A stretch of 64,000 bases of DNA, taken from contig JANQIX010000014.1 in assembly GCA_028281925.1 (NCBI GenBank), positions 1 through 64,000 of the forward strand, written 5' to 3'. A program made the position numbers and the translations under genes. The first letter of the stretch is position 1; each line of letters starts with the position of its first letter. Below the pieces are notes generated by a model. The model did no database searches and was not told the DNA's origin. It saw nothing but the letters and a program-made list of their open reading frames with translations. This document shows positions 1 to 64,000 of the stretch, piece after piece. The stretch comes from Alphaproteobacteria bacterium (lineage in GTDB: Bacteria > Pseudomonadota > Alphaproteobacteria > DSM-16000 > Inquilinaceae).

Positions 1-1
1 G

Positions 2-1122
<1,121 letters not shown>

Positions 1123-1126
<4 letters not shown>

Positions 1127-1608
1127 CGGTTCTGATGGCGAAACGCATGCGGACCCTCTTGCCCGCACTGGGACTGGTGGCGGCGGGCATCGCCATTGCC
1201 GTGTGGATGATGCGACCGACCGATCTTGCGGTCGCCTTGACCCCGGACGATGCTCAGGCGGTGGCGCTTGGTGAGCAGATCTATGTGGAGCACTGCGCCG
1301 CGTGCCACGGTGTGGATCTGGAAGGCCAGCCCGACTGGCGCCAGCGCAGTGCCGATGGCCGCCTGCCGGCGCCGCCGCATGACGAGACCGGCCACACCTG
1401 GCATCACCCCGATATCCAGCTGTTCCGATTGACGAAATACGGACCGGCGGGATTGGCCGGTGGTGCCTACGAAAGCGACATGCCGGCCTACGCCGACACC
1501 CTTGCCGACCGTGAGATATTGGCGGTGCTGTCCTACATCAAGAGCACCTGGCCCGAGGACGTGCGCGACAGGCACGACCAGATCAACGCCCGATTCGAGC
1601 AACAGTAG
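1123..1608 (+). CDS. Membrane-anchored monohaem cytochrome c
   Basis: A 161-residue class I cytochrome c. A hydrophobic N-terminal segment (about residues 11-30) acts as anchor or signal. The haem motif CAACH lies at residues 58-62 and a candidate distal Met sits in a SDMPAY segment near residue 119. The protein would be periplasmic and transfer electrons. It overlaps the upstream copper ATPase by 4 bases, a common linkage of copper ATPases to small cytochromes in proteobacteria. A second ATG at 1135 is also possible: the GGAGGG sequence at 1117-1122 touches the first ATG and fits the second somewhat better. The electron partner is unknown. Confidence 0.9.
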
Positions 1609-1721
1609 ACCGTCGCGCAAGCTCATCTGGAAACCACGTCCCCCTCCAATTGATGAGTGGGCCGCTTCGTCGGCCTACGCGGCTAATGACGTGACGGCCG
1701 AGCTGCGCCGGCCGCCAGATC

Positions 1722-1740
1722 GCTAATGATAATCATTTGC
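1722..1740 (+). promoter_or_regulatory. Probable Fur box
   Basis: The 19-base sequence GCTAATGATAATCATTTGC matches the classical Fur consensus GATAATGATAATCATTATC at 16 of 19 positions. It lies 143 bases upstream of the chosen start of the PadR-like gene, in the gap after the cytochrome gene. It suggests iron-responsive control of the PadR-like/DUF2325 genes. In alphaproteobacteria the binding protein could be Fur/Mur or another iron regulator. Confidence 0.7.
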
Positions 1741-1883
1741 AACTCAATCGGGCGTCCACTAGCATGCTGCTTGGTGAGGTGCAGTCGCGGAGAGGGATGG
1801 ATCGCCGGCATGCTTCGGCCGGCAGGTTCGAGACCGCCTGGCTGACCTGCAAGCACTGCACATCATTGACGGAAGGCACGCCG

Positions 1884-2468
1884 ATGATAGGGCTGCAGAT
1901 CGTACCACCAGCTGCCCCGGCCTTAAGGGTGACGCCGAACGACACCGTCCTGTTCGCGGTCTTGGGGGCAACCCGGATCGGGCATGCGACTGTGGCCGAA
2001 ATCGCAGAGGCCGCAAAGCTTCTGGCACCGGGCGATTGGCAGCCCACGGGTGACGTCATCATCGCCTGCGTTCGCGATGCCATCGCAACGGGGCTGATCC
2101 GAGCGGAATTCGAGATGGAGGATGGCGGTCCGGCGCATCTCGAGGTGACGGAAGCGGGAACCGAACGGTTGATCGAGATGCTGCACGCGTCCGCTCCCGT
2201 GGCCGGCGGACTCGGCCGGGTGTGTGCAGCGATGAGGCTGTGCTTCCTCGGGGCATTGGCGCCGGACGCCAGGGATCGATGCATCGCAGCGCTGAGGCGG
2301 GACTACGAACGCGAACTGGCCGATTTGCGCCGCCGATGCAGCGGATGCCCCTACCGCAGCCAGTTTGTCCGGACGTGGATGGACCACGAGATTGGCCGCA
2401 TCGAATGGGAGCTGTCGTGGCTGGAGCGCTTCCCAGCGGCGGCGATCGACAACAGCGCCACTGGTTGA
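1884..2468 (+). CDS. PadR-like transcriptional regulator
   Basis: A 194-residue protein with an N-terminal winged-helix-like region (VLFAVLGATRIGHATVAEI onward) and a C-terminal helical region of the PadR/Vir_act_alpha_C type: a charged helix (residues about 125-145), then a short Cys-containing CSGCPY segment and a W-rich end. The frame stays open upstream to a TTG at 1737 inside the Fur box. The ATG at 1884 is chosen because GGAAGG (1871-1876) lies 7 bases in front of it and the residues before it look unstructured. The two close Cys residues could bind a metal or sense redox state, which would fit the iron-box upstream. The regulator family is a moderate-confidence call from overall layout. 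Confidence 0.6.
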   Translation: MIGLQIVPPAAPALRVTPNDTVLFAVLGATRIGHATVAEIAEAAKLLAPGDWQPTGDVIIACVRDAIATGLIRAEFEMEDGGPAHLEVTEAGTERLIEMLHASAPVAGGLGRVCAAMRLCFLGALAPDARDRCIAALRRDYERELADLRRRCSGCPYRSQFVRTWMDHEIGRIEWELSWLERFPAAAIDNSATG

Positions 2469-2595
2469 AGGGTTGGTCATATGCGGTCACCCGTTGGGGC
2501 GACTCCTGGGCAATGCCCGGAAACAGATCTGAGAAGCGCCAATAGGGACCGTCCGAACCTTCCAGAACTCTACAAGAGAACAGGGGCTTGCAGTC

Positions 2596-2775
2596 TTGAT
2601 TGTACGTAATCTCCATCCCAGGGACTTGGCGGCATTGCTGGTGTCCGCATCAGAGACCTATGCAGGCCGGAAACTCGCCGCATCGGACGAACGCCAGACC
2701 CTGTCCGATCATGGGGAGGCCGACAGGCCGCCTCGCCAGCCCTTGGCCGACGAGGGTCGCTTCCGACATGAGTGA
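2596..2775 (+). CDS. Possible small protein overlapping the DUF2325 start
   Basis: A 59-codon frame starting at a TTG (2596) and ending in TGA at 2773-2775, overlapping the DUF2325 start codon by 8 bases. AGGGG lies about 9 bases upstream of the TTG. The product is hydrophilic, with a short amphipathic start (IVRNLHPRDLAALLVSASE), and matches no family I know. The overlap is typical of translational coupling. It otherwise occupies a 300-base gap, and it could simply be leader sequence. Confidence 0.25.
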   Translation: MIVRNLHPRDLAALLVSASETYAGRKLAASDERQTLSDHGEADRPPRQPLADEGRFRHE

Positions 2776-4045
2776 CCCTCTTCGAGGCGTGAAACCGCTA
2801 GTGCTGGGAACGGTCAAGCGGCGGAAGTTGTGGGAGATTGATCACAGACTTCACTGTTCGATCATCGGCACCTGCCTGACGCTGAGAGAGCTTCGCAAGA
2901 TCGGCCGACATCTCAATCTCGGCCTCTTCGACGATGTTGATGAGTATGATGTGCACGGCTACTTCGTGAGCTCTGCCGCCGAGCCCAAGGCCGTTGCCAA
3001 GGCCATGCAGAAGACGCTGGAACGGAAGTTCCAGCCTGCCATTCGGCAGTTCTCGCGGATGACCACCGAGCAAGAGGTCAGCGCGTCGTGGGATCGCTGT
3101 CTGGCGCAAGGCGACGTTCCGGGTCCCTACTGGGCGTTGATGAGCCATCCGGCATCGTCGCAGAGCCTGACAGCGCGCGCGTTCGGCCATGTGCACATGC
3201 TTTCCCATCTGGTCGGTGCCTCCAACCGGGCGGATATCCGCAAGCTGACGGCGCTGGAGGTGGAAAAGGGCGCGCTGACGGACGAGCTGGACTTGGCGAA
3301 GCGCCGTCTGTCGGAGCGTGACGCCGAGATCCGGCACTTGCTGGCCCGGCACGCCGTCGAAGTCCGCAGTCTGAATGAACGGCTCGTCGGCGCGGATCTG
3401 GTTCAGGAAAAGCTGGCGGTCACCGAGAGCCGTCTGGCCGAGTTTGAGACCGGGGGCGAGTATTCGACGCTCTGGCGAACAGCGACCGAACTGAAGCGGC
3501 AGCTCGCCGAACAGACGGAGCGGGCCGACCGCGCCGAAGCGCGGCAGGCACTTCTGGAATTCGAGATGAAGCGGTTGAAGGACTCCAACCTGCGGCTCGG
3601 CAAGTCCCTTCAAGATGCGTTGGCCGAACGAGAGGCATTGGATGACGTTCTGCAATCCCGCTTGTTCGCTCTGGAAGACATGGGTCGGTCCCAGCAGGAT
3701 GGCCGTCGGACACCGGCAATGGACCTGGGGGGACGCAGGATCGTCTATGTCGGTGGCCGGTCGGGCACCATCGGTCATTTCAGAACCTTGGTGGAGCGGG
3801 CGAACGGCACCCTCATCCACCATGACGGCGGTATCGAGACCACCTCGCTGCGGCTGACCGAGATCCTCGCGCAGGGCGACGCCGTTCTGTGCCCGGTGGA
3901 CTGTGTGAGCCACGACGCTTGCCTGCGGGCGAAGCAGTTCTGCAAGCGCAACGCCAAGACGTTCATTCCGCTACGCAGTTCCGGGATCTCGTCTTTTGTG
4001 AGCGGCCTGCAAGAGATCGCGGTGCCACCAAGCGATCCGGGCTAA
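2768..4045 (+). CDS. DUF2325 domain protein with central coiled coil
   Basis: A 425-residue cytoplasmic protein. An N-terminal globular part carries an HCSIIGTCLTL segment. A long, Leu/Glu/Arg-rich coiled coil covers roughly residues 155-310. The C-terminal DUF2325 domain (about 325-415) has the pattern VYVGGRSGTIGHF, HHDGG and a CPVDCVSHDAC Cys cluster. The molecular function of DUF2325 is not established; the Cys residues may bind metal. The frame is open upstream to 2600, but those residues are low-complexity and the ATG at 2768 begins the conserved part. Its position behind a Fur box and a PadR-like regulator suggests an iron-linked role. Confidence 0.75.
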   Translation: MSDPLRGVKPLVLGTVKRRKLWEIDHRLHCSIIGTCLTLRELRKIGRHLNLGLFDDVDEYDVHGYFVSSAAEPKAVAKAMQKTLERKFQPAIRQFSRMTTEQEVSASWDRCLAQGDVPGPYWALMSHPASSQSLTARAFGHVHMLSHLVGASNRADIRKLTALEVEKGALTDELDLAKRRLSERDAEIRHLLARHAVEVRSLNERLVGADLVQEKLAVTESRLAEFETGGEYSTLWRTATELKRQLAEQTERADRAEARQALLEFEMKRLKDSNLRLGKSLQDALAEREALDDVLQSRLFALEDMGRSQQDGRRTPAMDLGGRRIVYVGGRSGTIGHFRTLVERANGTLIHHDGGIETTSLRLTEILAQGDAVLCPVDCVSHDACLRAKQFCKRNAKTFIPLRSSGISSFVSGLQEIAVPPSDPG

Positions 4046-4206
4046 CCCGGGCCACTGTCAGGCATTGAAAGCCGCGCACTGGAAGTCCCTGAAGGCGACC
4101 ACAAGATCGGGTTAGGTTCGGGCTGTCAGGGTGCCAACGGCGGAACCGACACCTCCCGGACGACCCATGCCGGTACCGGCACCGCACCAGTGGACAGGAC
4201 CAACAG

Positions 4207-5418
4207 ATGAGGCGCTGGTATCCCCCTGTCGCGGTCGCTCTCTCGGTGCAGATCACCACCAGTGCCGCGGATATGGCAGTGCCCGTTCTGGGGCCGCTGA
4301 TCACGGCAGCTGCAGGTGTGCCGGCGGCCCATGTGGGCTACTACAACTCCGCCGTCGCGATTGGTGCTGTAGCCTTCTACCTTTTCGGTACGCGTGTCGT
4401 CCGTCGCATCGGCGCGGTTGCGTCGCTGCAGAGCGGGTCCTTGATCTGCGCGGGTGCGCTCGTGTTCGTCCTGTCGGGGAACTGGTGGCTCACCATCCTC
4501 GCCGCTCTGATGGTCGGCATCGGCTTCGGCACCAACACGCCGGCCAGCGCCGTTCTGTTGCATCGGGCCGTTCCTGCGGATCGGCTGCACTTCGCCTTCT
4601 CGCTCAAGCAGGCGGGCACGCCCATCGGGACGATGCTGGCGGGCTTGTGCCTGCCGGCCATTGCGGGGCTGTGGTCTTGGGAGATCGCTATCCTTGCGAC
4701 CTCCTGCGCCTGCATCTTCGTGCCGGCGCTGATCCAGACCTATCGGAAGGGCCAGGCTCTCGACCTAGGGCCAAGATTGCCGACAGACGGTGTAGAGCGG
4801 CCCGCGCGGGCGGATTGGCGCGCCTTGGCCAGCCTTGCAATGCATCGGCCGATGCCGAGGATCGTCGCGGCGGGCGCGCTGCTGGCCATTGCCCAGGGAA
4901 GCATCAACGCCTTCCTGGTGACCTATCTGGTGACCGCCCTCGACCACTCGCTGGTTTTTGCCGGCGGCCTCTACGCGCTGCTCAATCTGGTCGGCATTCC
5001 TGGCCGGGTCGGCTTCGGCTGGCTGGCCGATTGGACCGGACTGCGGGAGACGATGTTGGCAGTGATCGGCCTCATGACCGCCGCGATGATCGGCATGCTT
5101 GCCTTGCTCGGGCCGGGAACTTCGACACTCGCCATCGTCGCCGCCATCGTCGGGCTAGGGGCGGTGATCGGCAGCTGGAACGGCATCCTCCTGGCAAAGG
5201 TCACGCAAGCGGCCCCGGCAGATCGCGTCGGCGAGGCCAACAGTGTTGCGGCCGTAGGGCTCTTTGCCGGCTTCGCCATTGGGCCGGTTGCGGTTGCCGC
5301 CATAGTGTCGGCGAGCGGTCGGTTCTCACCAGCCCTCATCTTCCTGATGGCAAGTGCAGCACTCTCTTCCGTGGTGCTCCCGTGGCGGCGCCGCGAGGTG
5401 GACAGCAAGAGGGGCTAG
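4207..5418 (+). CDS. MFS transporter
   Basis: A 403-residue integral membrane protein with about 12 hydrophobic helices. The first half carries GTRVVRRIG and a GIGFGTNTPAS segment, and the central cytoplasmic loop (around residues 185-205) is rich in Arg. The layout fits the CynX/NimT-like branch of the major facilitator superfamily, whose members move small anions or drugs; the substrate cannot be read from the sequence. ACAGGA lies shortly upstream of the ATG. It is a single gene, convergent with the anti-sigma gene that follows. Confidence 0.85.
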   Translation: MRRWYPPVAVALSVQITTSAADMAVPVLGPLITAAAGVPAAHVGYYNSAVAIGAVAFYLFGTRVVRRIGAVASLQSGSLICAGALVFVLSGNWWLTILAALMVGIGFGTNTPASAVLLHRAVPADRLHFAFSLKQAGTPIGTMLAGLCLPAIAGLWSWEIAILATSCACIFVPALIQTYRKGQALDLGPRLPTDGVERPARADWRALASLAMHRPMPRIVAAGALLAIAQGSINAFLVTYLVTALDHSLVFAGGLYALLNLVGIPGRVGFGWLADWTGLRETMLAVIGLMTAAMIGMLALLGPGTSTLAIVAAIVGLGAVIGSWNGILLAKVTQAAPADRVGEANSVAAVGLFAGFAIGPVAVAAIVSASGRFSPALIFLMASAALSSVVLPWRRREVDSKRG

Positions 5419-5440
5419 CCTTGCGGCGCAAGCATGCCGG

Positions 5441-6184
5441 CTAGTTCCATCCCCCCTCCAGCAGCGTGGCCTCCTCGTCCGGCAGCAACGGCAGTTCGAA
5501 GCCGAGCGCGTCCAGCATCGCCTCCAGCGCATCCGATGCGGGGGCGCCTTCAGCGGGCCGGAAGTCCGGCCCGGAACCGGCCTCGGGCACGGGTGCGGCG
5601 ACTACGATCTCAACATGCCATGCGTCGGCCGGTGTACGGCAGGCAATGCCGAACTCGATCTCTTGCGGCAGTTCGCCGACCACCTCGAATTCCCGGCAGA
5701 AGCGACCCTCCGCATCACGGAAGGTCAGCATCGGCAGGACGCCGTCTTCCGATTCCGTGCCGCTGGGCAGCGTCTCAAGCGCAGCGTGCAGCGGCCCGTC
5801 CGTTGGCGCATCGCCGAGAACGGCGATCATGCCGGGCGCCGGCTCGGTCTCCAACAGGCCGCCTGCACCGAGCCCGACCACCAGGGCCAGGCTGGCGGCG
5901 ATGGCGGCGGGAATCCAGGTCGATACCGAACGCCGCCGCGGGAACTGCGCGACCTTACCGGGTTCGCCCAGTATGGCGGCCTTGATGGCCGCCGGCACCG
6001 GCTCGTCCATCGGGGCCTCGAACGCCGACTTCAGGGCGCGGTTTGCCTTCTGCAGCGTCTCGGCATAGGCGCGGGCCGCGGGGTCATCGGCGAGGATCCG
6101 CTCCACCCGCTCCGCTTCGGCGGCATCGGCGGCGCCATCCACCCAGGCGGCGATTTCCTCTTCGGTCCAATTCGCAGTCATCAT
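5441..6184 (-). CDS. Membrane anti-sigma factor, partner of the adjacent ECF sigma
   Basis: A 247-residue protein with a cytoplasmic N-terminus (about 1-85) beginning with an acidic helix WTEEEIAAWVDGAAD, a segment typical of proteobacterial anti-sigma proteins. One membrane helix spans residues 90-111, followed by a periplasmic domain of about 135 residues. No HxxxCxxC zinc motif is visible, so it is not a ZAS-type anti-sigma. Its start overlaps the sigma gene stop (ATGATGA), the usual arrangement of a sigma and its inhibitor. The periplasmic domain probably senses an envelope signal; the signal is unknown. Confidence 0.85.
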   Translation of the reverse strand: MMTANWTEEEIAAWVDGAADAAEAERVERILADDPAARAYAETLQKANRALKSAFEAPMDEPVPAAIKAAILGEPGKVAQFPRRRSVSTWIPAAIAASLALVVGLGAGGLLETEPAPGMIAVLGDAPTDGPLHAALETLPSGTESEDGVLPMLTFRDAEGRFCREFEVVGELPQEIEFGIACRTPADAWHVEIVVAAPVPEAGSGPDFRPAEGAPASDALEAMLDALGFELPLLPDEEATLLEGGWN

Positions 6185-6678
6185 GCGGGTTCCCCCATCT
6201 GCGCGATCAGTCGCGACCGCGCGCGTGCCAGCCGGCTCATCACCGTGCCGACAGGGATTTCCAGGATTTCGGCCGCATCCTTGTAGGAGCGGCCCTCGAT
6301 GGCGACGAGCGCCAGCACCGCGCGCTGATCTTCCGGCAGTGCGGCCATTTCCGAGCGCACGCGGGCCAGCGTCAGTCTGTCTTCCATCATGCGCACCGCC
6401 GACCCGCCGTCGGACACACGCTCCAACAGGTCGCTGTCGGGCTCGGTGTCGCGTCGGGCCTTGGTGCGCAGACGGTCAAGCCGCGTCGTCTGGATGATTC
6501 GGAACATCCAGCTGTCCAGGCGCGTGCCTGGCTCATACTGGTCGAGCCGGCTGAGGGCTTTCACGCAGGCGGCTTGCACCAGGTCGTCTCCCTCTTCCTT
6601 CGAACCCGCGAGTGCGTAGGCAAAGCGGCGCAAGCGCGGGACCAACGCCACCATCTCGGCCTTAATTTCATCGTACAT
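6181..6678 (-). CDS. ECF-type RNA polymerase sigma factor
   Basis: A 165-residue sigma-70 family protein with region 2 (about residues 10-75, DDLVQAACVKAL and the SWMFRIIQTTRLDRLR segment) and region 4 (about 105-155, LPEDQRAVLALVAIEGRSYKDAAEIL followed by the recognition helix PVGTVMSRLARARSRL). Regions 1 and 3 are absent, as in ECF factors. It is co-transcribed with the anti-sigma gene and divergent from a secreted subtilase. The upstream region carries two similar divergent promoter-like elements, so it probably controls itself and the protease. Confidence 0.92.
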   Translation of the reverse strand: MYDEIKAEMVALVPRLRRFAYALAGSKEEGDDLVQAACVKALSRLDQYEPGTRLDSWMFRIIQTTRLDRLRTKARRDTEPDSDLLERVSDGGSAVRMMEDRLTLARVRSEMAALPEDQRAVLALVAIEGRSYKDAAEILEIPVGTVMSRLARARSRLIAQMGEPA

Positions 6679-6710
6679 GGTCGATCCGGTTTGGCCTCTC
6701 GTGTCGCGAT

Positions 6711-6735
6711 AACGTCGCAGTTCAGGTGTTATTCC
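6711..6735 (-). promoter_or_regulatory. Candidate ECF promoter of the sigma/anti-sigma operon
   Basis: On the minus strand GGAAT (6735-6731) is followed after 16 bases by CGTT (6714-6711), then ATCGC. This resembles ECF-type promoters such as GGAAC-N16/17-CGTT. The element lies 33 bases upstream of the sigma start codon, so autoregulation is likely. It matches the -10 region of the divergent element serving the protease (CGTTrTCGC). Confidence 0.55.
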
Positions 6736-6743
6736 GGGACATC

Positions 6744-6769
6744 GGGATTATTTCCAAATGCGCGTCGTT
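6744..6769 (+). promoter_or_regulatory. Candidate ECF promoter of the subtilase gene
   Basis: GGGAT (6744-6748), 17 bases, CGTT (6766-6769), then GTCGC. The -10 part CGTTGTCGC differs at one position from the divergent CGTTATCGC of the sigma operon. It lies about 33 bases upstream of the protease ATG. The -35 match is weaker than in the divergent element. Confidence 0.45.
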
Positions 6770-6801
6770 GTCGCAGCAGGGGAATCTCGGGGGAGAGTGG
6801 A

Positions 6802-8169
6802 ATGCCGATTTTGATGAAGCTCCTGTTGATACTGGCACTGCTGGGCCTGCCCAAGTTCGGTCCGGAAGGCACTATCGTCTGGATATCGTCCGCCCACGCC
6901 GACGATGACGACGGAGACGATGGCGATGACGGTGACGACGGCGACAGCGACGGCCCGGACGCCGTCGGCGGCGACGATGACGGCCCGGATGCCGTCGGTG
7001 GCGGTGTCGGAGGCGGGCGCGGCTCGGCCCCTCCCGGCGGTTCCGGCGGAGATCGCGGCGAAGTTGAAGAGTTCTTCGATTCCCTCTTCGGGAATGGTGA
7101 CGACAACTTCGTTGAGGACGAGATCATCGGCGTCGGCCTGGCGCCCGCAGGGCGGGCGGCTCTGATCACAGCCGGTTTTCAGGTGCTGTCCGAATTGCCG
7201 CTGACCAGCCTTGGCGGCGCCTTGATCATCCTGTCGGCACCCTCTGGCCTGGACGCGGAAGAGGCGCTGAGCGTTGCCCGCGGCCTTGTCCCCAATACGG
7301 TGTTTGACCTCAATCACCTTTATGATGCCGGTGGCACGGGCTGCGAGGGGGAAGCCTGCTGGGGCGCGCGACTGGTGGGTCTGGGCAGTCTTCCGGACGG
7401 GGCGTGCACCCGCGGCGCCCCGATCGCGATGATCGATACGGCTGTCCAGGCCCAGGCTCCGGCCTTAGCGGGCGCGCAGGTGGAAACGCAGAGCTTCGTG
7501 CGACCAGAAATTGCGCCCGCGCCCTCCGACCACGGGACGGCCATTGCCACCTTGATGGTGGGCCGTGTGTCACCCGATGCCCGCCCTCTGGCGCCGGGGG
7601 CGCGCCTGCTGGCTGCCGGTGTGTTCGGCATGCGCGACGGCGCCTCGTTGGCAGAGGCCGCGACGATCATCCGCGGCATCGACTGGGCCATCGGCCGCGG
7701 CGCTCGTGTGATCGCCTTCAGCTTCGAAGGGGCATCCAATCAGGTGCTGCAGGTGGGCATCCAGCGTGCCGCCCAGCGGGCCAACCTTGTGGCAGCGGCC
7801 GGAAACGGTGGCCCCGGGGGCGACAGCGCATATCCTGCCGCCTATCCGGAAGTGATGGCGGTCGCCGCGGTCGACCGGCGCTTCCGTCCCTATCGTCAGG
7901 GCACCCGCGGCAGCTATGTGGAGATCGCAGCCCCTGGCGTGAATGTCGTTTCCGTCGGGACCGGCGGGGGGCAGCGAACCTATACCGGCAGCAGCTTCGC
8001 CGTGCCCTTTGTCGCAGCCGCACTCTTGCGGGCGCGCGCCCAGACCGGCGGCAACGCGCCCGCGGCCCGCGGCCTGATAACGGGCAGCGCACATGATCTG
8101 GGTGCCCCCGGGCGGGACGAGATCTTCGGGTACGGCCTGCTGAGCTTCGAGGGAGATCGCTGTCTGTAG
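6802..8169 (+). CDS. Secreted S8 (subtilisin-like) serine peptidase with acidic N-terminal repeat
   Basis: A 455-residue exported protease. A signal peptide (1-33, ending AHA) is followed by an acidic Gly/Asp stretch (34-70) in which GPDAVGG occurs twice, then a propeptide-like domain (about 85-170). The catalytic domain has Asp212 in IAMIDTA, His244 in DHGTA, the oxyanion Asn335 in AAGNGG and Ser398 in TGSSFAVP. Cys residues near 181, 186 and 202 may form a disulfide. The ATG is preceded by GGGAGAG. It is divergent from an ECF sigma/anti-sigma pair with a similar promoter, suggesting that the sigma factor controls it. The substrate is unknown; it might cleave the anti-sigma periplasmic domain or envelope proteins. 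Confidence 0.9.
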   Translation: MPILMKLLLILALLGLPKFGPEGTIVWISSAHADDDDGDDGDDGDDGDSDGPDAVGGDDDGPDAVGGGVGGGRGSAPPGGSGGDRGEVEEFFDSLFGNGDDNFVEDEIIGVGLAPAGRAALITAGFQVLSELPLTSLGGALIILSAPSGLDAEEALSVARGLVPNTVFDLNHLYDAGGTGCEGEACWGARLVGLGSLPDGACTRGAPIAMIDTAVQAQAPALAGAQVETQSFVRPEIAPAPSDHGTAIATLMVGRVSPDARPLAPGARLLAAGVFGMRDGASLAEAATIIRGIDWAIGRGARVIAFSFEGASNQVLQVGIQRAAQRANLVAAAGNGGPGGDSAYPAAYPEVMAVAAVDRRFRPYRQGTRGSYVEIAAPGVNVVSVGTGGGQRTYTGSSFAVPFVAAALLRARAQTGGNAPAARGLITGSAHDLGAPGRDEIFGYGLLSFEGDRCL

Positions 8170-8181
8170 GAAAAAGCGTGC

Positions 8182-8207
8182 GGCCGGCCGGAATAGACCG
8201 GCCGGTC
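8182..8207 (+). terminator. Strong hairpin after the subtilase gene
   Basis: CCGGCCGG (8184-8191) pairs with CCGGCCGG (8198-8205) around a 6-base loop, extendable to 10 pairs. No clear T-run follows, so it is a weak intrinsic terminator or an mRNA-stabilising hairpin. It separates the protease from the NTPase/ATP-grasp pair. Confidence 0.45.
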
Positions 8208-8265
8208 CCGCGTTCTCCCGGCATGAACGCCTGCTGACGGCTGAATGCCAACGGAGACAAGACAG

Positions 8266-9330
8266 ATGACGATCAGAATTCTCGATGCCGATCTGCTGGG
8301 ACGCGTGAAGCCATCTTTTGCGACGCGGCGCGTCGACCGATCCGATATCGCTGGGCTCGATGAGCAGGCGACGGCCCTGCGCCCCGGCGACCTGGTGATC
8401 GCCAGGGTGTCGGCGGTCGGCCAGCACGCGAATATCGAGCGCCCGGACGGGCGCCGGGCCAAGCTCTTTGCGGGCGACGAGATCCTGGTTGCCTGCGGGG
8501 CGCGCTACGCACCGGACCAGTTCGAGGCCGATAGCCCGGAGACGGTCGGGCCGGCCGAGTTGGTCGCCGCCGGCGGCATCGTCGGCCATGTGCGCTGCGC
8601 CCATCAACGCATGCGTGAGGCGACGCAGGTCGAGATCCTTGGGGCTGCCTGCCGCCATGACGGTACCCGAGTGAACCTGGCCGACTATGCCGTCCAGACG
8701 GCGCCCGAGCCGGTTCGTGTTCCGGTGGTAGCGGTCTGCGGCACGTCGATGAACGCCGGCAAGACCCATTCGGTCGCCATGCTGGTTCGCGGCCTTGCGC
8801 TGGCCGGCAAGAAGGTGGCGGCGATAAAGGTCACCGGAACCGGGGCGGGCGGCGATGTCTGGTTCTTTCATGACGCGGGCGCCTATCAGGTGCGGGACTT
8901 CACCGATGCGGGGTTTGGCACAACCTATCGCGCCCCGGTCGACGACATTCTGCTCGGCCTACGGCGCTTGATCGCCGACGTTCAGGCGGCCGGCTGCGAG
9001 GCGATTGTCATCGAAGTGGCCGACGGCCTGCGCCAGAGCGAGACAGCTGAGATCCTGCGCTCTGCCAGCTTCCGCAGCCTGGTCTCCGGTGTCATCTTCG
9101 CCGCTGGCGATGCCATGGGCGCAGAAGCCGGGGCGGCGTGGCTGCGCCGGGCCGGGCATCGGGTCATGGCCGTTGCCGGTCTGCTCACCCGCTCACCGCT
9201 GGCGATGCGGGAGGCGGAGACCGCAACCGGTCTGCCCTGCCTGGGCCAGAACGATCTGCAGTGTCCCGAGACGGTGGCACGGCTGACGGCCCCTGCCATC
9301 CAACGCCCGAGGCTTCTGCAGGCCGCGTGA
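8266..9330 (+). CDS. P-loop NTPase of the DUF1611/MobB-like type
   Basis: A 354-residue protein. The N-terminal half (1-145) is a beta-rich region without a family I can name with confidence. The C-terminal half is a P-loop NTPase with Walker A GTSMNAGKTH at 159-168 and an IKVTGTGAGGD segment after it, as in DUF1611/MobB-like proteins that phosphorylate or ligate small substrates. An acidic strand, AIVIEVADG (about 246-254), may be the Walker B equivalent. The ATG at 8266 is chosen over the one at 8245 because CGGAGAC lies in front of it. It is followed after 23 bases by an ATP-grasp ligase, so the two probably act in one pathway. Confidence 0.7.
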   Translation: MTIRILDADLLGRVKPSFATRRVDRSDIAGLDEQATALRPGDLVIARVSAVGQHANIERPDGRRAKLFAGDEILVACGARYAPDQFEADSPETVGPAELVAAGGIVGHVRCAHQRMREATQVEILGAACRHDGTRVNLADYAVQTAPEPVRVPVVAVCGTSMNAGKTHSVAMLVRGLALAGKKVAAIKVTGTGAGGDVWFFHDAGAYQVRDFTDAGFGTTYRAPVDDILLGLRRLIADVQAAGCEAIVIEVADGLRQSETAEILRSASFRSLVSGVIFAAGDAMGAEAGAAWLRRAGHRVMAVAGLLTRSPLAMREAETATGLPCLGQNDLQCPETVARLTAPAIQRPRLLQAA

Positions 9331-9353
9331 CAACGCGGCCGGAGGGTGATGTT

Positions 9354-10304
9354 ATGCAACTTGTGCACAACGATCGAAAAGCGCCTGCGCCCCGCGACCA
9401 CTCGGCCCTTTGGTTTGTCTACCGTAGCCGGCAGATGGATGTCCTGCGTCGGTCCTATAACGGTCGTCGACTGATCGAAGCTTCGGAGCGGGCGGGGTTG
9501 CCCGCCCGGATCGTCCACCCTGACGAGGTCCAGCCGGAGGCGCTGATCGCAGGCACGACGCCTCGGCCGCTCGCCATGATCGCCCGCTCTGGCACCAAGA
9601 TGGGCCAATCCGGCAAGCGGCTGCTTGCCGCTGCAGATGCCTGCGGCGTGTTGACGGTGCCGGGTCCGAAGACACTGGCACTGGCGGAGAGCAAGTACCG
9701 CTCGGCCCTGACGCTGGCCGCCCAGGGGGTACCAACGCCGCTCACGCTGCCCGTCACGGCAGAGGCGTCTACGGACTGGCTGGGCGATGTCTTCGGCTAT
9801 CCGCTGGTGTTGAAGAATGCGATGGGCAGCAAGGGGCACAAAGTGCGCCTGTGCGAAACGCCGCAGGACTTCGCCGCACGGTTCGCCGAAGTCGAGGGCA
9901 AGGGGCCCGTTCTGGCGCAGCGTTATGTGCGTAGCAGCCATGGCCGCGACCTTCGCGTTATCGTGGTGGGGGGGCAGGCGGTCGGTGCGATGATCCGGTT
10001 GGCGCATGGGGACCAGCTCTGCTCCAATGTCAGCCTAGGCGCGTCGTCCCACCCGACGCCGATCACGCCGGAGATTGCTTCGATCGCAACGGCTGCGGCG
10101 TCAGCCATCGGTCTTGAGATTGCCGGCGTGGACCTGCTGTTCGACGACGGCGGGCTTATCGTCTGCGAGGTCAACACGGCACCCGGTCTGGAGAGGATCG
10201 AACAGGTGACCGGCCGCGATATTGCCGGCGCCATGGTCGCCCACATCCGCGAACGCCTGCCGAGCCAAGGAGGGCTCGTGCGGGCGAGCTTAGCGGTGCG
10301 GTGA
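9354..10304 (+). CDS. RimK-like ATP-grasp ligase
   Basis: A 316-residue ATP-grasp enzyme, a fold that joins a carboxylate to an amine using ATP. Recognisable parts are the VLKNAMGSKGHKV glycine/lysine loop (about 144-156), the AQRYVRSSHGRDLRVIVVGG segment and the metal-binding VCEVNTAPGLERIE near the end, all typical of RimK/LysX-type ligases. GGAGGG (9341-9346) sits 7 bases before the ATG. It lies directly after the P-loop NTPase gene, with no other biosynthetic gene nearby. The product could be a modified peptide, a glutamylated cofactor or an amino-acid conjugate; the sequence does not decide. Confidence 0.8.
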   Translation: MQLVHNDRKAPAPRDHSALWFVYRSRQMDVLRRSYNGRRLIEASERAGLPARIVHPDEVQPEALIAGTTPRPLAMIARSGTKMGQSGKRLLAAADACGVLTVPGPKTLALAESKYRSALTLAAQGVPTPLTLPVTAEASTDWLGDVFGYPLVLKNAMGSKGHKVRLCETPQDFAARFAEVEGKGPVLAQRYVRSSHGRDLRVIVVGGQAVGAMIRLAHGDQLCSNVSLGASSHPTPITPEIASIATAAASAIGLEIAGVDLLFDDGGLIVCEVNTAPGLERIEQVTGRDIAGAMVAHIRERLPSQGGLVRASLAVR

Positions 10305-10705
10305 GGTGCTGGCCGGTCGCCTGCCATCGCGCTTATTCAGCGGCGGTCGATTGGCGCCGCTGAAGCCCATCGATGTCGCTATCACGCCTCATATGATTAG
10401 CGGCCTTACGATAGAAGGCCGCCTTTTGTGGGCGCAAATGTCGCGCATCTACCCGCGTAGCGATGATTCAACCAATAAGATCCGCGACACTATTGTCCCG
10501 TCCGGCGGCAGGACCCTCCGCATCGTTGCCTTCAGCCGGCGACTTGCCAAGCGTTCCGCCCTGAGCGGCTGTTTCCAAGACGTCTCAGGTCTTGCTGAAC
10601 TATCGCGACGGTGGCAGGAATCAACAACCCATAAGTTTGTTAATGGTGATGACTTCTTACTTAAAGCGGTTGACGTGGAGGGGCGATGCCATACCATAGG
10701 ATGCC
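10305..10705 (+). other. 401-base intergenic region
   Basis: No convincing gene is seen between the ATP-grasp and PAS genes. It holds the terminator-like hairpin at 10400-10427. Near the right end TTGACG is followed by a weak TACCAT 16 bases later, which could be a sigma-70 promoter very close to the PAS start. The rest is unremarkable. Confidence 0.5.
10400..10427 (+). terminator. Rho-independent terminator after the ATP-grasp gene
   Basis: GCGGCCTT (10400-10407) and AAGGCCGC (10415-10422) form a perfect 8-base stem with a 7-base loop, followed by CTTTTG. It ends the NTPase/ATP-grasp transcription unit about 95 bases after the stop codon. Confidence 0.7.
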
Positions 10706-11233
10706 ATGTCGCGAGAACCGCTCAAGCTCGGCCTATATCAAATGGGCGATCTCTCGCTGCTGTCGGGAGGCGGCCGGGAGGTTTCCTTCACGCGACGGCC
10801 GCTGCGGCCGATGGAGAGCGGGCGCCATAGCTTTGTAATGCAGTTGTGGGAGGAGCGGCGCGGAACGCGCGTTGCGCCACGGCGTGCTGATTTCGATCCT
10901 TGGGATCTGACGCCCGTCCTGCCTTTGATCCTACTGGTGGACGTGTTGCGGAACCCGCTGGATTTCCGCTGCCGTTTGGCGGGCACGAAGGTCTGCGACA
11001 TCCATGGCGCGGAGGTGACGGGCCGCCATGTTCGGGACCTGATGCCGAGGCACTACAGCGAAAAGGTGTGGCGGGAGTACGCTGACCTAGTGGAGCACCG
11101 CGAACCTCAGCTTTGCGCTGTCGAATACACCAACCGGTTCGATCTGAGGCGGCGCTTCACTGTGCTGCGCCTTCCGCTCTCAAACGACGGGCAATCAGTC
11201 GACATGATCATGGTGGTCCACGACATCGACTGA
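10706..11233 (+). CDS. PAS_5 domain protein
   Basis: A 175-residue protein dominated by one PAS_5-type domain: LWEERRGTRVAPRRADFDPWDL, then LPLILLVDVLRNPLDFRCRLAGT and an EVTGRHVRDLMP loop. Proteins with a lone PAS_5 domain are widespread in Rhodospirillales and have no assigned reaction; they are presumed to bind a small ligand or cofactor. No output domain is present. The start is uncertain: ATG codons at 10701 (another frame) and 10742 are close, and there is no clear ribosome-binding site. It ends tail to tail with lepA. Confidence 0.75.
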   Translation: MSREPLKLGLYQMGDLSLLSGGGREVSFTRRPLRPMESGRHSFVMQLWEERRGTRVAPRRADFDPWDLTPVLPLILLVDVLRNPLDFRCRLAGTKVCDIHGAEVTGRHVRDLMPRHYSEKVWREYADLVEHREPQLCAVEYTNRFDLRRRFTVLRLPLSNDGQSVDMIMVVHDID

Positions 11234-11250
11234 CCGGGATATCCGGTCAG
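11230..11250. terminator. Bidirectional terminator-like hairpin
   Basis: CTGACCGG and CCGGTCAG form a perfect 8-base stem around GATAT. It lies between the convergent PAS_5 and lepA genes and overlaps the PAS_5 stop codon. The T-run is weak. Confidence 0.5.
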
Positions 11251-11261
11251 TCGCGCGTTCT

Positions 11262-13070
<1,809 letters not shown>

Positions 13071-13212
13071 GCGGCGTGGCTTACAGCTTTGATGTGGGAG
13101 ACGCGCCGCAAGATAGGTACGGCCAACGGCAATGGCAATGCGAGCACAAACGCCGAGGCGTCTGGTCGGTCAGCGTGTAGGCTTGCTCACCCACAGTGGC
13201 GGGAGATTGACG

Positions 13213-14451
13213 ATGGCAGCGGCCAAGCGGGCGATGGCGACGTTCAGCGGCGTTTCGGCGGCATTACTGCTGGCCTGGATGTCTGCTGCCTTGGCCGACG
13301 ATGAAGCCCAGAGACTATGTGCGGACCGACCGGACTGTGCCGTCCGTGAGGTGCTCGATGCCGGCACCGGGCCGGCCGGCGAGTCGTTGCGGGTCGCGGC
13401 TTTGGCCCTGCCGAGCCCGGACCCGTCGTGGCCGTGCCGTCCTCATGCGGAGGAGTATTGGCTGCTGGCGTCTGACGCCGCACCGGTGCGGCTGTTGGCA
13501 CTGTGCAACGACGGTTACGGGGCTGCCGGGATGGGGGAGGATGTGGTGACCGTCTCGGCCAACCGGCTCACCCATACGCAGCACGGCGGCTCCAACTGGC
13601 GCTGGTCGCAGTCCCGGGAACTCCAGCTTTCGCCCCTGCGCCTGCTGCAGGAGAGCGACCAGGGGTACTGGACCGTCGGCCTTAACGAAAGCGATGCGCA
13701 TTGGGATTGGCAGCGATTCTCAGGCGAGACTCGATGGTGGTCGCCACCGTGCGATACGCCGGAAGCGCAGCTGGATGACGCATGGCAGGCGCCCTATGCC
13801 TTTCATCCAATCCCCATGCTGCAATCCGAGGCAGTGGGGACAGCGTCCACGGACATGGTGCTCGGGACCTGCGCTCTGGAGATCGGCCCGGATGCCGGCA
13901 CCGGCTATGCCATCTGGGGCGAAGCGGATGCCGTCTTCCCGGACGGTGGCTGGATGCGCGTCGCCATGATCGCACCCGATCAGATGATCGTTTCAGTGCG
14001 ACAGCGTGGCTGGACTTCCGGCGCTGCGAGCTGGCTCCACGACGATCACCTGGAGCTGTGGCTTGGCCCGAGGCGGACCTATATCGACCACTGCATCGAA
14101 GACGGTGAGGCTCCGCGGCAATGGGCGATCATGATGGCCGATGGCGGCGTGATCCCGGCCTTCGGCGATCCGGTCGAACCGCCACGGATCGTGTCCCGCA
14201 CCGCACGGTCGGATGCCGATGGCGAGATCGTCAGCTTCCGGATCGCCCTGCCGGAGGCTCCGGAGAACCTTTCGGTCGTCTTCAGCAAAGGCGACGGGCA
14301 GGGCCGCCAGCTCTGGATGGTCGCCACCAGCGCTCTCGAATTCGGGGCCGCGGAGACTTTGGGTCGGACGCGGGAAATCGGTGCAGACGCGGTCCGTTGC
14401 GCTGATCATGATGGCTGGCTCGACCTCGTTGAAGCCGGCGCGCAGCCTTGA
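13213..14451 (+). CDS. Unknown exported protein, first of a two-gene unit
   Basis: A 412-residue protein with a signal peptide (about 1-30, ending SAALA) and a mature part rich in Trp, Asp and Gly with several Cys, suggesting a disulfide-bonded periplasmic beta protein. I do not recognise a family. The ATG at 13213 is chosen because GGGAG lies 7 bases upstream and the signal peptide starts there; the frame is open further upstream without such features. Its stop overlaps the TTG start of the next gene by 3 bases, so the two are probably co-translated. Confidence 0.75.
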   Translation: MAAAKRAMATFSGVSAALLLAWMSAALADDEAQRLCADRPDCAVREVLDAGTGPAGESLRVAALALPSPDPSWPCRPHAEEYWLLASDAAPVRLLALCNDGYGAAGMGEDVVTVSANRLTHTQHGGSNWRWSQSRELQLSPLRLLQESDQGYWTVGLNESDAHWDWQRFSGETRWWSPPCDTPEAQLDDAWQAPYAFHPIPMLQSEAVGTASTDMVLGTCALEIGPDAGTGYAIWGEADAVFPDGGWMRVAMIAPDQMIVSVRQRGWTSGAASWLHDDHLELWLGPRRTYIDHCIEDGEAPRQWAIMMADGGVIPAFGDPVEPPRIVSRTARSDADGEIVSFRIALPEAPENLSVVFSKGDGQGRQLWMVATSALEFGAAETLGRTREIGADAVRCADHDGWLDLVEAGAQP

Positions 14452-15389
14452 GCGCGAACCGTCGGCAGGGCGTAGGGAAAAGGTGGCTCTCAGCATCGGC
14501 CGGCGCGATCGTCCTGGCACTTGTGTGGACCATTGCGATTCCCTCGGTGGGCGACGAGGGCTGGCCCCCAACGTTCAGCGACCCAGCGCCTGTTCAGATC
14601 CTCGGCTATGACGGGGATGCGATGGAGCCGTTCCTGTCGAGGGACGGGCAGATTCTGTTCTTCAACAACCGCAATCACCCGGTCGAGCTCACCGACCTGC
14701 ATTGGGCCGTTCGCGTGGACGATCTCACGTTCCAATACCGCGGCCTGGTCGAGGGAGTGAACAGCGATACGCTTGACGGCGTGGCGACGATGTCTGCGGA
14801 CAGCCGCTTCTGCTTCGTGTCGACGCGGCAGTACTTCCAAACCTACGGCTCCGTCTATTGCGGCGCGTGGCGCGACGGTCGGGTTGACGACGTCGTTCTG
14901 CAGGTTGCGGCATCGCCCGGGCTCCTCGGTCGCGTCGTCTTCGATGTGGAGATCGCTGCAACAGGGGACTCTCTGATCGTCGCCGACGGACGGTTCGCAG
15001 GCGAACCGGTCCCGAGATCCGCCGACCTGCGCCTCGCCCGCGACGGACCCGAGGGTTTTCGGTTGTCGCCGGGCGACGACGATCTCTTCGCTGCGATCAA
15101 CACGGGGACATTGGAGTATGCCGCCGCTCTCTCCGACGACGGGCTTGAGCTCGCCTTCACGCGGCGGGTCGGTCGTCCGCCCTTCGCCGTTGCACGACTC
15201 TGGCTTGCCCGTCGCCCGCATGCCGATGCACCGTTCGCGTCGCCCGTCGAAATCGACGCCGCGGAGGGCTTCGTGGAGGGGCCGACCTTCTCTTCCGACG
15301 GGCGACTTCTCTATTTCCATAGGCGGGTCGGTGGCCGCTTCGAGGTCTGGCGCGTCGTCCGCTCTGCGGCTCAGGTGACCGCCGATTGA
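14448..15389 (+). CDS. Exported beta-propeller-like (PD40/TolB-type) protein
   Basis: A 313-residue protein with an N-terminal membrane/signal segment (about 13-32). Repeated motifs of the type EPFLSRDGQILFF, ATMSADSRFCF, AALSDDGLELAF and PTFSSDGRLLYF are characteristic of PD40/TolB-like propeller blades. The start is a TTG overlapping the upstream stop codon; no better start exists before the hydrophobic segment. The function is unknown; such proteins usually bind other proteins or polymers in the periplasm. The overlap with the previous gene suggests the two work together. Confidence 0.75.
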   Translation: MSANRRQGVGKRWLSASAGAIVLALVWTIAIPSVGDEGWPPTFSDPAPVQILGYDGDAMEPFLSRDGQILFFNNRNHPVELTDLHWAVRVDDLTFQYRGLVEGVNSDTLDGVATMSADSRFCFVSTRQYFQTYGSVYCGAWRDGRVDDVVLQVAASPGLLGRVVFDVEIAATGDSLIVADGRFAGEPVPRSADLRLARDGPEGFRLSPGDDDLFAAINTGTLEYAAALSDDGLELAFTRRVGRPPFAVARLWLARRPHADAPFASPVEIDAAEGFVEGPTFSSDGRLLYFHRRVGGRFEVWRVVRSAAQVTAD

Positions 15390-15412
15390 ATCAGGCGCTT
15401 GGCAACGGAGGA

Positions 15413-16237
15413 TCAGGGTTTGCGGCCTTCGTGCAAGGCCACGATCCCAAAGGTGAGATTGTCGTATTCGACGTCGGCGAACCCGCACTGCCGCAGTTCG
15501 TTCGCGAACGCGCGCTGAGACGGAAAGTCGTGAATGCCGCGCAGAAGATAGGAATAGGCGCTGCGATCGCCACTGGCCGCCAAGCGGCCGATGAGCGGCA
15601 TACACCAGTTCATGTAGATCAGATAGGCGCGGTGAACCGGGCCTGCGGGGATGCGCGAAGCCTCAAGGCACAAGAAGGTGCCGCCGGATTTCAAGACCCG
15701 CATCGCCTCGGTAAGCACGCGCGCGCGGTCGCAGATCTTCATGGCAAACGCGATCGAATAGAGATCGACCGAGTTGCTGGGGATCCCGCGCAGGTCATGT
15801 GCGTCCAGAATCGCGAATTCGAGATTGGCGCTGGTTGCCGCCAGCTTGCCCTTGGCGATCGAGAGCATGTTCGCACAGATGTCGGACGCGATCAGGCACT
15901 CGACCCCATCGACGTTCCGGCCCAGCCGGCGCAGCACGCGCACGGGGATGTCGCCTGTCCCCGTGGCGACGTCGAGGATCCGCCCTTGCGCCCGCTCGGC
16001 AATCCGGGCCGCCATATGGGATTTCCAAAGCCGGTGGATGCGCAGGCTGAACAGATCGCAGAGGCGGTCGTATCGCTCAGCGATCCGCGCAAAGACGTCG
16101 TCATCGGCGGGACTGAACGAGGCCGCGTTTCCGGCGTGATCAGAGCCGGCTACGTCCAAGTCCGCCTCTTTGGCGGGATCCAGCCTTGCTTGATGCGGCA
16201 GATCGGCTGCAAAGACTGCATCAGGGGGGCGGGACAA
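15413..16237 (-). CDS. UbiE/COQ5-like SAM-dependent methyltransferase
   Basis: A 274-residue class I methyltransferase. An N-terminal extension (about 1-45) precedes the UbiE-type FARIAERYDRLCDLFSLRIHRLWK segment. The SAM motif is LDVATGTGDIPVRV, followed by a DAHDL acidic loop and a C-terminal GIHDFPSQRAFANEL region typical of UbiE. It could methylate a quinone precursor, but the degenerate sequence and lack of ubiquinone neighbours leave a different substrate possible. It lies 15 bases upstream of no other same-strand gene; panC ends just in front of it (overlap of 17 bases). Confidence 0.8.
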   Translation of the reverse strand: MSRPPDAVFAADLPHQARLDPAKEADLDVAGSDHAGNAASFSPADDDVFARIAERYDRLCDLFSLRIHRLWKSHMAARIAERAQGRILDVATGTGDIPVRVLRRLGRNVDGVECLIASDICANMLSIAKGKLAATSANLEFAILDAHDLRGIPSNSVDLYSIAFAMKICDRARVLTEAMRVLKSGGTFLCLEASRIPAGPVHRAYLIYMNWCMPLIGRLAASGDRSAYSYLLRGIHDFPSQRAFANELRQCGFADVEYDNLTFGIVALHEGRKP

Positions 16238-17081
16238 GCACGTTGTCGATCAGGCGGGTGGTGCCGAGGCGGGCAGCGGCCAGCACGCGCGCCGGCCGGT
16301 CCGGCTGATCGAGGGGCTCGAGGTCGTCCGCGCCGCAGCATTCGAGGTAGTCGACCGAGGCGAACCCCGCCTTCAAGATAGCCGCCGCGCTTTCTTGCGA
16401 GGCCTGACGGGCCGGCGTTCCTGCAGCAATCGCTTCAGCCGCCCGCCGCAGGCCACGATGCAACGCTGGCGCGATCGCTCGCTCAGCCGATGTCAGGTAT
16501 TCGTTGCGGGATGAGAGCGCCAGTCCGTCTGCCTCGCGCACCGTCGGCACGCCGACGATCTCCACCGGGATGTCGAGATCGCGGGCCATGCGCGTGATGA
16601 CGACAAGCTGTTGGAAGTCCTTCTCGCCGAAATAGGCGCGGTCGGCCATCGCCTGCAGCAGGAGCTTCGTCACCACCGTCGTCACGCCGGTGAAATGGCC
16701 CGGCCGGTGCCCACCCTCCAGGCGATCGGTCAGGCCGGCGACGCTGACTGTCGTGGCGTGGCCATCGGGATACATCTCGTCAACCGACGGGGCGAATACC
16801 AGATCGGTCCCGTGGCGCGCCATCGCGTCCACATCCGCCGCCTCGCGCCGCGGATAGCGGCCCAGATCCTCGCCGGCGCCGAACTGCTTGGGATTGACGA
16901 AGATGGTCGCCACCGTGCGGCCGTTGGCTTTGGCCGAGGCATCGACCAGCGCCAGATGGCCGGCGTGCAGGGCACCCATGGTCGGCACCAGTCCGACGCC
17001 ATGCCCGTCCTTGCGCCAGGCCTGGACGTGCCGGCGCAGCTCGGCGACGGTGCGGACGATGGGCAGCGGGGCGGGCGCCAT
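16221..17081 (-). CDS. panC: Pantoate-beta-alanine ligase
   Basis: PanC joins pantoate and beta-alanine with ATP to form pantothenate, the coenzyme A precursor. The 286-residue length is normal. PTMGALHAGHL carries the class I nucleotidyl-transfer HxGH-type motif. Other conserved parts are IFVNPKQFG, the FGEKDFQQL segment and the LSSRNEYLT motif. The frame is open to 17279, but the ATG at 17081 starts the conserved region and lies 8 bases after the panB stop, giving a compact panB-panC operon. Confidence 0.97.
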   Translation of the reverse strand: MAPAPLPIVRTVAELRRHVQAWRKDGHGVGLVPTMGALHAGHLALVDASAKANGRTVATIFVNPKQFGAGEDLGRYPRREAADVDAMARHGTDLVFAPSVDEMYPDGHATTVSVAGLTDRLEGGHRPGHFTGVTTVVTKLLLQAMADRAYFGEKDFQQLVVITRMARDLDIPVEIVGVPTVREADGLALSSRNEYLTSAERAIAPALHRGLRRAAEAIAAGTPARQASQESAAAILKAGFASVDYLECCGADDLEPLDQPDRPARVLAAARLGTTRLIDNVLVPPP

Positions 17082-17089
17082 GGTCGCCG

Positions 17090-17917
17090 TCAATCCCGCT
17101 TGGCCGCGCCGAAACAGTGTTCCGGCCCTGGAAACTGGCGGCTCTTCACCTCCACGGCATATTGCTCGGCCGCGCTTGCCACAAGCTGGCCCATCTCGCC
17201 GAACCGCTTCACGAATTTCGGTGTGAACTCGGTGAACAGTCCGATCACGTCTTCGGTCACCAGGATCTGTCCGTCGCACTGCGGCGAAGCGCCGATGCCG
17301 ATGGTCGGGATCGGGATGTCGCCGGTGATCTCGCGGGCCAGCGGCTCCATCGTGCCTTCGATCACCATCGCAAAGGCGCCGGCCTCGGCAATGGCGTGCG
17401 CGTCCGCCACAATCCGGCGTGCCGCTTCTTCCGACCGGCCCTGGGCCCGGAAGCCGCCCATCTGGTTAACCGATTGCGGTGTCAGGCCGATATGACCCAA
17501 GACCGGAATGCCGCGTTCGGCCAGGAACGCCACGGTTTCCGCCATCTCGGTCCCGCCTTCCAGCTTCACGCCTTGGCAGCGCGTCTCGCACATCACGCGC
17601 GCGGCGTTGCGGAACGCGACCTCTTTCGATTCCTGATAGGTTCCGAACGGCATGTCGACGATCACGCAGGAGGTGCTTGATCCCCGCATCACCGCGTTGC
17701 CGTGGGCGATCATCATGTCCAGCGTCACGCCCAGCGTGCTGTCCAGCCCGTACAGCACCATGGCCAGGCTGTCGCCGACCAGGATCAGGTCGACATGGGG
17801 GTCGACCAGCTTGGCCACCTGGGTCGTGTAGGCGGTGAGACAGACGATGGGTTCGCCCCCCTTGCGGGCGGCGATCTCCGGCGTCGTCGTGCGCTTGATC
17901 CGGGTCTGGACGCTCAT
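17090..17917 (-). CDS. panB: 3-methyl-2-oxobutanoate hydroxymethyltransferase
   Basis: PanB transfers a hydroxymethyl group from methylenetetrahydrofolate to ketoisovalerate, the first step to pantothenate. The 275-residue protein has the conserved [24 protein letters not shown] and KLEGG motifs and the [11 protein letters not shown] segment. It is the first gene of the panB-panC operon. A separate ketopantoate reductase gene near 53 kb could supply the intermediate step. Confidence 0.97.
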
Positions 17918-18005
17918 GGTTCGGGCCTGTCGGCTGCGGGCGGGCCGCGCACTTTAGAGCGCTGCGAAGGCCGGAGCCACGGCCTGCATCAAATCGTGGC
18001 CGCTC

Positions 18006-18797
18006 TTACGCCCGCGTCGTCGCCGTCAGGCCGCCGTCGACCACCAGTTCCGTGCCGGTGATATAGCGGGCCTTGTCGGATGCCAGGAACACGGCGGCGT
18101 TCGCCACGTCCCAGGCATCGCCCATGGTGCCCAGCGGCGGCTGGCGGTTGCGGCGGGCCAGCATGGCCTCTTCATCGCCGCCATAGGCGCCGGTCAGCGT
18201 GACACGCACGCGCGGCGTGTCCATGACACCGACCACGATGGTGTTGGCGCGGATGCCGAAGCCGGCATACTCCACCGCCATCAGCCGGGAAAACTGGACT
18301 GCGGCGGCCTTGGTGACGCCATAGGGCATGTGGGAATAGCCGATATGCCGCAGCGCGGCGATCGTGGAGGTGGTCAGGATGACCCCGGAACGCTGCGCCT
18401 TCATGTGCGGCAGCGCGGCCAAGGCGGAAATGTGCAACGCCGCGATGTTGGCGTCGGCGATGCGCCGCCAATCCTCCACCGTGGTCGCTTCCGGGTCGCC
18501 CGCCTTGCCGATGCCGACATTGTTGTGCAGCACGTCGATGCGCCCGAACTTCGCAATCGAGCGGTCAATCAGCGCCTGTATCGCCGCCTCGTCGGCCGCA
18601 TCCGCTGCGACCGCAATGGCGTTACCCCCTTCCTGAGCGATCAAGTCCGCCGTTTCTTCCGCCGCAGACGGGGTGACGTCCGCCACGGCAACCCGGGCGC
18701 CTTCGCGCGCATAAGCCACTGCGATCGCCTTGCCGATACCCCAACCCGGGGCAACCGACCCGCCGCCGATGACGACACACACCTTGCCCTCAAGCAT
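18006..18797 (-). CDS. Short-chain dehydrogenase/reductase
   Basis: A 263-residue SDR enzyme using NAD(P). It has the GGGSVAPGWGIGKA cofactor loop (longer than the usual TGxxxGIG), the NNVGIGKAGD segment, and the catalytic Ser/Tyr/Lys as STIAALRHIGYSHMPYGVTK. The C-terminus has the TGTELVVDGG end. The ATG at 18797 is chosen since it begins the Rossmann strand; upstream residues are not conserved. It follows an Lrp-type regulator gene by 37 bases on the same strand, so the regulator may control it. The substrate is unknown. Confidence 0.88.
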   Translation of the reverse strand: MLEGKVCVVIGGGSVAPGWGIGKAIAVAYAREGARVAVADVTPSAAEETADLIAQEGGNAIAVAADAADEAAIQALIDRSIAKFGRIDVLHNNVGIGKAGDPEATTVEDWRRIADANIAALHISALAALPHMKAQRSGVILTTSTIAALRHIGYSHMPYGVTKAAAVQFSRLMAVEYAGFGIRANTIVVGVMDTPRVRVTLTGAYGGDEEAMLARRNRQPPLGTMGDAWDVANAAVFLASDKARYITGTELVVDGGLTATTRA

Positions 18798-18834
18798 GGC
18801 AGGCTCCTTCCGCTTGCCTCCGGTCGGCGGGCGC

Positions 18835-19296
18835 CTAACCGGCATAGGACAACGGCAGCTCCGTCGTCCATTTGATCTCTTCCATGGCGAAGTTGGAGCT
18901 GACGTCGAACATTGGCACGGCCGCGATCAGGCGCTGATAGATGGCGTCATAGGCGCCGATGTCCGGCACCACGATACGTAGCAGATAGTCGATGTCGCCG
19001 CTCATCCGGTAGACCTCGACGATCTCCTCAAACGTCTCCACGGCTTGCGCGAAACGCTCCAGCCAGACGGCGTCGTGCTGGCTGGTCTTGATCCGCACGA
19101 ACACCGTGACCCCGACATTCAGCTTGGCGCGGTCCAAGAGCGCGACCCGGCTTCGGATCACACCCTGTGCTTCCAGATTCTGGATTCGGCGCCAGCATGG
19201 CGTGGTCGACAGGCCAACCTGCTCTGCGATGTCCGCAATCGACCGTGTCGTATCGCGCTGCAGCAACCTGAGAATTCGCCGATCGATCCGATCCAT
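18835..19296 (-). CDS. Lrp/AsnC family transcriptional regulator
   Basis: A 153-residue regulator with an N-terminal HTH (DRIDRRILRLLQRDTTRSIADIAEQVGLSTTPCWRRI as a whole; the recognition part is GLSTTPCWRRI) and a C-terminal RAM ligand-binding domain with the GDIDYLLRI motif. Family members respond to amino acids. It is transcribed with the SDR gene downstream and divergent from the DUF6356 gene. Confidence 0.93.
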   Translation of the reverse strand: MDRIDRRILRLLQRDTTRSIADIAEQVGLSTTPCWRRIQNLEAQGVIRSRVALLDRAKLNVGVTVFVRIKTSQHDAVWLERFAQAVETFEEIVEVYRMSGDIDYLLRIVVPDIGAYDAIYQRLIAAVPMFDVSSNFAMEEIKWTTELPLSYAG

Positions 19297-19461
19297 GAAA
19301 CACCGTTCGCGAAACTGATATATGGATAGAACCAGATGCTAGCATATCGCCGTTTCTCTGCCAAATTCGCCAACGTATTCTCACGCAGGCAACCTATCCT
19401 CGCCCCCCTTTGCCGTCGGCCTTGCTGCCGGTCAGGCAGGAACGAATAAGGAGAGGGTTGG

Positions 19462-19746
19462 ATGATCCGGAGACTGTTCACCGAGCACCCGGCCTCGGTC
19501 GGTGAGACCTATGGCGCGCATCTGATGATGGCCGGCGGCTTCAGCCTGCGTATGGTGCTGGGGGCCGCCGCCTGCCTTGTCCACGCGTTGCTGCCGTTCC
19601 TGTTCGTGAAGACCGGCAGTGCGATCATCACCGATCTGCACGGCCGCATGGTGACGCATCGCGATCGACGGCGGTGCGCTGGCACCGCCCCTGCAGATGC
19701 CGGCCCCGAAGCGCGCGTCGCGGCGTCGCCTGAGATGGTGACCTGA
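19462..19746 (+). CDS. DUF6356 small membrane protein
   Basis: A 94-residue protein with the family pattern FTEHPASVGETYGAHL at the start, one hydrophobic helix (about 26-50) and a short basic/Ala-rich tail. DUF6356 proteins are common in alphaproteobacteria and have no known function. An excellent ribosome-binding site, AAGGAGAGGG, precedes the ATG. It is divergent from the Lrp-type regulator. Confidence 0.8.
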   Translation: MIRRLFTEHPASVGETYGAHLMMAGGFSLRMVLGAAACLVHALLPFLFVKTGSAIITDLHGRMVTHRDRRRCAGTAPADAGPEARVAASPEMVT

Positions 19747-19795
19747 CCGCGGCCCCCCACCGGGCTGCGGGTTTCGCAAGTGCCTCGCGGTCGGA

Positions 19796-20977
19796 CTATG
19801 CCGGTTTAGGCACAGCCTGCCGTGGCCGCGGCAGGGCCAGAGCGGCCGCGGCCACGGCTGCCGCGCACAACGCCAGAACACCGAACAGGGTTGCTGCGCC
19901 GGCGCCCTCGCCATAGAGGCCGGCCACCAGTGGCACGGCGGCGGCGCTGACGCCCAGCGAGCCCACGTATTTGACCGCATAGAGGCGCGCCCGCCACGCA
20001 CTCGCCGCGTGCCGTGCGATCAATGCGTCGTGGATGGGAATCTCGCCGAACACGCTGGCCATCAAGGCCAGCGTGATGACCAGCAGCAGCGGCCCGTCGG
20101 CCACTCCGGCTGCGAGCAAGAGGGGCGCCTGGACGCACACGACGGCGACGAAGACCGGCTTGATGGGCCAGCGGTCGATCAGCGTGCCGACGGCGATCTG
20201 GGTGAAAGCGGCGACGGCGAGCACAAACGAGGCCATGCCGCCGACAGCCAACAAGCTCCCTGTGACACGGTCGTCGAACAGCTTTGGCAGCACCACGGTC
20301 GTGCCATGGAACACCAGCCCGCCGCAGATCGAGGCTACCGCCAATGCCAAGATCAGCCGGGTGCGGTCGGCGGGTGCCAGGGGCTCCGGCGGCGGTGTCG
20401 ACGGCGGTTTGGCCAGCCGTCTGCCAGCGCCGTCGCGCCAGACAAGCACCAAATAGGCGAGACCCGTCAGACCAGCCACCGTCGCCGGCACGGCGAAGGC
20501 GGCGCGCCAACCGAACCCGGACGCCAGCCCGCCGGCTAACAGCGGCGCGGCCGCTACGCCGAGGTTGCCGAACACGCCGTTGATGCCCAGCACGCGGCCG
20601 ACTTTCTCGCGCCCTTCCACCACCATGGCGATCCCGACGGGATGGTAGATCGACGCCGCCAGGCCGACCACGGCAAGCCCAAGGGCCAGAAGCCAGGCAT
20701 TCGGCGCCAAAGCCGCGATGCCGCCGCCCAGCCCAAGGCCGAGGAAGAAGGCGGCGATCAGGCCCTCCCGCGGAACGCGATCCCCCAGCCAGCCGGCCGG
20801 CAGCGTGCCGAGGCCGAAGGCGACGAAGGCCGCCGTCGACGGCAGCAGCAACTGGCCGTAGCTGCCCGCCAGTTCCCGCTCCATCGCCAGCACCACGGTC
20901 GGATGCAGCAAGAGGAACAGGTGGGTGTAGAAGTGCCCGAGATTGAGCGCGGCAAGCCGTAGTCCGGTGTTGGGCAA
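19796..20977 (-). CDS. MFS exporter, fosmidomycin-resistance (Fsr)-like
   Basis: A 393-residue transporter with about 12 membrane helices. The start LNLGHFYTHLFLLLHPTVV and the GLAASIYHPVG motif are characteristic of the Fsr-like branch of MFS. It starts with TTG; AAAGG lies 7 bases upstream and no in-frame ATG precedes the first helix. It is divergent from an AraC-type regulator that probably controls it. The substrate is unknown. Confidence 0.85.
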   Translation of the reverse strand: MPNTGLRLAALNLGHFYTHLFLLLHPTVVLAMERELAGSYGQLLLPSTAAFVAFGLGTLPAGWLGDRVPREGLIAAFFLGLGLGGGIAALAPNAWLLALGLAVVGLAASIYHPVGIAMVVEGREKVGRVLGINGVFGNLGVAAAPLLAGGLASGFGWRAAFAVPATVAGLTGLAYLVLVWRDGAGRRLAKPPSTPPPEPLAPADRTRLILALAVASICGGLVFHGTTVVLPKLFDDRVTGSLLAVGGMASFVLAVAAFTQIAVGTLIDRWPIKPVFVAVVCVQAPLLLAAGVADGPLLLVITLALMASVFGEIPIHDALIARHAASAWRARLYAVKYVGSLGVSAAAVPLVAGLYGEGAGAATLFGVLALCAAAVAAAALALPRPRQAVPKPA

Positions 20978-21060
20978 GTGACAGCCTTTCGCATGCGCCG
21001 CGGTGCAGCCCCATCATTCGCATTCCGCGCTGTGTCGGGCTTGCGCTAGAATGCCGAGTT

Positions 21061-21861
21061 ATGTCGCCTGCCAGCCAACTTCTCCCGCCGCTGCATGACG
21101 ACGACCTGGAAAGCCCGAGGACGCTGGTCGCCTTCGCGTTTGACTATCCGCGCGGGCACCATATCCCGCAGCACAAGCACCGGCGTCATCAGCTGCTCTA
21201 CGCCGTTGCCGGCGCGATGACGGTCACTGCCGATCGGGGGCGCTGGATCGTGCCGCCACAGTTCGCGGTCTGGATCCCCGCCGGCACGGCGCATGCCATC
21301 GCCATGCCCGAGGCGGTCGGCATGCGAACCCTCTATGTGGCGCGGGAGGCCAGGCCGGACCTGCCGGCCGATTGCGGCGTCCGGCATGTGAGCGGCCTGA
21401 TGCGGGAACTGGTCCTGCGTGCCATGGCCTTGCCGCGCGACTACGACGCGGCAGGGCCGGACGGCAGGCTGGCAGAGGTGATCCTGGATGAGATCGGGCG
21501 CCTGGCACCCGCGCCGCTGCACCTTCCCTGGCCGGCCGACCGGCGCATCGCGCGCATTGCCGCCGCCATACAAGCCACACCCGACGACGGCCGCACACTT
21601 GCCGACTGGGCCCTCGGAACCGGAGCCAGCGAGCGTACATTGGCGCGGCTGTTCATGCGGGAAACCGGCCTTGGCTTCGGCAGCTGGCGGCGGCGGGCCC
21701 GCCTGGTGCATGCGGTGCATCGCCTTGCCATGGGGGCGGGCGTGACTGAGACGGCGCTGGACTGCGGCTATGACAGCATCAGCGCCTTCGTCGCCGCCTT
21801 CCGCCGCGACCTCGGGGTCAGCCCAGGCCGCTATGCCGCCGGACTGAGGGGGATGCGGTAG
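21061..21861 (+). CDS. AraC family regulator with N-terminal cupin
   Basis: A 266-residue protein. Residues about 20-100 form a cupin with IPQHKHRRHQLLYAVAG and a PPQFAVWIPAGTAHAI barrel. The C-terminal AraC domain (about 165-262) has two HTH units: GASERTLARLFMRETGLGF and the ending DCGYDSISAFVAAFRRDLGVSPGRY. It is divergent from the Fsr-like exporter and likely regulates it in response to a small molecule. Confidence 0.92.
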   Translation: MSPASQLLPPLHDDDLESPRTLVAFAFDYPRGHHIPQHKHRRHQLLYAVAGAMTVTADRGRWIVPPQFAVWIPAGTAHAIAMPEAVGMRTLYVAREARPDLPADCGVRHVSGLMRELVLRAMALPRDYDAAGPDGRLAEVILDEIGRLAPAPLHLPWPADRRIARIAAAIQATPDDGRTLADWALGTGASERTLARLFMRETGLGFGSWRRRARLVHAVHRLAMGAGVTETALDCGYDSISAFVAAFRRDLGVSPGRYAAGLRGMR

Positions 21862-21891
21862 GCCTCGCTTGCCGTCCTCACGTCCCGTTGT

Positions 21892-22194
21892 TCAAAGCGC
21901 GCTGCGGACCTCATCGGCGATACGGGCGATCGCCTCTTCGTCCCGCTTGTAGAACGTCCATTGGCGTATCCGCTTCGGCCGGACCAGCCCGGCGCGCGCC
22001 AGGATCTTCAGATGCTCGGTGGCCGTCGGCTGGCTGACGCCCAGCTTCTTGGCGATCAGCACGACACAGACCCCGTCTTTCACCAGGTCGCCATCCACCT
22101 GAGGCGGGAAATGGGTACGCGGATCCTTCAACCATTGCAGGATCTGCAGTCGCCGCTCGTTCGCCAAGGCCCGGCCGAGATGGAGGAATTGCAT
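21892..22194 (-). CDS. ArsR family winged-helix repressor
   Basis: A 100-residue regulator with the ArsR fold: an N-terminal helix with LANERRLQILQWL, an insertion rich in Pro and Asp (DPRTHFPPQVDGDLVKDGV), the HTH AKKLGVSQPTATEHLKIL and a wing GLVRPKRIRQWTFYK. No ArsR-type CxC metal site is seen; a single Cys lies before the HTH. No Shine-Dalgarno precedes the ATG, and an operator-like palindrome covers the start codon, so the mRNA may be leaderless and self-repressed. It is divergent from a PLP dehydratase gene. Confidence 0.85.
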   Translation of the reverse strand: MQFLHLGRALANERRLQILQWLKDPRTHFPPQVDGDLVKDGVCVVLIAKKLGVSQPTATEHLKILARAGLVRPKRIRQWTFYKRDEEAIARIADEVRSAL

Positions 22195-22213
22195 ATAGCG
22201 ATATTGCTATTTT
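22193..22213. promoter_or_regulatory. Operator-like palindrome 1 (ArsR gene)
   Basis: ATATAGC-GATATT-GCTATTTT covers the ArsR start codon and the sequence immediately upstream. The arms ATAGC/GCTAT are inverted. It shares 16 of 21 positions with the second copy at 22380-22400, so both are probably bound by the ArsR protein. Confidence 0.65.
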
Positions 22214-22379
22214 AATGCTTCGACAGAAAGGCGGTTCTGCACGGACGCTGTCCCTACGGGCGGCCGATGTCTTGCGGTGTGTCCCCATTTCCTTACCTCC
22301 TGCTCTAGTGAGCCTTTCTCGTCTCCCATGCCCTGTGAAGGTCAGCACAAGTCCGCAAGTCCTCAGTCGTTTACTTAGT

Positions 22380-22400
22380 ATATAGCTAATTCGCTATTTT
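22380..22400. promoter_or_regulatory. Operator-like palindrome 2 (dehydratase side)
   Basis: ATATAGC-TAATTC-GCTATTTT lies 98 bases upstream of the dehydratase ATG, in an AT-rich patch in an otherwise GC-rich region. It has the same arms and flank as the copy at the ArsR start. Between the two copies (22214-22379) I see no gene. Confidence 0.65.
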
Positions 22401-22497
22401 CCGACACTGTGTAGGACAGTATGGTGGCTGGAGGAGCCGAGCGGCGCGGCCTGGGCGCTCGTTCGCGATGGCCGAACAGAGCCGAGAGGGGAGCGCG

Positions 22498-23457
22498 ATG
22501 GAAACGAATGCTATCGATCGCGCGGCGATCGCCGCGGCCGACGTCGTGATCCGGCCGCACATTCGGCGGACACCGGTCATCGAGGTGGCGGCGCAGGATT
22601 TTGGGCTGCCGGGCGAGGCTCTGGTGTTGAAGCTGGAACAGCTGCAGCACACCGGATCGTTCAAGGTGCGAGGCGCCTTCACCAACCTGTTGACCCGCGA
22701 AGTGCCGGCGGCGGGGGTCGTGGCCGCGTCCGGCGGCAACCACGGCGCTGCCGTGGCCTATGCCGCACAACGCTGCGGCGTCGGCGCCAAGGTGTTCGTG
22801 CCGTCGATCGCCTCGCCGGCAAAGGTGGAGCAGATCCGGCAATACGGTGCCGATCTGGTGATCGGCGGTGACCGCTATGCCGATGCGCTGGCGGCAAGCC
22901 GGCAGTATGAGGCCCGGTCCGGGGCCCTGGCCGTGCATGCTTACGATCACCCGGCTACGCTGCGCGGTCAGGGCACGGTCGGGCTGGAACTGGAAGAGCA
23001 GCAGTCGGATCTCGATACGTTGCTGGTCGCGGTCGGCGGCGGTGGGCTGATCGGTGGAATTGCCGCTTGGTATGGGGGCCGGATGCGCGTTGTGGGTGTC
23101 GAACCGGTCGCCGCCCCGACGCTGACGCGCGCCCTGGAGGCGGGATGTCCGGTTGATGCGGAGGCCGGCGGTATTGCGGCGGACTCGCTGGCACCGCGGC
23201 AGATCGGCGGCGTGATGTTTCCCATCGCCCAGAGGTTCGTCGATCACACGGTGCTGGTTGAGGACGAGGCTATCCTGCATGCCCAGAAGGAGCTGTGGCG
23301 AGTGCTGCGGGTGGTTGCCGAACCTGGCGGAGCGGCGGCGTTCGCCGCGCTTCTGTCCGGCGGCTATAGGGCGGGGCCCGGCGAGCGGGTCGGCGTGCTG
23401 GTCTGCGGCGCCAACACTGTGGCTGTGGATTGGGAACGGCAATCCGCAGGGCAGTGA
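22498..23457 (+). CDS. PLP-dependent threonine/serine dehydratase-like enzyme
   Basis: A 319-residue fold-type II PLP enzyme. SFKVRGA carries the Schiff-base Lys56, SGGNHGAA is the substrate loop and VAVGGGGLIGGI the phosphate-binding glycine loop. It lacks a C-terminal ACT domain, so it resembles catabolic threonine dehydratase, serine racemase or a related lyase. The ATG at 22498 is preceded by GAGAGGGGAG; an upstream in-frame ATG at 22468 has none. The adjacent ArsR repressor with shared operators probably controls it. Confidence 0.88.
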   Translation: METNAIDRAAIAAADVVIRPHIRRTPVIEVAAQDFGLPGEALVLKLEQLQHTGSFKVRGAFTNLLTREVPAAGVVAASGGNHGAAVAYAAQRCGVGAKVFVPSIASPAKVEQIRQYGADLVIGGDRYADALAASRQYEARSGALAVHAYDHPATLRGQGTVGLELEEQQSDLDTLLVAVGGGGLIGGIAAWYGGRMRVVGVEPVAAPTLTRALEAGCPVDAEAGGIAADSLAPRQIGGVMFPIAQRFVDHTVLVEDEAILHAQKELWRVLRVVAEPGGAAAFAALLSGGYRAGPGERVGVLVCGANTVAVDWERQSAGQ

Positions 23458-23890
23458 TCAGGCAGGGTGCGGAGCCTCGCGCGTGCCGCGCCATCCGGAT
23501 CCGTCAGTGGTCCGGCTTCCCTCGTCACGGTCTGACGACCGCGTGAGCACAACTTGCAATCAATAGTTTAGACCATCGAGAGCAGTTACTGAGGCCGAGT
23601 GACTGGTGCGAAGAATGCGAAAGCAATAGCCAAGCCAGATCGTATCAGCCGCGGGAGACTTGACGTGTTTTGAGGTTGCCCAGCCGTGCGTCGACAGACG
23701 CGCCAGCGGCAGGATTCATAAAAACCGTCTGATTTCTTCAGGTTTCCGAATGCAGCCCCGCCTAGATCAGGCGCCTCGCTGGTCGCCCGGTCCGGCGTTC
23801 GCACATCCGGCACCCTGTCGGGGGCGGACTGCGGCGGCCGGGTATTCGTTGCGCCGATCCTTTGATCGATCGGAACCAGAGGTAGTCTCG
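23458..23890 (+). other. 433-base region without a clear gene
   Basis: Between the dehydratase and the membrane protein genes several short frames are open, but none has a good start or a recognisable product. An AT-richer segment around 23540-23620 and 23715-23745 may hold the promoter of the following gene. Nothing else is seen. Confidence 0.5.
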
Positions 23891-24586
23891 GTGATCATCT
23901 CCGTTGCCACACTGTCGTCCACGCCATCGCGCGTGTTCCTGCTCCGCGTCGCGTCGGCGATCGCAAGCGCTGCGGCATTCGGGCTTCTTGCAGCGCCTGT
24001 GCTGTCCTTGCCCCACCTGCCGGCTGCCTTCGTTCTGGCATTCTGCTTTGGCTTCTTCTTCGTCGGCGGCACCGGGTACCGCATCCTCTTGGCCGTCGCC
24101 TTGCGTGACGCTGCCCGGCACACCGCAGCCTCCTGGACCGGTGCCACGGCTGCATCCTCGCTGGCGGCTTTGGCCGCGGCGATCGTACTGGCGACCCTCG
24201 GGCGCGACGACATGTTGCTGCTGGCCGCCTATGCCCTCGCGATCAATGTGGCGTACCTGCCGGTAAAGCTCGCGTGCCTTGGGGCCGGCTGTTGCGTCGC
24301 CGGACGGCCTCTCGCAGCACCCGGTGGCAGGCGGCTGGACCTGCGCTGGCTTGAAATCGGGCTCACGCTTGCAGCACTGCTCGTGGCCTTTGCCAGTCTG
24401 GCCGGCGGCGCGCCGTCAGCCGCGGCGATCCTGGGCCTCTTCGGACACATGGCCGTGCGCCTGCTGTCGCGCTGGGCGCGGCGGCGGATGCCGCACCGCG
24501 TCTTCTCTGCCAACGGAACCGGACAGGAGTTCGCACCGCTGACGCTCGCGCTGGTCTTTACCGTCGGGATTGCTGGTTGCGGATGA
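23891..24586 (+). CDS. Unknown polytopic membrane protein
   Basis: A 231-residue protein with about six hydrophobic helices, very rich in Ala and Leu, and a basic segment RLLSRWARRRMPHR near the C-terminus. No family is recognised. The start is a GTG at 23891 with AGAGG in front; the frame stays open upstream to 23660, but those residues are not hydrophobic or conserved-looking. It ends 78 bases before a small acidic-tailed protein gene on the same strand; the two may form a unit. Confidence 0.65.
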   Translation: MIISVATLSSTPSRVFLLRVASAIASAAAFGLLAAPVLSLPHLPAAFVLAFCFGFFFVGGTGYRILLAVALRDAARHTAASWTGATAASSLAALAAAIVLATLGRDDMLLLAAYALAINVAYLPVKLACLGAGCCVAGRPLAAPGGRRLDLRWLEIGLTLAALLVAFASLAGGAPSAAAILGLFGHMAVRLLSRWARRRMPHRVFSANGTGQEFAPLTLALVFTVGIAGCG

Positions 24587-24664
24587 CGCGCAATCGATCA
24601 TCACGTGCGCGCGTGCGGCACTCTGAAACTTTGGGCACTCAACACGAAGGAAAGGAATGGAACA

Positions 24665-24940
24665 ATGGCCGACAACGACACGGAGACAATAATGACTGAA
24701 GATGGTGCCGGCGAGACGGTCGAGCGGTCGCGGCTGGCTCTGCTGGGTGGCCTCACAGCAGCGGCGACGACTGGTGGCTGCAGCGACCCTCAAGCGTATG
24801 ACAGATATAGGAGCTATAGCGCAGGGAGTTGGGGCTCGTTCCACGACGGCGGTGATAGTGAACGAGACCGAGATGACGATGATAACAGCAATGAAAACAA
24901 TGATGTGGGCTCAACGCCGGGCGGCGGTGCCTATGACTGA
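24665..24940 (+). CDS. Small exported, probably lipid-anchored protein with Asp/Asn-rich tail
   Basis: A 91-residue protein. An acidic N-terminus (1-20) is followed by a signal-like segment ERSRLALLGGLTAAATTGGC, in which TTGGC resembles a degenerate lipobox. The C-terminal 50 residues are rich in Asp, Asn, Ser, Gly and Tyr, with a DRDDDDNSNENND core, and look disordered. AAGGAAAGGA precedes the ATG. The acidic start makes it an unusual signal peptide. No family is recognised. Confidence 0.6.
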   Translation: MADNDTETIMTEDGAGETVERSRLALLGGLTAAATTGGCSDPQAYDRYRSYSAGSWGSFHDGGDSERDRDDDDNSNENNDVGSTPGGGAYD

Positions 24941-25556
24941 CGCCGCGAAGACGGGGCAGCCCCGTTGGGTGCCCGGGTAACACCGGTTGCGGCAAGACCG
25001 TCCTGCCCAAGGACGGTCGTAGCCCGCGCCGGTGGACGGCCATGCAGCCGAAAGCCGTCATCGCGCCAACCTCATTGAGGCGCGATCCCAGCGAAGTACT
25101 TGGTGCCGCATCTCGTATGCAGCGAGTCATAGAATTCGGAACCGCGCATCTCCGCTTCATTGGTGAAGGCAAGTCGTACGACGTATGCCTTTCCTTGCTT
25201 GCGAGACCGTGTCTCGTCCGTGGGCGCATAATGCCCGCCGCGGCGAAGGCAGCAGCGACAGATGCTCCAACGGAAAGACCGCCATGCGGGTGGTCTGGTA
25301 CGCTGACCCTGGAAGTACGAATCCCAGGATAGGGCTTTCCTTACTGTTCGTAGCGATACCGCCAAACTAACCGGCGTGGTGCTCCGAGGGAGGCGGTGAC
25401 GATCAGTGCGGCATGTTGCACCACTCAGTCGTCGCCAAGGGCATCGGCACCACTTCACTTTGAATTCGGGTTAATGCGGCATTCCGGCGCAACAGGGGGC
25501 CGCCAACAGGCGGCCGATCTGTTCAGAGCTACGGACGACGGCAGGGAGGTGAAGGC
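24941..25556 (+). other. 616-base region before the molybdenum hydroxylase genes
   Basis: It holds a palindrome ACGGGGC/GCCCCGT at about 24953-24968 and a perfect 9-base stem at 24995-25017. No convincing coding frame is seen; a minus-strand frame (25072-25458) has a plausible-looking end but a Cys/Arg-rich start and no ribosome-binding site. A regulatory leader for the molybdenum enzyme cannot be excluded, though I do not recognise the Moco riboswitch. Confidence 0.4.
24995..25017 (+). terminator. Perfect hairpin downstream of the small exported protein gene
   Basis: GACCGTCCT (24995-25003) and AGGACGGTC (25009-25017) form a 9-base stem around GCCCA. No T-run follows, so intrinsic termination is uncertain. 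Confidence 0.4.
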
Positions 25557-26015
25557 ATGGTTTCCCTAATGATCAATGGCACGGAGCATACGGTCGATGT
25601 CGATCCCGACATGCCGCTGCTCTGGGTGATACGCGACGTGCTGGGCATGACCGGCACGAAATTCGGGTGCGGTCTGGCCGTTTGCGGCGCCTGCACCGTG
25701 CATATGGATGGATTTCCCATCCGTTCGTGCCAGACGCCCGTCTCAACGGTCGAAGGCGCGTCCATCACAACGGTTGAGGGGCTGGACGATCCAGTCGCCC
25801 AGGCCGTTCAGGATGCGTGGGTGGAACTGGACGTGCCGCAATGTGGCTACTGCCAGTCGGGACAGGTGATGTCCGCCGTGTCGTTGCTGCGGGACATCCC
25901 GAGCCCGACGGACGAAGACATCGATGCGATGATGGGCGGCAACATCTGTCGCTGCGCTACCTACCACCGCATTCGCGCGGCCGTGCATGCCGCCGCCGAC
26001 AAGTTGGAGGGGTGA
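25557..26015 (+). CDS. Molybdenum hydroxylase 2Fe-2S subunit (isoquinoline 1-oxidoreductase alpha-like)
   Basis: A 152-residue ferredoxin subunit of the xanthine oxidase family. The N-terminal plant-type [2Fe-2S] domain has [14 protein letters not shown] and a later Cys in RSCQTP. The C-terminal all-helical [2Fe-2S] domain has [10 protein letters not shown] and [12 protein letters not shown]. It passes electrons from the molybdenum site to an acceptor, often a cytochrome. GGGAGG precedes the ATG. The Moco subunit gene starts 1 base after its stop codon. Confidence 0.94.
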
Positions 26016-26016
26016 G

Positions 26017-28221
26017 ATGCTGGCCAGACTGCTGCGCAACACTGCCATCCAGTCGTCCCGCCGCGGCTTCCTGATCGGCGCCATTGCGTCGGCTGGCGGC
26101 TTCGTCGTCGGGTACCATCTGACAGGGGGCCAGGCGCGCGCTGCCGGCCCCGTTGCCGAAGCGGCCCTCGCCGATCCGTTCGCGGGCTATGTGCGCATTG
26201 GTGCGGACAACCGCGTGACCGTTCTGTCGGCCCATTTCGAGATGGGGCAGGGCAGCTACAACGGCATCGCCACCCTGGTCGCTGAAGAGCTGGATGCCGC
26301 CTGGGACCAGATGGACGTCGAAGGCGCTGCCGGCAATCCCGCGCTCTACGGCAACCTCGCCTGGGGCGGAGCGATCCAGGGCACCGGCGGTTCCACGGCC
26401 ATGGCGTCATCGTTTGATCGCTACCGGCAGGCCGGCGCGGCCGCCCGGGCCATGCTGGTGGCAGCCGCCGCGGAAGAGTGGGGTGTGCCTGCCGAAGAGA
26501 TCTCGGTGGCCGAGGGCGTTGTCAGCCATGCCTCCGGCGCCAGCGCCACCTTCGGTGAGCTGGCCGAGCGGGCTTCGGCGCAGCCGCTGCCGGGCGACGT
26601 CCAACTCAAGGATCGCGGCGACTGGCGGCTGATCGGCAACGAGACGCTGCCGCGCTATGACTCCCGGCCGAAGGTGGAAGGCCGGCAGGACTACACCATC
26701 GACATCAAGCTGCCCGGCATGCTGACGGCGGTGATGATCCACCCGCCGCGGTTCGGGGCGACGCTCGTGTCCTTCGATGCCACCGAGGCGCTGACCATGC
26801 CGGGTATCGTCGACGTGGTCGAGACGCCGCGCGGCGTGGCCGTTGTCGGTGAGCACTATTGGGCCGCGCTACAGGCGCGCGACCGGGTGGTGGCGGAGTG
26901 GGACGAAAGCGGCGCAGAGACGCGCAGCACGCCCGAACTTCTGGAAGAGTATCGCGCGCTCGCGGTCGAGCCGGGCCAGGCGGTGGCCCGCGACGACGGC
27001 AATGTGGAGGAGGCACTGGCGGCCGCTGAAACGGTGCTGGAGTCGACCTTCGAGGTCCCGTATCTGGCGCATGCAGCTCTTGAGCCGATGAACGCCGTCG
27101 TGCGCCGCAACGAGGACGGCACGCTGGAGGTCTGGGGCGGGCACCAGCTGCCCGATCTCTATCAGGCTGTGGCGGCCGGCATCGCCGAAGTCACGCCGGA
27201 CAAGGTGCGGATGCACGTGATGAAGACGGGCGGCAGCTTCGGCCGCCGCGCCGTTGCCGATGCCGATGTCATCGTCGAGGCGGTGTCGATCGCAAAGGCC
27301 CTCGACTGGCGTGCGCCGGTCCAGGTTCAGTGGTCGCGTGAAGATGACACCCGCGCCGGCCGGTTCCGGCCGATGTATGTGCACCGGCTGCGCGCCGGCC
27401 TGGATGCCGACGGCAATCTGGTGGCCTGGCACAACCACATCGTGGGCCAGTCGATCCTGCGCGGCACGCCGTTCGAGGGCTTCATGGTCACCAACGGGGT
27501 CGACCTGACCTCCGTCGAAGGGGCCAACAACCTGCCCTATGCCATACCCAATATGCGCGTCGATCTGACGACCACGGATGTCGGCGTGCCGGTGCTGTGG
27601 TGGCGGGCCGTGGGATCAACCCACACGGCTTTCGCCGTCGAGGCGTTCCTGGACGAGGTGGCGGAGGCCGCGGGCCAAGATCCGGTCGAGTACCGGCTGG
27701 GCATGCTGGAGGGCCATCCGCGCCATGCGGCCGTGCTGCGTCTGGCGGCGGAGAAGGCCGGCTGGGGCGAGGCGCCGCCGGAGGGCCGCTTCCGCGGCAT
27801 CGCGCTGGCGGAGTCTTTCAACAGCTATGTTGCGCAGGTGGCCGAGGTGTCGGTCGACGAGGCGGGACGTACGCGGGTGCATCGGGTGGTCTGCGCCGTC
27901 GACTGCGGCACGCCCATCAACCCGGATCAGATCCGCGCCCAGATGGAAGGCGGCATCGGCTTCGGCCTCGGCGCCATCTTGCGGTCGGAGATCACGCTGA
28001 CCGAAGGCTATGTGGACCAGGACAACTTCCACACCTACGAGGTGCTGCGCATCGAAGAGATGCCGCAGGTGGAAGTGCACATCGTCCCGTCGGAGGAGCC
28101 GCCAACGGGCGTGGGCGAACCGGGCGTGCCACCGATCGGGCCGGCTGTGGTGAACGCGGTCTATTCCGCAACGCGCACCCGCTACCGCAGCCTGCCGCTG
28201 ACCCGCCACGGCGCGGTGTAG
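26017..28221 (+). CDS. Molybdenum hydroxylase Moco-binding subunit (isoquinoline 1-oxidoreductase beta-like)
   Basis: A 734-residue subunit that binds molybdopterin cytosine dinucleotide and carries the substrate site. A Tat-type signal [17 protein letters not shown] near the N-terminus indicates export of the folded complex to the periplasm, as in IorB-type enzymes. Recognisable segments are [34 protein letters not shown] and [18 protein letters not shown] near the end. The ATG at 26017 follows GGAGGGG by 4 bases. No FAD subunit is present, typical of this two-subunit branch. The substrate (N-heterocycle or aldehyde) is unknown. Confidence 0.93.
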
Positions 28222-28245
28222 CCGGCCGGCGAACTTGAGCTATCC

Positions 28246-28279
28246 GGGGGGCAGAGACGACGCACTCTGCCCCCCATTT
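28246..28279 (+). terminator. Terminator after the molybdenum hydroxylase operon
   Basis: GGGGGGCAGAG (28246-28256) pairs perfectly with CTCTGCCCCCC (28265-28275) around an 8-base loop, followed by ATTTGCTT. Confidence 0.7.
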
Positions 28280-28364
28280 GCTTCCGCGAGGGTCCGGCCA
28301 CGAGAAATCCATCTTTCGGCGCCATGGTGACTGCGAAAGGTCCGTCTCCATGGAGGGCTGCAAG

Positions 28365-28841
28365 ATGAACCGACGGGTGTCTATCGGCTTGGTCTGCGCT
28401 CTCGCCGGCACGGCGGCGACGTTGGATCCAGGTGGCGTCTTCGCGCAGTCGGGGCGCACGGTCCAGCATTCCCTCGGCTTCACCATCGAGGTCGGCGACC
28501 TGGCCAAGGTTGACGTCACCGATGCCGGTTTCCGGATCTTGCCGGAAGGCGTCGCGGATGTCCGGTCACCGCCGACGATCGATGTCCTGTTCCACGTGGA
28601 GGCCCTACCCGGTCCGCTTGCCGAGAGCCGACGGGTCGACGGTCGCACGGTGGACTACGATATCGAAGCCGTGACCGTGGGCTCCGGCGGCACCGAATAC
28701 ACGCTGACAGTTAGGCTCCCCATGTGCGGTTCGGTGTTCGAACTGCGCCACCACGAGCAGTGCGAGTTCTGCGGCGAGCCTGACTTCGCGGCCGGCTGGG
28801 CGATCGTCGCAAGTGCTGCCTGCGAACAGGATGGCGGCTGA
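28365..28841 (+). CDS. Unknown exported protein with C-terminal Cys/His cluster
   Basis: A 158-residue protein with a signal peptide (about 1-28, ending VFA). The mature part is beta-rich and ends in a cluster LPMCGSVFELRHHEQCEFCG, which may bind metal or form disulfides. I recognise no family. GGAGGG lies 7 bases before the ATG at 28365. It stands alone between the molybdenum enzyme operon and an IS remnant. Confidence 0.65.
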   Translation: MNRRVSIGLVCALAGTAATLDPGGVFAQSGRTVQHSLGFTIEVGDLAKVDVTDAGFRILPEGVADVRSPPTIDVLFHVEALPGPLAESRRVDGRTVDYDIEAVTVGSGGTEYTLTVRLPMCGSVFELRHHEQCEFCGEPDFAAGWAIVASAACEQDGG

Positions 28842-28885
28842 CCCCTAAGGGTCTGTCGACAGGCATCACCCCAATCCACCCTATG

Positions 28886-28921
28886 CCCTCCCCCTTGATG
28901 GGGGAGGGTTGGGTGGGGGTG
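28886..28921 (+). repeat. REP-like palindromic repeat, copy 1
   Basis: CCCTCCCCCTTGATGGGGGAGGG forms a tight hairpin (CCCTCCCCC/GGGGGAGGG with a TTGAT loop), followed by a G-rich TTGGGTGGGGGTG tail. A copy in the opposite orientation lies at 29099-29136. Such elements are dispersed in many alphaproteobacterial genomes. Confidence 0.75.
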
Positions 28922-28935
28922 ATCGTGCCGGGTCC

Positions 28936-29090
28936 AGACCGAGGACATAGGTAACAGTTCAGCCCAGCGACATGGGTAACAGGCCTCCAAGATTGCGGGG
29001 AGGAACCGGCGATGCCTTGGAGAGAGACCTGCACCATCGATGAGCGAATGGGGTTCATAGCGACCTATCAGTGGGACGAAGTGAGCGTTG
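28936..29090 (+). pseudogene. Truncated IS481-like element: left end and transposase N-terminus
   Basis: From 29012 an ATG starts a product MPWRETCTIDERMGFIATY, which matches the usual first residues of IS481-type transposases (MPWKETxxMEERMRF...). About 25 codons remain before the match ends at the REP-like repeat, so the gene is broken. The sequence in front (GAGGACATAGGTAACAG... and ...GACATGGGTAACAGG, two related AGGTAACAG/GGGTAACAG stretches) looks like the left end of such an element. No right end is present. Confidence 0.6.
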
Positions 29091-29098
29091 CAGCGCCA

Positions 29099-29136
29099 CC
29101 ACCCCCACCCGAACCCTCCCCCATCAAGGGGGAGGG
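29099..29136 (-). repeat. REP-like palindromic repeat, copy 2 (inverted)
   Basis: The reverse complement reads CCCTCCCCCTTGATGGGGGAGGG followed by TTCGGGTGGGGGTGG, identical to copy 1 except for one extra base in the tail and the last position. It ends 22 bases before the S9 peptidase stop codon and may serve as a transcription end. Confidence 0.75.
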
Positions 29137-29157
29137 ACCTCTGAATGCCGACAGCCC

Positions 29158-31290
29158 CTACTCCCCGATCCCCACGACCCCCAGCAAGAAGGCGTACTGG
29201 AAGGCCCAGCGCCGGTAGCCCTCGTACCGACCAGCGTCACCGCCATGGCCGGAATCCATGTCCGTGGCCAACAGCGCCAGGCTGTCGCCGCCCGTTAGAG
29301 CGCGCACGCGGGCGATGTATTTGGCGGGCTGCCAGAAGGGCACTTGGTCGTCGCCAAGGCCGGTCAGCACCAGCATGGCCGGATAGTCGCGGTCGGCCAG
29401 ATTGAAATAGGGGTCGTAGGCACGGATCCAGGCATATTCCTCCGCCACCTCCGGGTTGCCCCATTCGGGATATTCCAGCGTCGTCAGCGGCAGCGACGGA
29501 TCAAGCATCACGGTGATCACGTCGACGAACGGGACGTTCAGGATGGCTGCGGTGAACAGGTCCGGCCGCAGGTTCAACACGGCGCCGACGGTCAGGCCGC
29601 CGGCGGAGGCGCCCGTCAGAACCATGCGGTCCGGCGAGGTGTAGCCTTCGGCGGCAAGATGTTCGGCGACGGCAATCGTGTCGGTGAAGGTGTTCATCTT
29701 CTCTGCCAGGCGGCCGCCGTCGTACCACGGGTCACCGTATTCGCCGCCGCCGCGGACATGGGCAAAGGCGAAGATCACGCCGCGGTCCAGCAGGCTGATG
29801 ATCGTCCGGTCGAAATAGGGATCGTAGACGCTGCCATAGGCGCCATAGGCTTCCAGCAAGAGCGGTGCGGTCCCATCCATCGGCGTACCGCGCGCGAAGG
29901 CCAGCGAGATGGGCACGCGCGTGCCGTCCTCTGCGGTGGCGAAGATGCGCTGTGCCTGGTAGCGCATCGGATCATAGCCGCCGGGCACCGGCTCGCGCCG
30001 CAGCAGGATCGAGGAGCCCGAGGTCATGTCGAGCGCATAGACGCTGTAGGGCGTGATATGGGACTGGTAGGTATAGACGTAGGTGTCGGTATCGTAGTCG
30101 GGGTTCCATTTGCTGCCGATGGAATAGGCGCGCTCCGGGAATGGGACGGCGCGCAGGTCGCCCGTCGACCGGTCATAGATCTCCAGATAGGGTTGGCCGT
30201 CGCGCCGCGCCGTCACCAGGATCGCGCGGGCGAAGATGCTCGCGCCGTCCAGCACCACGTCGGGCCGCTCCGGGATCAGCACCGTCGGCTCGTTGCCGGC
30301 CTCCAGGTCCGCCAGCGTGGTGGCCACCAGACGGAAGTTGGGGCCGGTGTCGTTGATCCTGACAATCACCTGGCCGCTCGCATGTGTCGCGCCGTACCAG
30401 ATGCCGGGCTCACGCGGCCGGATCACGAAAGGCTCCGCACCGTGCAGATACGGGTCGAGAAAGCGGATTTCCGAGGTATCGCTGGCGCCCGAGCCGATAA
30501 CCAGATAGCGATTGTCCGCCGACAGACTGATCCCGACGGAGTATTCGGCATCCGTCTCGGTGTAGATCACCTGGTCCGGACCGTCGGCGCCGGGGACGTG
30601 GCGCCGTACTTCATAGCTACGCAGTGCATCGTCGACGGCGATGTAGTACAGCGCCCGCCCGTCCGGCCACCAGAGGGAACCGGACACGCCGGAAATGGGC
30701 GGTCCCAGGGCTTCGCCCGTATGAAGGTCGCGCAGGTGAAGGTCATAGTCGATGCCGCCGGTGGTGTCGGTCTGATAGGACAGCAGACGTCCGTCCAGGG
30801 TCACGTCCCAGCCGACGACGTCGAAATAGTCGTGCTCGGCAGCCATGGCGTTGACATCGATGACCGTTTCCACCGGTCCGTCGGGTCCGCTTTGTGTCCT
30901 AACCAGGTTCCAGTGCTCATCCCCCTCCGCCACGCGCCAATGGTACCAATAGTCGCCGTATCGGGTCGGATGGCTGCTGTCGTCTTCGGCCAGTCGGCCG
31001 GTCATCTCTTCGAAAAGCGTCTGCTCCAGGCGCGCCAGGGGCGCCATCACCTGATCGGTGTAGTCGTTTTCTGCGGCGAGATAGTCCAACACCGCCGGAT
31101 CAGTTTCGTTGCGCAGCCAGGCATAGGGGTCGACCAATTCGTCTCCGTGCACTTCCGTGACGGTCTCGATGCGTTGTGCAATCGGTGGTTCCCCCGCTCC
31201 TGGATCGAGCAGCGACTGTCCGGCCGCCGGGCTCGACGTCCCATCGACGAGGGCGACAATGGGCACCAACAGCAGGGCGAGCAGGCGCAT
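29158..31290 (-). CDS. Prolyl oligopeptidase family S9A peptidase (oligopeptidase B-like), exported
   Basis: A 710-residue serine peptidase with a signal peptide (about 1-26). The N-terminal propeller follows an AQRIETVTEVHGDELVDPYAWLRN start typical of S9A enzymes. The catalytic domain has GASAGGLTVGAVLN with the nucleophile Ser, GLGDDQVPFWQ with Asp, and DSGHGGDAGRYEGY with His. Family members cleave short peptides after basic residues or proline. Export to the periplasm is unusual compared with the cytoplasmic E. coli enzyme but common in proteobacterial S9A enzymes. No operon partner. Confidence 0.95.
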   Translation of the reverse strand: MRLLALLLVPIVALVDGTSSPAAGQSLLDPGAGEPPIAQRIETVTEVHGDELVDPYAWLRNETDPAVLDYLAAENDYTDQVMAPLARLEQTLFEEMTGRLAEDDSSHPTRYGDYWYHWRVAEGDEHWNLVRTQSGPDGPVETVIDVNAMAAEHDYFDVVGWDVTLDGRLLSYQTDTTGGIDYDLHLRDLHTGEALGPPISGVSGSLWWPDGRALYYIAVDDALRSYEVRRHVPGADGPDQVIYTETDAEYSVGISLSADNRYLVIGSGASDTSEIRFLDPYLHGAEPFVIRPREPGIWYGATHASGQVIVRINDTGPNFRLVATTLADLEAGNEPTVLIPERPDVVLDGASIFARAILVTARRDGQPYLEIYDRSTGDLRAVPFPERAYSIGSKWNPDYDTDTYVYTYQSHITPYSVYALDMTSGSSILLRREPVPGGYDPMRYQAQRIFATAEDGTRVPISLAFARGTPMDGTAPLLLEAYGAYGSVYDPYFDRTIISLLDRGVIFAFAHVRGGGEYGDPWYDGGRLAEKMNTFTDTIAVAEHLAAEGYTSPDRMVLTGASAGGLTVGAVLNLRPDLFTAAILNVPFVDVITVMLDPSLPLTTLEYPEWGNPEVAEEYAWIRAYDPYFNLADRDYPAMLVLTGLGDDQVPFWQPAKYIARVRALTGGDSLALLATDMDSGHGGDAGRYEGYRRWAFQYAFLLGVVGIGE

Positions 31291-31487
31291 GGCGATCCTC
31301 CATGAGGTCGGTCAGACGATGTCGGCGGAGGGTCGCCCTCAGCGCCTGCGCAGTCTGCGGGGGGCCGCAGGCGTCACGATGGCGACGGACGATCCGGTCC
31401 AGGAACAGTCAGGAGTCCACCCAAAATGGGCGTGATCATGGCCGATCGCAGGTGCAGTGATGTGAAGCAGCCGGGGAGGGGGCCGGA

Positions 31488-32135
31488 TCAGTACGGAACG
31501 TCGAACTCCTCCTCGTCGAACAGCTCGCCCCGCGCCCAGCCGGGGATCGGCGCGGCCGGCCGGATCTGCGGCGGCGCGCTGGCCGAAACGACGTCGGCCA
31601 TCCTGCCGACGGTCACCTGTGTCGCCGCCTCAAGGCCGCGGGGGCGGATCCAGGCTTCGCCCACCAGAACGATCAGGCGCGTCGCCCCGGTGACGGGAGC
31701 AACCGTTACGGTGACGTCCGTACCACGCAGGCCGACCGTGGCAACCGGCGTCTGGATCAGATAGCTGTCACTGGACATCTGCCCGCTGATGAACCGGAGG
31801 CCGCCCACTGCGATGCTGCTGACGAGGTCGCCCACACCACTTCCCGGGTCGTAGAGGAATTGGTCCAGCACGATGTCGGTCTGCGGCCCCAGAGTGATGA
31901 CCGTATTGTCCATCATATTCAGCCTTGCGGCGCCCGACCGATCCGTCGCGATCTGGTCGAGCATGAACACGGTGTCCTCGCGGGCGAGTGAGGTGCGAAC
32001 GCCGCCGGACGGCGTGCGGTAAGACTGCGTTTGCACCGACGAACAGATACCGGCCGGCTGAGCTACTGCGTCGGCCGCCGGCAGTCCTGCGAAGAAGCAG
32101 AACGACAGTGCAAGACTGATGAGTGGTCTGCGCAT
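31488..32135 (-). CDS. Exported FecR-domain protein
   Basis: A 215-residue protein with a signal peptide (about 1-25, ending AVA) and one FecR-type beta domain (about 45-165) with QIATDRSGAARL, GGLRFISGQ and TPVATVGLRGTDVTV, all typical of FecR. It lacks the cytoplasmic anti-sigma part of true FecR regulators and there is no sigma gene beside it, so it is likely a periplasmic or surface protein rather than a regulator. The C-terminus is acidic (ELFDEEEFDVPY). Confidence 0.88.
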   Translation of the reverse strand: MRRPLISLALSFCFFAGLPAADAVAQPAGICSSVQTQSYRTPSGGVRTSLAREDTVFMLDQIATDRSGAARLNMMDNTVITLGPQTDIVLDQFLYDPGSGVGDLVSSIAVGGLRFISGQMSSDSYLIQTPVATVGLRGTDVTVTVAPVTGATRLIVLVGEAWIRPRGLEAATQVTVGRMADVVSASAPPQIRPAAPIPGWARGELFDEEEFDVPY

Positions 32136-32406
32136 TGTTTTCAGCCTCCCCTCTTCGCCGTTGCACGATGGTTCGAAGGCAGCCGCGGCAATGCAGAAAT
32201 GATAGCACAGTTGAACATCTATCGCGATGCGGGCTGGCCCTTCGGGAGGTAGGTCGGACTTCCGTGGTTGCAGTTCCTCGATGTCAGCCGGTCGACCTGG
32301 AGCAGCGAACCGATCAGTGTCTCGGTACGTAGAAGAAAGGCGGCGAGGCGCCTATCTGCGTGCCCGGCGTTGCGTGCCCCTGTTGTGACCGGAGCCACGG
32401 TGATCC

Positions 32407-32955
32407 ATGCCCCGTTTTCGTATTGCCCTACCGCTGCTGGCCGCGGCGGGACTTGCACTTGCCGCTTGCGCCTCCGCGCCGCCGGTTCCAGAGGAGGCGG
32501 CCGATGGCGCCCGTTTCGTGCTGGCGGAAGATCTGATCGGCCGGACGGTCGGCGAAGGGCGCTTCACGACCATAACCGGGGTTGACCGCAGCTTCACCGT
32601 GGAGATCGATGGGCGGATGGAGGGCGACACCGTCGTGCTGGTGGAGGACTTCGTCTATGACGACGGCGAGACCGACAGGAAGACTTGGCGCCTCACGCGC
32701 TTGCCTGACGGCAGCTATGTTGGCACGCGCGAAGACGTTGTCGGCGAGGCACGGGGCTTCCACGACGGCGAAGCCTTCCGCCTGGAATACACGCTCGACA
32801 TCCCGACCGATGATGGCGGATCACGTCGGGTCGGGTTTCGTGACGTGCTGGTGGAGCTGCCCGACGGGTCCATCCTCAACCGTGCCAATGTCGGATGGTG
32901 GGGATTCCATGTGGGTGAGGTGGAGCTGACTATCGTCCGCGCGTCCGAAACCTGA
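32407..32955 (+). CDS. DUF3833 lipoprotein
   Basis: A 182-residue protein with a lipoprotein signal (LAAAGLALAACAS, Cys near residue 21) and a DUF3833 domain: LIGRTVGEGRF, VEDFVYDDGETDRKTWRL, and WWGFHVGEVELTI near the end. DUF3833 proteins are envelope proteins of unknown function found near photolyase and related genes in many proteobacteria. Its last 135 bases overlap the convergent DUF2256 gene. Confidence 0.9.
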   Translation: MPRFRIALPLLAAAGLALAACASAPPVPEEAADGARFVLAEDLIGRTVGEGRFTTITGVDRSFTVEIDGRMEGDTVVLVEDFVYDDGETDRKTWRLTRLPDGSYVGTREDVVGEARGFHDGEAFRLEYTLDIPTDDGGSRRVGFRDVLVELPDGSILNRANVGWWGFHVGEVELTIVRASET

Positions 32956-33117
32956 GGCTTCCGCTGCGGGTGCCAGCCTCGTTCCCACGCGGCCTCGCCG
33001 GCACCGGCGCGAGCAGTACCTGACTTCCGGCCAGCAGTCTGCCCAGCGACGCCGCCACACGAACGGCCGGCCGCACGTGGCGCAGGTCTTCGTTGGCAGG
33101 TCGCGCTTCAGCCGCAT
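32821..33117 (-). CDS. DUF2256 zinc-ribbon-like protein with C-terminal extension
   Basis: A 98-residue protein whose first 45 residues match DUF2256: DLPTKTCATCGRPFVWRRRW and YCSRRCR, a four-Cys zinc-binding pattern. The remaining half is not part of the family and overlaps the convergent DUF3833 gene, so it may be a read-through extension. It starts 9 bases after the photolyase stop codon. DUF2256 genes are regularly found beside photolyase/cryptochrome genes. Confidence 0.85.
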   Translation of the reverse strand: MRLKRDLPTKTCATCGRPFVWRRRWADCWPEVRYCSRRCRRGRVGTRLAPAAEASGFGRADDSQLHLTHMESPPSDIGTVEDGPVGQLHQHVTKPDPT

Positions 33118-33126
33118 GACGTGACG

Positions 33127-34674
33127 TCAGAGGTCCAGCGAACGTTGGGCTGCTTTGCCCGCGCGGTTTCGACCTATGCTGGCGCCTTGCCGCGGCAGCC
33201 CGCTCTTGCGGCTGCCGTGGCGGGCCTGGATGACGTCCGCCTCATCGCGAAAGGCGGGTGAACGGCGGATGGCGTAGATTCGCTCGCGCGCGGCTCTGGC
33301 GGCTGCAGCGTGGTCGACGATCGGTGCCGGGTAGTCCCGGCCAAGCCTGCAGCGAACTGCCTCTTGCTCGATGGCGGACATTCGCCACGGCTCGTGGATG
33401 AACGCCTTGGGGACCGCGGCCAGTTCCGGCACCCAGCGCCGAATGAAGTTGCCGTCCGGATCGTGGTCGTGGGATTGCTTAACCGGATTGTAGACGCGAA
33501 CCGTATTGATGCCCGTGGTCCCGCTTTGCATCTGCATCTGGTTCCAGTGGATCCCCGGCTCGTAGTCGGTGAACATCTGGGCCAGGTGCAGGCCGGTTTC
33601 GCGCCAATGCAGCCACAGGTGGTATGAGGCAAAGGCCGTCAGCATGGCGCGCATACGGAAATTGATCCATCCGGTGGCCGTCAGCGACCGCATGCAGGCG
33701 TCGACGAAGGGAAAGCCCGTGCGGCCCTGCGCCCACGCGGCGAACAGGCTCGGGTCGAAGGCGCCTTCGCGCAGCCCCTCATAGCCGCTGTGGACATTGC
33801 GGAACTCGTGCTCCGGTGCGTCCTCCAGCTTCTGTATGAAGTGGCAGTGCCAGTGCAGCCGGCCGATGAACGCGTTCAGCGCTGTGGCGCGGGTGCCGCT
33901 GTCCGCCTGGGGAAGGCGCCTGACGGCATCGAGCCGGCGCCACGCTGCCTGCGCCATCTCGCGCATCGACAAGGTTCCGACCGCAAGATGAGCCGACAGA
34001 CGCGAGCAGCTTTCTGCCGCCGTCAGCGGGCTGGACATCTCTTTGTGATAAGCAGCTCCGCGGGTATTGAGGAAGCTCGACAGCAGGTCGAGTCCGCTCG
34101 CGCGCCCACCCGGTTGGCGGCCTGGACAGTCATCGTCCGCGAGGCCGAGATCGCTTGCTGTCGGGATGCGGCCGGGATCGACCGCACTGACGGTACGCAG
34201 AGATGGCGGCGTCGGAGCGAGCGGGCGCTGCATGAACCGGTCCCAGCGGCCCGCCCAGCCGGCGCGGGATTTGAGCCCTCGGATAACCCCATGCTGTTGG
34301 ATCTCAGTCCAGGAAACCCCCTGGTCCTGCGCCCAGGCCTTGACGGCCTTGTCTCTCGCGTAGGTCCAGGCGTTGCCGGTTTCCTGATGCGACCAGATCC
34401 CGCTGACGCCCACGGTGTCCTTCAATTGCTGCAAGACCTCGGTCACGCGGCCGGTCCGAACGACCATCCGTGCGCCTAACTTGCCGAGGTCGGCATCAAG
34501 CGCGCGCAGCGACTCCGCGACGAAGCACCAATGCCGGGCTGCTGCGTCCGGCTGGCGCCAGAGTTCCGGCTCGACAACGTAGAGCGGTAGCACTGGTCCC
34601 GCCTTGGCGGCTTCGGCCAGTGCGGCATGATCTGCAAGGCGCAGGTCTCGCTTGAACCAAACGACCTGGTTCAT
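33127..34674 (-). CDS. Cryptochrome/DNA photolyase family protein
   Basis: A 515-residue flavoprotein. The N-terminal antenna domain begins [16 protein letters not shown]. The FAD-binding domain contains [59 protein letters not shown] and RVYNPVKQS. It repairs UV pyrimidine dimers using light, or acts as a blue-light receptor. The [16 protein letters not shown] signature marks a branch distinct from E. coli PhrB. It overlaps the DUF3253 gene by 4 bases and is followed by DUF2256, forming a three-gene operon. Confidence 0.93.
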
Positions 34675-34961
34675 GGACTTCCCTGTGCGCTGGGACCAAG
34701 CGGCAATCCGACCCGGATTGGGCCCCGCGCATTCTTCCGATCGACAGGCTGGCCCTTTTTCAGCACCACAACCTCGCCGGCAGCCTCAAGCCGCCAGGCC
34801 GCTTCGCGCACGGACGGCATGAGGAGCCGCCAGTCGGCTATCCACAGTGAACGCGCCACCTCCGATGGGCAGATGGTGGCCCCTGCGCTCCGGCTGCTGA
34901 GCAGCTCTCGTATCTTCCGCTCGATCGAAGGGCCGCCCGGGTATCGCGTTGACCGTGTCAT
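34671..34961 (-). CDS. DUF3253 protein
   Basis: A 96-residue protein with the family segments [42 protein letters not shown] and [15 protein letters not shown], predicted to fold as a winged helix. Function unknown; it may bind DNA. It is the first gene of the photolyase operon and overlaps it by 4 bases. Confidence 0.9.
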
Positions 34962-35035
34962 CGTATCGGCGCACCGTCAGTGCGATGGCTGGTCGGATGC
35001 ATCGCTTCGCCGACGGTACATCCGCAGTGTGCAAA

Positions 35036-35063
35036 TCTACGTATCGACCATTGCCTCGGATCA
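35036..35063 (-). promoter_or_regulatory. Candidate RpoE/ECF11-type promoter of the photolyase operon
   Basis: On the minus strand TGATCC (35063-35058) is followed after exactly 18 bases by TAGATT (35039-35034). The singlet-oxygen sigma RpoE of Rhodobacter uses TGATCC-N18-TAAGA, and photolyase is one of its known targets there. The element lies about 75 bases upstream of the DUF3253 ATG. Confidence 0.55.
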
Positions 35064-35101
35064 TCGTCTCGTATGCCCTGCCGAACCAAGCTGCTGCCTT
35101 C

Positions 35102-36100
35102 GTGACCTCAGAGCGCCCAGCCCAACCCCGCATTGCCATCATCGGCGCCGGCATGGCCGGCCTTGCGTGCGCAAGATATCTACAAGACTGCGGCTTCCGT
35201 CCGACGATCTTCGAGAAGAGCCGGGGGCTGGGCGGTCGGCTGGCGACCCGACGCACGGATCAGGGCCTGGCCTTCGATCACGGTGCGCAGTATGTCACGG
35301 CCCGCTCCCCCCATTTCCGAGCTTTCACTGGCGCCGCCATCGCCTGTGGCGCCGCCGGTTACTGGCGCCCGGTTCAACGAGTGGGCGCGGCCACGCACAC
35401 GGAAGACTGGGTCGTCGGGGCTCCCGCAATGAGCAGCCTGGTCAGGCCGCTTGCCGAAGGGGTCGACGTTCGGCTGGCCCGTCAGGTCTCCGCGGTGATG
35501 CGAGACGGTGGCCAGTGGCGGGTGGAGATGGCGGACGGGGCGGATGAGGGGACGTTCGACCTCCTGATATGCACGGCGCCTGCGCCACAGGCTCAACGGT
35601 TGCTGGGCGCGGAACCGGCGATCGCGGGCGTACTGGGTGCCGTTTCAATGGCCCCTTGCTGGGCCCTGATGCTGTCGTTCGCTGCTGCGATTGAGGCACC
35701 GTTCGACGTCCGGCGGTCGGTTTCGGACGACCTCGCCTGGGTAGCGCGAGAGGCCTCCAAGCCGCATCGCAGCGGCCCCGGAGCCTGGGTGATCCATGCG
35801 AGCCCCCACTGGAGCCTGCGGCATCTTGAGCTAGAGGCTGCCGACGCCGCACGGCGGATGGCAGAAATGCTGCCGGACGTGTTCGGATTCTTGCTGCCGC
35901 CGGTTGACTATGCATCGGCCCATCGGTGGCGGTATGCGCTGACGACCTCACCATTGGGCAGAGCGTATCTCTGCTCCGATGACCGAACGCTGTTTGTCGG
36001 TGGTGACTGGTGCCTTGGGGCCCGCGTCGAGTATGCGTTCGAAAGCGGGCGCGCGATGGCGGAAGCAGCCGCCGAGACCCTGCTGCGCATACCACAATAG
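35102..36100 (+). CDS. Renalase-like FAD-dependent oxidoreductase
   Basis: A 332-residue flavoprotein with the dinucleotide motif IAIIGAGMAGLACA, an EKSRGLGGRLATRR segment and FDHGAQYVTAR, the pattern of the COG3380/renalase-like amine oxidases. The C-terminus has FVGGDWCLGARVEYAFESGRAMAE. It binds FAD and probably oxidises a reduced nicotinamide or amine. The start is uncertain: GTG 35102 begins just before the Rossmann strand but lacks a Shine-Dalgarno; an in-frame ATG at 34985 would add 39 residues. It is divergent from the photolyase operon; this pairing recurs in photo-oxidative stress gene sets. Confidence 0.85.
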   Translation: MTSERPAQPRIAIIGAGMAGLACARYLQDCGFRPTIFEKSRGLGGRLATRRTDQGLAFDHGAQYVTARSPHFRAFTGAAIACGAAGYWRPVQRVGAATHTEDWVVGAPAMSSLVRPLAEGVDVRLARQVSAVMRDGGQWRVEMADGADEGTFDLLICTAPAPQAQRLLGAEPAIAGVLGAVSMAPCWALMLSFAAAIEAPFDVRRSVSDDLAWVAREASKPHRSGPGAWVIHASPHWSLRHLELEAADAARRMAEMLPDVFGFLLPPVDYASAHRWRYALTTSPLGRAYLCSDDRTLFVGGDWCLGARVEYAFESGRAMAEAAAETLLRIPQ

Positions 36101-36250
36101 ACGGTGATCGGGCTTCTGCCCCTCAAGGCTGGCAACGCCTACGCGGATGCGGCGCGAGCGACCTACGGTCAGTTTGTCGCACACGAACGGTAGACAGTGA
36201 AGTGAACTGACTGCCCTCTTGCAGCGTAATGCGCAGCGGAGGTGCTGAAC

Positions 36251-36355
36251 ATGCGAACACTGCTGTTATTGATCGTTCTGGGTATGTCGTTCTTTGTCGC
36301 GACGAAGGCTGACGGGAAACGCCGTTTCCGCCTTTCATCGGTGTCGGCGGATTGA
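36251..36355 (+). CDS. 34-residue single-helix membrane peptide
   Basis: ATG at 36251, stop TGA at 36353-36355. The product starts MRTLLLLIVLGMSFFVAT, a single hydrophobic helix, and ends in a basic tail KADGKRRFRLSSVSAD. GCGGAGGT lies about 7 bases before the ATG, a strong ribosome-binding site. It is too short for standard gene calling. The layout (N-in helix with a charged tail) resembles small regulatory membrane peptides or type I toxins, but no antitoxin RNA is evident. Confidence 0.5.
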   Translation: MRTLLLLIVLGMSFFVATKADGKRRFRLSSVSAD

Positions 36356-36712
36356 GGTGTGCATGGGGATAGCACGTTGGTCTGTTGACTGGATTCAACT
36401 AGCGGATAAGTGCGGCCGTTGATTGCAGGCAGTGCATGCGTTCGTGTTAGGCATCGTGCGCGAACGTTGGCAATTCTGTTTCAGCCGAACTCTGTTGATG
36501 TTGTTTTGACGACTCTCCATCGCGTTGGCGTCCGCGATGATCCAATTCCGTACAGTTTGCGTATTTGTTCGCGTGAACAAGAGAGTTTGAGCAACTGGCG
36601 TCCACCAATCTCGGGTCGCGACGCACGCCTCTAGCCGTGCCTGATTGGCGTGGCTACCGAACATGCAATCCAATCACCCAAAGAACGGAACAACCGCAGG
36701 CAGGAGAGCATC
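36356..36712 (+). other. 357-base leader region of the fasciclin/RTX gene
   Basis: A comparatively AT-rich stretch with no convincing gene. It contains several short GTTCG/CGAAC-type inverted pieces (for example around 36440-36475 and 36565-36585). A long untranslated leader or promoter region of the large secreted protein is the simplest reading. Confidence 0.4.
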
Positions 36713-38725
36713 ATGTTCCACTTCTTCAAGTTCTTCTTTCCCAAACCGAAACCGACGATAGCGGACATCGCGGTCACGAACGGAAACTTCGATATCCTGG
36801 TCGCTGCGTTAAGCCAGGTGAATCTGGTCGACACCTTCGCCGACCGGCATGCTGACTTCACCGTATTTGCGCCGACCGATGCAGCCTTTACCGAACTGGC
36901 GATCACTCTGGGTATTGACGTGTCCGGCCTCGACGAGACCGGTATCGCAACGGCGATCATCGAAACGCTTGTCGACATCACCGGAAGCCAGGCGGCTGCC
37001 GATCAGCTTTTGACCAACATCCTGCTCTACCATGTGAAAGACGGCGGCAGCACGGTCCAGCAGCTTCAGGCCACCGGGACCGTCGAGACGCTGCTGACGG
37101 ACGCCACGTTCACCATCGACGGCACCGAACTGGTCGACAACGACCCGGATGTCGAAGATCCCGAGTTCATCGAAGGCCTGACTGACATCAAGGCCGCCAA
37201 CGGCACGATTCAGGCGATTGATCGCGTGCTGCTGCCAATCGACATCGAAGAGGCCGTGGCGCAGCCGACGATCGCAGAGATCGCCGCGACGAACGGGAAC
37301 TTCGACATCCTGGTCGAAGCCCTGACCGCTACGGGCCTGGTTGGCACCTTTGCCGACCGGGACGGCGCCTTCACGGTCTTCGCACCGACCGACGCCGCGT
37401 TCACGGAGCTTGCGATAACGCTGGGCATCGACGTTGCCGGGCTGACGGAAACGCAGATCACCGCGGAAATTCTCAGCACGCTGGAGGCCATCACCGGCAG
37501 TGAAGCGGCGGCGAACCAGCTGCTGACCGAGATCCTGCTCTATCACGTGAAGGCGGGCGAGAGCACCGTCGCCGAACTGCAAGCCGACGGTACGGTGGAG
37601 ACCCTGCTGTCCGGCGCCAGCTTTACCGTGGACGGCAACGAACTGGTGGATGCCGATCCGGAAGTGGAAGATCCGGAGTTCATCGAGGGCTTGACCGACA
37701 TCGAGGCCGTGAACGGCAACATCCAGGCGATCGACCGCGTGCTTCTGCCGATCGACATTGAAGAGGCGGTGGCGCAGCCGACGATCGCGGATATCGTCTT
37801 GGCCGTTTCCGGTGACAGCGGCTTCGACAGCAACGCGGGCGATTTCGACATCCTGCGCGACGCCCTGACGGCAACCAATCTGGTGGGCGCCGTCGCCGAT
37901 CGTGACGCCGATTTCACGGTCTTCGCGCCGACCGACGAGGCATTCGGGAAGCTGGCGGTCGATCTGGGTTTCGACGGTGATGCCAGTGACGAGAGCGCCG
38001 TGTTCAACTTCATCGCCGGTGCAACCGGTTACGTCTCGCCGGACGATCCGGGCCTGCTGGATGATGTCCTGCTCTACCATGTGGCGCCGGAAGGCCGGAC
38101 CGTGGCCGAGCTGCAGGCCGACGGGACAATCGACACGGTGCAAGGCGACAGCTTGACCGTCCAGGGCAAGACCCTGGTCGACAACGACCCGGACGTGAAG
38201 GACCCGAAGCTGATAGAAGGTGCGACGGATATCGAGGCCGCGAACGGCGTTGTCCAGGCGATCGACCGCGTGCTTCTACCGGCCGATCTCGCCGACGCCA
38301 CGCCGGAGCCGACGGAGATCAACGGCAGCTTCCGTCGCGACCATCTGATCGGCACCGACGGTGACGACGTGATCCGCGGGTTCTTCGGCCGCGACCGGCT
38401 GTTCGGCGGCGATGGCGATGACGAGCTGTTCGGCGGCTTGGGCCGCGATCGTCTCTCGGGCGGCGACGGCGACGACACACTGACCGGCGGGCTCGGCCGT
38501 GACCGCTTCGACTTCAGCCATCTCAGCGGCCACGACGTGGTCACCGATTTCGGCTGGCGCGACAAGCTGATCTTCTCGAAGGACGACTTCGCCAACGCCA
38601 GAGAGGTGCTGGCCGCCACCAGCGACCAGGGCGCCGGCGCCTTCATCGAGGGAGAAAACGGCAGCGTTTTCCTGGCTGGTGTCGATGCCGACCATCTGAG
38701 CGGCCGGGACTTCCTGTTCGTCTAA
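36713..38725 (+). CDS. Secreted protein with three fasciclin (FAS1) domains and a C-terminal RTX region
   Basis: A 670-residue protein. After a short MFHFFKFFFPKPKP start, three FAS1 domains of about 165 residues follow (roughly 15-175, 183-345 and 355-530), each with the TVFAPTDxAF and LLYHV motifs and ending AIDRVLLPxD. Residues about 540-600 hold RTX nonapeptide repeats (GGDGDDELFGG, GGDGDDTLTGG) that bind calcium, followed by a DVVTDFGWRDKLIF type I secretion signal. No Sec signal is present. It is probably exported by a type I system and acts in adhesion or biofilm. The ATG at 36713 is preceded by GGAGAG. The first two FAS1 units are nearly duplicated. Confidence 0.93.
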   Translation: MFHFFKFFFPKPKPTIADIAVTNGNFDILVAALSQVNLVDTFADRHADFTVFAPTDAAFTELAITLGIDVSGLDETGIATAIIETLVDITGSQAAADQLLTNILLYHVKDGGSTVQQLQATGTVETLLTDATFTIDGTELVDNDPDVEDPEFIEGLTDIKAANGTIQAIDRVLLPIDIEEAVAQPTIAEIAATNGNFDILVEALTATGLVGTFADRDGAFTVFAPTDAAFTELAITLGIDVAGLTETQITAEILSTLEAITGSEAAANQLLTEILLYHVKAGESTVAELQADGTVETLLSGASFTVDGNELVDADPEVEDPEFIEGLTDIEAVNGNIQAIDRVLLPIDIEEAVAQPTIADIVLAVSGDSGFDSNAGDFDILRDALTATNLVGAVADRDADFTVFAPTDEAFGKLAVDLGFDGDASDESAVFNFIAGATGYVSPDDPGLLDDVLLYHVAPEGRTVAELQADGTIDTVQGDSLTVQGKTLVDNDPDVKDPKLIEGATDIEAANGVVQAIDRVLLPADLADATPEPTEINGSFRRDHLIGTDGDDVIRGFFGRDRLFGGDGDDELFGGLGRDRLSGGDGDDTLTGGLGRDRFDFSHLSGHDVVTDFGWRDKLIFSKDDFANAREVLAATSDQGAGAFIEGENGSVFLAGVDADHLSGRDFLFV

Positions 38726-38733
38726 GCTCATCA

Positions 38734-38765
38734 GGGCGGGCCGTCGGATCACCGGCGGCTCGCCC
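38734..38765 (+). terminator. Hairpin after the fasciclin/RTX gene
   Basis: GGGCGGGCCG (38734-38743) pairs with CGGCTCGCCC (38756-38765) with one G-T pair, 8 bases after the stop codon. No T-run follows. Confidence 0.4.
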
Positions 38766-38880
38766 GATCAGCCGCTGCAATTGTGCAGATCGTATCGGCA
38801 CTATCGATCGTTTCCCCAAGGTGCCCGACAGCAATAGCGTGTTCGTCAACGCTGTCGGGGCCGAGGGGAGACGCATCATC

Positions 38881-39177
38881 ATGATGTACGTCGTGCTGTT
38901 TACGGATAATCCAGACCGGGCCGATATGCGGCAGCGTCTGATGTCCGACCACCTCGATTTTCTCGAAAGGAGCCAGCCGGCCATTCGCGCCGCTGGGCCG
39001 CTTCGGGATACGGCTACCGGGGAGACGGCTGGCGGCCTGTGGCTTGTCGACGCCTCGTCCGCCGACGCGGTCAGGGACCTCTACGAAAGAGATCCATTCT
39101 GGCCGACCGGGTTGCGCAGCCGCGTGCGCGTGCTGGAGTGGACGCAGGTCTTCGCCGACGGCAGGCGTCAGCTATGA
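38881..39177 (+). CDS. YCII-family protein
   Basis: A 98-residue protein with a single YCII domain (ferredoxin-like fold): MYVVLFTDNPDR, LMSDHLDFLERS, the catalytic-type His/Asp pattern, and GGLWLVDASSADAVRDLYERDPF. YCII proteins are small oxidoreductase- or dehydrochlorinase-like enzymes, often of unknown substrate. The start may be ATG 38881 or 38884; GGGGAG lies at 38864-38869. It overlaps the convergent patatin-like gene by 6 bases. Confidence 0.88.
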   Translation: MMYVVLFTDNPDRADMRQRLMSDHLDFLERSQPAIRAAGPLRDTATGETAGGLWLVDASSADAVRDLYERDPFWPTGLRSRVRVLEWTQVFADGRRQL

Positions 39178-40224
39178 CGACGGATCTACCGATTTCGAAG
39201 CGCGTCGTGATGCGGCTGCACGGCGCTTTGGTTGGCCGGCCGGTTTCACAGAGTCCATCGTCGTCGCAAGCGCCGCCATCTCTTTGCCGCCCAGCTCGAA
39301 ATACTCTTTCTGGATCTTCGCGTGCTTTAGCGACACGGTCATGCTTTCCAGGTTACTGGGCCGAAGCACATGAATGGGCTTGGCGTAATAGGTCTGGCCC
39401 TCCACCGTCATGCTCTGCTGGCCGGCGGCGCCCAACAGCGCGTTGATCCGTCGTGCCTCTTCCAGCTTGCCGGCGTTCGGCAGCGTCAGACCGATATCGG
39501 CCACCAGCAGGTACATGTCGATGCTGTTCATCGGCAGGGTCAGCAGGTTCTTGTCGTAAATCCGTTCAAGCTCTCGATGATAATCGTAGTCGGTGAAGTC
39601 GACGGCGATGATCTCGTCGACATCCGGATCCTCCATCAGCGGGCCCAGGGGGGTATTGTCCGTGTATCCGCCTTCAAGGTAGTAGTCGTCGCCGATGGTG
39701 ATGGCCTTGAAGTATGGCACCGTGGTGATGCCGGCCAGAAAGACGTCCATGAACCGATCCAGCGTCGCCTCGTCGACCGTGCCGAGGATGTCTTTGACCG
39801 CGAAACACTCAGACCGGCGCTTGGTCAGGTTGGTCGTGGCGATGGTCCACGACGTCGATCGCAGACTTGCCGCCAGCTGCGATCGTCTTTCCGTCTCGTC
39901 CAGCAGCAGCGATTTGCGGCAGCTGTCACGATCGACGGTGAACAGATAGCTGCCGTTTGGCAGGAAAGCCGGACGCAGGCCCAGGAAATTGGCGAAGACA
40001 TGCGCAACATCGCCGACGCTCAGCCGCATCGTCCGGGTCAGCGTCGGCGGCAGCTCCTCCGCCTTGCGGTCCCACATCAGGTAGTCCAGCACGATATTGT
40101 TGCCGGAGCTGGTGGATGTGATGTGCGTGACTGGCACGCCCTGTTGGGCCAGCCACACCAGTGCCCCGCAGGTGTAGAAGCTTCGGTAGCCGCCGCCCGA
40201 AGCGACGAAGCCGTACCGTGTCAT
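39172..40224 (-). CDS. Patatin-like protein with altered catalytic motifs
   Basis: A 350-residue protein of the patatin/RssA fold. The glycine loop is ASGGGYRSFYTCGAL. The nucleophile-elbow position reads STSSGN in place of GxSxG, and the catalytic Asp motif DG[GA] reads EGGYTDN. The lost first Gly and the Asp-to-Glu change may mean weak or absent lipase activity, or an unusual branch. The C-terminus is Arg/Lys/Ala-rich. The ATG at 40224 is chosen because GGGAGG lies in front and the fold begins there. It is a single gene. Confidence 0.75.
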   Translation of the reverse strand: MTRYGFVASGGGYRSFYTCGALVWLAQQGVPVTHITSTSSGNNIVLDYLMWDRKAEELPPTLTRTMRLSVGDVAHVFANFLGLRPAFLPNGSYLFTVDRDSCRKSLLLDETERRSQLAASLRSTSWTIATTNLTKRRSECFAVKDILGTVDEATLDRFMDVFLAGITTVPYFKAITIGDDYYLEGGYTDNTPLGPLMEDPDVDEIIAVDFTDYDYHRELERIYDKNLLTLPMNSIDMYLLVADIGLTLPNAGKLEEARRINALLGAAGQQSMTVEGQTYYAKPIHVLRPSNLESMTVSLKHAKIQKEYFELGGKEMAALATTMDSVKPAGQPKRRAAASRRASKSVDPSS

Positions 40225-40321
40225 CGGGTGCCTCCCGTCCAGGGGACGTGGCCGAGGCCCTGCCGTATCGATCGCCCGACGCGGGGTCGACCACACTCTA
40301 TGGTAGCCTGCTGCGCCTAAG

Positions 40322-41872
40322 CTATCCAGCGGCGATCTTCGCCTGCGCCGTCGCCTCAGCCCCCGCAATTCGGCCACCGACGAAGCACTCAGCCAGGTTG
40401 CCGCCGCTCATATAGAGGTGGCCGAACAGGCTGCCCAGTTCGCCGGCACTGTAGAGGCCGCCGATGGGCTCGCCGAACGGATCCAGCACGCGTTGGCGGG
40501 CGTCGTGCACTGGGCCGCCCTGGGTGTTGGCGCAGAGGGGCCAAAGCCGGCCGAACAGGAACGGCGGCGTGCGGATCGGCATCATCGAGGCAGGCATGCG
40601 TCCGAACTCCTCATCCTCGCCGCTGTCGCAGGCGTGGTTCCAGCGCGCCAGCGTTTCGACCAGTCGGTTAGGCGGCAAACCAGTTTTCTCCGCAAGCTCC
40701 GCAATGCTGTCGGCGCGACCGAGGATGCCCATCTCCACCTCGCGCAGGTTGTCGCTGCTCCAGGCGAAGGTCTGGGCAGGGTCGTTGTAGGTGGGGAAGC
40801 CGAGCGAGGCATGGCGGCGCCCGTCCTCATCCACGATCAGCCAGGACGGGATGCGCGGATAGGTCATCGTCACCGGATCATAAGGTTCCAGCCAGCGATG
40901 CCCGGTGTCCTGCAGATAGGGCGGAAACTCGTTCATGTAGCGCCGGCCGGTCTGGTCGACGACGATCCAGGGCATGCGCGGGTCCTGCCGGGCATCGAAG
41001 AACGCCGGCACATCCTCGTCGCCCCGCAGATCCGTGCCGGGCACCCAATCCGGCAGGCGCGTCAGGCGGATACCGTAGGGGTAGGCGGGGTCGACATGGC
41101 GCAAGCCGTAGGTGCCGTGATAGTGCCACATGTGCCAGAGGTCCGCGCCCACAGCCTGGGCCATGCGGATGCCGTCGCCCGTGTTGCCGAGATAGGCGCC
41201 GGGCAGCACAGGCTTCTCCTGCCAATACTGCGCCTGCATGGCGCCGTCGGCCTCAAACCCACCGCACGCCAGAATGACGCCGCCGCGGGCCGCGATCCGC
41301 TCTCCGTGGCCGGCAAGCACGCCCGCTACCCGGCCGTCGGCGCTGGTCAGCAACCTTGTCGCGGGGGTGCCCAGCCGCACGGCGATCGGCCGTGCCGCCA
41401 CGGCATCTGCCATCACCTTGAACAGCCGTGCCCCGCCCCGCAGGCCGCGAAGATAGGGGAAGCGCCGGTCGAGATCGACGCCCGGCAGATCGGTGATGGA
41501 GATGAAGCCGAAGCTGTCGTGGCCCGGAAACGGATAGTTGGCGTCGCGCCAGTTGACGGTGGCGACGGCGCCGTGGGCAACGGCCAGATCTTGGATGAAG
41601 GGCGCGACGGTTGCCATGCCGTCCGCTAGCGCACGTAAGCAGTCCTCTGGTGTGGTATCGGCGTTCGTCGCCTTCAGGTACGCGAACGCGGCGTCGGCAT
41701 CGCGTGTGATCCGCACCCCGCCGGCTGAGCAGGCCGAGATCCCGCCGGGCTGTGGCATCTTTTCCAGCAGCAGCACCCGGGCACCGGCATCCGAGGCAGC
41801 AAGCGCGGCAGCCGCCCCGGCAAAGCCGAAGCCGATGACGACGACGTCGTAGACCTGATCCAACTCCGCCAC
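40322..41872 (-). CDS. FAD-dependent oxidoreductase, fumarate reductase flavoprotein family
   Basis: A 516-residue flavoprotein starting with GTG. The FAD motif is VVVIGFGFAGAAAALAA, followed by PGGISACSAGGVRIT. The middle has the substrate domain of fumarate reductase/3-ketosteroid-dehydrogenase-like enzymes, and the end shows GGLYSAGELGSLFGHLYMSGGNLAECFVGGRIAG. It probably reduces or dehydrogenates a C=C bond. It is the last gene of a same-strand run with the S4 and helicase genes, about 87 bases apart. Confidence 0.88.
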   Translation of the reverse strand: MAELDQVYDVVVIGFGFAGAAAALAASDAGARVLLLEKMPQPGGISACSAGGVRITRDADAAFAYLKATNADTTPEDCLRALADGMATVAPFIQDLAVAHGAVATVNWRDANYPFPGHDSFGFISITDLPGVDLDRRFPYLRGLRGGARLFKVMADAVAARPIAVRLGTPATRLLTSADGRVAGVLAGHGERIAARGGVILACGGFEADGAMQAQYWQEKPVLPGAYLGNTGDGIRMAQAVGADLWHMWHYHGTYGLRHVDPAYPYGIRLTRLPDWVPGTDLRGDEDVPAFFDARQDPRMPWIVVDQTGRRYMNEFPPYLQDTGHRWLEPYDPVTMTYPRIPSWLIVDEDGRRHASLGFPTYNDPAQTFAWSSDNLREVEMGILGRADSIAELAEKTGLPPNRLVETLARWNHACDSGEDEEFGRMPASMMPIRTPPFLFGRLWPLCANTQGGPVHDARQRVLDPFGEPIGGLYSAGELGSLFGHLYMSGGNLAECFVGGRIAGAEATAQAKIAAG

Positions 41873-41959
41873 GGGGCCCCCCGCTCTATCATCGTGTTTG
41901 CTGCGACATGGCGGCCCAGGCGGCGCCGTGCAAGGAAGCGACTGCGATCAGACTTGCGG

Positions 41960-42358
41960 CTACCCATCCCCCTCATCCATCAGCCTGTCGATGGCGCGGC
42001 GGTCCCTCTTCGTCGGCCGGCCGGCACCGCGCTGGCGGGCGCCTGGCTCAAGCGTGTCGGACGGCAATCGGTTCTCGCGCGACGGTGGCGCCAAGTCTTC
42101 ATAGAGCGTCTGCGCCTCCGGCGCCGGACCGCGGCGCGCGCCCAGCGCCAGCACGCGGACGACGCGCACATGGCCACCATGGGCGAAGGTCAGAACCTGA
42201 CCGGGGCGCACGGTGAAATGCGCCTTGTTCACGATGGCGCCATCTACCCGGATCCGCCCATCGGTGCACAGGCGTGTCGCCAGCGAACGGGTTTTGCAGA
42301 AGCGCGCGAACCACAGCCATTTATCGAGGCGGAGCCCGCCACCTCCGGCGTCCGTCAT
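41960..42358 (-). CDS. S4-domain RNA-binding protein (HslR-like)
   Basis: A 132-residue protein with the S4 domain LRLDKWLWFARFCKTRSLATRL and GRIRVDGAIVNKAHFTVRPGQVL, then a basic tail. HslR-type proteins bind stalled 50S-peptidyl-tRNA complexes after stress. It overlaps the end of the helicase gene by 4 bases (ATGA), so the two are co-translated. Confidence 0.93.
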   Translation of the reverse strand: MTDAGGGGLRLDKWLWFARFCKTRSLATRLCTDGRIRVDGAIVNKAHFTVRPGQVLTFAHGGHVRVVRVLALGARRGPAPEAQTLYEDLAPPSRENRLPSDTLEPGARQRGAGRPTKRDRRAIDRLMDEGDG

Positions 42359-44841
42359 CGCCGCGCGCTCAGGGCCTGCAGCTTGGCAAAGGGGGAGTCC
42401 GGTTGCGGCTTGGGGCGCCGGTCACCGCGGCGCCGGTCCGGGCGCCGCTGATAGGTGACGACACCGTCCGGTCCGGCATCGCCTTTGAATCCAATGGATT
42501 CCAACAGGCCGGGCAGGGCCGTCATCGGGCAGCCGGCGAGCTGTGACAGCTTCGGTGTCGGCACGAAGGGCCCCTGGCGGCCAAGCTTGGCGCAGGCGGC
42601 GGACAGGGCCTCCAGACGATCGGCCCGGCACGCCCGATCCCCGGCCAGGGGGTATCCGATGGCCAGATAGTACGAAGCATCCATCCGCGTATCGGCGTGG
42701 GCGGTCAGGCTGCCGGCGGCGGGCAGCGGCGGCGGCAACTCCGCTCCGCGGGCCACGGCCCACAAGAGGCCGCGCATGGCCACCTGCCGCGGCTTCAAGA
42801 GCCTCGGCAGGAAAATGAAGGTGCCGCCGATCTCCACGCCCAGTTTCTGCAGGCGTCGGCGATCTGATTTGTCCAGCGTGGCCACCATGTCGGCGACATC
42901 GGCGCGCCGCAACGTTCCCAACCCCTCGGCTATCTGGAAGGCAAGGCCGCGGGCGGGACCGCTCAGCTCAGCCTGGCGCAGCCGAAAGAGCGGTGCCAGC
43001 GTTTCCGCCACCGTTTCGCCCAGCCAGGCCGTCAGCCGCTGGGCAATGCGGTCGCGTTGTTGCGGTTCCAAAAGATCGCTGGCGAGCGGCTTGGCCGCTG
43101 GCGCCAGTACCTGGGCGCCGGCCGCGATGCGGGCGATGGTAACCCCGTGCCACAACAGCGTGCCGTCCGGCGCCAGAGCGACGGCCTCGTGCGGGGCGGC
43201 TTCCAGCCGGCGCACGCGGGCTGCGATCTCGTCTTTCAGCGCGCGCCGTGCGGCCCCCATGAGCGCGCGGGCGTCTTCGGCATGGGTCGCCGTGTCGGGG
43301 CGGAAGCGGAACCCTTCGATCCGGCCGATATGCTCGCCCTCGACCACCACATCGCCTGTGCGGGTCACCGCCGCCAACAGGTCGCCGCCGCTTTTCAGGC
43401 TCTTCACCAGCACGGCCTGGCGCCGGTCGACGAAGCGTTGCGTCAGGCGCTCGTGCAGGGCGTCGGACAGCAAGTCCTCAACCGAGCGCGCCTTGCCCTG
43501 CCAGTGGCGCGGATCAGCCACCCAGTCGCCGCGATGGGCGATGTAGGTCCAGGTGCGGATATGGGCCAGGCGACCCACCAGGGTGTCGATATCACCATCG
43601 GTGCGGGCCAGATGCGCGATCTGTCTCGCCACCCAATCGGTGTCGAGGCGGCCGTGGGGCCCGGTCAGTTGCCGAAACACCTCGCCCAAAAGCCGCGTAT
43701 GGGCATCCGACAGAATCTTCCGGAAATCGGGGATCTGGCAGACGTCCCAAAGGATGCGTACGGCAGCGCGGGACGATGTCCGGTCGATAACGGCGGGCTC
43801 TTTTGCCAGGGCTGCCAACGCCATGTGATCATCGGCCTCCGCCGCCCGCCGCAGCACCGGAACAGGCGGCCGTCGCTCCAGGCTGCGCAGCAGGTGGTCC
43901 GGGCTGCGGAAGTCGAGATCGGTGTTGCGCCACATCAAGGCGCTGAGCGGATCGAAGCTGTGGGTCTCCACCGCCTCGACGATCTCCGGCTCCAGCGGGC
44001 CGATCTCGGCCGTGGTGCCGAAGGTGCCGTCGGCCAGATGGCGCCCGGCACGGCCGGCGATCTGCGCCACCTCTGGCGCCCTCAGCCGGCGTGGCACGCG
44101 GCCGTCGAACTTGTCCAGCCGGGCGAAGGCGACATGGTCCACATCCATGTTCAGGCCCATGCCGATGGCGTCCGTCGCCACCAGATAGTCGACCTCGCCC
44201 GACTGATAGAGGCTCACCTGGGCGTTGCGCGTGCGCGGGCTCAGCGCCCCCAGGACGACGGCCGTGCCGCCGCGCTGGCGGCGCAGCAGTTCGGCCGTCT
44301 GATAGACCTCCGTGGCAGAGAAGGTGACGACGGCGGACCGCGGCGGCAGCCGCGTCAGCTTGCGCGGGCCTGAATAGGTGAGCTGCGAGAACCGCGGGCG
44401 CGACAGGAACTCCGCGTCCGGCACCAGGCGGCGAATCAGCGGGCGGATCGTTTCCGCCCCCAAGACCATGGTTTCCTCAAGCCCGCGGGCATTCAGCAGG
44501 CGGTCGGTGAAGACGTGTCCGCGTTCCGGGTCGGCGGCAAGCTGAATCTCGTCGATGGCCAGGAACTCGAAGGCACGGTCCAGCGGCATGCTCTCGACCG
44601 TGCAGGCGAAGTATTCCGCACCCTGAGGGACGATCTTCTCTTCGCCCGTGACCAGTGCGACCCGAGCGCGCCCCTTCTCACGGACCAGACGGTCGTAGTT
44701 CTCGCGCGCAAGCAACCGCAATGGAAAGCCGATGATGCCGCTCGCATAGCTCAGCATCCGCTCGATGGCCAGGTAGGTCTTGCCCGTGTTGGTTGGCCCG
44801 AGGACGGCCAGCACCCGTGAGCGGTCGGCGATCGGCGACAT
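42355..44841 (-). CDS. SUV3-like DExH RNA helicase
   Basis: An 828-residue helicase. Motif I is VLGPTNTGKTYLAIERML, motif II is AIDEIQ, motif III is TFSATE, and motif VI is QIAGRAGRHLADG, the pattern of SUV3/mitochondrial-degradosome helicases. The C-terminal half (about 400-828) is a helical region with a basic tail. SUV3 homologues unwind RNA for decay; in alphaproteobacteria the role is less clear. The S4 gene overlaps its stop codon by 4 bases, linking it to RNA or ribosome handling. Confidence 0.93.
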   Translation of the reverse strand: MSPIADRSRVLAVLGPTNTGKTYLAIERMLSYASGIIGFPLRLLARENYDRLVREKGRARVALVTGEEKIVPQGAEYFACTVESMPLDRAFEFLAIDEIQLAADPERGHVFTDRLLNARGLEETMVLGAETIRPLIRRLVPDAEFLSRPRFSQLTYSGPRKLTRLPPRSAVVTFSATEVYQTAELLRRQRGGTAVVLGALSPRTRNAQVSLYQSGEVDYLVATDAIGMGLNMDVDHVAFARLDKFDGRVPRRLRAPEVAQIAGRAGRHLADGTFGTTAEIGPLEPEIVEAVETHSFDPLSALMWRNTDLDFRSPDHLLRSLERRPPVPVLRRAAEADDHMALAALAKEPAVIDRTSSRAAVRILWDVCQIPDFRKILSDAHTRLLGEVFRQLTGPHGRLDTDWVARQIAHLARTDGDIDTLVGRLAHIRTWTYIAHRGDWVADPRHWQGKARSVEDLLSDALHERLTQRFVDRRQAVLVKSLKSGGDLLAAVTRTGDVVVEGEHIGRIEGFRFRPDTATHAEDARALMGAARRALKDEIAARVRRLEAAPHEAVALAPDGTLLWHGVTIARIAAGAQVLAPAAKPLASDLLEPQQRDRIAQRLTAWLGETVAETLAPLFRLRQAELSGPARGLAFQIAEGLGTLRRADVADMVATLDKSDRRRLQKLGVEIGGTFIFLPRLLKPRQVAMRGLLWAVARGAELPPPLPAAGSLTAHADTRMDASYYLAIGYPLAGDRACRADRLEALSAACAKLGRQGPFVPTPKLSQLAGCPMTALPGLLESIGFKGDAGPDGVVTYQRRPDRRRGDRRPKPQPDSPFAKLQALSARR

Positions 44842-44965
44842 GGCGTCAGTGGTGAAGCTTTATTTGCCGCAATGCAAGGGTTCAGGGCATGATGCCCGCG
44901 CTTCGGTCAGCGGGCGGGGCGACCCTGTCGGCTCTTGTCCATCGACGTGCCCATAATTCGACAGT

Positions 44966-44976
44966 GGAGGTGATCC
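44966..44976 (+). promoter_or_regulatory. Extended Shine-Dalgarno of the first tandem envelope gene
   Basis: GGAGGTGATCC is complementary over 11 bases to the 3' end of 16S rRNA (GGATCACCTCC), with the ATG 1 base after it. This is longer than needed; the extreme match can give very strong or slow initiation. Confidence 0.65.
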
Positions 44977-44977
44977 A

Positions 44978-46456
44978 ATGCGTGGATGCAGGCTGTTCGT
45001 CGTCACCGCGGTTGCTGCCGGCGTGGCATGGCCGGCGTCGGGTCTTGCCCAGGTGACACCGGAGGAAGCCCAAGAGATCGAGACCGGATTCAAGGCCTGG
45101 TTGTCCGAGAACATAATGGTGCCGGATGCCGAGGTTTCCATCGTCTTCGACGGCGGCGTCGAAGTAATGCCGGACGGTGACCGGTACATGATGACGATTC
45201 CGGCCGCCACGATCTCTGTTGAAGACGAGGTGGAGTTCGTCGTCGACACGATCCCGGTGGAGCTCGTTCCGGCCGGGGAAGGCCGGTACAACGCCACCTG
45301 GACGATGCCGGACCGCTACGAGTTCACAGAGCCATACGGCAGCGACACTGTGGTCATCACAGTCGGCGCGCAGCGGAACGTTGCGTTGGTGGCGCCCGAA
45401 TTCCAGACGTTCCTCGACGCGGATATCGAGTGGAACGATGTCGTGCTGCTGCCGCCGGATGATGAGGGCGAACTGTCGCTGGGCGCGCTGCGGCTGTTCG
45501 GCGAGAGCGATGAAACGGCCCCCGGCGTCTTTGACAGCACGTACGAGTTGAGCTTCGAAGGCCTGAACTTCCTCGACAACCGCAGCGGCGACACCTTCAC
45601 GCTGGAGTCGTTCGGCGTCGCAGGCGGTATGGAGCAGCTGAACCTGCCGGCCTATATGGCGTTCTTCGAAGAGCTGACGGCGATCATAGAGGCGGGCGAA
45701 ACGATGCAGCCCGGCGGCGAGGCCGAGTTGATGCAGCGAATGCAGACGCTGATCAGCGGCACGCCGGCGCTTCTCGACAGCTTCAGCTTGGAATACTTCG
45801 TCGCGGGCCTCGATGCGGACATCGAGGGGGAAGCTGTCGTGCTGGGCGAAGCGAGCCTGGGGGTCGACTTCTTCGGCATGTCCGGCGATGCTTCCGATCT
45901 CACGATCTTCTTCCAGGCGAACACCGTCGATATTGCGCCCCCGCCGCCCTTTGCACAGTACATTCCGACCGAAGTTGCCGTTGAGATGGGGCTGGCCCAG
46001 ATCCCCAACGAAGCGATCATCGAGGCCCTGAGCCAGGCGATCCAGAACATGCCCCAGATGGGTCCGGAAGGGGCGATGATGATGGCGGGCTTCGCGTTGC
46101 AAGAGGCGATGATGAGCATGGGCAGCGAGGTCCAGGTGCGGGAGTTCAACATCATTGCGCCGACCTACACGGTCTCGGTCGAGGGTTCGGCCAGCCCATC
46201 CCAGTCTTCGCCCTTTGGGGCGATTGCCCAGGCGACGATCCTCGTCGGCAATCTCGATCAGTTGCAGCAAGAGCTGATGGCGATGCCGGAAACGCAGGAA
46301 CCGGCACAGATGATCGCCGTGTTCCAGGCCATGGGTCAGGAGGATGTGGATGTCCAGGGAAACCCGGCCCGCCGGTTCGATATCGAGGTGACTGAGGCCG
46401 GTTCGGTCACTCTCAACGGTGCCGACATGGCACCGCTTCTGCAGCAGATGCAGTAA
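44978..46456 (+). CDS. Exported envelope protein, tandem paralogue 1 of 3
   Basis: A 492-residue protein with a signal peptide (about 1-25, ending GLAQ). The mature part is rich in beta strand and ends VTLNGADMAPLLQQMQ. Shared segments with its two neighbours are YIPTEVAVEMGLAQIPNEAIIEAL, a REFNIIAPTYTVSVEG strand and GNLDQLQQEL. The three-gene family looks like DUF2125-type periplasmic proteins; DUF2125 has no established function. It has a near-perfect Shine-Dalgarno and its own terminator at 46485-46518. Confidence 0.8.
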   Translation: MRGCRLFVVTAVAAGVAWPASGLAQVTPEEAQEIETGFKAWLSENIMVPDAEVSIVFDGGVEVMPDGDRYMMTIPAATISVEDEVEFVVDTIPVELVPAGEGRYNATWTMPDRYEFTEPYGSDTVVITVGAQRNVALVAPEFQTFLDADIEWNDVVLLPPDDEGELSLGALRLFGESDETAPGVFDSTYELSFEGLNFLDNRSGDTFTLESFGVAGGMEQLNLPAYMAFFEELTAIIEAGETMQPGGEAELMQRMQTLISGTPALLDSFSLEYFVAGLDADIEGEAVVLGEASLGVDFFGMSGDASDLTIFFQANTVDIAPPPPFAQYIPTEVAVEMGLAQIPNEAIIEALSQAIQNMPQMGPEGAMMMAGFALQEAMMSMGSEVQVREFNIIAPTYTVSVEGSASPSQSSPFGAIAQATILVGNLDQLQQELMAMPETQEPAQMIAVFQAMGQEDVDVQGNPARRFDIEVTEAGSVTLNGADMAPLLQQMQ

Positions 46457-46484
46457 GCCCAAGGGCCGACAGTCACATCCTGGT

Positions 46485-46518
46485 GCCGGCGCAGTCCCGC
46501 CACTGCGCCGGCCTTTTC
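46485..46518 (+). terminator. Strong rho-independent terminator
   Basis: GCCGGCGCAGT (46485-46495) and ACTGCGCCGGC (46502-46512) form an 11-base perfect stem with a CCCGCC loop, followed by CTTTTCC. It ends the transcript of tandem paralogue 1. Confidence 0.9.
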
Positions 46519-46656
46519 CTGTCTTCGTTCACTCAGCGCACCGTCGGCGAAACGCCAGTATCTCGCCGCATTCTCACACTAGATGTGCGGTTCAGCCGTG
46601 TTCGGCGGCAATCCGACGAAGGGGTCGCGACGATCCCGGCACAGCGGGGGGCGAGC

Positions 46657-48213
46657 ATGCGTCGATCCGGGTGGATGATTGCGCTGGCGGCCGTCGGCCA
46701 TGGGGCTTTGGTGTCGTCCGCCGTGGGGCAAGAGGCGGCGACGGGAACAGAAGGGGCCGCGCCAGCACCAGCCCGACCAGAGCAGCCGACAACAGTGCCG
46801 GCCACGCCGGAAATGGCCGAACGGCTTGAGGGCGAGATCGCCGCCTGGATCGAAGCCCGCCTGTCGGACGACCAGCTGGATCTCGCCGTGGATTTCGACG
46901 GTCCCGTTGCCGTAAGGGCGGAGGCCGATCGCTACCTGCTGACAGTCCCCACCGCAACCGTGCCGCTTGCCAACGGCGCACGGCTTCAGTTTGGCGAGAC
47001 GGCCGGCGAGATCGTCGATCAGGGAGAGGGTCGCTTTGGCGTCTCGCTGACCGTGCCGAATCTCTACGAGTTGAGCCGCAGAGAGTCCGATTGGACCAGG
47101 TCGCTGTCGATCGGTTCGCAATCTGTCATCGGAGAGTTCTCCGCCGATCTCGGCCTCTTCCTCGATCTCGATGTTTCGCTGAATGACATCCTGCTGTCGC
47201 CGCCCGATGCTGAAGACGGCCAGTTCGGCTTGGATGCCTTGACGGTGGTCGTGGCGTCCGATGAGGCCGAGCCGGGCAGCTATCAGGTTCGATATGGGCT
47301 CGGGCTTCGTGATCTCAGTTTTGACGATCCGGCGGGAGGCGACAGCATGTCTCTCGGTTCTCTGGAGATGGGGCTGTCGATCGTCGACCTTCGCTTGGAA
47401 CAGCTGATCCAGTTCATCGAACGCGTGCAGACGATCACCGATAGCCGGCAGGGCATGCGCGGTCGATATGGAGAGCGCGCGATGGTGCGTGCGCTAGGCC
47501 GGTTGTTTGCCGACACGCCGGCGCTGATCGGCGGCGTCACAGCCGAAGTCACGCTGGAGGCGCTGGACACCGATTTCGAAGGCGAAGGCGTGCATGTCGG
47601 CAATGGCGAATTCACCGTTGCGCTGTCCGGTCTGGCCGATGAGATGCTCGATCTGACCGTTCGTTATGAGGGGCGTGAGTTTGAGGTCGTGCCGCTGCCG
47701 CCGCTCCCGTCGCTGATACCCAACGAAATTGTCGCCGACTTCGGGGCCACGCAGATACCCATTTCCGCGATCCTGGATCGGTTGAAGCAGGCGCTGCAAT
47801 GGTTGCCGGACATGGATGAGGACGAGTTGGTTCCGCTGACAGTCGGGGCAATCCACGAGGCAATGGTGGCTGCCGGCAGCGAGTTCAGGACCCGAGAAAT
47901 GCGCGTGACGGCGCCGGCCTATTCGGTCGAGATCGATGCTGCAGCGGCTGCGTCGCGGCTGTCCCAGTTCGGCCTTGCCGCGAGCGGTACGATGCGGGTC
48001 GCCGGGCTCGACCGCGTTGTGGCGGACCTGCTGTCGTTGGATATCGACGATGAGGGCGCGATGGCGCTGACCCTCTTCCAGGCCATGGGCCGGCTCGACA
48101 TCGGTGACGATGGCGAAACGATCCGGCGCTATGAGGCGGAGGTGACGCCCGACGGCGTCGTCTTGCTGAATGGCGCCGACATGGCCCCCCTTGTCCCGGA
48201 GCTGCTCCGGTAG
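46657..48213 (+). CDS. Exported envelope protein, tandem paralogue 2 of 3
   Basis: A 518-residue protein with a signal peptide (about 1-24) and a Pro/Ala/Glu-rich linker, then the family domain. It shares LIPNEIVADFGATQIPISAILDRLKQAL, the TAPAYSVEID strand and the C-terminal VLLNGADMAPLVPELLR with its neighbours. The ATG at 46657 is the first Met before the signal helix; the frame is open further upstream. The terminator in front suggests a separate promoter. It is followed 54 bases later by paralogue 3. Confidence 0.8.
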   Translation: MRRSGWMIALAAVGHGALVSSAVGQEAATGTEGAAPAPARPEQPTTVPATPEMAERLEGEIAAWIEARLSDDQLDLAVDFDGPVAVRAEADRYLLTVPTATVPLANGARLQFGETAGEIVDQGEGRFGVSLTVPNLYELSRRESDWTRSLSIGSQSVIGEFSADLGLFLDLDVSLNDILLSPPDAEDGQFGLDALTVVVASDEAEPGSYQVRYGLGLRDLSFDDPAGGDSMSLGSLEMGLSIVDLRLEQLIQFIERVQTITDSRQGMRGRYGERAMVRALGRLFADTPALIGGVTAEVTLEALDTDFEGEGVHVGNGEFTVALSGLADEMLDLTVRYEGREFEVVPLPPLPSLIPNEIVADFGATQIPISAILDRLKQALQWLPDMDEDELVPLTVGAIHEAMVAAGSEFRTREMRVTAPAYSVEIDAAAAASRLSQFGLAASGTMRVAGLDRVVADLLSLDIDDEGAMALTLFQAMGRLDIGDDGETIRRYEAEVTPDGVVLLNGADMAPLVPELLR

Positions 48214-48267
48214 CTTGCGTCACGGACCGCCGCATATCTGCACCTGATGCGGCCGAAGGAGACTCTC

Positions 48268-49728
48268 ATGCGACACACAGCAATCCCGGCCGGCGTCGCC
48301 CTCGCCGCGTGCCTCGCTTTGCCCATCACCGCCGCAGCCCAGGCCACGGACCAGACGGCCGCTCAGCTGGAGAGCGATCTGAAACGCCTGCTGACCGAGT
48401 GGATGCGGCCCATGGCGGGCCTGATCGACATGGTGTTCGAGGGCGATATCACCGTGGCTGCTGAGGAAGATCACTATGTCGCGGCGATTCCGGCCTATGA
48501 GCTGGCTTTCGCAGGGCTGATGAGCATGGGTTTTGGGCCGAGCGAGTGGCAGTTGGACCCTGCGGGTGACGGTCAATACATGATTACGATGTCCATGCCG
48601 GCCGTACTGAACATCGACTCAGTCGACATCGGCCTTTCCGGGGACATGACCTACGGCGACGGCGAGACCACGGCGCTCGTCGACTTTGAGACCGGCTGGA
48701 TCTCAGCCTACGAGAGCCACATGGAGGATATGGTCCAGACCTTCGACGCGACGGGGGGTGGCGCCAACATCGCCCTCTTCACCATGAGCGGAGAGCATAC
48801 GCGCACCGGGCCGGGCATGGCCGACGCCTACGGCGACCTCATCTACGAAGGCTATGAGTCACTCGACAGCCAATTCGGGCTGAGCGTCACGGCAGACCGC
48901 ATCGCGACGGAATGGGCGGTGGAGGCGCTCAATGTGGACTCCGGTGCCAGACTGATGCGCATTTTTGCCGATCTGATTCCGGGTTCGGTCGACCTGGAAC
49001 CTGATGAGGAGGCCATTGCGGCCGCTTTCCGCGGCGCACTCAGCCAGGCGCCCCTGTTTGCAAACGCAGCGTTCAGCTTCGACTATGACAATCTTCGGTA
49101 TGAGGTGTTTGGGTTCGGGATAACGTTCGAGGAGACGGACGGCGTCTGCAACATGAGCGGATTCGCCGACGAGGTTTCGACGCTCGATTGCAGTGGCGGC
49201 ATGAGTATCGCCGGTCTCGAGCCTGCACCGCCGTTGGGCGCAGAGCTGATTCCGAGCGAGATTGTCATGGGCGTCGCCTTCGAACGGGTCCCGAGGGCCG
49301 CGATGATCGACGCGCTGGCAGTCGCGCTCGATCGGATCCCGGTGTTGGGTGAAGATCAGGCGTTTGCCGAAGCCGGCCTGGCGATTACGGCGGCAATGGG
49401 CGATGTCGCAAGCGAAGTTGAGCTGAGCGGACTCAGGCTTGAGGCACCGGCCTATTCGCTTGTCGCGGACGGTACGCTGACGGTAGCGGCCGATTCCCCT
49501 CTGGGGGTGACGGCAGCCGCAACCGTCACGCTTGGTCGGGTGGAGCAGCTGCGTCAGGCCCTCGCCGGCTTGGGCGACGAGGCGGCCCTGATGCTGGAGG
49601 TCATCTCTGCGATCGGTCGCCCTGAGGTGGATGCCTCCGGCAACCCGGTTCTGGTGTTCGACATCGCGCTGACGACCGCGGGAGAGGCGTTGGTCAACGG
49701 GTCGGACATGGAGGCGCTCATGCCTTAG
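48268..49728 (+). CDS. Exported envelope protein, tandem paralogue 3 of 3
   Basis: A 486-residue protein with a signal peptide (about 1-26, ending AAAQ). It shares LIPSEIVMGVAFERVPRAAMIDAL, EAPAYSLVADGTL and the ending ALVNGSDMEALMP with the two genes before it, but is the most divergent. It has two Cys residues in its central part (about 300-320) that the others lack. The ATG at 48268 follows AAGGAG. It probably shares a transcript with paralogue 2. Confidence 0.8.
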   Translation: MRHTAIPAGVALAACLALPITAAAQATDQTAAQLESDLKRLLTEWMRPMAGLIDMVFEGDITVAAEEDHYVAAIPAYELAFAGLMSMGFGPSEWQLDPAGDGQYMITMSMPAVLNIDSVDIGLSGDMTYGDGETTALVDFETGWISAYESHMEDMVQTFDATGGGANIALFTMSGEHTRTGPGMADAYGDLIYEGYESLDSQFGLSVTADRIATEWAVEALNVDSGARLMRIFADLIPGSVDLEPDEEAIAAAFRGALSQAPLFANAAFSFDYDNLRYEVFGFGITFEETDGVCNMSGFADEVSTLDCSGGMSIAGLEPAPPLGAELIPSEIVMGVAFERVPRAAMIDALAVALDRIPVLGEDQAFAEAGLAITAAMGDVASEVELSGLRLEAPAYSLVADGTLTVAADSPLGVTAAATVTLGRVEQLRQALAGLGDEAALMLEVISAIGRPEVDASGNPVLVFDIALTTAGEALVNGSDMEALMP

Positions 49729-49861
49729 CCCGGACGATTGCCGGGCCAGGGCGAGGCAGCGGAAGAGACCTCGGGATTGCACCAACGGGCTTGCGTGCGG
49801 GCGCTGACTTGCACATATCAGCGACCATCCTGCACCAACCAACAAACACGATTGACGGGTG

Positions 49862-51745
49862 ATGACCGAGGAAAAGCTTTCGTTCCAGGCCGAAGTCAGC
49901 CGGCTCTTGGAGATTGTCGCCAAATCCCTTTACAGCCATGAGGAGGTGTTCCTCCGTGAGCTGATATCCAACGCATCCGATGCGTGCGACCGGCTGCGCT
50001 ATGAGGCGCTGACGCAGAGCGAGCTGGCCGGCGACGACCCTTACAGGATCACGCTCTCCGTCGATAAAGACGCCCGTACTTTGAGTATCGGCGACAACGG
50101 CATCGGCATGAACCGCCAGGACATGGTGGACAACCTGGGCACGATCGCGCGTTCGGGCACTCGGGCGGCGATGGAAGGCCTGACCGGTGATGCCAAGAAA
50201 GATCTGGCCCTGATCGGGCAGTTCGGCGTCGGCTTCTATTCGGCCTTCGTCGTGGCCGATCAGGTCGAGGTGTTGAGCCGCAAGGCCGGTGAGCCGGAGG
50301 GCTGGCGCTGGATTTCCGACGGCAAAGGCAGCTTCACCATCGGCGAGGCCGACGACGTTCCGCGCGGCACCACGGTCAAACTGCATCTGGCCGAGGGCAA
50401 GGATGAGTTCCTGCAGGCCCACCGCATCCGGCACATCGTCAAGACCTATTCCGACCACATCGCTCTGCCCATCGTCATGGCCGACGACAAGGGCGAAGAG
50501 GAAACGCTGAACCGCGCTTCGGCGCTCTGGGTCCGGTCGAAATCCGATATCAGCGACGACGACTACAGAGAATTCTATCACCATGTCGGCCACGCCTTCG
50601 ACGATCCGTGGCTGACCATCCATTACAAGGTCGAAGGCGTGATGGAGTATTCCGTTCTCGTCTTCGTGCCGTCGACCCAGCCCTTCGACCTGTTCCAGCC
50701 CGAGCGCAAGCATCACGTGAAGCTCTATGTCCGTCGCGTGTTCGTAACGGACGAGGCCCAGGGTCTGGTGCCGCCCTATTTGCGCTTCCTGCGCGGCATC
50801 GTCGACAGCGAAGACCTGCCGCTGAACATCAGCCGCGAGATGCTGCAGCGCAATCCGGTGCTGGCGAAGATCCGCCAGGCCGTCACCAAGCGCGTTCTGT
50901 CCGAGATCACGACGAAGGCGAAGGAAGATCCCGCAGCCTATGAGGGCTTCTGGGACAGCTTCGGGCCGCTCTTGAAGGAAGGGGTCTATGAGGATGCCGA
51001 CCAGCGCGAAGCCTTGCTGGCGCTGCTTAGGTTCCAGTCCACCGAGTTCGATGGGTGGGTGACGCTGGACGACTATGTCAGCCGCATGAAGGAGGGGCAG
51101 GAGGCGATCTACTACATCACCGGCGAGGATGTGGAGGCCCTGAAGAAGTCGCCCCAACTCGAAGGATTCCGCGCCCGCGGCGTGGAGGTTCTGCTGCTGA
51201 CCGATCCGGTGGACGAGTTCTGGGTGCCCGCAGTAGGCGAGGTGCAGGAAAAGCCACTGCGCTCCGTCACGCGGGCCGGCACCGATCTTTCCAAGGTCAA
51301 GGCGCCGGAGAAGGACGGCGAGGACAAGTCGGAAGAACCGCCCGAGGCCGCCAACATCGATCAGCTGATCGCGGCCTTCAAGCTATCGCTGGACCAGGAG
51401 GTGAAGGATGTGCGCACCTCCGAACTGCTGACCGACAGCCCGGTCTGCCTGGTGGCCGACGAACACGATATGGACATGCATCTGGAACGGCTGCTGAAGC
51501 AGCACGGACAGCTGCGCGGCGAAGCCAGCAGGCGAGTTCTGGAGGTCAATCCCCGCCATCCGCTGATCGCCAAGATGGCGGAGATGGCCGGTGGTTCGGA
51601 CGACGACAAGGATCAGGTGCGGGAACTGGCGTTTCTGATGCTGGACCAGGCGCGCATCGTCGAAGGCGATCCGGTGCCTGACCCCGCGGCCTTCTCCCGC
51701 CGCCTGAATGCAGCCCTGCAGCGCGGGCTGACATTGGCAGCATGA
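49862..51745 (+). CDS. htpG: Chaperone HtpG (Hsp90)
   Basis: A 627-residue Hsp90 homologue, full length. The ATPase N-domain has ELISNASDACDRLRYEAL, DNGIGM and GQFGVGFYSAFVV; the middle domain has NISREMLQ. It refolds and matures proteins under stress. The ATG at 49862 directly follows an alternative GTG. It is independent of the gene before it. Confidence 0.98.
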   Translation: MTEEKLSFQAEVSRLLEIVAKSLYSHEEVFLRELISNASDACDRLRYEALTQSELAGDDPYRITLSVDKDARTLSIGDNGIGMNRQDMVDNLGTIARSGTRAAMEGLTGDAKKDLALIGQFGVGFYSAFVVADQVEVLSRKAGEPEGWRWISDGKGSFTIGEADDVPRGTTVKLHLAEGKDEFLQAHRIRHIVKTYSDHIALPIVMADDKGEEETLNRASALWVRSKSDISDDDYREFYHHVGHAFDDPWLTIHYKVEGVMEYSVLVFVPSTQPFDLFQPERKHHVKLYVRRVFVTDEAQGLVPPYLRFLRGIVDSEDLPLNISREMLQRNPVLAKIRQAVTKRVLSEITTKAKEDPAAYEGFWDSFGPLLKEGVYEDADQREALLALLRFQSTEFDGWVTLDDYVSRMKEGQEAIYYITGEDVEALKKSPQLEGFRARGVEVLLLTDPVDEFWVPAVGEVQEKPLRSVTRAGTDLSKVKAPEKDGEDKSEEPPEAANIDQLIAAFKLSLDQEVKDVRTSELLTDSPVCLVADEHDMDMHLERLLKQHGQLRGEASRRVLEVNPRHPLIAKMAEMAGGSDDDKDQVRELAFLMLDQARIVEGDPVPDPAAFSRRLNAALQRGLTLAA

Positions 51746-51779
51746 GTGCCACAGAAGCGACGCACGTCGATTGAGGGGA

Positions 51780-52265
51780 ATGTTTGTGGTGAAGCAATTC
51801 GCTCAGGCCGGACTGGTTGCGCTTGCGGCGTTGGCGGGTCCGGCTCTGCCGGCTTGCGCGGTCGAGTATCAACTCGGCCACATGATTATCGAGCGGCCGT
51901 GGGGCGCTTTGCCGCCGTCCGACACGTCGCAGCCGGCCTATGCCTTCTTCACCATGACCAATCTAGGAGATGTGGAGGACGTGCTGGTGTCGGCGGCGAC
52001 GACGGCGGCGGACTCCGCTGAGCTGCTGCGCGACACGGACCATGGAAGCGGGCGTCGCTTCGTTCCAGTCGAGCATGGGATTGCGGTGCCGTCGGGTGGA
52101 ACTGTCGTGTTGGCTCCGGATGGGCTCCATATTTGCATCATGGGGCTTGATGCAGCGCTGGCGGAGGGGGACAGCTTCCCCATGACGCTCCATTTTGAGG
52201 CCGCGGGGACGATTGAAGTGGATGTGGTGCTCGGCGGCCCGGACCCAAGCAATCCTGAAGAGTGA
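51780..52265 (+). CDS. PCuAC-like exported copper-chaperone-related protein with incomplete metal site
   Basis: A 161-residue protein with a signal peptide (about 1-30) and a PCuAC (DUF461) fold: PPSDTSQPAYAFFTMTN, PSGGTVVLAPDGLHICIMGL and a C-terminal beta strand. Known PCuAC proteins bind Cu with HxnMx21-22HxM. Here the second pair remains (HICIM) but the first His and Met positions read Leu and Phe (AELL...RRFVPV). It may bind another metal or have lost chaperone activity. ATG 51780 is close to GAGGGG; GTG 51786 would space better. Confidence 0.8.
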   Translation: MFVVKQFAQAGLVALAALAGPALPACAVEYQLGHMIIERPWGALPPSDTSQPAYAFFTMTNLGDVEDVLVSAATTAADSAELLRDTDHGSGRRFVPVEHGIAVPSGGTVVLAPDGLHICIMGLDAALAEGDSFPMTLHFEAAGTIEVDVVLGGPDPSNPEE

Positions 52266-52315
52266 CGCGCCCCGTGCCGGTGCGCCGTGAGATTTGTTGC
52301 CGGAGGATTAGGCCC

Positions 52316-52519
52316 ATGGACGGTCTGCGCCTGGAAGACTGCATCAACTCTATCTGCCCCTGGTCCGGCGACCCGGTCAGCCCGGACTCCCTGACGCTCT
52401 ACGACGGCAGGGTCGTCGAGTTCTGCAACACCGGGTGCCGCGACAAGTTTGAGCAGGCTGTCGCTGCGTTCGAGACGGCGTTGTCGGGTGAGGCGGCGCC
52501 GGCCGCTTCCGGCGGCTAG
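52316..52519 (+). CDS. Small YHS/TRASH-like metal-binding protein
   Basis: A 67-residue protein with the pattern CINSICPWSGDPV and YDGRVVEFCNTGCRDKFEQAVAAF, a Cys-based TRASH/YHS-like fold found in heavy-metal proteins. It lies 50 bases after a PCuAC-like gene and may share metal handling with it. GGAGG precedes the ATG at 52316. Similar small proteins are often mislabelled glutathione S-transferase. Confidence 0.75.
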   Translation: MDGLRLEDCINSICPWSGDPVSPDSLTLYDGRVVEFCNTGCRDKFEQAVAAFETALSGEAAPAASGG

Positions 52520-52529
52520 GTCTGCATCC

Positions 52530-53462
52530 ATGAAGGTCTGCGTCATGGGGGCCGGCGGCGTCGGTGGCTGCCTTGGCGCCCGGCTGGCCGCAGCCGGCCA
52601 CGACGTGACCTTCGTGGCCCGCGGTGCCCATCTGGCCGCTCTGCGGTCCGACGGTCTTCAGCTGGAGAGTGTGCGGGGCGACGTTGCGGTCGCCGATGTG
52701 GTGGCGACCGATGATCCGGCCTCGGTCGGACCGGTCGATCTCGTGCTGTTCACCGTCAAGATGCGGGACTGCGCTGCGGCCGCGGATCACTGCCGCCACC
52801 TCGTGGGCGACGGTACGATGGTGGTCCCACTGCTGAACGGCGTGGAAAGCCACGAGGTCTTGCGCGAGCGGCTTGGGGCCGAGCCGGTGCTGGGCGGGAC
52901 GGCCTACATCTCCGCCGTCATCGAGCGTCCCGGCGTCATCCGCCAGACCGGCGCCCTTGAGCGCATTGTGTTCGGTGAGCTTGCGGGCCCGATCTCGCCA
53001 CGCGTTCAGCGCCTGCAGGGCCTTCTGTCGGACGCCGCCATCGGCGCTGTCGCAAGCGACCGTATCCTGCCGGACATCTGGGAGAAGTTCATCCTGTTGG
53101 CGACGAATGCTGGGGTGACCACGCTCACGCGCCTGCCAATCGGCTCGCTTCGCAGCCATGACGGAACACGGGCCCTGATCAATGCCGGCATGCGGGAAGT
53201 CGAAGCTTTGGCGCGCGCCAAGGCGATCGACGTTGCCCCGGACATCGTCGCCCGGCACCACGCGTTCTACGACACGCTGCCAGCGGAGATGAAATCTTCG
53301 ATGCAGGTGGATCTGGAACGCGGTGCGCCGCTGGAGCTGCCGTGGCTCAGCGGCGCCGTTGTACGTCTGGGTGAAGAACTGGGCGTGCCGACGCCGGTCC
53401 ATCGGTTCATCGTGATGGCCCTGTCTCCCTACGTCGACGGCCCCCCGGTGCTGCCTTTGTGA
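52530..53462 (+). CDS. panE: Ketopantoate reductase family protein
   Basis: A 310-residue enzyme with the NADP motif VMGAGGVGGCLGARLAAAG, the VDLVLFTVKM and PLLNGVESHEVL segments and an EKFILLATNAGVTTLTRLP helical region, the pattern of PanE/ApbA. It can reduce ketopantoate to pantoate between PanB and PanC, although paralogues with other substrates are common. It starts 10 bases after the YHS-like gene. Confidence 0.85.
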   Translation: MKVCVMGAGGVGGCLGARLAAAGHDVTFVARGAHLAALRSDGLQLESVRGDVAVADVVATDDPASVGPVDLVLFTVKMRDCAAAADHCRHLVGDGTMVVPLLNGVESHEVLRERLGAEPVLGGTAYISAVIERPGVIRQTGALERIVFGELAGPISPRVQRLQGLLSDAAIGAVASDRILPDIWEKFILLATNAGVTTLTRLPIGSLRSHDGTRALINAGMREVEALARAKAIDVAPDIVARHHAFYDTLPAEMKSSMQVDLERGAPLELPWLSGAVVRLGEELGVPTPVHRFIVMALSPYVDGPPVLPL

Positions 53463-53475
53463 CGGGCGCGCGGCG

Positions 53476-55161
53476 CTACCCCGCCCGCACCGTCGCCAGG
53501 AAGGTGTCGACGACCCCGCGCAGCGAAACCGACTGCTGCGAGAGTTGATGGGCGGCATTCTGCACTGCCTCCGCGGCGGATCGTGTGGAGCCCGACGCGG
53601 TGGTAACACCCACGACATTCTCGCTGACCTGGGTCGTATCCTGTGCTGCGCGTTGGGTATTGGCGCTGATCTCGCTGGTGGCTGCGTTCTGCTCTTCCAC
53701 CGCAGCGGCCACGGCCGCGGCGATCTCGCGCATCTCGCCGATCCGCTGACCCACCGCTTCGATCGTGCCAACGGTCGACTTGGTGCGATCCTGGATCGAG
53801 GCAATCTGAGAGCCGATCTGTTCCGTTGCCTGGGATGTCTGGTTGGCGAGCTGCTTGACCTCGCTGGCCACAACGGCGAAGCCACGACCCGCGTCACCGG
53901 CTCGCGCCGCCTCGATCGTGGCGTTGAGGGCCAAGAGATTGGTCTGGTCGGCGATCGTGGTGATCAGCTGGACGACCTCGCCGATCTTCTCCGCAGCTTG
54001 GGCCAGGTCGTGCACCTGCGCGCTTGAGGTCTGTGCGGCCTCCGCGGCGGTGTCCGACAGCCCGGCCTGGTGCTGCACTTGGCGGCTAATCTCGCTGATG
54101 GAGGCCTCCAGCTCTTCCGACCCGGCCGCAACGGTCTGCACGTGCAGCGAGGCCTCTTCGGCCGCGGAGGCAACGGCGCCGGCTTGCGTGTTCGTCGTCT
54201 CTGCGACCTCCGACATTGTGTCGGCCTGCTGCATCATCGCGCCTGCTGCGCTTGAGACCGCATCGACGATGCCGCCGATTTCACCCTCGAAATCGTCCGC
54301 CATCTTCTGCAGCACGGCGTGCCTCTGTCCCGCCATGCGCTGCTCTTGCTGCTGCTGTTCCTCCTTCAGCCTGGCGTTCTCGATCGCGTTCTGGCGGAAG
54401 ACCTCGACGGCGCGGGCCATCCGGCCGATTTCGTCGCCGCTGGCCGTATAGGGGACGGTCACGCCGTTGTCGCCCTCTGCAAGCTTGCCCATGCAGTCGG
54501 CCGTCCTGACGATGGCGCCTGAGAGGGCTCGCGCAACAAGGAAGGAGACGCCGCCGACAACCGCGACCACCGCCAGCAGGATCAGCCCGACCTCTTGCGC
54601 CTGCTCGTAGAATGCCGTCTGCACGTCGTCCACGTAGATGCCGCTGCCGATCACCCAGCCCCAGGGTTCGAAGGTCTGAACATAAGCGATCTTGGGCGCG
54701 TTGATCTCAGTGCCCGGCCGGCGTCCGATGTAATCGACGATGCCGGCACCGTCGTCCGCGACGGCCCGCAGGAACTCCTGATAGATCTTGGTTCCCTCGC
54801 GGTCCGTCAGATCCAGCATGCTGGTGCCGATCTGGTCTTCCCGATGCGGATGCATCACCAGGATGCCTTCCAGGTCATTGATCCAGAAGTAGTTGTTGCC
54901 CGCATACCGCAATACCTGAATGGCCTCTGCCGCGGCGGCGCGTGCCGCGGCCGCGTCAATATCGCCCGCTTCGGCCTGCTGATGGAAATCAGTCGCGATA
55001 CTGATCGCCAATTCCACATGCTCGCGAGTCTTGTCTTGGCGATCCTGCATCAACCCTTGTTTGAGTTCCCACAGGCCGTTTGCAGCAATGGCCGCAAGGC
55101 CGATAACGGCCAGCCCGACAATTGCAAATAAGCGATACTTGATGGATAGATTGCGCAGCAT
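53476..55161 (-). CDS. Methyl-accepting chemotaxis protein with single Cache sensor
   Basis: A 561-residue receptor. TM1 is about 12-31; the periplasmic sCache domain (about 35-185) has [13 protein letters not shown] and [16 protein letters not shown]2 is about 190-212; a HAMP and the cytoplasmic signalling domain with [16 protein letters not shown] and [27 protein letters not shown] follow. sCache sensors bind small organic acids or amines. GGAG precedes the ATG at 55161. It is divergent from the EF-G-like gene. Confidence 0.96.
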
Positions 55162-55606
55162 GGGTTCGAACTCCGAAAGATTGGGTGTATAGTTCAGACG
55201 CTTTCTAAAATTATCGTTAAGGGAAACGGAATTGCGCAGCGTTGTACAAAAATATCGCACCCTAATAATCGATTTGAGTTCATTCCACTTTCTTTGACTG
55301 TGAATCGGGTGTTTAGGTTTCTCAGATTTGGCGATGGGCGGGAAGTGATCTGGCGGACGGTTGGGAGCCGCGTCGCCATCGGCATGTCGCTGCTTTTTTG
55401 CAATGGACTCTTGGGCGTTCCGCGTTAAACCTTGATGACAAGAGGAACGGCCACCGGCCCAACGCGGTTCGGCGGAGCAACGCCAACCCTTTGACGGCAA
55501 AGCGATTATCGAAATCGTATGCCGTCGGCTTCGGCCGGGCTCTCAACACAGGACACAAACCGGCGAACACAATCGCCAGGCAAAGCAGCGCGAACCGGAG
55601 GCGTCG
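55162..55606. other. 445-base divergent intergenic region
   Basis: Between the chemoreceptor and the EF-G-like gene. The part next to the chemoreceptor (55170-55330) is AT-rich and likely holds its promoter. The rest is GC-rich without a convincing gene or hairpin. Confidence 0.5.
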
Positions 55607-57652
55607 ATGCCAAGCTCACCCGATCAGATTGTCCATCCCGCCTTGCCCCGGGCTGCTGCCCTGGTCGGGCCGCAGTCTTCCGGCAAGACGTCGTTGTTGG
55701 AGAGCCTGCTGTTCGTCACCGGCGCCATAGGCCGCAAGGGCCTGATCAAGGACGGCGCCACCTTCGGCGATGCCAGCGAGGAGGCCCGCGCCCGCCAGAT
55801 GTCGACCGAGCTCTCGGTCGCGCATACCACCTTCCTCGAAGAGAATTGGACATTTCTCGACTGCCCGGGATCCATCGAGCTTGAGCAAGAGGCGATTAAT
55901 GCCCTGATGGCCGTCGATGTCGCCATCGTGGTGTGCGAGCCGGATCTTGCGAGGGCCGTGTCGCTCAGCCCGGTGCTGCGTCTGCTGGACGAATATGCCA
56001 TCCCCCACATCCTGTTTATTAACAAGATGGACACGGGCGATACCAAGACGGCCGATCTGATCCAGACTCTGCAGAGTGTTTCGGCCCGACCTCTGGTGTT
56101 GCGCGAAGTGCCGATCCGGCAAGGCGACACCGTCACGGGGTATGTCGATCTCGTCTCCGAACGCGCCTATCAGTACAACCCTGGCAAGCCCTCATCGCTG
56201 ATTCAGATCCCCGACAGCGTGAAGGATCGTGAGCAGGCGGCCCGGCAAGAGCTGCTGGAGAGCCTTGCCGATTTCGACGACACGCTGTTGGAGCAGTTGC
56301 TGGAAGATATCCAGCCACCGGCGGAGGACGTCTATCGCCAGCTCACGAAAGACTTGGCGGACGATCTGATCGTGCCCGTGCTGTTCGGTTCGGCGGAAAA
56401 GGACGGCGGCGTGCGGCGGCTTTTGAAGGCACTGCGCCACGAGGTCCCGACCGTCGAGGCGACGGCGGCCCGCCGCGGCGCGCCGGACGGCGCGGCCGTT
56501 GCGCAGGTCTTCAAGACCGTGCATGCGCCCCACACCGGCAAGCAGTCATTCGCCCGCGTTTGGCGGGGCCGGATCACCGACGGCATGACCTTCGGCGACA
56601 CCAAGTTAAGCGGCATCTTCCATATCAACGGCGGCTCCACGTCGAAGCTGACGGAGGCGACGGCAGGCCAGGTGGTGGCGCTCGGCCGCATGGACGCAGT
56701 AGAGACAGGCGATGTGCTGACCCCTGCCGGCCACAGCCGGGCGGAGGATTGGCCGGAGCCCCTGTCGTCGGTCTTCTCGATGGCGGTAGCGCCGGAGAAC
56801 CGGGCCGACGAAGTGAAGATGACCGGCGGATTGCAGCGGCTGGTGGAGGAAGATCCGTCGATCACCTTCCGCCACGACGCCGACACCGGCGAGTTGCAGT
56901 TGCACGGTCGCGGCGAGATCCATCTGCAGATCGCCATCGATCGCATGCGCCGCAAGTCGAACGTGGCCGTCACCGCCCGCCAGGCACAGGTGCCGTATAA
57001 AGAGACGATCCGCACCGGCACGAAACTGCATTCCCGCTTCAAGCGGCAAACCGGCGGGCACGGCCAGTTCGCCGATGTCCATATCGAGGTGAAGGCGCTG
57101 GAGCGTGGCGTGGGCTTCGAGTTCACGGAAAGCATCGTCGGCGGCGCCATTCCCCGCAACTATATCCCCGCGGTGGAGGCCGGCGTGCGCGACTATCTCA
57201 AGCGCGGGCCGTTAGGCTTCCCCGTGGTCGATGTGGCCGTCAACCTGTTCGACGGTCAGTTCCATACGGTCGACAGCTCCGACATGGCGTTCCGAACCTG
57301 CGGTCGTCAGGCCATGCAGGAAGCCATGCCCAAATGCGGCCCTGTGCTGCTGGAGCCGATCCTGGAGGTGGTGATCTCCGTGCCGACGGATTTCACGCCG
57401 AAGGTCCAGCGTGTGCTCAGCTCCCGCCGCGGCCAGATCCTGGGCTTCGACGGCCGCCCCGGCTGGGATGGTTGGGATGAGGTGAAGGCCTACGTGCCCC
57501 AGGCGGAGATGCACGACCTGATCGTGGAACTCCGCTCCCTCAGCCTGGGCCTGGCGAGCTACACCTGCACTTTCCACCATCTGCAGGAGCTGTCGGGCCG
57601 TCTCGCCGACCGCGTGATCGAACTCCGCCAGGAGACTGAGGCGGCTCAGTAG
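55607..57652 (+). CDS. EF-G-like translational GTPase (non-canonical EF-G)
   Basis: A 681-residue EF-G paralogue. G1 is GPQSSGKTS, G3 is DCPGS (the catalytic His of canonical DxPGH is Ser) and G4 is INKMD; EF-G domains II-V follow, with PRNYIPAVEAGV in domain IV. This is the alphaproteobacterial EF-G-like branch, distinct from FusA. The exact role is not established; it may bind ribosomes without translocation. It stands alone. Confidence 0.92.
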   Translation: MPSSPDQIVHPALPRAAALVGPQSSGKTSLLESLLFVTGAIGRKGLIKDGATFGDASEEARARQMSTELSVAHTTFLEENWTFLDCPGSIELEQEAINALMAVDVAIVVCEPDLARAVSLSPVLRLLDEYAIPHILFINKMDTGDTKTADLIQTLQSVSARPLVLREVPIRQGDTVTGYVDLVSERAYQYNPGKPSSLIQIPDSVKDREQAARQELLESLADFDDTLLEQLLEDIQPPAEDVYRQLTKDLADDLIVPVLFGSAEKDGGVRRLLKALRHEVPTVEATAARRGAPDGAAVAQVFKTVHAPHTGKQSFARVWRGRITDGMTFGDTKLSGIFHINGGSTSKLTEATAGQVVALGRMDAVETGDVLTPAGHSRAEDWPEPLSSVFSMAVAPENRADEVKMTGGLQRLVEEDPSITFRHDADTGELQLHGRGEIHLQIAIDRMRRKSNVAVTARQAQVPYKETIRTGTKLHSRFKRQTGGHGQFADVHIEVKALERGVGFEFTESIVGGAIPRNYIPAVEAGVRDYLKRGPLGFPVVDVAVNLFDGQFHTVDSSDMAFRTCGRQAMQEAMPKCGPVLLEPILEVVISVPTDFTPKVQRVLSSRRGQILGFDGRPGWDGWDEVKAYVPQAEMHDLIVELRSLSLGLASYTCTFHHLQELSGRLADRVIELRQETEAAQ

Positions 57653-57856
57653 CGGCTGGCTTGGTGACGCCAGGATAGGCCCCGCGTCCCCCAGGCCGGC
57701 TGTCGAGAGGCCGCCCGCGGCCATACGCTGTGGGCGGCATTCGGCGCAAGATGCCGCAATGTCAGTGGTCCGACGTCGCTCCAGCGCCATAACGCGCTTG
57801 AAACGTCACCCATAATTCCGGTCGCAGCGATACCACGCGATACCGGATCCGACGCC

Positions 57857-59506
57857 ATGGCCGACCCCAAGACCCCCGACGACCCGACCGCCGGCACACC
57901 CCTCACGCCGCTGGTGCAGCCGACCGAAGTGCCAGACCAAGCGCCGCTGGAACCCGAGGCGACGGCGCGGGTCGGTCGGCGCCGGCCGGTCGGCGGTGGG
58001 CGTGATGCCAAGCGGGCCGCCCGCGCGCGAGCCATGGTCGCCTCAAGCCCCTTCATCACCCGCCATCACCGCCCATACGAGGTGCTGGACGAAGAGGGGC
58101 TGGAGCTGATTGAGCGCAACAGCGATTTCATCTTGAAAGAGGTCGGCATCGAGTTCCGCGGCGATGCGGAGGTGCTGGATATCTGGCGCGAGGCCGGCGC
58201 GGATGTGGATGGGGAGCGGGTGCGCTTCGATAGCGGCCTGTGCCGGCAGATCATCCAAGCGACGGCCCCGCGCGAATTTACGCAGCACGCCCGCAATCCG
58301 GAACGCTCGGTCACGATCGGCGGGCCGAACACGGTGTTCGTGCCGGCCTACGGGCCCCCCTTCGTGCGCGATCTGGACGGCGGCCGCCGCTATGCGACGC
58401 TGGAAGATTTCCACAACTTCGTGAAGCTCGCCTATCAGTCGCCCTGGCTGCACCACTCCGGTGGCACGATCTGCGAACCGGTGGACGTGCCGGTGCCCAA
58501 GCGGCATCTCGACATGCTGCTGGCCCATCTGACCCTAACGGACAAGGCCTTCATGGGCTCGGTCACGGCGCCGGAGCGGGCGGAAGACAGCGTCGCCATG
58601 GCCAAGCTGGCCTATGGCGACGCCTTCGTCGACAGCCAGTGCGTGCTGACCGCGCTGATCAACGCCAACTCGCCGCTGGTGTTCGACGCCACCATGCTGG
58701 GGGCCTTGAAGGCCTATGCCCGGGCGGGCCAGGCCTGCATCGTCTCGCCCTTCATCCTGGCTGGCGCCATGAGCCCGGTGATGTCCGCCGGAACGCTGGC
58801 CCAGCTCTATGCCGAGGCCCAGGCCGGCATGGCGCTGACCCAGCTTCTGCGCCCCGGCGCGCCGGTGGTGTTCGGCACCTTCGCCAGCTCCATCTCCATG
58901 CAGTCGGGTGCGCCCACCTTCGGCACGCCGGAGCCGGCACTGGTGCTCTACGGTGCCGCGCAGTTGGCGCGCCGGCTCGGCGTGCCGTTCCGTTCCGGCG
59001 GCGGCCTCTGCGGCTCCAAGATCCCGGACGCGCAGGCCGCGTACGAGGCCGCGAACACGCTGAACGCCACCCTGATGGCGGGCGTGAACTACGTGCTGCA
59101 CGCCGCCGGTTGGCTGGAGGGCGGCCTGGTGATGGGCTATGAGAAGTTCGTGATGGACGCTGACCAGCTGGGCATCCTGGAAACCTTCGCCCGCGGCATC
59201 AACCTGTCCGCCGACGGCCAGGCCCTTTCAGCGATCCAGGAGGTCGGACCCGGCGGCCATTTCCTCGGCTGCGCCCACACCCAGGCCCATTTCGAAACGG
59301 CCTTCTACCGTTCGGCCATCGCCGACAACAACAGCTTCGAACAATGGTCCGCCGACGGCGAGAAGGACGCTGCGGCCCGCGCCAACGCCGTGTGGAAGAA
59401 GATGCTCGCCGACTACCAGCCCCCGCCGCTGGACGATGGCATCAACGAGTCCCTGCGCGACTATGTGGAGCGCAGGAAGCGGGAGCTGCCGGACCATGAG
59501 GTTTGA
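57857..59506 (+). CDS. Trimethylamine methyltransferase (MttB) family protein, without pyrrolysine
   Basis: A 549-residue MttB-family enzyme. A Pro/Arg-rich N-terminal extension (1-60) precedes the barrel with NSDFILKEVGIEFRG, GPNTVFVPAYGPPFV, VLTALINANSPLVFD and AGWLEGGLVMGYEKFVMD. No in-frame TAG is present, so this is the non-pyrrolysine group; known members demethylate glycine betaine or other quaternary amines and pass the methyl group to a corrinoid protein. No corrinoid protein or activation gene is nearby. Confidence 0.88.
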   Translation: MADPKTPDDPTAGTPLTPLVQPTEVPDQAPLEPEATARVGRRRPVGGGRDAKRAARARAMVASSPFITRHHRPYEVLDEEGLELIERNSDFILKEVGIEFRGDAEVLDIWREAGADVDGERVRFDSGLCRQIIQATAPREFTQHARNPERSVTIGGPNTVFVPAYGPPFVRDLDGGRRYATLEDFHNFVKLAYQSPWLHHSGGTICEPVDVPVPKRHLDMLLAHLTLTDKAFMGSVTAPERAEDSVAMAKLAYGDAFVDSQCVLTALINANSPLVFDATMLGALKAYARAGQACIVSPFILAGAMSPVMSAGTLAQLYAEAQAGMALTQLLRPGAPVVFGTFASSISMQSGAPTFGTPEPALVLYGAAQLARRLGVPFRSGGGLCGSKIPDAQAAYEAANTLNATLMAGVNYVLHAAGWLEGGLVMGYEKFVMDADQLGILETFARGINLSADGQALSAIQEVGPGGHFLGCAHTQAHFETAFYRSAIADNNSFEQWSADGEKDAAARANAVWKKMLADYQPPPLDDGINESLRDYVERRKRELPDHEV

Positions 59507-59904
59507 AGTCGCCGGTATGAACGCCTGCGAGCGGCAACACGCAGGAAGAGGCGGCCGATGGCAGCGAAGCTCTTGTCGCTTCCGCTGCGTTTGCCGGTGT
59601 CTTTGAGGATAGCGACAGAAGGACTTGTGGCCGAGTAGGGGCTCAGCATGAGCCGGTTCCTGGTCGAGCCCCTTGCAGAGACGACGGCGACATCATCGCG
59701 CTGAAGGATCCGGGGGTTCGACGCTGAGCTGTGCGGAGATGTCATCGTAGCGCCACCATGATGCCGCAGCCCTACACCTGGAGACGGACGCCGTGTAGAG
59801 GGGCGAACAGGAGCGAGAGGCAAAGAGAGGTGCCGAACCGCCCCGGAGACTGAAGCGGAACGGGATCCGGACATCGGGCCGGCGCATCACGATGCCTTCT
59901 TGCT
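59507..59904 (+). other. 398-base region between convergent genes
   Basis: No convincing gene. Two minus-strand frames are open but are Arg/Ser-rich with no recognisable product or ribosome-binding site. One small inverted repeat, GGCTCA-GCA-TGAGCC, lies at 59640-59654. I looked for a short peptide precursor for the adjacent synthase-like gene and saw none. Confidence 0.5.
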
Positions 59905-61752
59905 TCAGTCTGCCACTGCCGTGAAGCCGACTCTGCGGATCCACGAATCCAGGCCGAGCAGCATCATCAAGAACTTCGTCGCCACGGCTCGTTGGGTGAG
60001 ATGGGCGTCGACTACCCGCTGTAGCTCCGGTTGCCGGAGCAGCCCGGCGTCAAAGAGCGGAGACGATGTGCAGAGGGCCTGAAGCCGAATCCGCATGCCG
60101 TCGCACGATCGCAGGAACTCAGGCCAGTTTAGCCATGACCCCTGCGTCAGCTTGGGGTCCGATAACCTGCTTCCGTCCCGAAACCCGTGAAGTCGACCGA
60201 CAGCAGCCCGTGCCATAAGCAAGGACAGCTGAAGCGGGTAAGGCCACCCCATCGGCGCGCCAGTATTGCTGTCGATGATACGAAACGGAGCTCTGGAGAT
60301 CGATCGTGCAACACTGCGTACCTCAAGCCCCCGCGCTTTCCAATCGACCGGCAGAGTGAAAAAGAGGTCCAGAAGATCGCGATCCAGGGCCGGCGTCCGC
60401 ATTTCCATGAAGGGCGTTGCCGCCAGGAAGTCGCCGTGGCTGGCGTGTCGTGAAAGGGCGTGAAGAACGAAGACATGGTACGCGTCGGCTGGATCGCTGA
60501 AATCCATGGTCGCAAGTGCGGCGCCGACGCCAGCAGCGGCGATGGTCGGCAACGCGTCCGCCAGATCGACCGCAAGTGACGCTTGAGCCGCGTTCCACTC
60601 GCTGCGGATATGGTGGGTGGCCGAGATGGTCTCGGGCGCGGCATCTGCCGGTGGCACCAACCTGGGCAGCGTCGCGCCGGACCGGCCGACCTTCAGCTTC
60701 GCCTTGGGCAGGTACGTACCGCGAAAGAAGATGTCGAGAAGATGTCCGTTCAGTACCGCGTGGTACCCGTCGGCGCGTAGCGAGGCATAGGCCGGTGGCA
60801 GAGAAAGGCACGGCTGATGCGCACAGTCGGTCAGGGCAATCGACATATCGAACGCGGCACTGACATCGTCGGCTGAAAGCGCGCGAAACTCGAAACGTTG
60901 TCCGGCGGCCCGCGCCACCTTCTCGGCGATCGTGATCTCACGGTTGCGCCACGCCGCGACGCTGTAGCACGGCAAAGACCGCCCGATCGACGATGCCGAG
61001 GCGGCCACCAGACGCGAATCGAGACCGCCCGACAACAGCAGGACCGGACGTGCCTCATCGTCGGTTCTCTTGGCGACGGCGGCCCGAAGCGCATCCGCCA
61101 GATCGCAGCGGTAGTCCTGTCGATTGCGCCGGCTCCCCAAGAACTGAGGCCGTGCCGGTTGCTGGCGGCTGACGCTGCCGTCCAGGGTCAGCCGCACAAC
61201 CTCTCCGGCCACCAGCCCGCTGATGTCGGCGAACATTGTGCGCCGGCCGAAGGTGCGCAGATGTGCAAGAAGCTCCACGACCGCAGTTCGCGAGAGCCGT
61301 CGGGGCGAGCGGTCGTCAGCCAGCAAGCCGTGCAGTCTGCTCGCAACGCCCAGGGCACCCGCATCCTGCCAGTAGTAAAGCGGCCGTGTGGAAAGCCGGT
61401 CGGCACCAAGGATGATGGTCCGCGATTGGGCGTCCCAGATCGCGAAGGCGAAGCTGCCGTTGAGTGTGGCTATCCGGTCGAACCGGTCGCCGTCCGCCAT
61501 CTCGGCGAACGGGCGGTACGGGTCCGACTTGTCTGCACCATAGAACTCGCCGTCGACCGCCACCAAGTAGCGGCCGCCGAACCAAAGTGGCCGCCGGCTG
61601 CCAGCCGTGGCAGCATGCCATATACCTCCCATAGCGAGGTTCGAGTTGGGCGCCTCCACATGGGTTTCGGCGGGCACCTGGACCAGCGCCGAAAGCATCC
61701 GGTCTACCCGGCGCTCCGCCTGATCTCCGGCGGCGAAGGCAATTCCGGACAT
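59905..61752 (-). CDS. Asparagine-synthase-like protein lacking the glutaminase Cys
   Basis: A 615-residue protein with the two-domain layout of asparagine synthetase B. The N-terminal Ntn-type domain (1-190) starts MSGIAF, so the essential Cys2 (MCGI) is Ser (TCC codon); GYDGEFYG-like features remain. The C-terminal synthase domain has LLSGGLDSRLVA, the pyrophosphate loop. Without Cys2 it cannot use glutamine as nitrogen donor; it may use ammonia or another amine, or make an amide or ring as in beta-lactam synthetase or lasso cyclase. It is divergent from flagellar genes. Confidence 0.85.
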   Translation of the reverse strand: MSGIAFAAGDQAERRVDRMLSALVQVPAETHVEAPNSNLAMGGIWHAATAGSRRPLWFGGRYLVAVDGEFYGADKSDPYRPFAEMADGDRFDRIATLNGSFAFAIWDAQSRTIILGADRLSTRPLYYWQDAGALGVASRLHGLLADDRSPRRLSRTAVVELLAHLRTFGRRTMFADISGLVAGEVVRLTLDGSVSRQQPARPQFLGSRRNRQDYRCDLADALRAAVAKRTDDEARPVLLLSGGLDSRLVAASASSIGRSLPCYSVAAWRNREITIAEKVARAAGQRFEFRALSADDVSAAFDMSIALTDCAHQPCLSLPPAYASLRADGYHAVLNGHLLDIFFRGTYLPKAKLKVGRSGATLPRLVPPADAAPETISATHHIRSEWNAAQASLAVDLADALPTIAAAGVGAALATMDFSDPADAYHVFVLHALSRHASHGDFLAATPFMEMRTPALDRDLLDLFFTLPVDWKARGLEVRSVARSISRAPFRIIDSNTGAPMGWPYPLQLSLLMARAAVGRLHGFRDGSRLSDPKLTQGSWLNWPEFLRSCDGMRIRLQALCTSSPLFDAGLLRQPELQRVVDAHLTQRAVATKFLMMLLGLDSWIRRVGFTAVAD

Positions 61753-61926
61753 TCGGCCCCCCTTTGGACCGCGGAGCTGCCCGCGGTCGCCCCCGATACG
61801 CCCGTCTCAGCCCAGGGCCGTCCGAGGCCTGCACGGCTTCCGTCGATGGTGGCGTCCTGGACCGTGGCAAGCTTGCCATGACCGCTGTTCGCCTTTGGCC
61901 TCCGCTTCTACACCGATGCGGCGGAA

Positions 61927-61938
61927 TGTCGATCGACA
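61927..61938. promoter_or_regulatory. Palindrome 1 upstream of the sigma-54 promoter
   Basis: TGTCGATCGACA is a perfect 12-base palindrome 46 bases upstream of the -24 element, in the range used by sigma-54 activators. Confidence 0.4.
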
Positions 61939-61940
61939 CA

Positions 61941-61957
61941 TTGTTGATCGTCAACAA
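61941..61957. promoter_or_regulatory. Palindrome 2 upstream of the sigma-54 promoter
   Basis: TTGTTGA-TCG-TCAACAA is a perfect inverted repeat with 7-base arms, 27 bases upstream of the -24 element. With palindrome 1 it may form an activator site. Confidence 0.45.
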
Positions 61958-61983
61958 ATGGCGTCGCCAGTCCGCTGGGGAAC

Positions 61984-61999
61984 TGGCATCCCCCTTGCA
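61984..61999 (+). promoter_or_regulatory. Sigma-54 (-24/-12) promoter of the flagellar genes
   Basis: TGGCATCCCCCTTGCA matches the consensus TGGCACG-N4-TTGCA with the -24 GG and -12 GC at the required spacing. It lies 63 bases upstream of the flgG ATG. Sigma-54 drives middle and late flagellar genes in many proteobacteria. Confidence 0.8.
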
Positions 62000-62061
62000 T
62001 AACCGTCCCCGAGCGCCCCTTTCGGGCCCACGGTCAGGTTGGCAAGCAGGATGCCGCAGTC

Positions 62062-62856
62062 ATGATGAAATCGCTCCATATCGCCGCGACGGGCATGAGC
62101 ACGCAGCAGCGCAACGTCTCCGTCATCACCAATAATCTGGCGAACGTGAACACCACTGCGTTCAAGACCCAGCATGCACTTTTTGCCGACCTGATGTACC
62201 AGAATTACCGGGTGGTCGGTCAGCCGACGAGCGATTCCGGCACGATCCGGCCCACCGGTCTGCAGATCGGCCTGGGCTCGCAGATCAACGGGTCCTACCG
62301 CATCTTCACCAGCGGCGCGCTGCAGCAGACCGAGAACAGCTTCGACGTCGCCATCAACGGCCGCGGCTTCTTCGAGGTCACCATGCCCGACGGTTCGCTG
62401 GCCTATACCCGCGCGGGGTCCTTCGCCGTCAACAGCGAGGGCGAGATCGTGACCACCGAGGGCTACCGGCTGAACGGCGTCAGCGGCACGATCGACGTCA
62501 ACGCGCTTAGCGTCACCATCGCCGAGAACGGCGGGATCTGGCAGGAACTGGCGGGCCAGACCGAGCTGCAGCAGGTGGGCGATATTCAGCTCAGCCTGTT
62601 CCAGAACGAGAATGGGCTGGAAGCCGTCGGCCGCAACTATTTCCGCGAGACTTCGGCCTCGGGCCAGGCGCAGAGCGACACGCCCGGCCTCGAAGGGCGT
62701 GGTGTGCTGCTGCAGGGCTACCTGGAGCGGTCCAACGTCGACACGGTCTCTGAGATCACCAATCTGATCGAAGCCCAGCGCGCCTACGAGCTGAACTCCA
62801 AGGCGCTGTCGCGCAGCGACGAGATGCTGCGCACGGCCGTCAACATCCTGAACTGA
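62062..62856 (+). CDS. flgG: Flagellar distal rod protein FlgG
   Basis: A 264-residue rod protein. The N-terminus has SLHIAATGMSTQQRNV and NNLANVNTTAFK, the middle NSFDVAINGRGFFEV, and the C-terminus LIEAQRAYELNSKALSRSDEMLRTAVNIL, all FlgG hallmarks. It forms the distal rod of the flagellum. A -24/-12 promoter lies just upstream. The next gene encodes a hook protein; the two likely form an operon. Confidence 0.95.
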   Translation: MMKSLHIAATGMSTQQRNVSVITNNLANVNTTAFKTQHALFADLMYQNYRVVGQPTSDSGTIRPTGLQIGLGSQINGSYRIFTSGALQQTENSFDVAINGRGFFEVTMPDGSLAYTRAGSFAVNSEGEIVTTEGYRLNGVSGTIDVNALSVTIAENGGIWQELAGQTELQQVGDIQLSLFQNENGLEAVGRNYFRETSASGQAQSDTPGLEGRGVLLQGYLERSNVDTVSEITNLIEAQRAYELNSKALSRSDEMLRTAVNILN

Positions 62857-62905
62857 TCCCGCCTGAGCCGATGACCCAGGTGGCAGCCACAAGACGGGTG
62901 ACGCG

Positions 62906-64000
62906 ATGACCATCAACAACAGCATGGCGATCGGCGTCATGGGCATGAAGGCCCAGGACAAGGCGATGGCCAACATCTCCAACAACATCGCGAATGTGGG
63001 CACCACGGGCTTCAAGCGCACCGAGACCCGGTTCGCCGATCTGGTGGCCGGCGAGGCCGACAAATCCTCTGCCGGCAAGGGCGTGATTGCGCGCAACCAC
63101 AACTTCATCGGCATGCAGGGCCAGGTGGAGACCACGGGGCGTGACCTCGATGTGGCGATTTCCGGCCGTGGCTTCTTCCGCGTGACCAAGACGCTGGATG
63201 GCACCGAAGTGGCCGGGGCCAATCAGCCTGGCACGCTCTACACCCGCGACGGCGGCTTCCAGATGACGGACACGACGTCGGGCAAGTATCTCACGACCGC
63301 GGAAGGCTATTACGTGCACGGATGGGCGATCGACGAGACGACCGGCGCCGTCACCGGCACGCCCGGGCCCATGCGCTTCTCCCGCTACGCCCTGCTGCCG
63401 CAGGAGGCTACCAGCAACGTCAATGTGATCGGCTATGTGCCCGCGGACGGTTCGGTCCTGGAGGCACCGATCACCTTCCTTGCCTATCAGGCGGACTCGC
63501 TTCCCGAGGACGCCGCGGGCCAGGATGCGGCGATCGGCGACCCGGCTGCCGACGGTTCCATCACCATTCCACCGCTGCCCAGCCCTTCAAGCATCACCTA
63601 TGACTATATGCTGCGCTGGAACGGCACCGGCTGGGATCTGCACGACCCGACGAATGCGCTGGTCGGGTCGCTGACCGAGGTCGGCGGCGTGATCCAGCCG
63701 CTCACCCATAACGGCTTCACCTTCGACTTCTCCGGCATGAGCTTTTCCGGTACCGGTACCAACGGCGCCAGCGCCAGTGCCGACGGCTATCCCCGCGGCC
63801 GGCTGATGTCCTACGGCACGGACCGCCAGGGCAACCTGATCGAGCAGTACGACAATGGCCAGACCCGCCAGCGCTTCCGTCTGGCGCTCTACAATGTGGT
63901 CAACGAAGACCTGATGAAGCCCGTGGGCGACACGTACTTCACGGCCAACATCTCCCGCAACAGTCCGGACTTTGCTGACCCCCTGCAGACCGGCGTCTTC
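62906..64000 (+). CDS. flgE: Flagellar hook protein FlgE (cut by window edge)
   Basis: The first 365 residues of a hook protein. It begins MTINNSMAIGVMGMKAQDKAM with the NISNNIANVGTTGFKRTE motif, a LDVAISGRGFFRV core and a long FlgE-type variable middle. It continues past the right edge in an open frame. GACGGG lies shortly before the ATG. It follows flgG by 49 bases in the same direction. Confidence 0.93.
   Translation, partial: MTINNSMAIGVMGMKAQDKAMANISNNIANVGTTGFKRTETRFADLVAGEADKSSAGKGVIARNHNFIGMQGQVETTGRDLDVAISGRGFFRVTKTLDGTEVAGANQPGTLYTRDGGFQMTDTTSGKYLTTAEGYYVHGWAIDETTGAVTGTPGPMRFSRYALLPQEATSNVNVIGYVPADGSVLEAPITFLAYQADSLPEDAAGQDAAIGDPAADGSITIPPLPSPSSITYDYMLRWNGTGWDLHDPTNALVGSLTEVGGVIQPLTHNGFTFDFSGMSFSGTGTNGASASADGYPRGRLMSYGTDRQGNLIEQYDNGQTRQRFRLALYNVVNEDLMKPVGDTYFTANISRNSPDFADPLQTGVF

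Follow-up and report, generated by a model that had tools for sequence, protein, structure and literature searches.

The 64,000-nucleotide stretch of alphaproteobacterial DNA analyzed here, hereafter the window, carries three tandem genes whose products are true full-length paralogues. Their similarity is far beyond chance, since pairwise BLASTP comparisons over near full length gave E-values of 4e-84 (copies 1 and 2, 33% identity), 1e-46 (copies 1 and 3, 27%), and 1e-22 (copies 2 and 3, 23%). As judged from profile comparisons, the family they belong to is a long and previously unrecognized branch of DUF2125, and we propose, with a probability of roughly 45%, that the three genes encode soluble, periplasmic, lipid-type carriers shaped as an open half-barrel or groove. 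The routes by which phospholipids and lipoproteins traverse the periplasm have begun to be worked out only recently and, to our knowledge, few soluble carriers have been recognized in alphaproteobacteria beyond the Lol, Lpt, and Mla systems. In this regard, the present analysis connects a family that had no annotation with DUF2125 and supplies a testable idea of its job.

Layout and history of the three copies

The genes lie between a divergently oriented helicase gene and htpG (Table 1), with 54 bp separating copies 2 and 3. The first-pass annotation had described three tandem exported ORFs belonging to one diverging family; their sizes and positions were confirmed, and full-length paralogy at 23–33% identity bears out the common origin. 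A fourth copy was sought in the same genome and none was found at significant E. All three products carry, by inspection, classical and cleavable-looking signal peptides (GLA-Q, AVG-Q, and AAA-Q at the junction in copies 1, 2, and 3), followed in copy 2 by a Pro/Ala-rich linker. The shared motifs that had been pointed out are indeed present in every copy, although they had been slightly tidied: the first reads IPTEVA, IPNEIV, and IPSEIV in copies 1, 2, and 3, respectively, the second APTYTV, APAYSV, and APAYSL, and the C-terminal one LNGADM, LNGADM, and VNGSDM, the departures being IPTEVA in copy 1 and APAYSL in copy 3.

Table 1. Features of the locus, in window coordinates
Feature	Position	Strand	Description
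Copy 1	44978..46456	+	492 aa, predicted exported DUF2125-like protein; constrained "anchor" copy adjoining the helicase
Copy 2	46657..48213	+	518 aa, paralogue sister to copy 1
Copy 3	48268..49728	+	486 aa, paralogue that has diverged furthest
Conserved upstream segment of copy 1	44942..44977	+	3' end is the extended Shine-Dalgarno GGAGGTGATC
Intrinsic terminator hairpin 3' of copy 1	46485..46512	+	11 pairs, 9 of them GC, then CTTTTCC
Suv3-type DEXQ-box helicase	42355..44841	-	Pfam DEXQc_Suv3 5.2e-29; divergent neighbor, outside the family
htpG (Hsp90)	49862..51745	+	NCBIfam HtpG 1.5e-230; downstream neighbor, outside the family; ORF listing starts at GTG 49859, feature start set at 49862
Possible separate htpG promoter	49790..49818	+	CTTG-N18-CACATAT, heat-shock-like; lies inside a block identical in the sister genome

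Copy 1 is set apart from copies 2 and 3 by a terminator and a conserved extended Shine-Dalgarno, both of which had been noticed earlier and are upheld here. The GC-rich hairpin that separates it from the other two (-25.2 kcal/mol, z -4.36 vs shuffled sequences) is a genuine terminator; it is the sole terminator-like hairpin of the copy region, and the sister genome retains both its outer stem and its T tract. The extended Shine-Dalgarno directly precedes the ATG, at the end of a helicase-copy 1 gap (139 bp, start codons included) that matches the sister genome at 96% identity; the other gaps reach 76% (copy 1-copy 2), 68% (copy 2-copy 3), and 86% (copy 3-htpG). No sigma-70-type promoter match was found upstream of copy 1. 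The block ahead of htpG might hold a separate promoter for that gene, a suggestion only, as about 1.4 chance matches are expected in the window.

The coding sequences are conserved to unequal degrees. Identity to the sister-genome counterparts is 94% for copy 1, 77% for copy 2, and 71% for copy 3, and dN/dS against the same genome amounts to 0.039 for the helicase, 0.086, 0.228, and 0.218 for copies 1, 2, and 3, and 0.053 for htpG, the values of copies 2 and 3 being about 2.5 times that of copy 1. The constraint on copy 1 resembles that on the housekeeping genes flanking the array, and copies 2 and 3 evolve faster yet under purifying selection. These unequal rates are compatible with the specialization that the first-pass annotation had suggested for the parts of a possible envelope system.

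With respect to the origin of the array, the tree pairs copy 1 with copy 2 in the window's genus (support 99/90) and places copy 3 without support. Copy 1 falls in an 18-row clade (98/95) that also includes copies lying on the helicase side in other genera, and independent sister pairs appear in genomes G006 and G055 (100/100), together with a separate expansion in genus g3; a further tandem pair occurs in G750. The three copies do not derive from one triplication, and tandem duplication happened several times independently. What had been called a triplicated family thus keeps its three paralogues and loses its single event. Independent pairs in several lineages, the elevated dN/dS of copies 2 and 3, and the single copy carried by most genomes that have the family are all consistent with gene birth and death, in which unequal crossing-over generates tandem copies next to a single-copy gene that is needed, the extras being kept for dosage or by drift and devoid of distinct functions. 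We regard this as rather unlikely, given that copies 2 and 3, at a dN/dS of 0.22, are still under selection, that both genomes of the genus hold all three copies in the same order, and that 23–33% identity makes mere dosage copies unlikely. If the products are carriers, as we prefer, tandem arrays in which one copy is constrained and several evolve fast would amount to a natural experiment in carrier diversification.

Kinship with DUF2125

Standard models do not recognize the window proteins: Pfam gave no matches to copies 1 and 2 up to E 10, NCBIfam gave none for any of the three, and a Pfam match of copy 3 to DUF6225 was spurious. DUF2125 (PF09898), itself functionally uncharacterized, had been put forward as a profile to check, and the lead was sound, in that profile comparison reveals distant homology, although the Pfam model does not detect the window copies, none of which reaches its gathering cut-off. 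Family members in two other genomes (G055 and G082) do score above the curated cut-off, and the model matches 4 of 30 aligned family members (best 5.4e-7). Compared profile to profile, the family and DUF2125 (a profile built from 30 sequences) match at 97.3% over 304 colinear columns, with reversed controls at 2.6% and 2.0%. Once the signal or anchor is removed, the values are 95.4% for the whole protein, 89.7% for the N-part, 95.4% for the C-part, and 1.9% for the middle. Since the N- and C-parts map in order onto DUF2125 but the middle does not, the family is a long form of DUF2125 with some 150 residues inserted mid-protein. No internal duplication was found between N-part and C-part (0.5%), and a similarity of 47% between N-part and middle spans 34 columns, too short to rely on.

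DUF2125 comprises short alphaproteobacterial proteins of about 340–430 aa, in comparison with 486–518 aa for the window copies, and the two share, besides the colinear terminal parts, the C-terminal 'G(L/M)DxL...LxxxG...DGxhxhxG' end. They differ at the N-terminus, where DUF2125 has an apparent membrane anchor and the window proteins a cleavable-looking signal peptide instead. DUF2125 is widespread in Alphaproteobacteria, with Caulobacter among our controls, and the window's genome holds a single short DUF2125 gene elsewhere (G000, contig C94:62779-63693), adjoined by ChaC-like and TSCPD-like ORFs as identified by eye. The wide occurrence of DUF2125 in this class, together with the alphaproteobacterial origin of the closest plasmid-borne HtpG proteins among those listed, is the basis for placing the window's organism there; no 16S rRNA was detected in its assembly. 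A DUF2125 protein is listed among those released by Asaia (PMC12502724). DUF2125 has also been described as the Pfam family nearest to the Chorein-N-like N-terminus of DUF2993 (pp 56%), a lipid-transfer domain class (Levine, PMC6791001).

A deeper link from DUF2125 to AsmA is only suggestive, because its score of 82% against the AsmA profile drops to 25% without the membrane anchor. The family itself gave no direct match to AsmA (PF05170) in hhalign (2.1% for the whole, 9% for the C-part). AsmA-like or Chorein-N proteins such as AsmA, TamB, and GspN, which are lipid or lipoprotein conduits, may share with the family model a beta-groove character; they are anchored in the inner membrane, whereas the family proteins are predicted to be soluble. 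Among the AsmA-like proteins, GspN functions in lipoprotein transport (PMC12802150). The three AsmA-like paralogues of E. coli, which are redundant and not equivalent (PMC8593681), offer a precedent for diverged paralogues with a common task.

Membership in DUF945 (PF06097; E. coli YdgA and YihF) was suspected on account of a C-terminal NG[QE]xM motif found in both families, which are also of similar length; the profile comparison is not significant (6–8%, with three DUF945 sequences in the profile), and the DUF945 model gives weak matches in 2 of 30 family members (best 0.0052). A sequence search of the PDB with two alignments returned chance matches only (triosephosphate isomerase, asparaginase), and no sequence relation to LptA, LptC, LolA, or RseB was found.

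Predicted fold and possible function

The structure prediction that had been recommended was carried out with AlphaFold2 on copy 1, using six sequences (three paralogue pairs); it yielded a beta meander and no significant structural match. The model (pLDDT 81, pTM 0.74) shows a signal helix and an amphipathic helix, followed by about 20 mostly antiparallel strands and a few long helices. Residues 24-222 modeled alone give the same strands (pLDDT 84, pTM 0.75). The beta-meander fold is plausible rather than certain, because the five models of this fragment spread in confidence from 84 down to 55. Hydrophobicity alternates along the predicted strands (2.77 vs 1.59 +/- 0.15 for shuffled sequences, family average in a windowed test, used in place of a per-strand test that gave no clear result for long strands), as expected of a sheet with one greasy face.

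Foldseek found no significant PDB match for either the whole model or the N-domain (24-222), with E above 0.001 throughout, and viral models, searched by fold, yielded nothing significant. Among the N-domain matches, LptA ranks first and recurs many times, at E 0.02 or worse. Open sheets that handle lipids recur among the nearest structural neighbors of this domain, all with Z below 8: JlpA comes first (Z 7.9, with 179 of 199 residues aligned), and LolA, LptC (Z 4-6 for these two), ORP, and FadL follow, but single-layer OspA and porins are also present. The half-barrels and jellyrolls of LptA, LptC, LolA, and RseB are recurrent weak neighbors of the N-domain, and the family topology differs from these lipid binders in being a longer meander.

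Export of the family is supported by prediction, and its placement in the periplasm is favored because of the signal peptides, read by inspection, and of lipobox variants: cysteines of this type (e.g., LLVAAC-G, LLLAGC-G), present in four genomes of group f37 (loci L054, L138, L140, and L143) and in one G055 copy (L055:8409-9992), predict lipoprotein versions of the family. Each copy, exported to the periplasm by its signal peptide, would fold into one antiparallel beta meander, strongly curved and flanked by helices. The resulting open half-barrel or groove would shield an acyl chain, a phospholipid, or a lipoprotein, and the cargo would be moved between the inner and outer membranes, as LolA, LptA, or AsmA-type proteins do. 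Copy 1, which has a terminator to itself and a strong ribosome-binding site, would keep the ancestral role, and copies 2 and 3 might have taken different cargo or conditions. We infer the steps that follow export, and likewise the lipid-type nature of the cargo; a groove carrying acyl chains fits best because a single sheet with a hydrophobic face is combined with a DUF2125/Chorein-like ancestry. The wider proposal that the long DUF2125-like family as a whole consists of soluble lipid or lipoprotein shuttles, Chorein-N/AsmA kin freed from the membrane and with their cargo split among alphaproteobacterial paralogues by repeated tandem duplication, is speculative and rather unlikely.

The same N-domain neighbors could be taken to indicate an envelope sensor or regulator, in which a half-barrel like that of RseB/MucB would bind lipid or misfolded outer-membrane components and the different copies would sense different stresses. 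RseB is among the weak structural neighbors, the genes adjoin the stress gene htpG, and MucB is reported to bind lipid signals (PMC7400510). However, no sigma factor or anti-sigma gene was recognized at the locus, the RseB matches are weak (probability 0.04-0.05), and in other lineages the gene is not found at this locus, all of which makes a sensor distinctly unlikely.

A different picture could be drawn from the whole model, whose neighbors are dominated by porins, ushers, and LptD (Z 8-10.6, rmsd mostly at least 7 A), a resemblance that we read as generic curvature. Together with the recurrence of OspA and JlpA for the N-domain, it would suit an outer-membrane beta-barrel of the porin type or a surface single-layer beta-sheet protein such as the JlpA/OspA-like adhesins. 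This reading is improbable: the terminal aromatic beta-signal is absent from all three C-termini (PLLQQMQ, VPELLR, and EALMP in copies 1, 2, and 3), long helices interrupt the model internally, and the Porin_4 profile falls from 52% with signal peptides to 0.2% on the mature proteins, the match having come from the signal peptide.

Distribution and genomic setting

Of 61 kin genomes searched with an alignment of the window copies, 21 contain relatives of the three proteins, and the family, whose members are about 500 residues long, occurs in 54 of the 387 sampled genomes of the class Alphaproteobacteria. In a sample of the phylum, 25 of 397 genomes had matches, every one in the same class. A scan of viral contigs with copy 1 found no relatives, and no family members were found on plasmids. 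From the first loci, 51 ORFs, part of them partial, were gathered; the invariant positions of the 30-member alignment fall within the IP.E region and, at the C-terminus, the G....NG end. At one locus (L062:5892-6401), a 169-aa protein beside the helicase consists of the C-terminal end of the family only, possibly a remnant or mini form, and a contig titled 'Anaerolineae bacterium' (L035, JANQQD010000306.1) carries the same locus, with 94% protein identity in copy 1, and is probably a mislabeled bin.

Most genomes of the window's taxonomic family keep the order of a leftward helicase gene, one to four rightward family genes, and htpG; the block is also present in other families of the class (G055, G071, G118, and G218) and in part in G066, G178, and G386. 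The helicase/HtpG setting is old and conserved in several families. Other lineages have the gene elsewhere, for instance next to genes for Sel1-repeat proteins or flanked by rplY- and prs-like genes, as seen by eye, and no lipid-transport partner was found in the neighborhood in any lineage looked at. The RNA-processing and chaperone context stressed in the first-pass annotation holds for several families and does not hold for some other lineages; because those lineages carry the gene elsewhere, its position next to the two neighbors does not count as evidence that they form a system together. HtpG and the Suv3-type helicase are cytosolic. A role as partner of either, as a co-chaperone or through coupled expression, would agree with the gene order kept in several taxonomic families but is very improbable, since signal peptides are present on the family proteins, a conserved promoter block seems to serve htpG separately, and elsewhere the family occurs without these neighbors. 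Beyond gene order, a functional tie to helicase or HtpG has no support, and the neighbors are likely incidental.

As regards Sel1-like repeats, one 728-aa family member (L051:1701-3887) is fused to N-terminal repeats of this kind, and at two other loci (L054 and L140) the family gene is adjoined by a protein whose repeats are of a similar type. The window itself further contains a protein that combines several fasciclin domains with subsequent RTX calcium-binding repeats (36650-38725), a PCu(A)C copper chaperone gene immediately 3' of htpG (51771-52265), and a homologue of the MTTB-family trimethylamine methyltransferases (57857-59506, 4e-233).

Follow-up and report, generated by a model that had tools for sequence, protein, structure and literature searches.

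The orphan flgG-flgE genes in the 64,000-nucleotide stretch of DNA analysed here (the window; contig C36 of the source genome, G000) are probably driven by an RpoN box upstream of them, most likely via FlbD, with control exerted at or downstream of that box. Two conspicuous palindromes farther upstream would not be the shared activator site, and a patch of codons within flgG is a candidate downstream site. The genomes compared with the source genome were G001, of the same genus, and G004, of the same family.

A predicted sigma-54 promoter precedes an orphan flgG-flgE pair

The promoter box and the two genes that follow it are:

61984..61999, plus strand: sigma-54 (-24/-12) promoter box TGGCATCCCCCTTGCA, conserved in G001 and G004
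62062..62856, plus strand: orphan flgG-type rod gene, TIGR02488 314.7 bits, above the cut-off of 252.75
62906..64000, on to contig position 64189, plus strand: orphan flgE-type hook gene, 427 aa, TIGR03506 206.9 bits against a cut-off of 70.25

A sequence-only reading of this region had proposed a sigma-54 promoter with correct -24/-12 spacing before flgG-flgE, and both parts of this claim were supported. The box is located 78 bp upstream of the flgG-type ATG at 62062, shows the correct GG-N10-GC spacing at 61984-61999, differs from the consensus TGGCACGNNNNTTGC by two mismatches and fits the tested context, TGGCAC-N5-TTGCW. Boxes of 2-mismatch quality are not rare, with 53 in 217,168 bp of source-genome DNA (both strands). 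Genome-wide, boxes with at most one mismatch numbered 72 on the forward and 66 on the reverse strand, as compared to 91 and 91 for a reversed-pattern control, so that there was no excess. The box is credible because it is conserved across relatives, not by its letters alone. In G001, an identical box was found 79 bp ahead of the ATG, and in G004 a consensus box, TGGCACGCCGATTGCA, was found 82 bp ahead of it in a leader that was otherwise unrelated. A sigma-54 box was thus present before orphan flgG in all three orphan loci. Judged from these sequences, the promoter appears to be real and ordinary, and the spacing of the box predicts a transcription start at approximately 62010. The source genome contains a single Sigma54_DBD match, RpoN, on contig C13, and a single RpoN holoenzyme would transcribe flgG-flgE from this box. 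The leader between 62022 and 62061 showed zero differences between G000 and G001, despite a synonymous divergence of flgG of approximately 0.23.

The main flagellar cluster resides on another contig (C73), apart from the orphan pair. The orphan FlgG protein is 49% identical to the main-cluster FlgG, and in a 72-row tree, from which duplicates and the even-numbered loci of one search were omitted and in which L029 formed a very long branch, it occupied a deep separate clade with a long stem and was not nested among the main-cluster FlgG proteins of the family. The flgE product scored below the cut-offs of the FlgE equivalog models (best, 177.5 against 400) and above that of the subfamily model TIGR03506 only. 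The order was represented by 17 genomes, all belonging to a single family, and 3 of them had the partner flgE; flgG was followed by flgE at two of 80 loci, those of G001 and G004. Orphan flgG is 99% identical in G001 and 81% identical in G004. Relative to G001, dN and dS of flgG were 0.0067 and 0.232, respectively, and dN/dS was approximately 0.03 for flgG and 0.08 for flgE (NG86), which indicates that both genes are under purifying selection. The pair may provide alternative rod and hook parts that are exported by the main flagellar apparatus. Downstream lies an exported-looking PCMT-type methyltransferase gene, which extends to contig position 65128. A complete second flagellar system was considered and rejected, as flgG and flgE are the only flagellar genes here, with the methyltransferase gene after them.

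DNA upstream of the promoter was exchanged between sister genomes

The DNA upstream of the box contains the following features:

59507..61982: segment without counterpart in G001, 2476 bp, holding all of the palindromes and the synthase-like gene
59905..61752, minus strand: asparagine-synthase-like protein, 615 aa, GC3 0.742 against 0.87-0.89 in its neighbours
61865..61878: 14-bp perfect palindrome TGGCAAGCTTGCCA, inside the non-conserved segment and overlooked by the earlier reading
61927..61938: 12-bp perfect palindrome TGTCGATCGACA, specific to the source genome at the flgG locus
61941..61957: 17-bp palindrome TTGTTGA-TCG-TCAACAA, with no other copy in the genome and none in G001 or G004 when up to one mismatch is allowed

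By blastn, homology between G000 and G001 extended from 57501 (the query start) to 59506, at 93.3% identity, and again from 61983, at 94.9%, with none between. It ended at the mttB stop (59506) and restarted one base ahead of the box. The corresponding interval of G001, from the mttB stop to the box, is approximately 517 bp of unrelated DNA with a ParD-like fragment, and blastn similarity to G004 began only at the coding region. These alignments indicate that the promoter is retained while all of the DNA upstream of it turns over. Because the upstream DNA was exchanged wholesale between sister genomes and the box was kept, the control sequence would lie at or downstream of the box.

The two palindromes closest to the box had been read as possible activator sites. 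Their letters were confirmed, and they are centred approximately 77 and 61 bp upstream of the predicted start. However, both are missing from G001 and G004, although the boxes of these genomes persist. No 12-mer with up to two mismatches and no 17-mer with up to three was found in 12.8 kb of G001, nor was any palindrome with arms of at least 6 found in the 500 bp upstream of its flgG. The palindromes therefore failed the test of conservation in relatives that the sequence-only reading had itself set.

The genome scan that it had also proposed gave no convincing recurrence at other sigma-54 promoters. At up to one mismatch, the 17-mer had no second copy in 6.3 Mb. At up to two mismatches, 5 places matched the 12-mer and 20 matched the 17-mer; of the places that were classified, most lie in coding DNA. 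Twenty site loci (15 of the 20 17-mer places and all 5 of the 12-mer places) were checked for a sigma-54 box within 250 bp, and the only such loci were two that covered the window site itself and one with a chance coding-region box, which had two mismatches and lay 12 bp away. The palindromes were accordingly rejected as a regulon motif. A 2-mismatch copy located before a LuxO-like activator gene (C91:32642) was not preserved as a palindrome in G001. It is thus unlikely that the palindromes are the control switch of the flgG-flgE promoter, because they are located in a foreign-looking segment that is missing from relatives. They would have arrived with, or arisen within, the exchanged DNA and would not be an activator site common to this promoter family, though they could have gained a function in the source genome alone.

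What the palindromes represent can be considered in three ways. The chance that they are functionless sequence in A+T-richer intergenic DNA is, in our estimate, close to even though a little below it. They show no conservation, and 30 rows of similar pairs within 40 bp, several of them duplicates, were found in the 64-kb window. Nevertheless, when the local 94 bp were shuffled, just 24 of 5000 dinucleotide shuffles gave a pair with arms of at least 6 within 40 bp (for the 309-bp intergenic region, 67 of 2000 did), and the 17-mer has no other copy within one mismatch in the genome. The pair is therefore mildly unusual: uncommon locally, but not exceptional within the window.

We consider it unlikely that the palindromes function as binding sites for another sigma-54 activator and, having been gained in the source genome only, placed flgG-flgE under new control. 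Their distances from the predicted start, the local rarity of the pair and the presence of eight strong Sigma54_activat-domain proteins besides FlbD would be consistent with this idea. On the other hand, it is opposed by their absence from G001 and G004, by the lack of another convincing sigma-54 box among the 20 site loci and by the loss of palindromic form in the G001 counterpart of the LuxO-like-gene copy. In addition, the half-sites are spaced unequally (TGT-N6-ACA vs TGT-N9-ACA), which makes them a poor fit to one dimer binding both palindromes.

It seems similarly improbable that the palindromes serve as operators for the divergent asparagine-synthase-like gene and were acquired with it by horizontal transfer. 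The divergent synthase-like gene reported previously is supported by a PF00733 match, its GC3 is atypical and it shares with the palindromes the segment missing from G001. However, a consensus scan found no sigma-70-type promoter for it on the minus strand, and among eight loci with distant synthase relatives none carried the 17-mer at up to three mismatches and two carried loose 12-mer matches (2 mismatches). The gene stands alone, and relatives of approximately 30% identity were found in 8 of 385 sampled genomes of the class besides its own. Its product fell below the NCBIfam cut-offs (NF033535, 58.1 against 525; TIGR01536, 107.3 against 267.1). A lasso-peptide gene set was rejected, since the synthase-like gene alone is present, below model cut-offs.

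FlbD is the most likely activator of the orphan promoter

Nine strong Sigma54_activat-domain proteins were found in the source genome, FlbD and the eight others mentioned above. The FlbD ortholog scored 760.9 bits with NF050807 (cut-off, 750), as compared to 756.5 bits in G001 and 729.3 bits, just under the cut-off, in G004. Each of the three genomes that carry the orphan pair has FlbD, as do 9 of the 13 family genomes tested (E 1e-150). As the encoded flagellar sigma-54 activator, FlbD would most likely be the activator of flgG-flgE.

The orphan promoters resemble the FlbD-ftr sigma-54 flagellar promoters of Caulobacter in having a box before rod or hook genes and an FlbD ortholog. They differ in having no upstream ftr-like site, and their weak downstream candidate falls within coding sequence. 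The comparison set for ftr sites consisted of 29 main-cluster flgF promoter rows from the class, searched over 400 bp with up to one mismatch. Of these rows, 27 had a sigma-54 box and 19 had a CGGCA-N5-TGCCG site, and control spacings of 3, 4, 6 or 7 were each found in few. In contrast, the same search (gap 5) found no CGGCA-N5-TGCCG site upstream of any of the three orphan promoters. Likewise, the family's main-cluster flgF-flgG promoters share the sigma-54 box, located there 53-99 bp before the ATG, and often have an upstream CGGCA-N5-TGCCG site, of which the orphan promoters have none.

As had been noted, the palindromes are unlike Caulobacter ftr sites, and both scored below -36 on the ftr matrix obtained from this comparison. 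The leader sequence GGCA-N7-TGCC (62041-62055) was rejected as an ftr site, its spacing being unlike that of the N5 sites. The TGGCAAGCTTGCCA palindrome, approximately 138 bp before the predicted start, has ftr-like halves with a gap one base shorter. Downstream (3') elements are known in Caulobacter, where ftr2/ftr3 downstream elements and a 3' enhancer appear among the titles cited in PMC3096577. The literature compared included parts of this paper and of PMC3930126.

A patch of A/T-ending codons in flgG is a candidate downstream site

Two overlapping features were found inside flgG:

62173..62184, plus strand: flgG codons 38-41 (CAT GCA CTT TTT), candidate DNA element, each codon ending in A or T and unchanged across three genomes
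62174..62188: ATGCACTTTTTGCCG, a weak ftr-like sequence overlapping the codon patch, at +112 of flgG

The patch is located approximately 165 bp downstream of the predicted transcription start. Codon positions that are A/T-ending in all three genomes, two of which are close, numbered 9 of 265 in flgG, codons 38-41 included, and when codons were permuted within amino-acid classes, a run as long as this one arose in 7 of 20,000 trials. It was also the only run of at least 4 among 36 G000-G004 frame pairs comprising 11,391 aligned codons (46 pairs were found and 10 were removed by a GC3 filter; some frames may overlap). The main-cluster flgG does not contain the A/T-ending run.

The top match to the ftr matrix, which was trained on 16 sites selected by the analyst, between -500 and +300 was ATGCACTTTTTGCCG in all three orphan loci, with the same sequence in each. 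With two mismatches in its left half, this match scored 6.2, as compared to 13.6-21.5 for the sites used in training. A score of 6 was reached at 74 of 203,888 positions, and other intragenic matches of equal or higher score were found at +477 and +569 in G000 and at +467 in G004. Of 72 A/T-ending codon runs of at least 4 in 78,129 open-frame codons, only the flgG patch scored at least 6.1. A literature search, which covered few subscription papers, found no paper on intragenic FlbD sites or orphan flgG-flgE pairs.

We judged it very unlikely that the patch is conserved because the mRNA pairs there with the leader, and not as a protein site, and rejected pairing as its cause: the G000 and G001 leaders do pair with the patch region in minimum-energy folds, but the fold z-score was -1.27 and no pairing was seen in G004, where patch windows ranked 173-188 of 188 even though the patch is identical. 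For the preferred explanation, control by FlbD at or downstream of the box, the A/T-ending patch would be the candidate activator site, though a weak candidate. We tentatively suggest, as a possibility rather than an expectation, that the orphan pair is controlled by an activator site within the flgG coding sequence, that synonymous sites there are constrained and that the upstream DNA is thus free to be swapped via gene turnover.

The natural exchange of upstream DNA between sister genomes removes a pair of attractive but misleading palindromes from the candidate sigma-54 activator sites. If the intragenic site is genuine, it would leave the DNA upstream of this promoter free for exchange by gene turnover.
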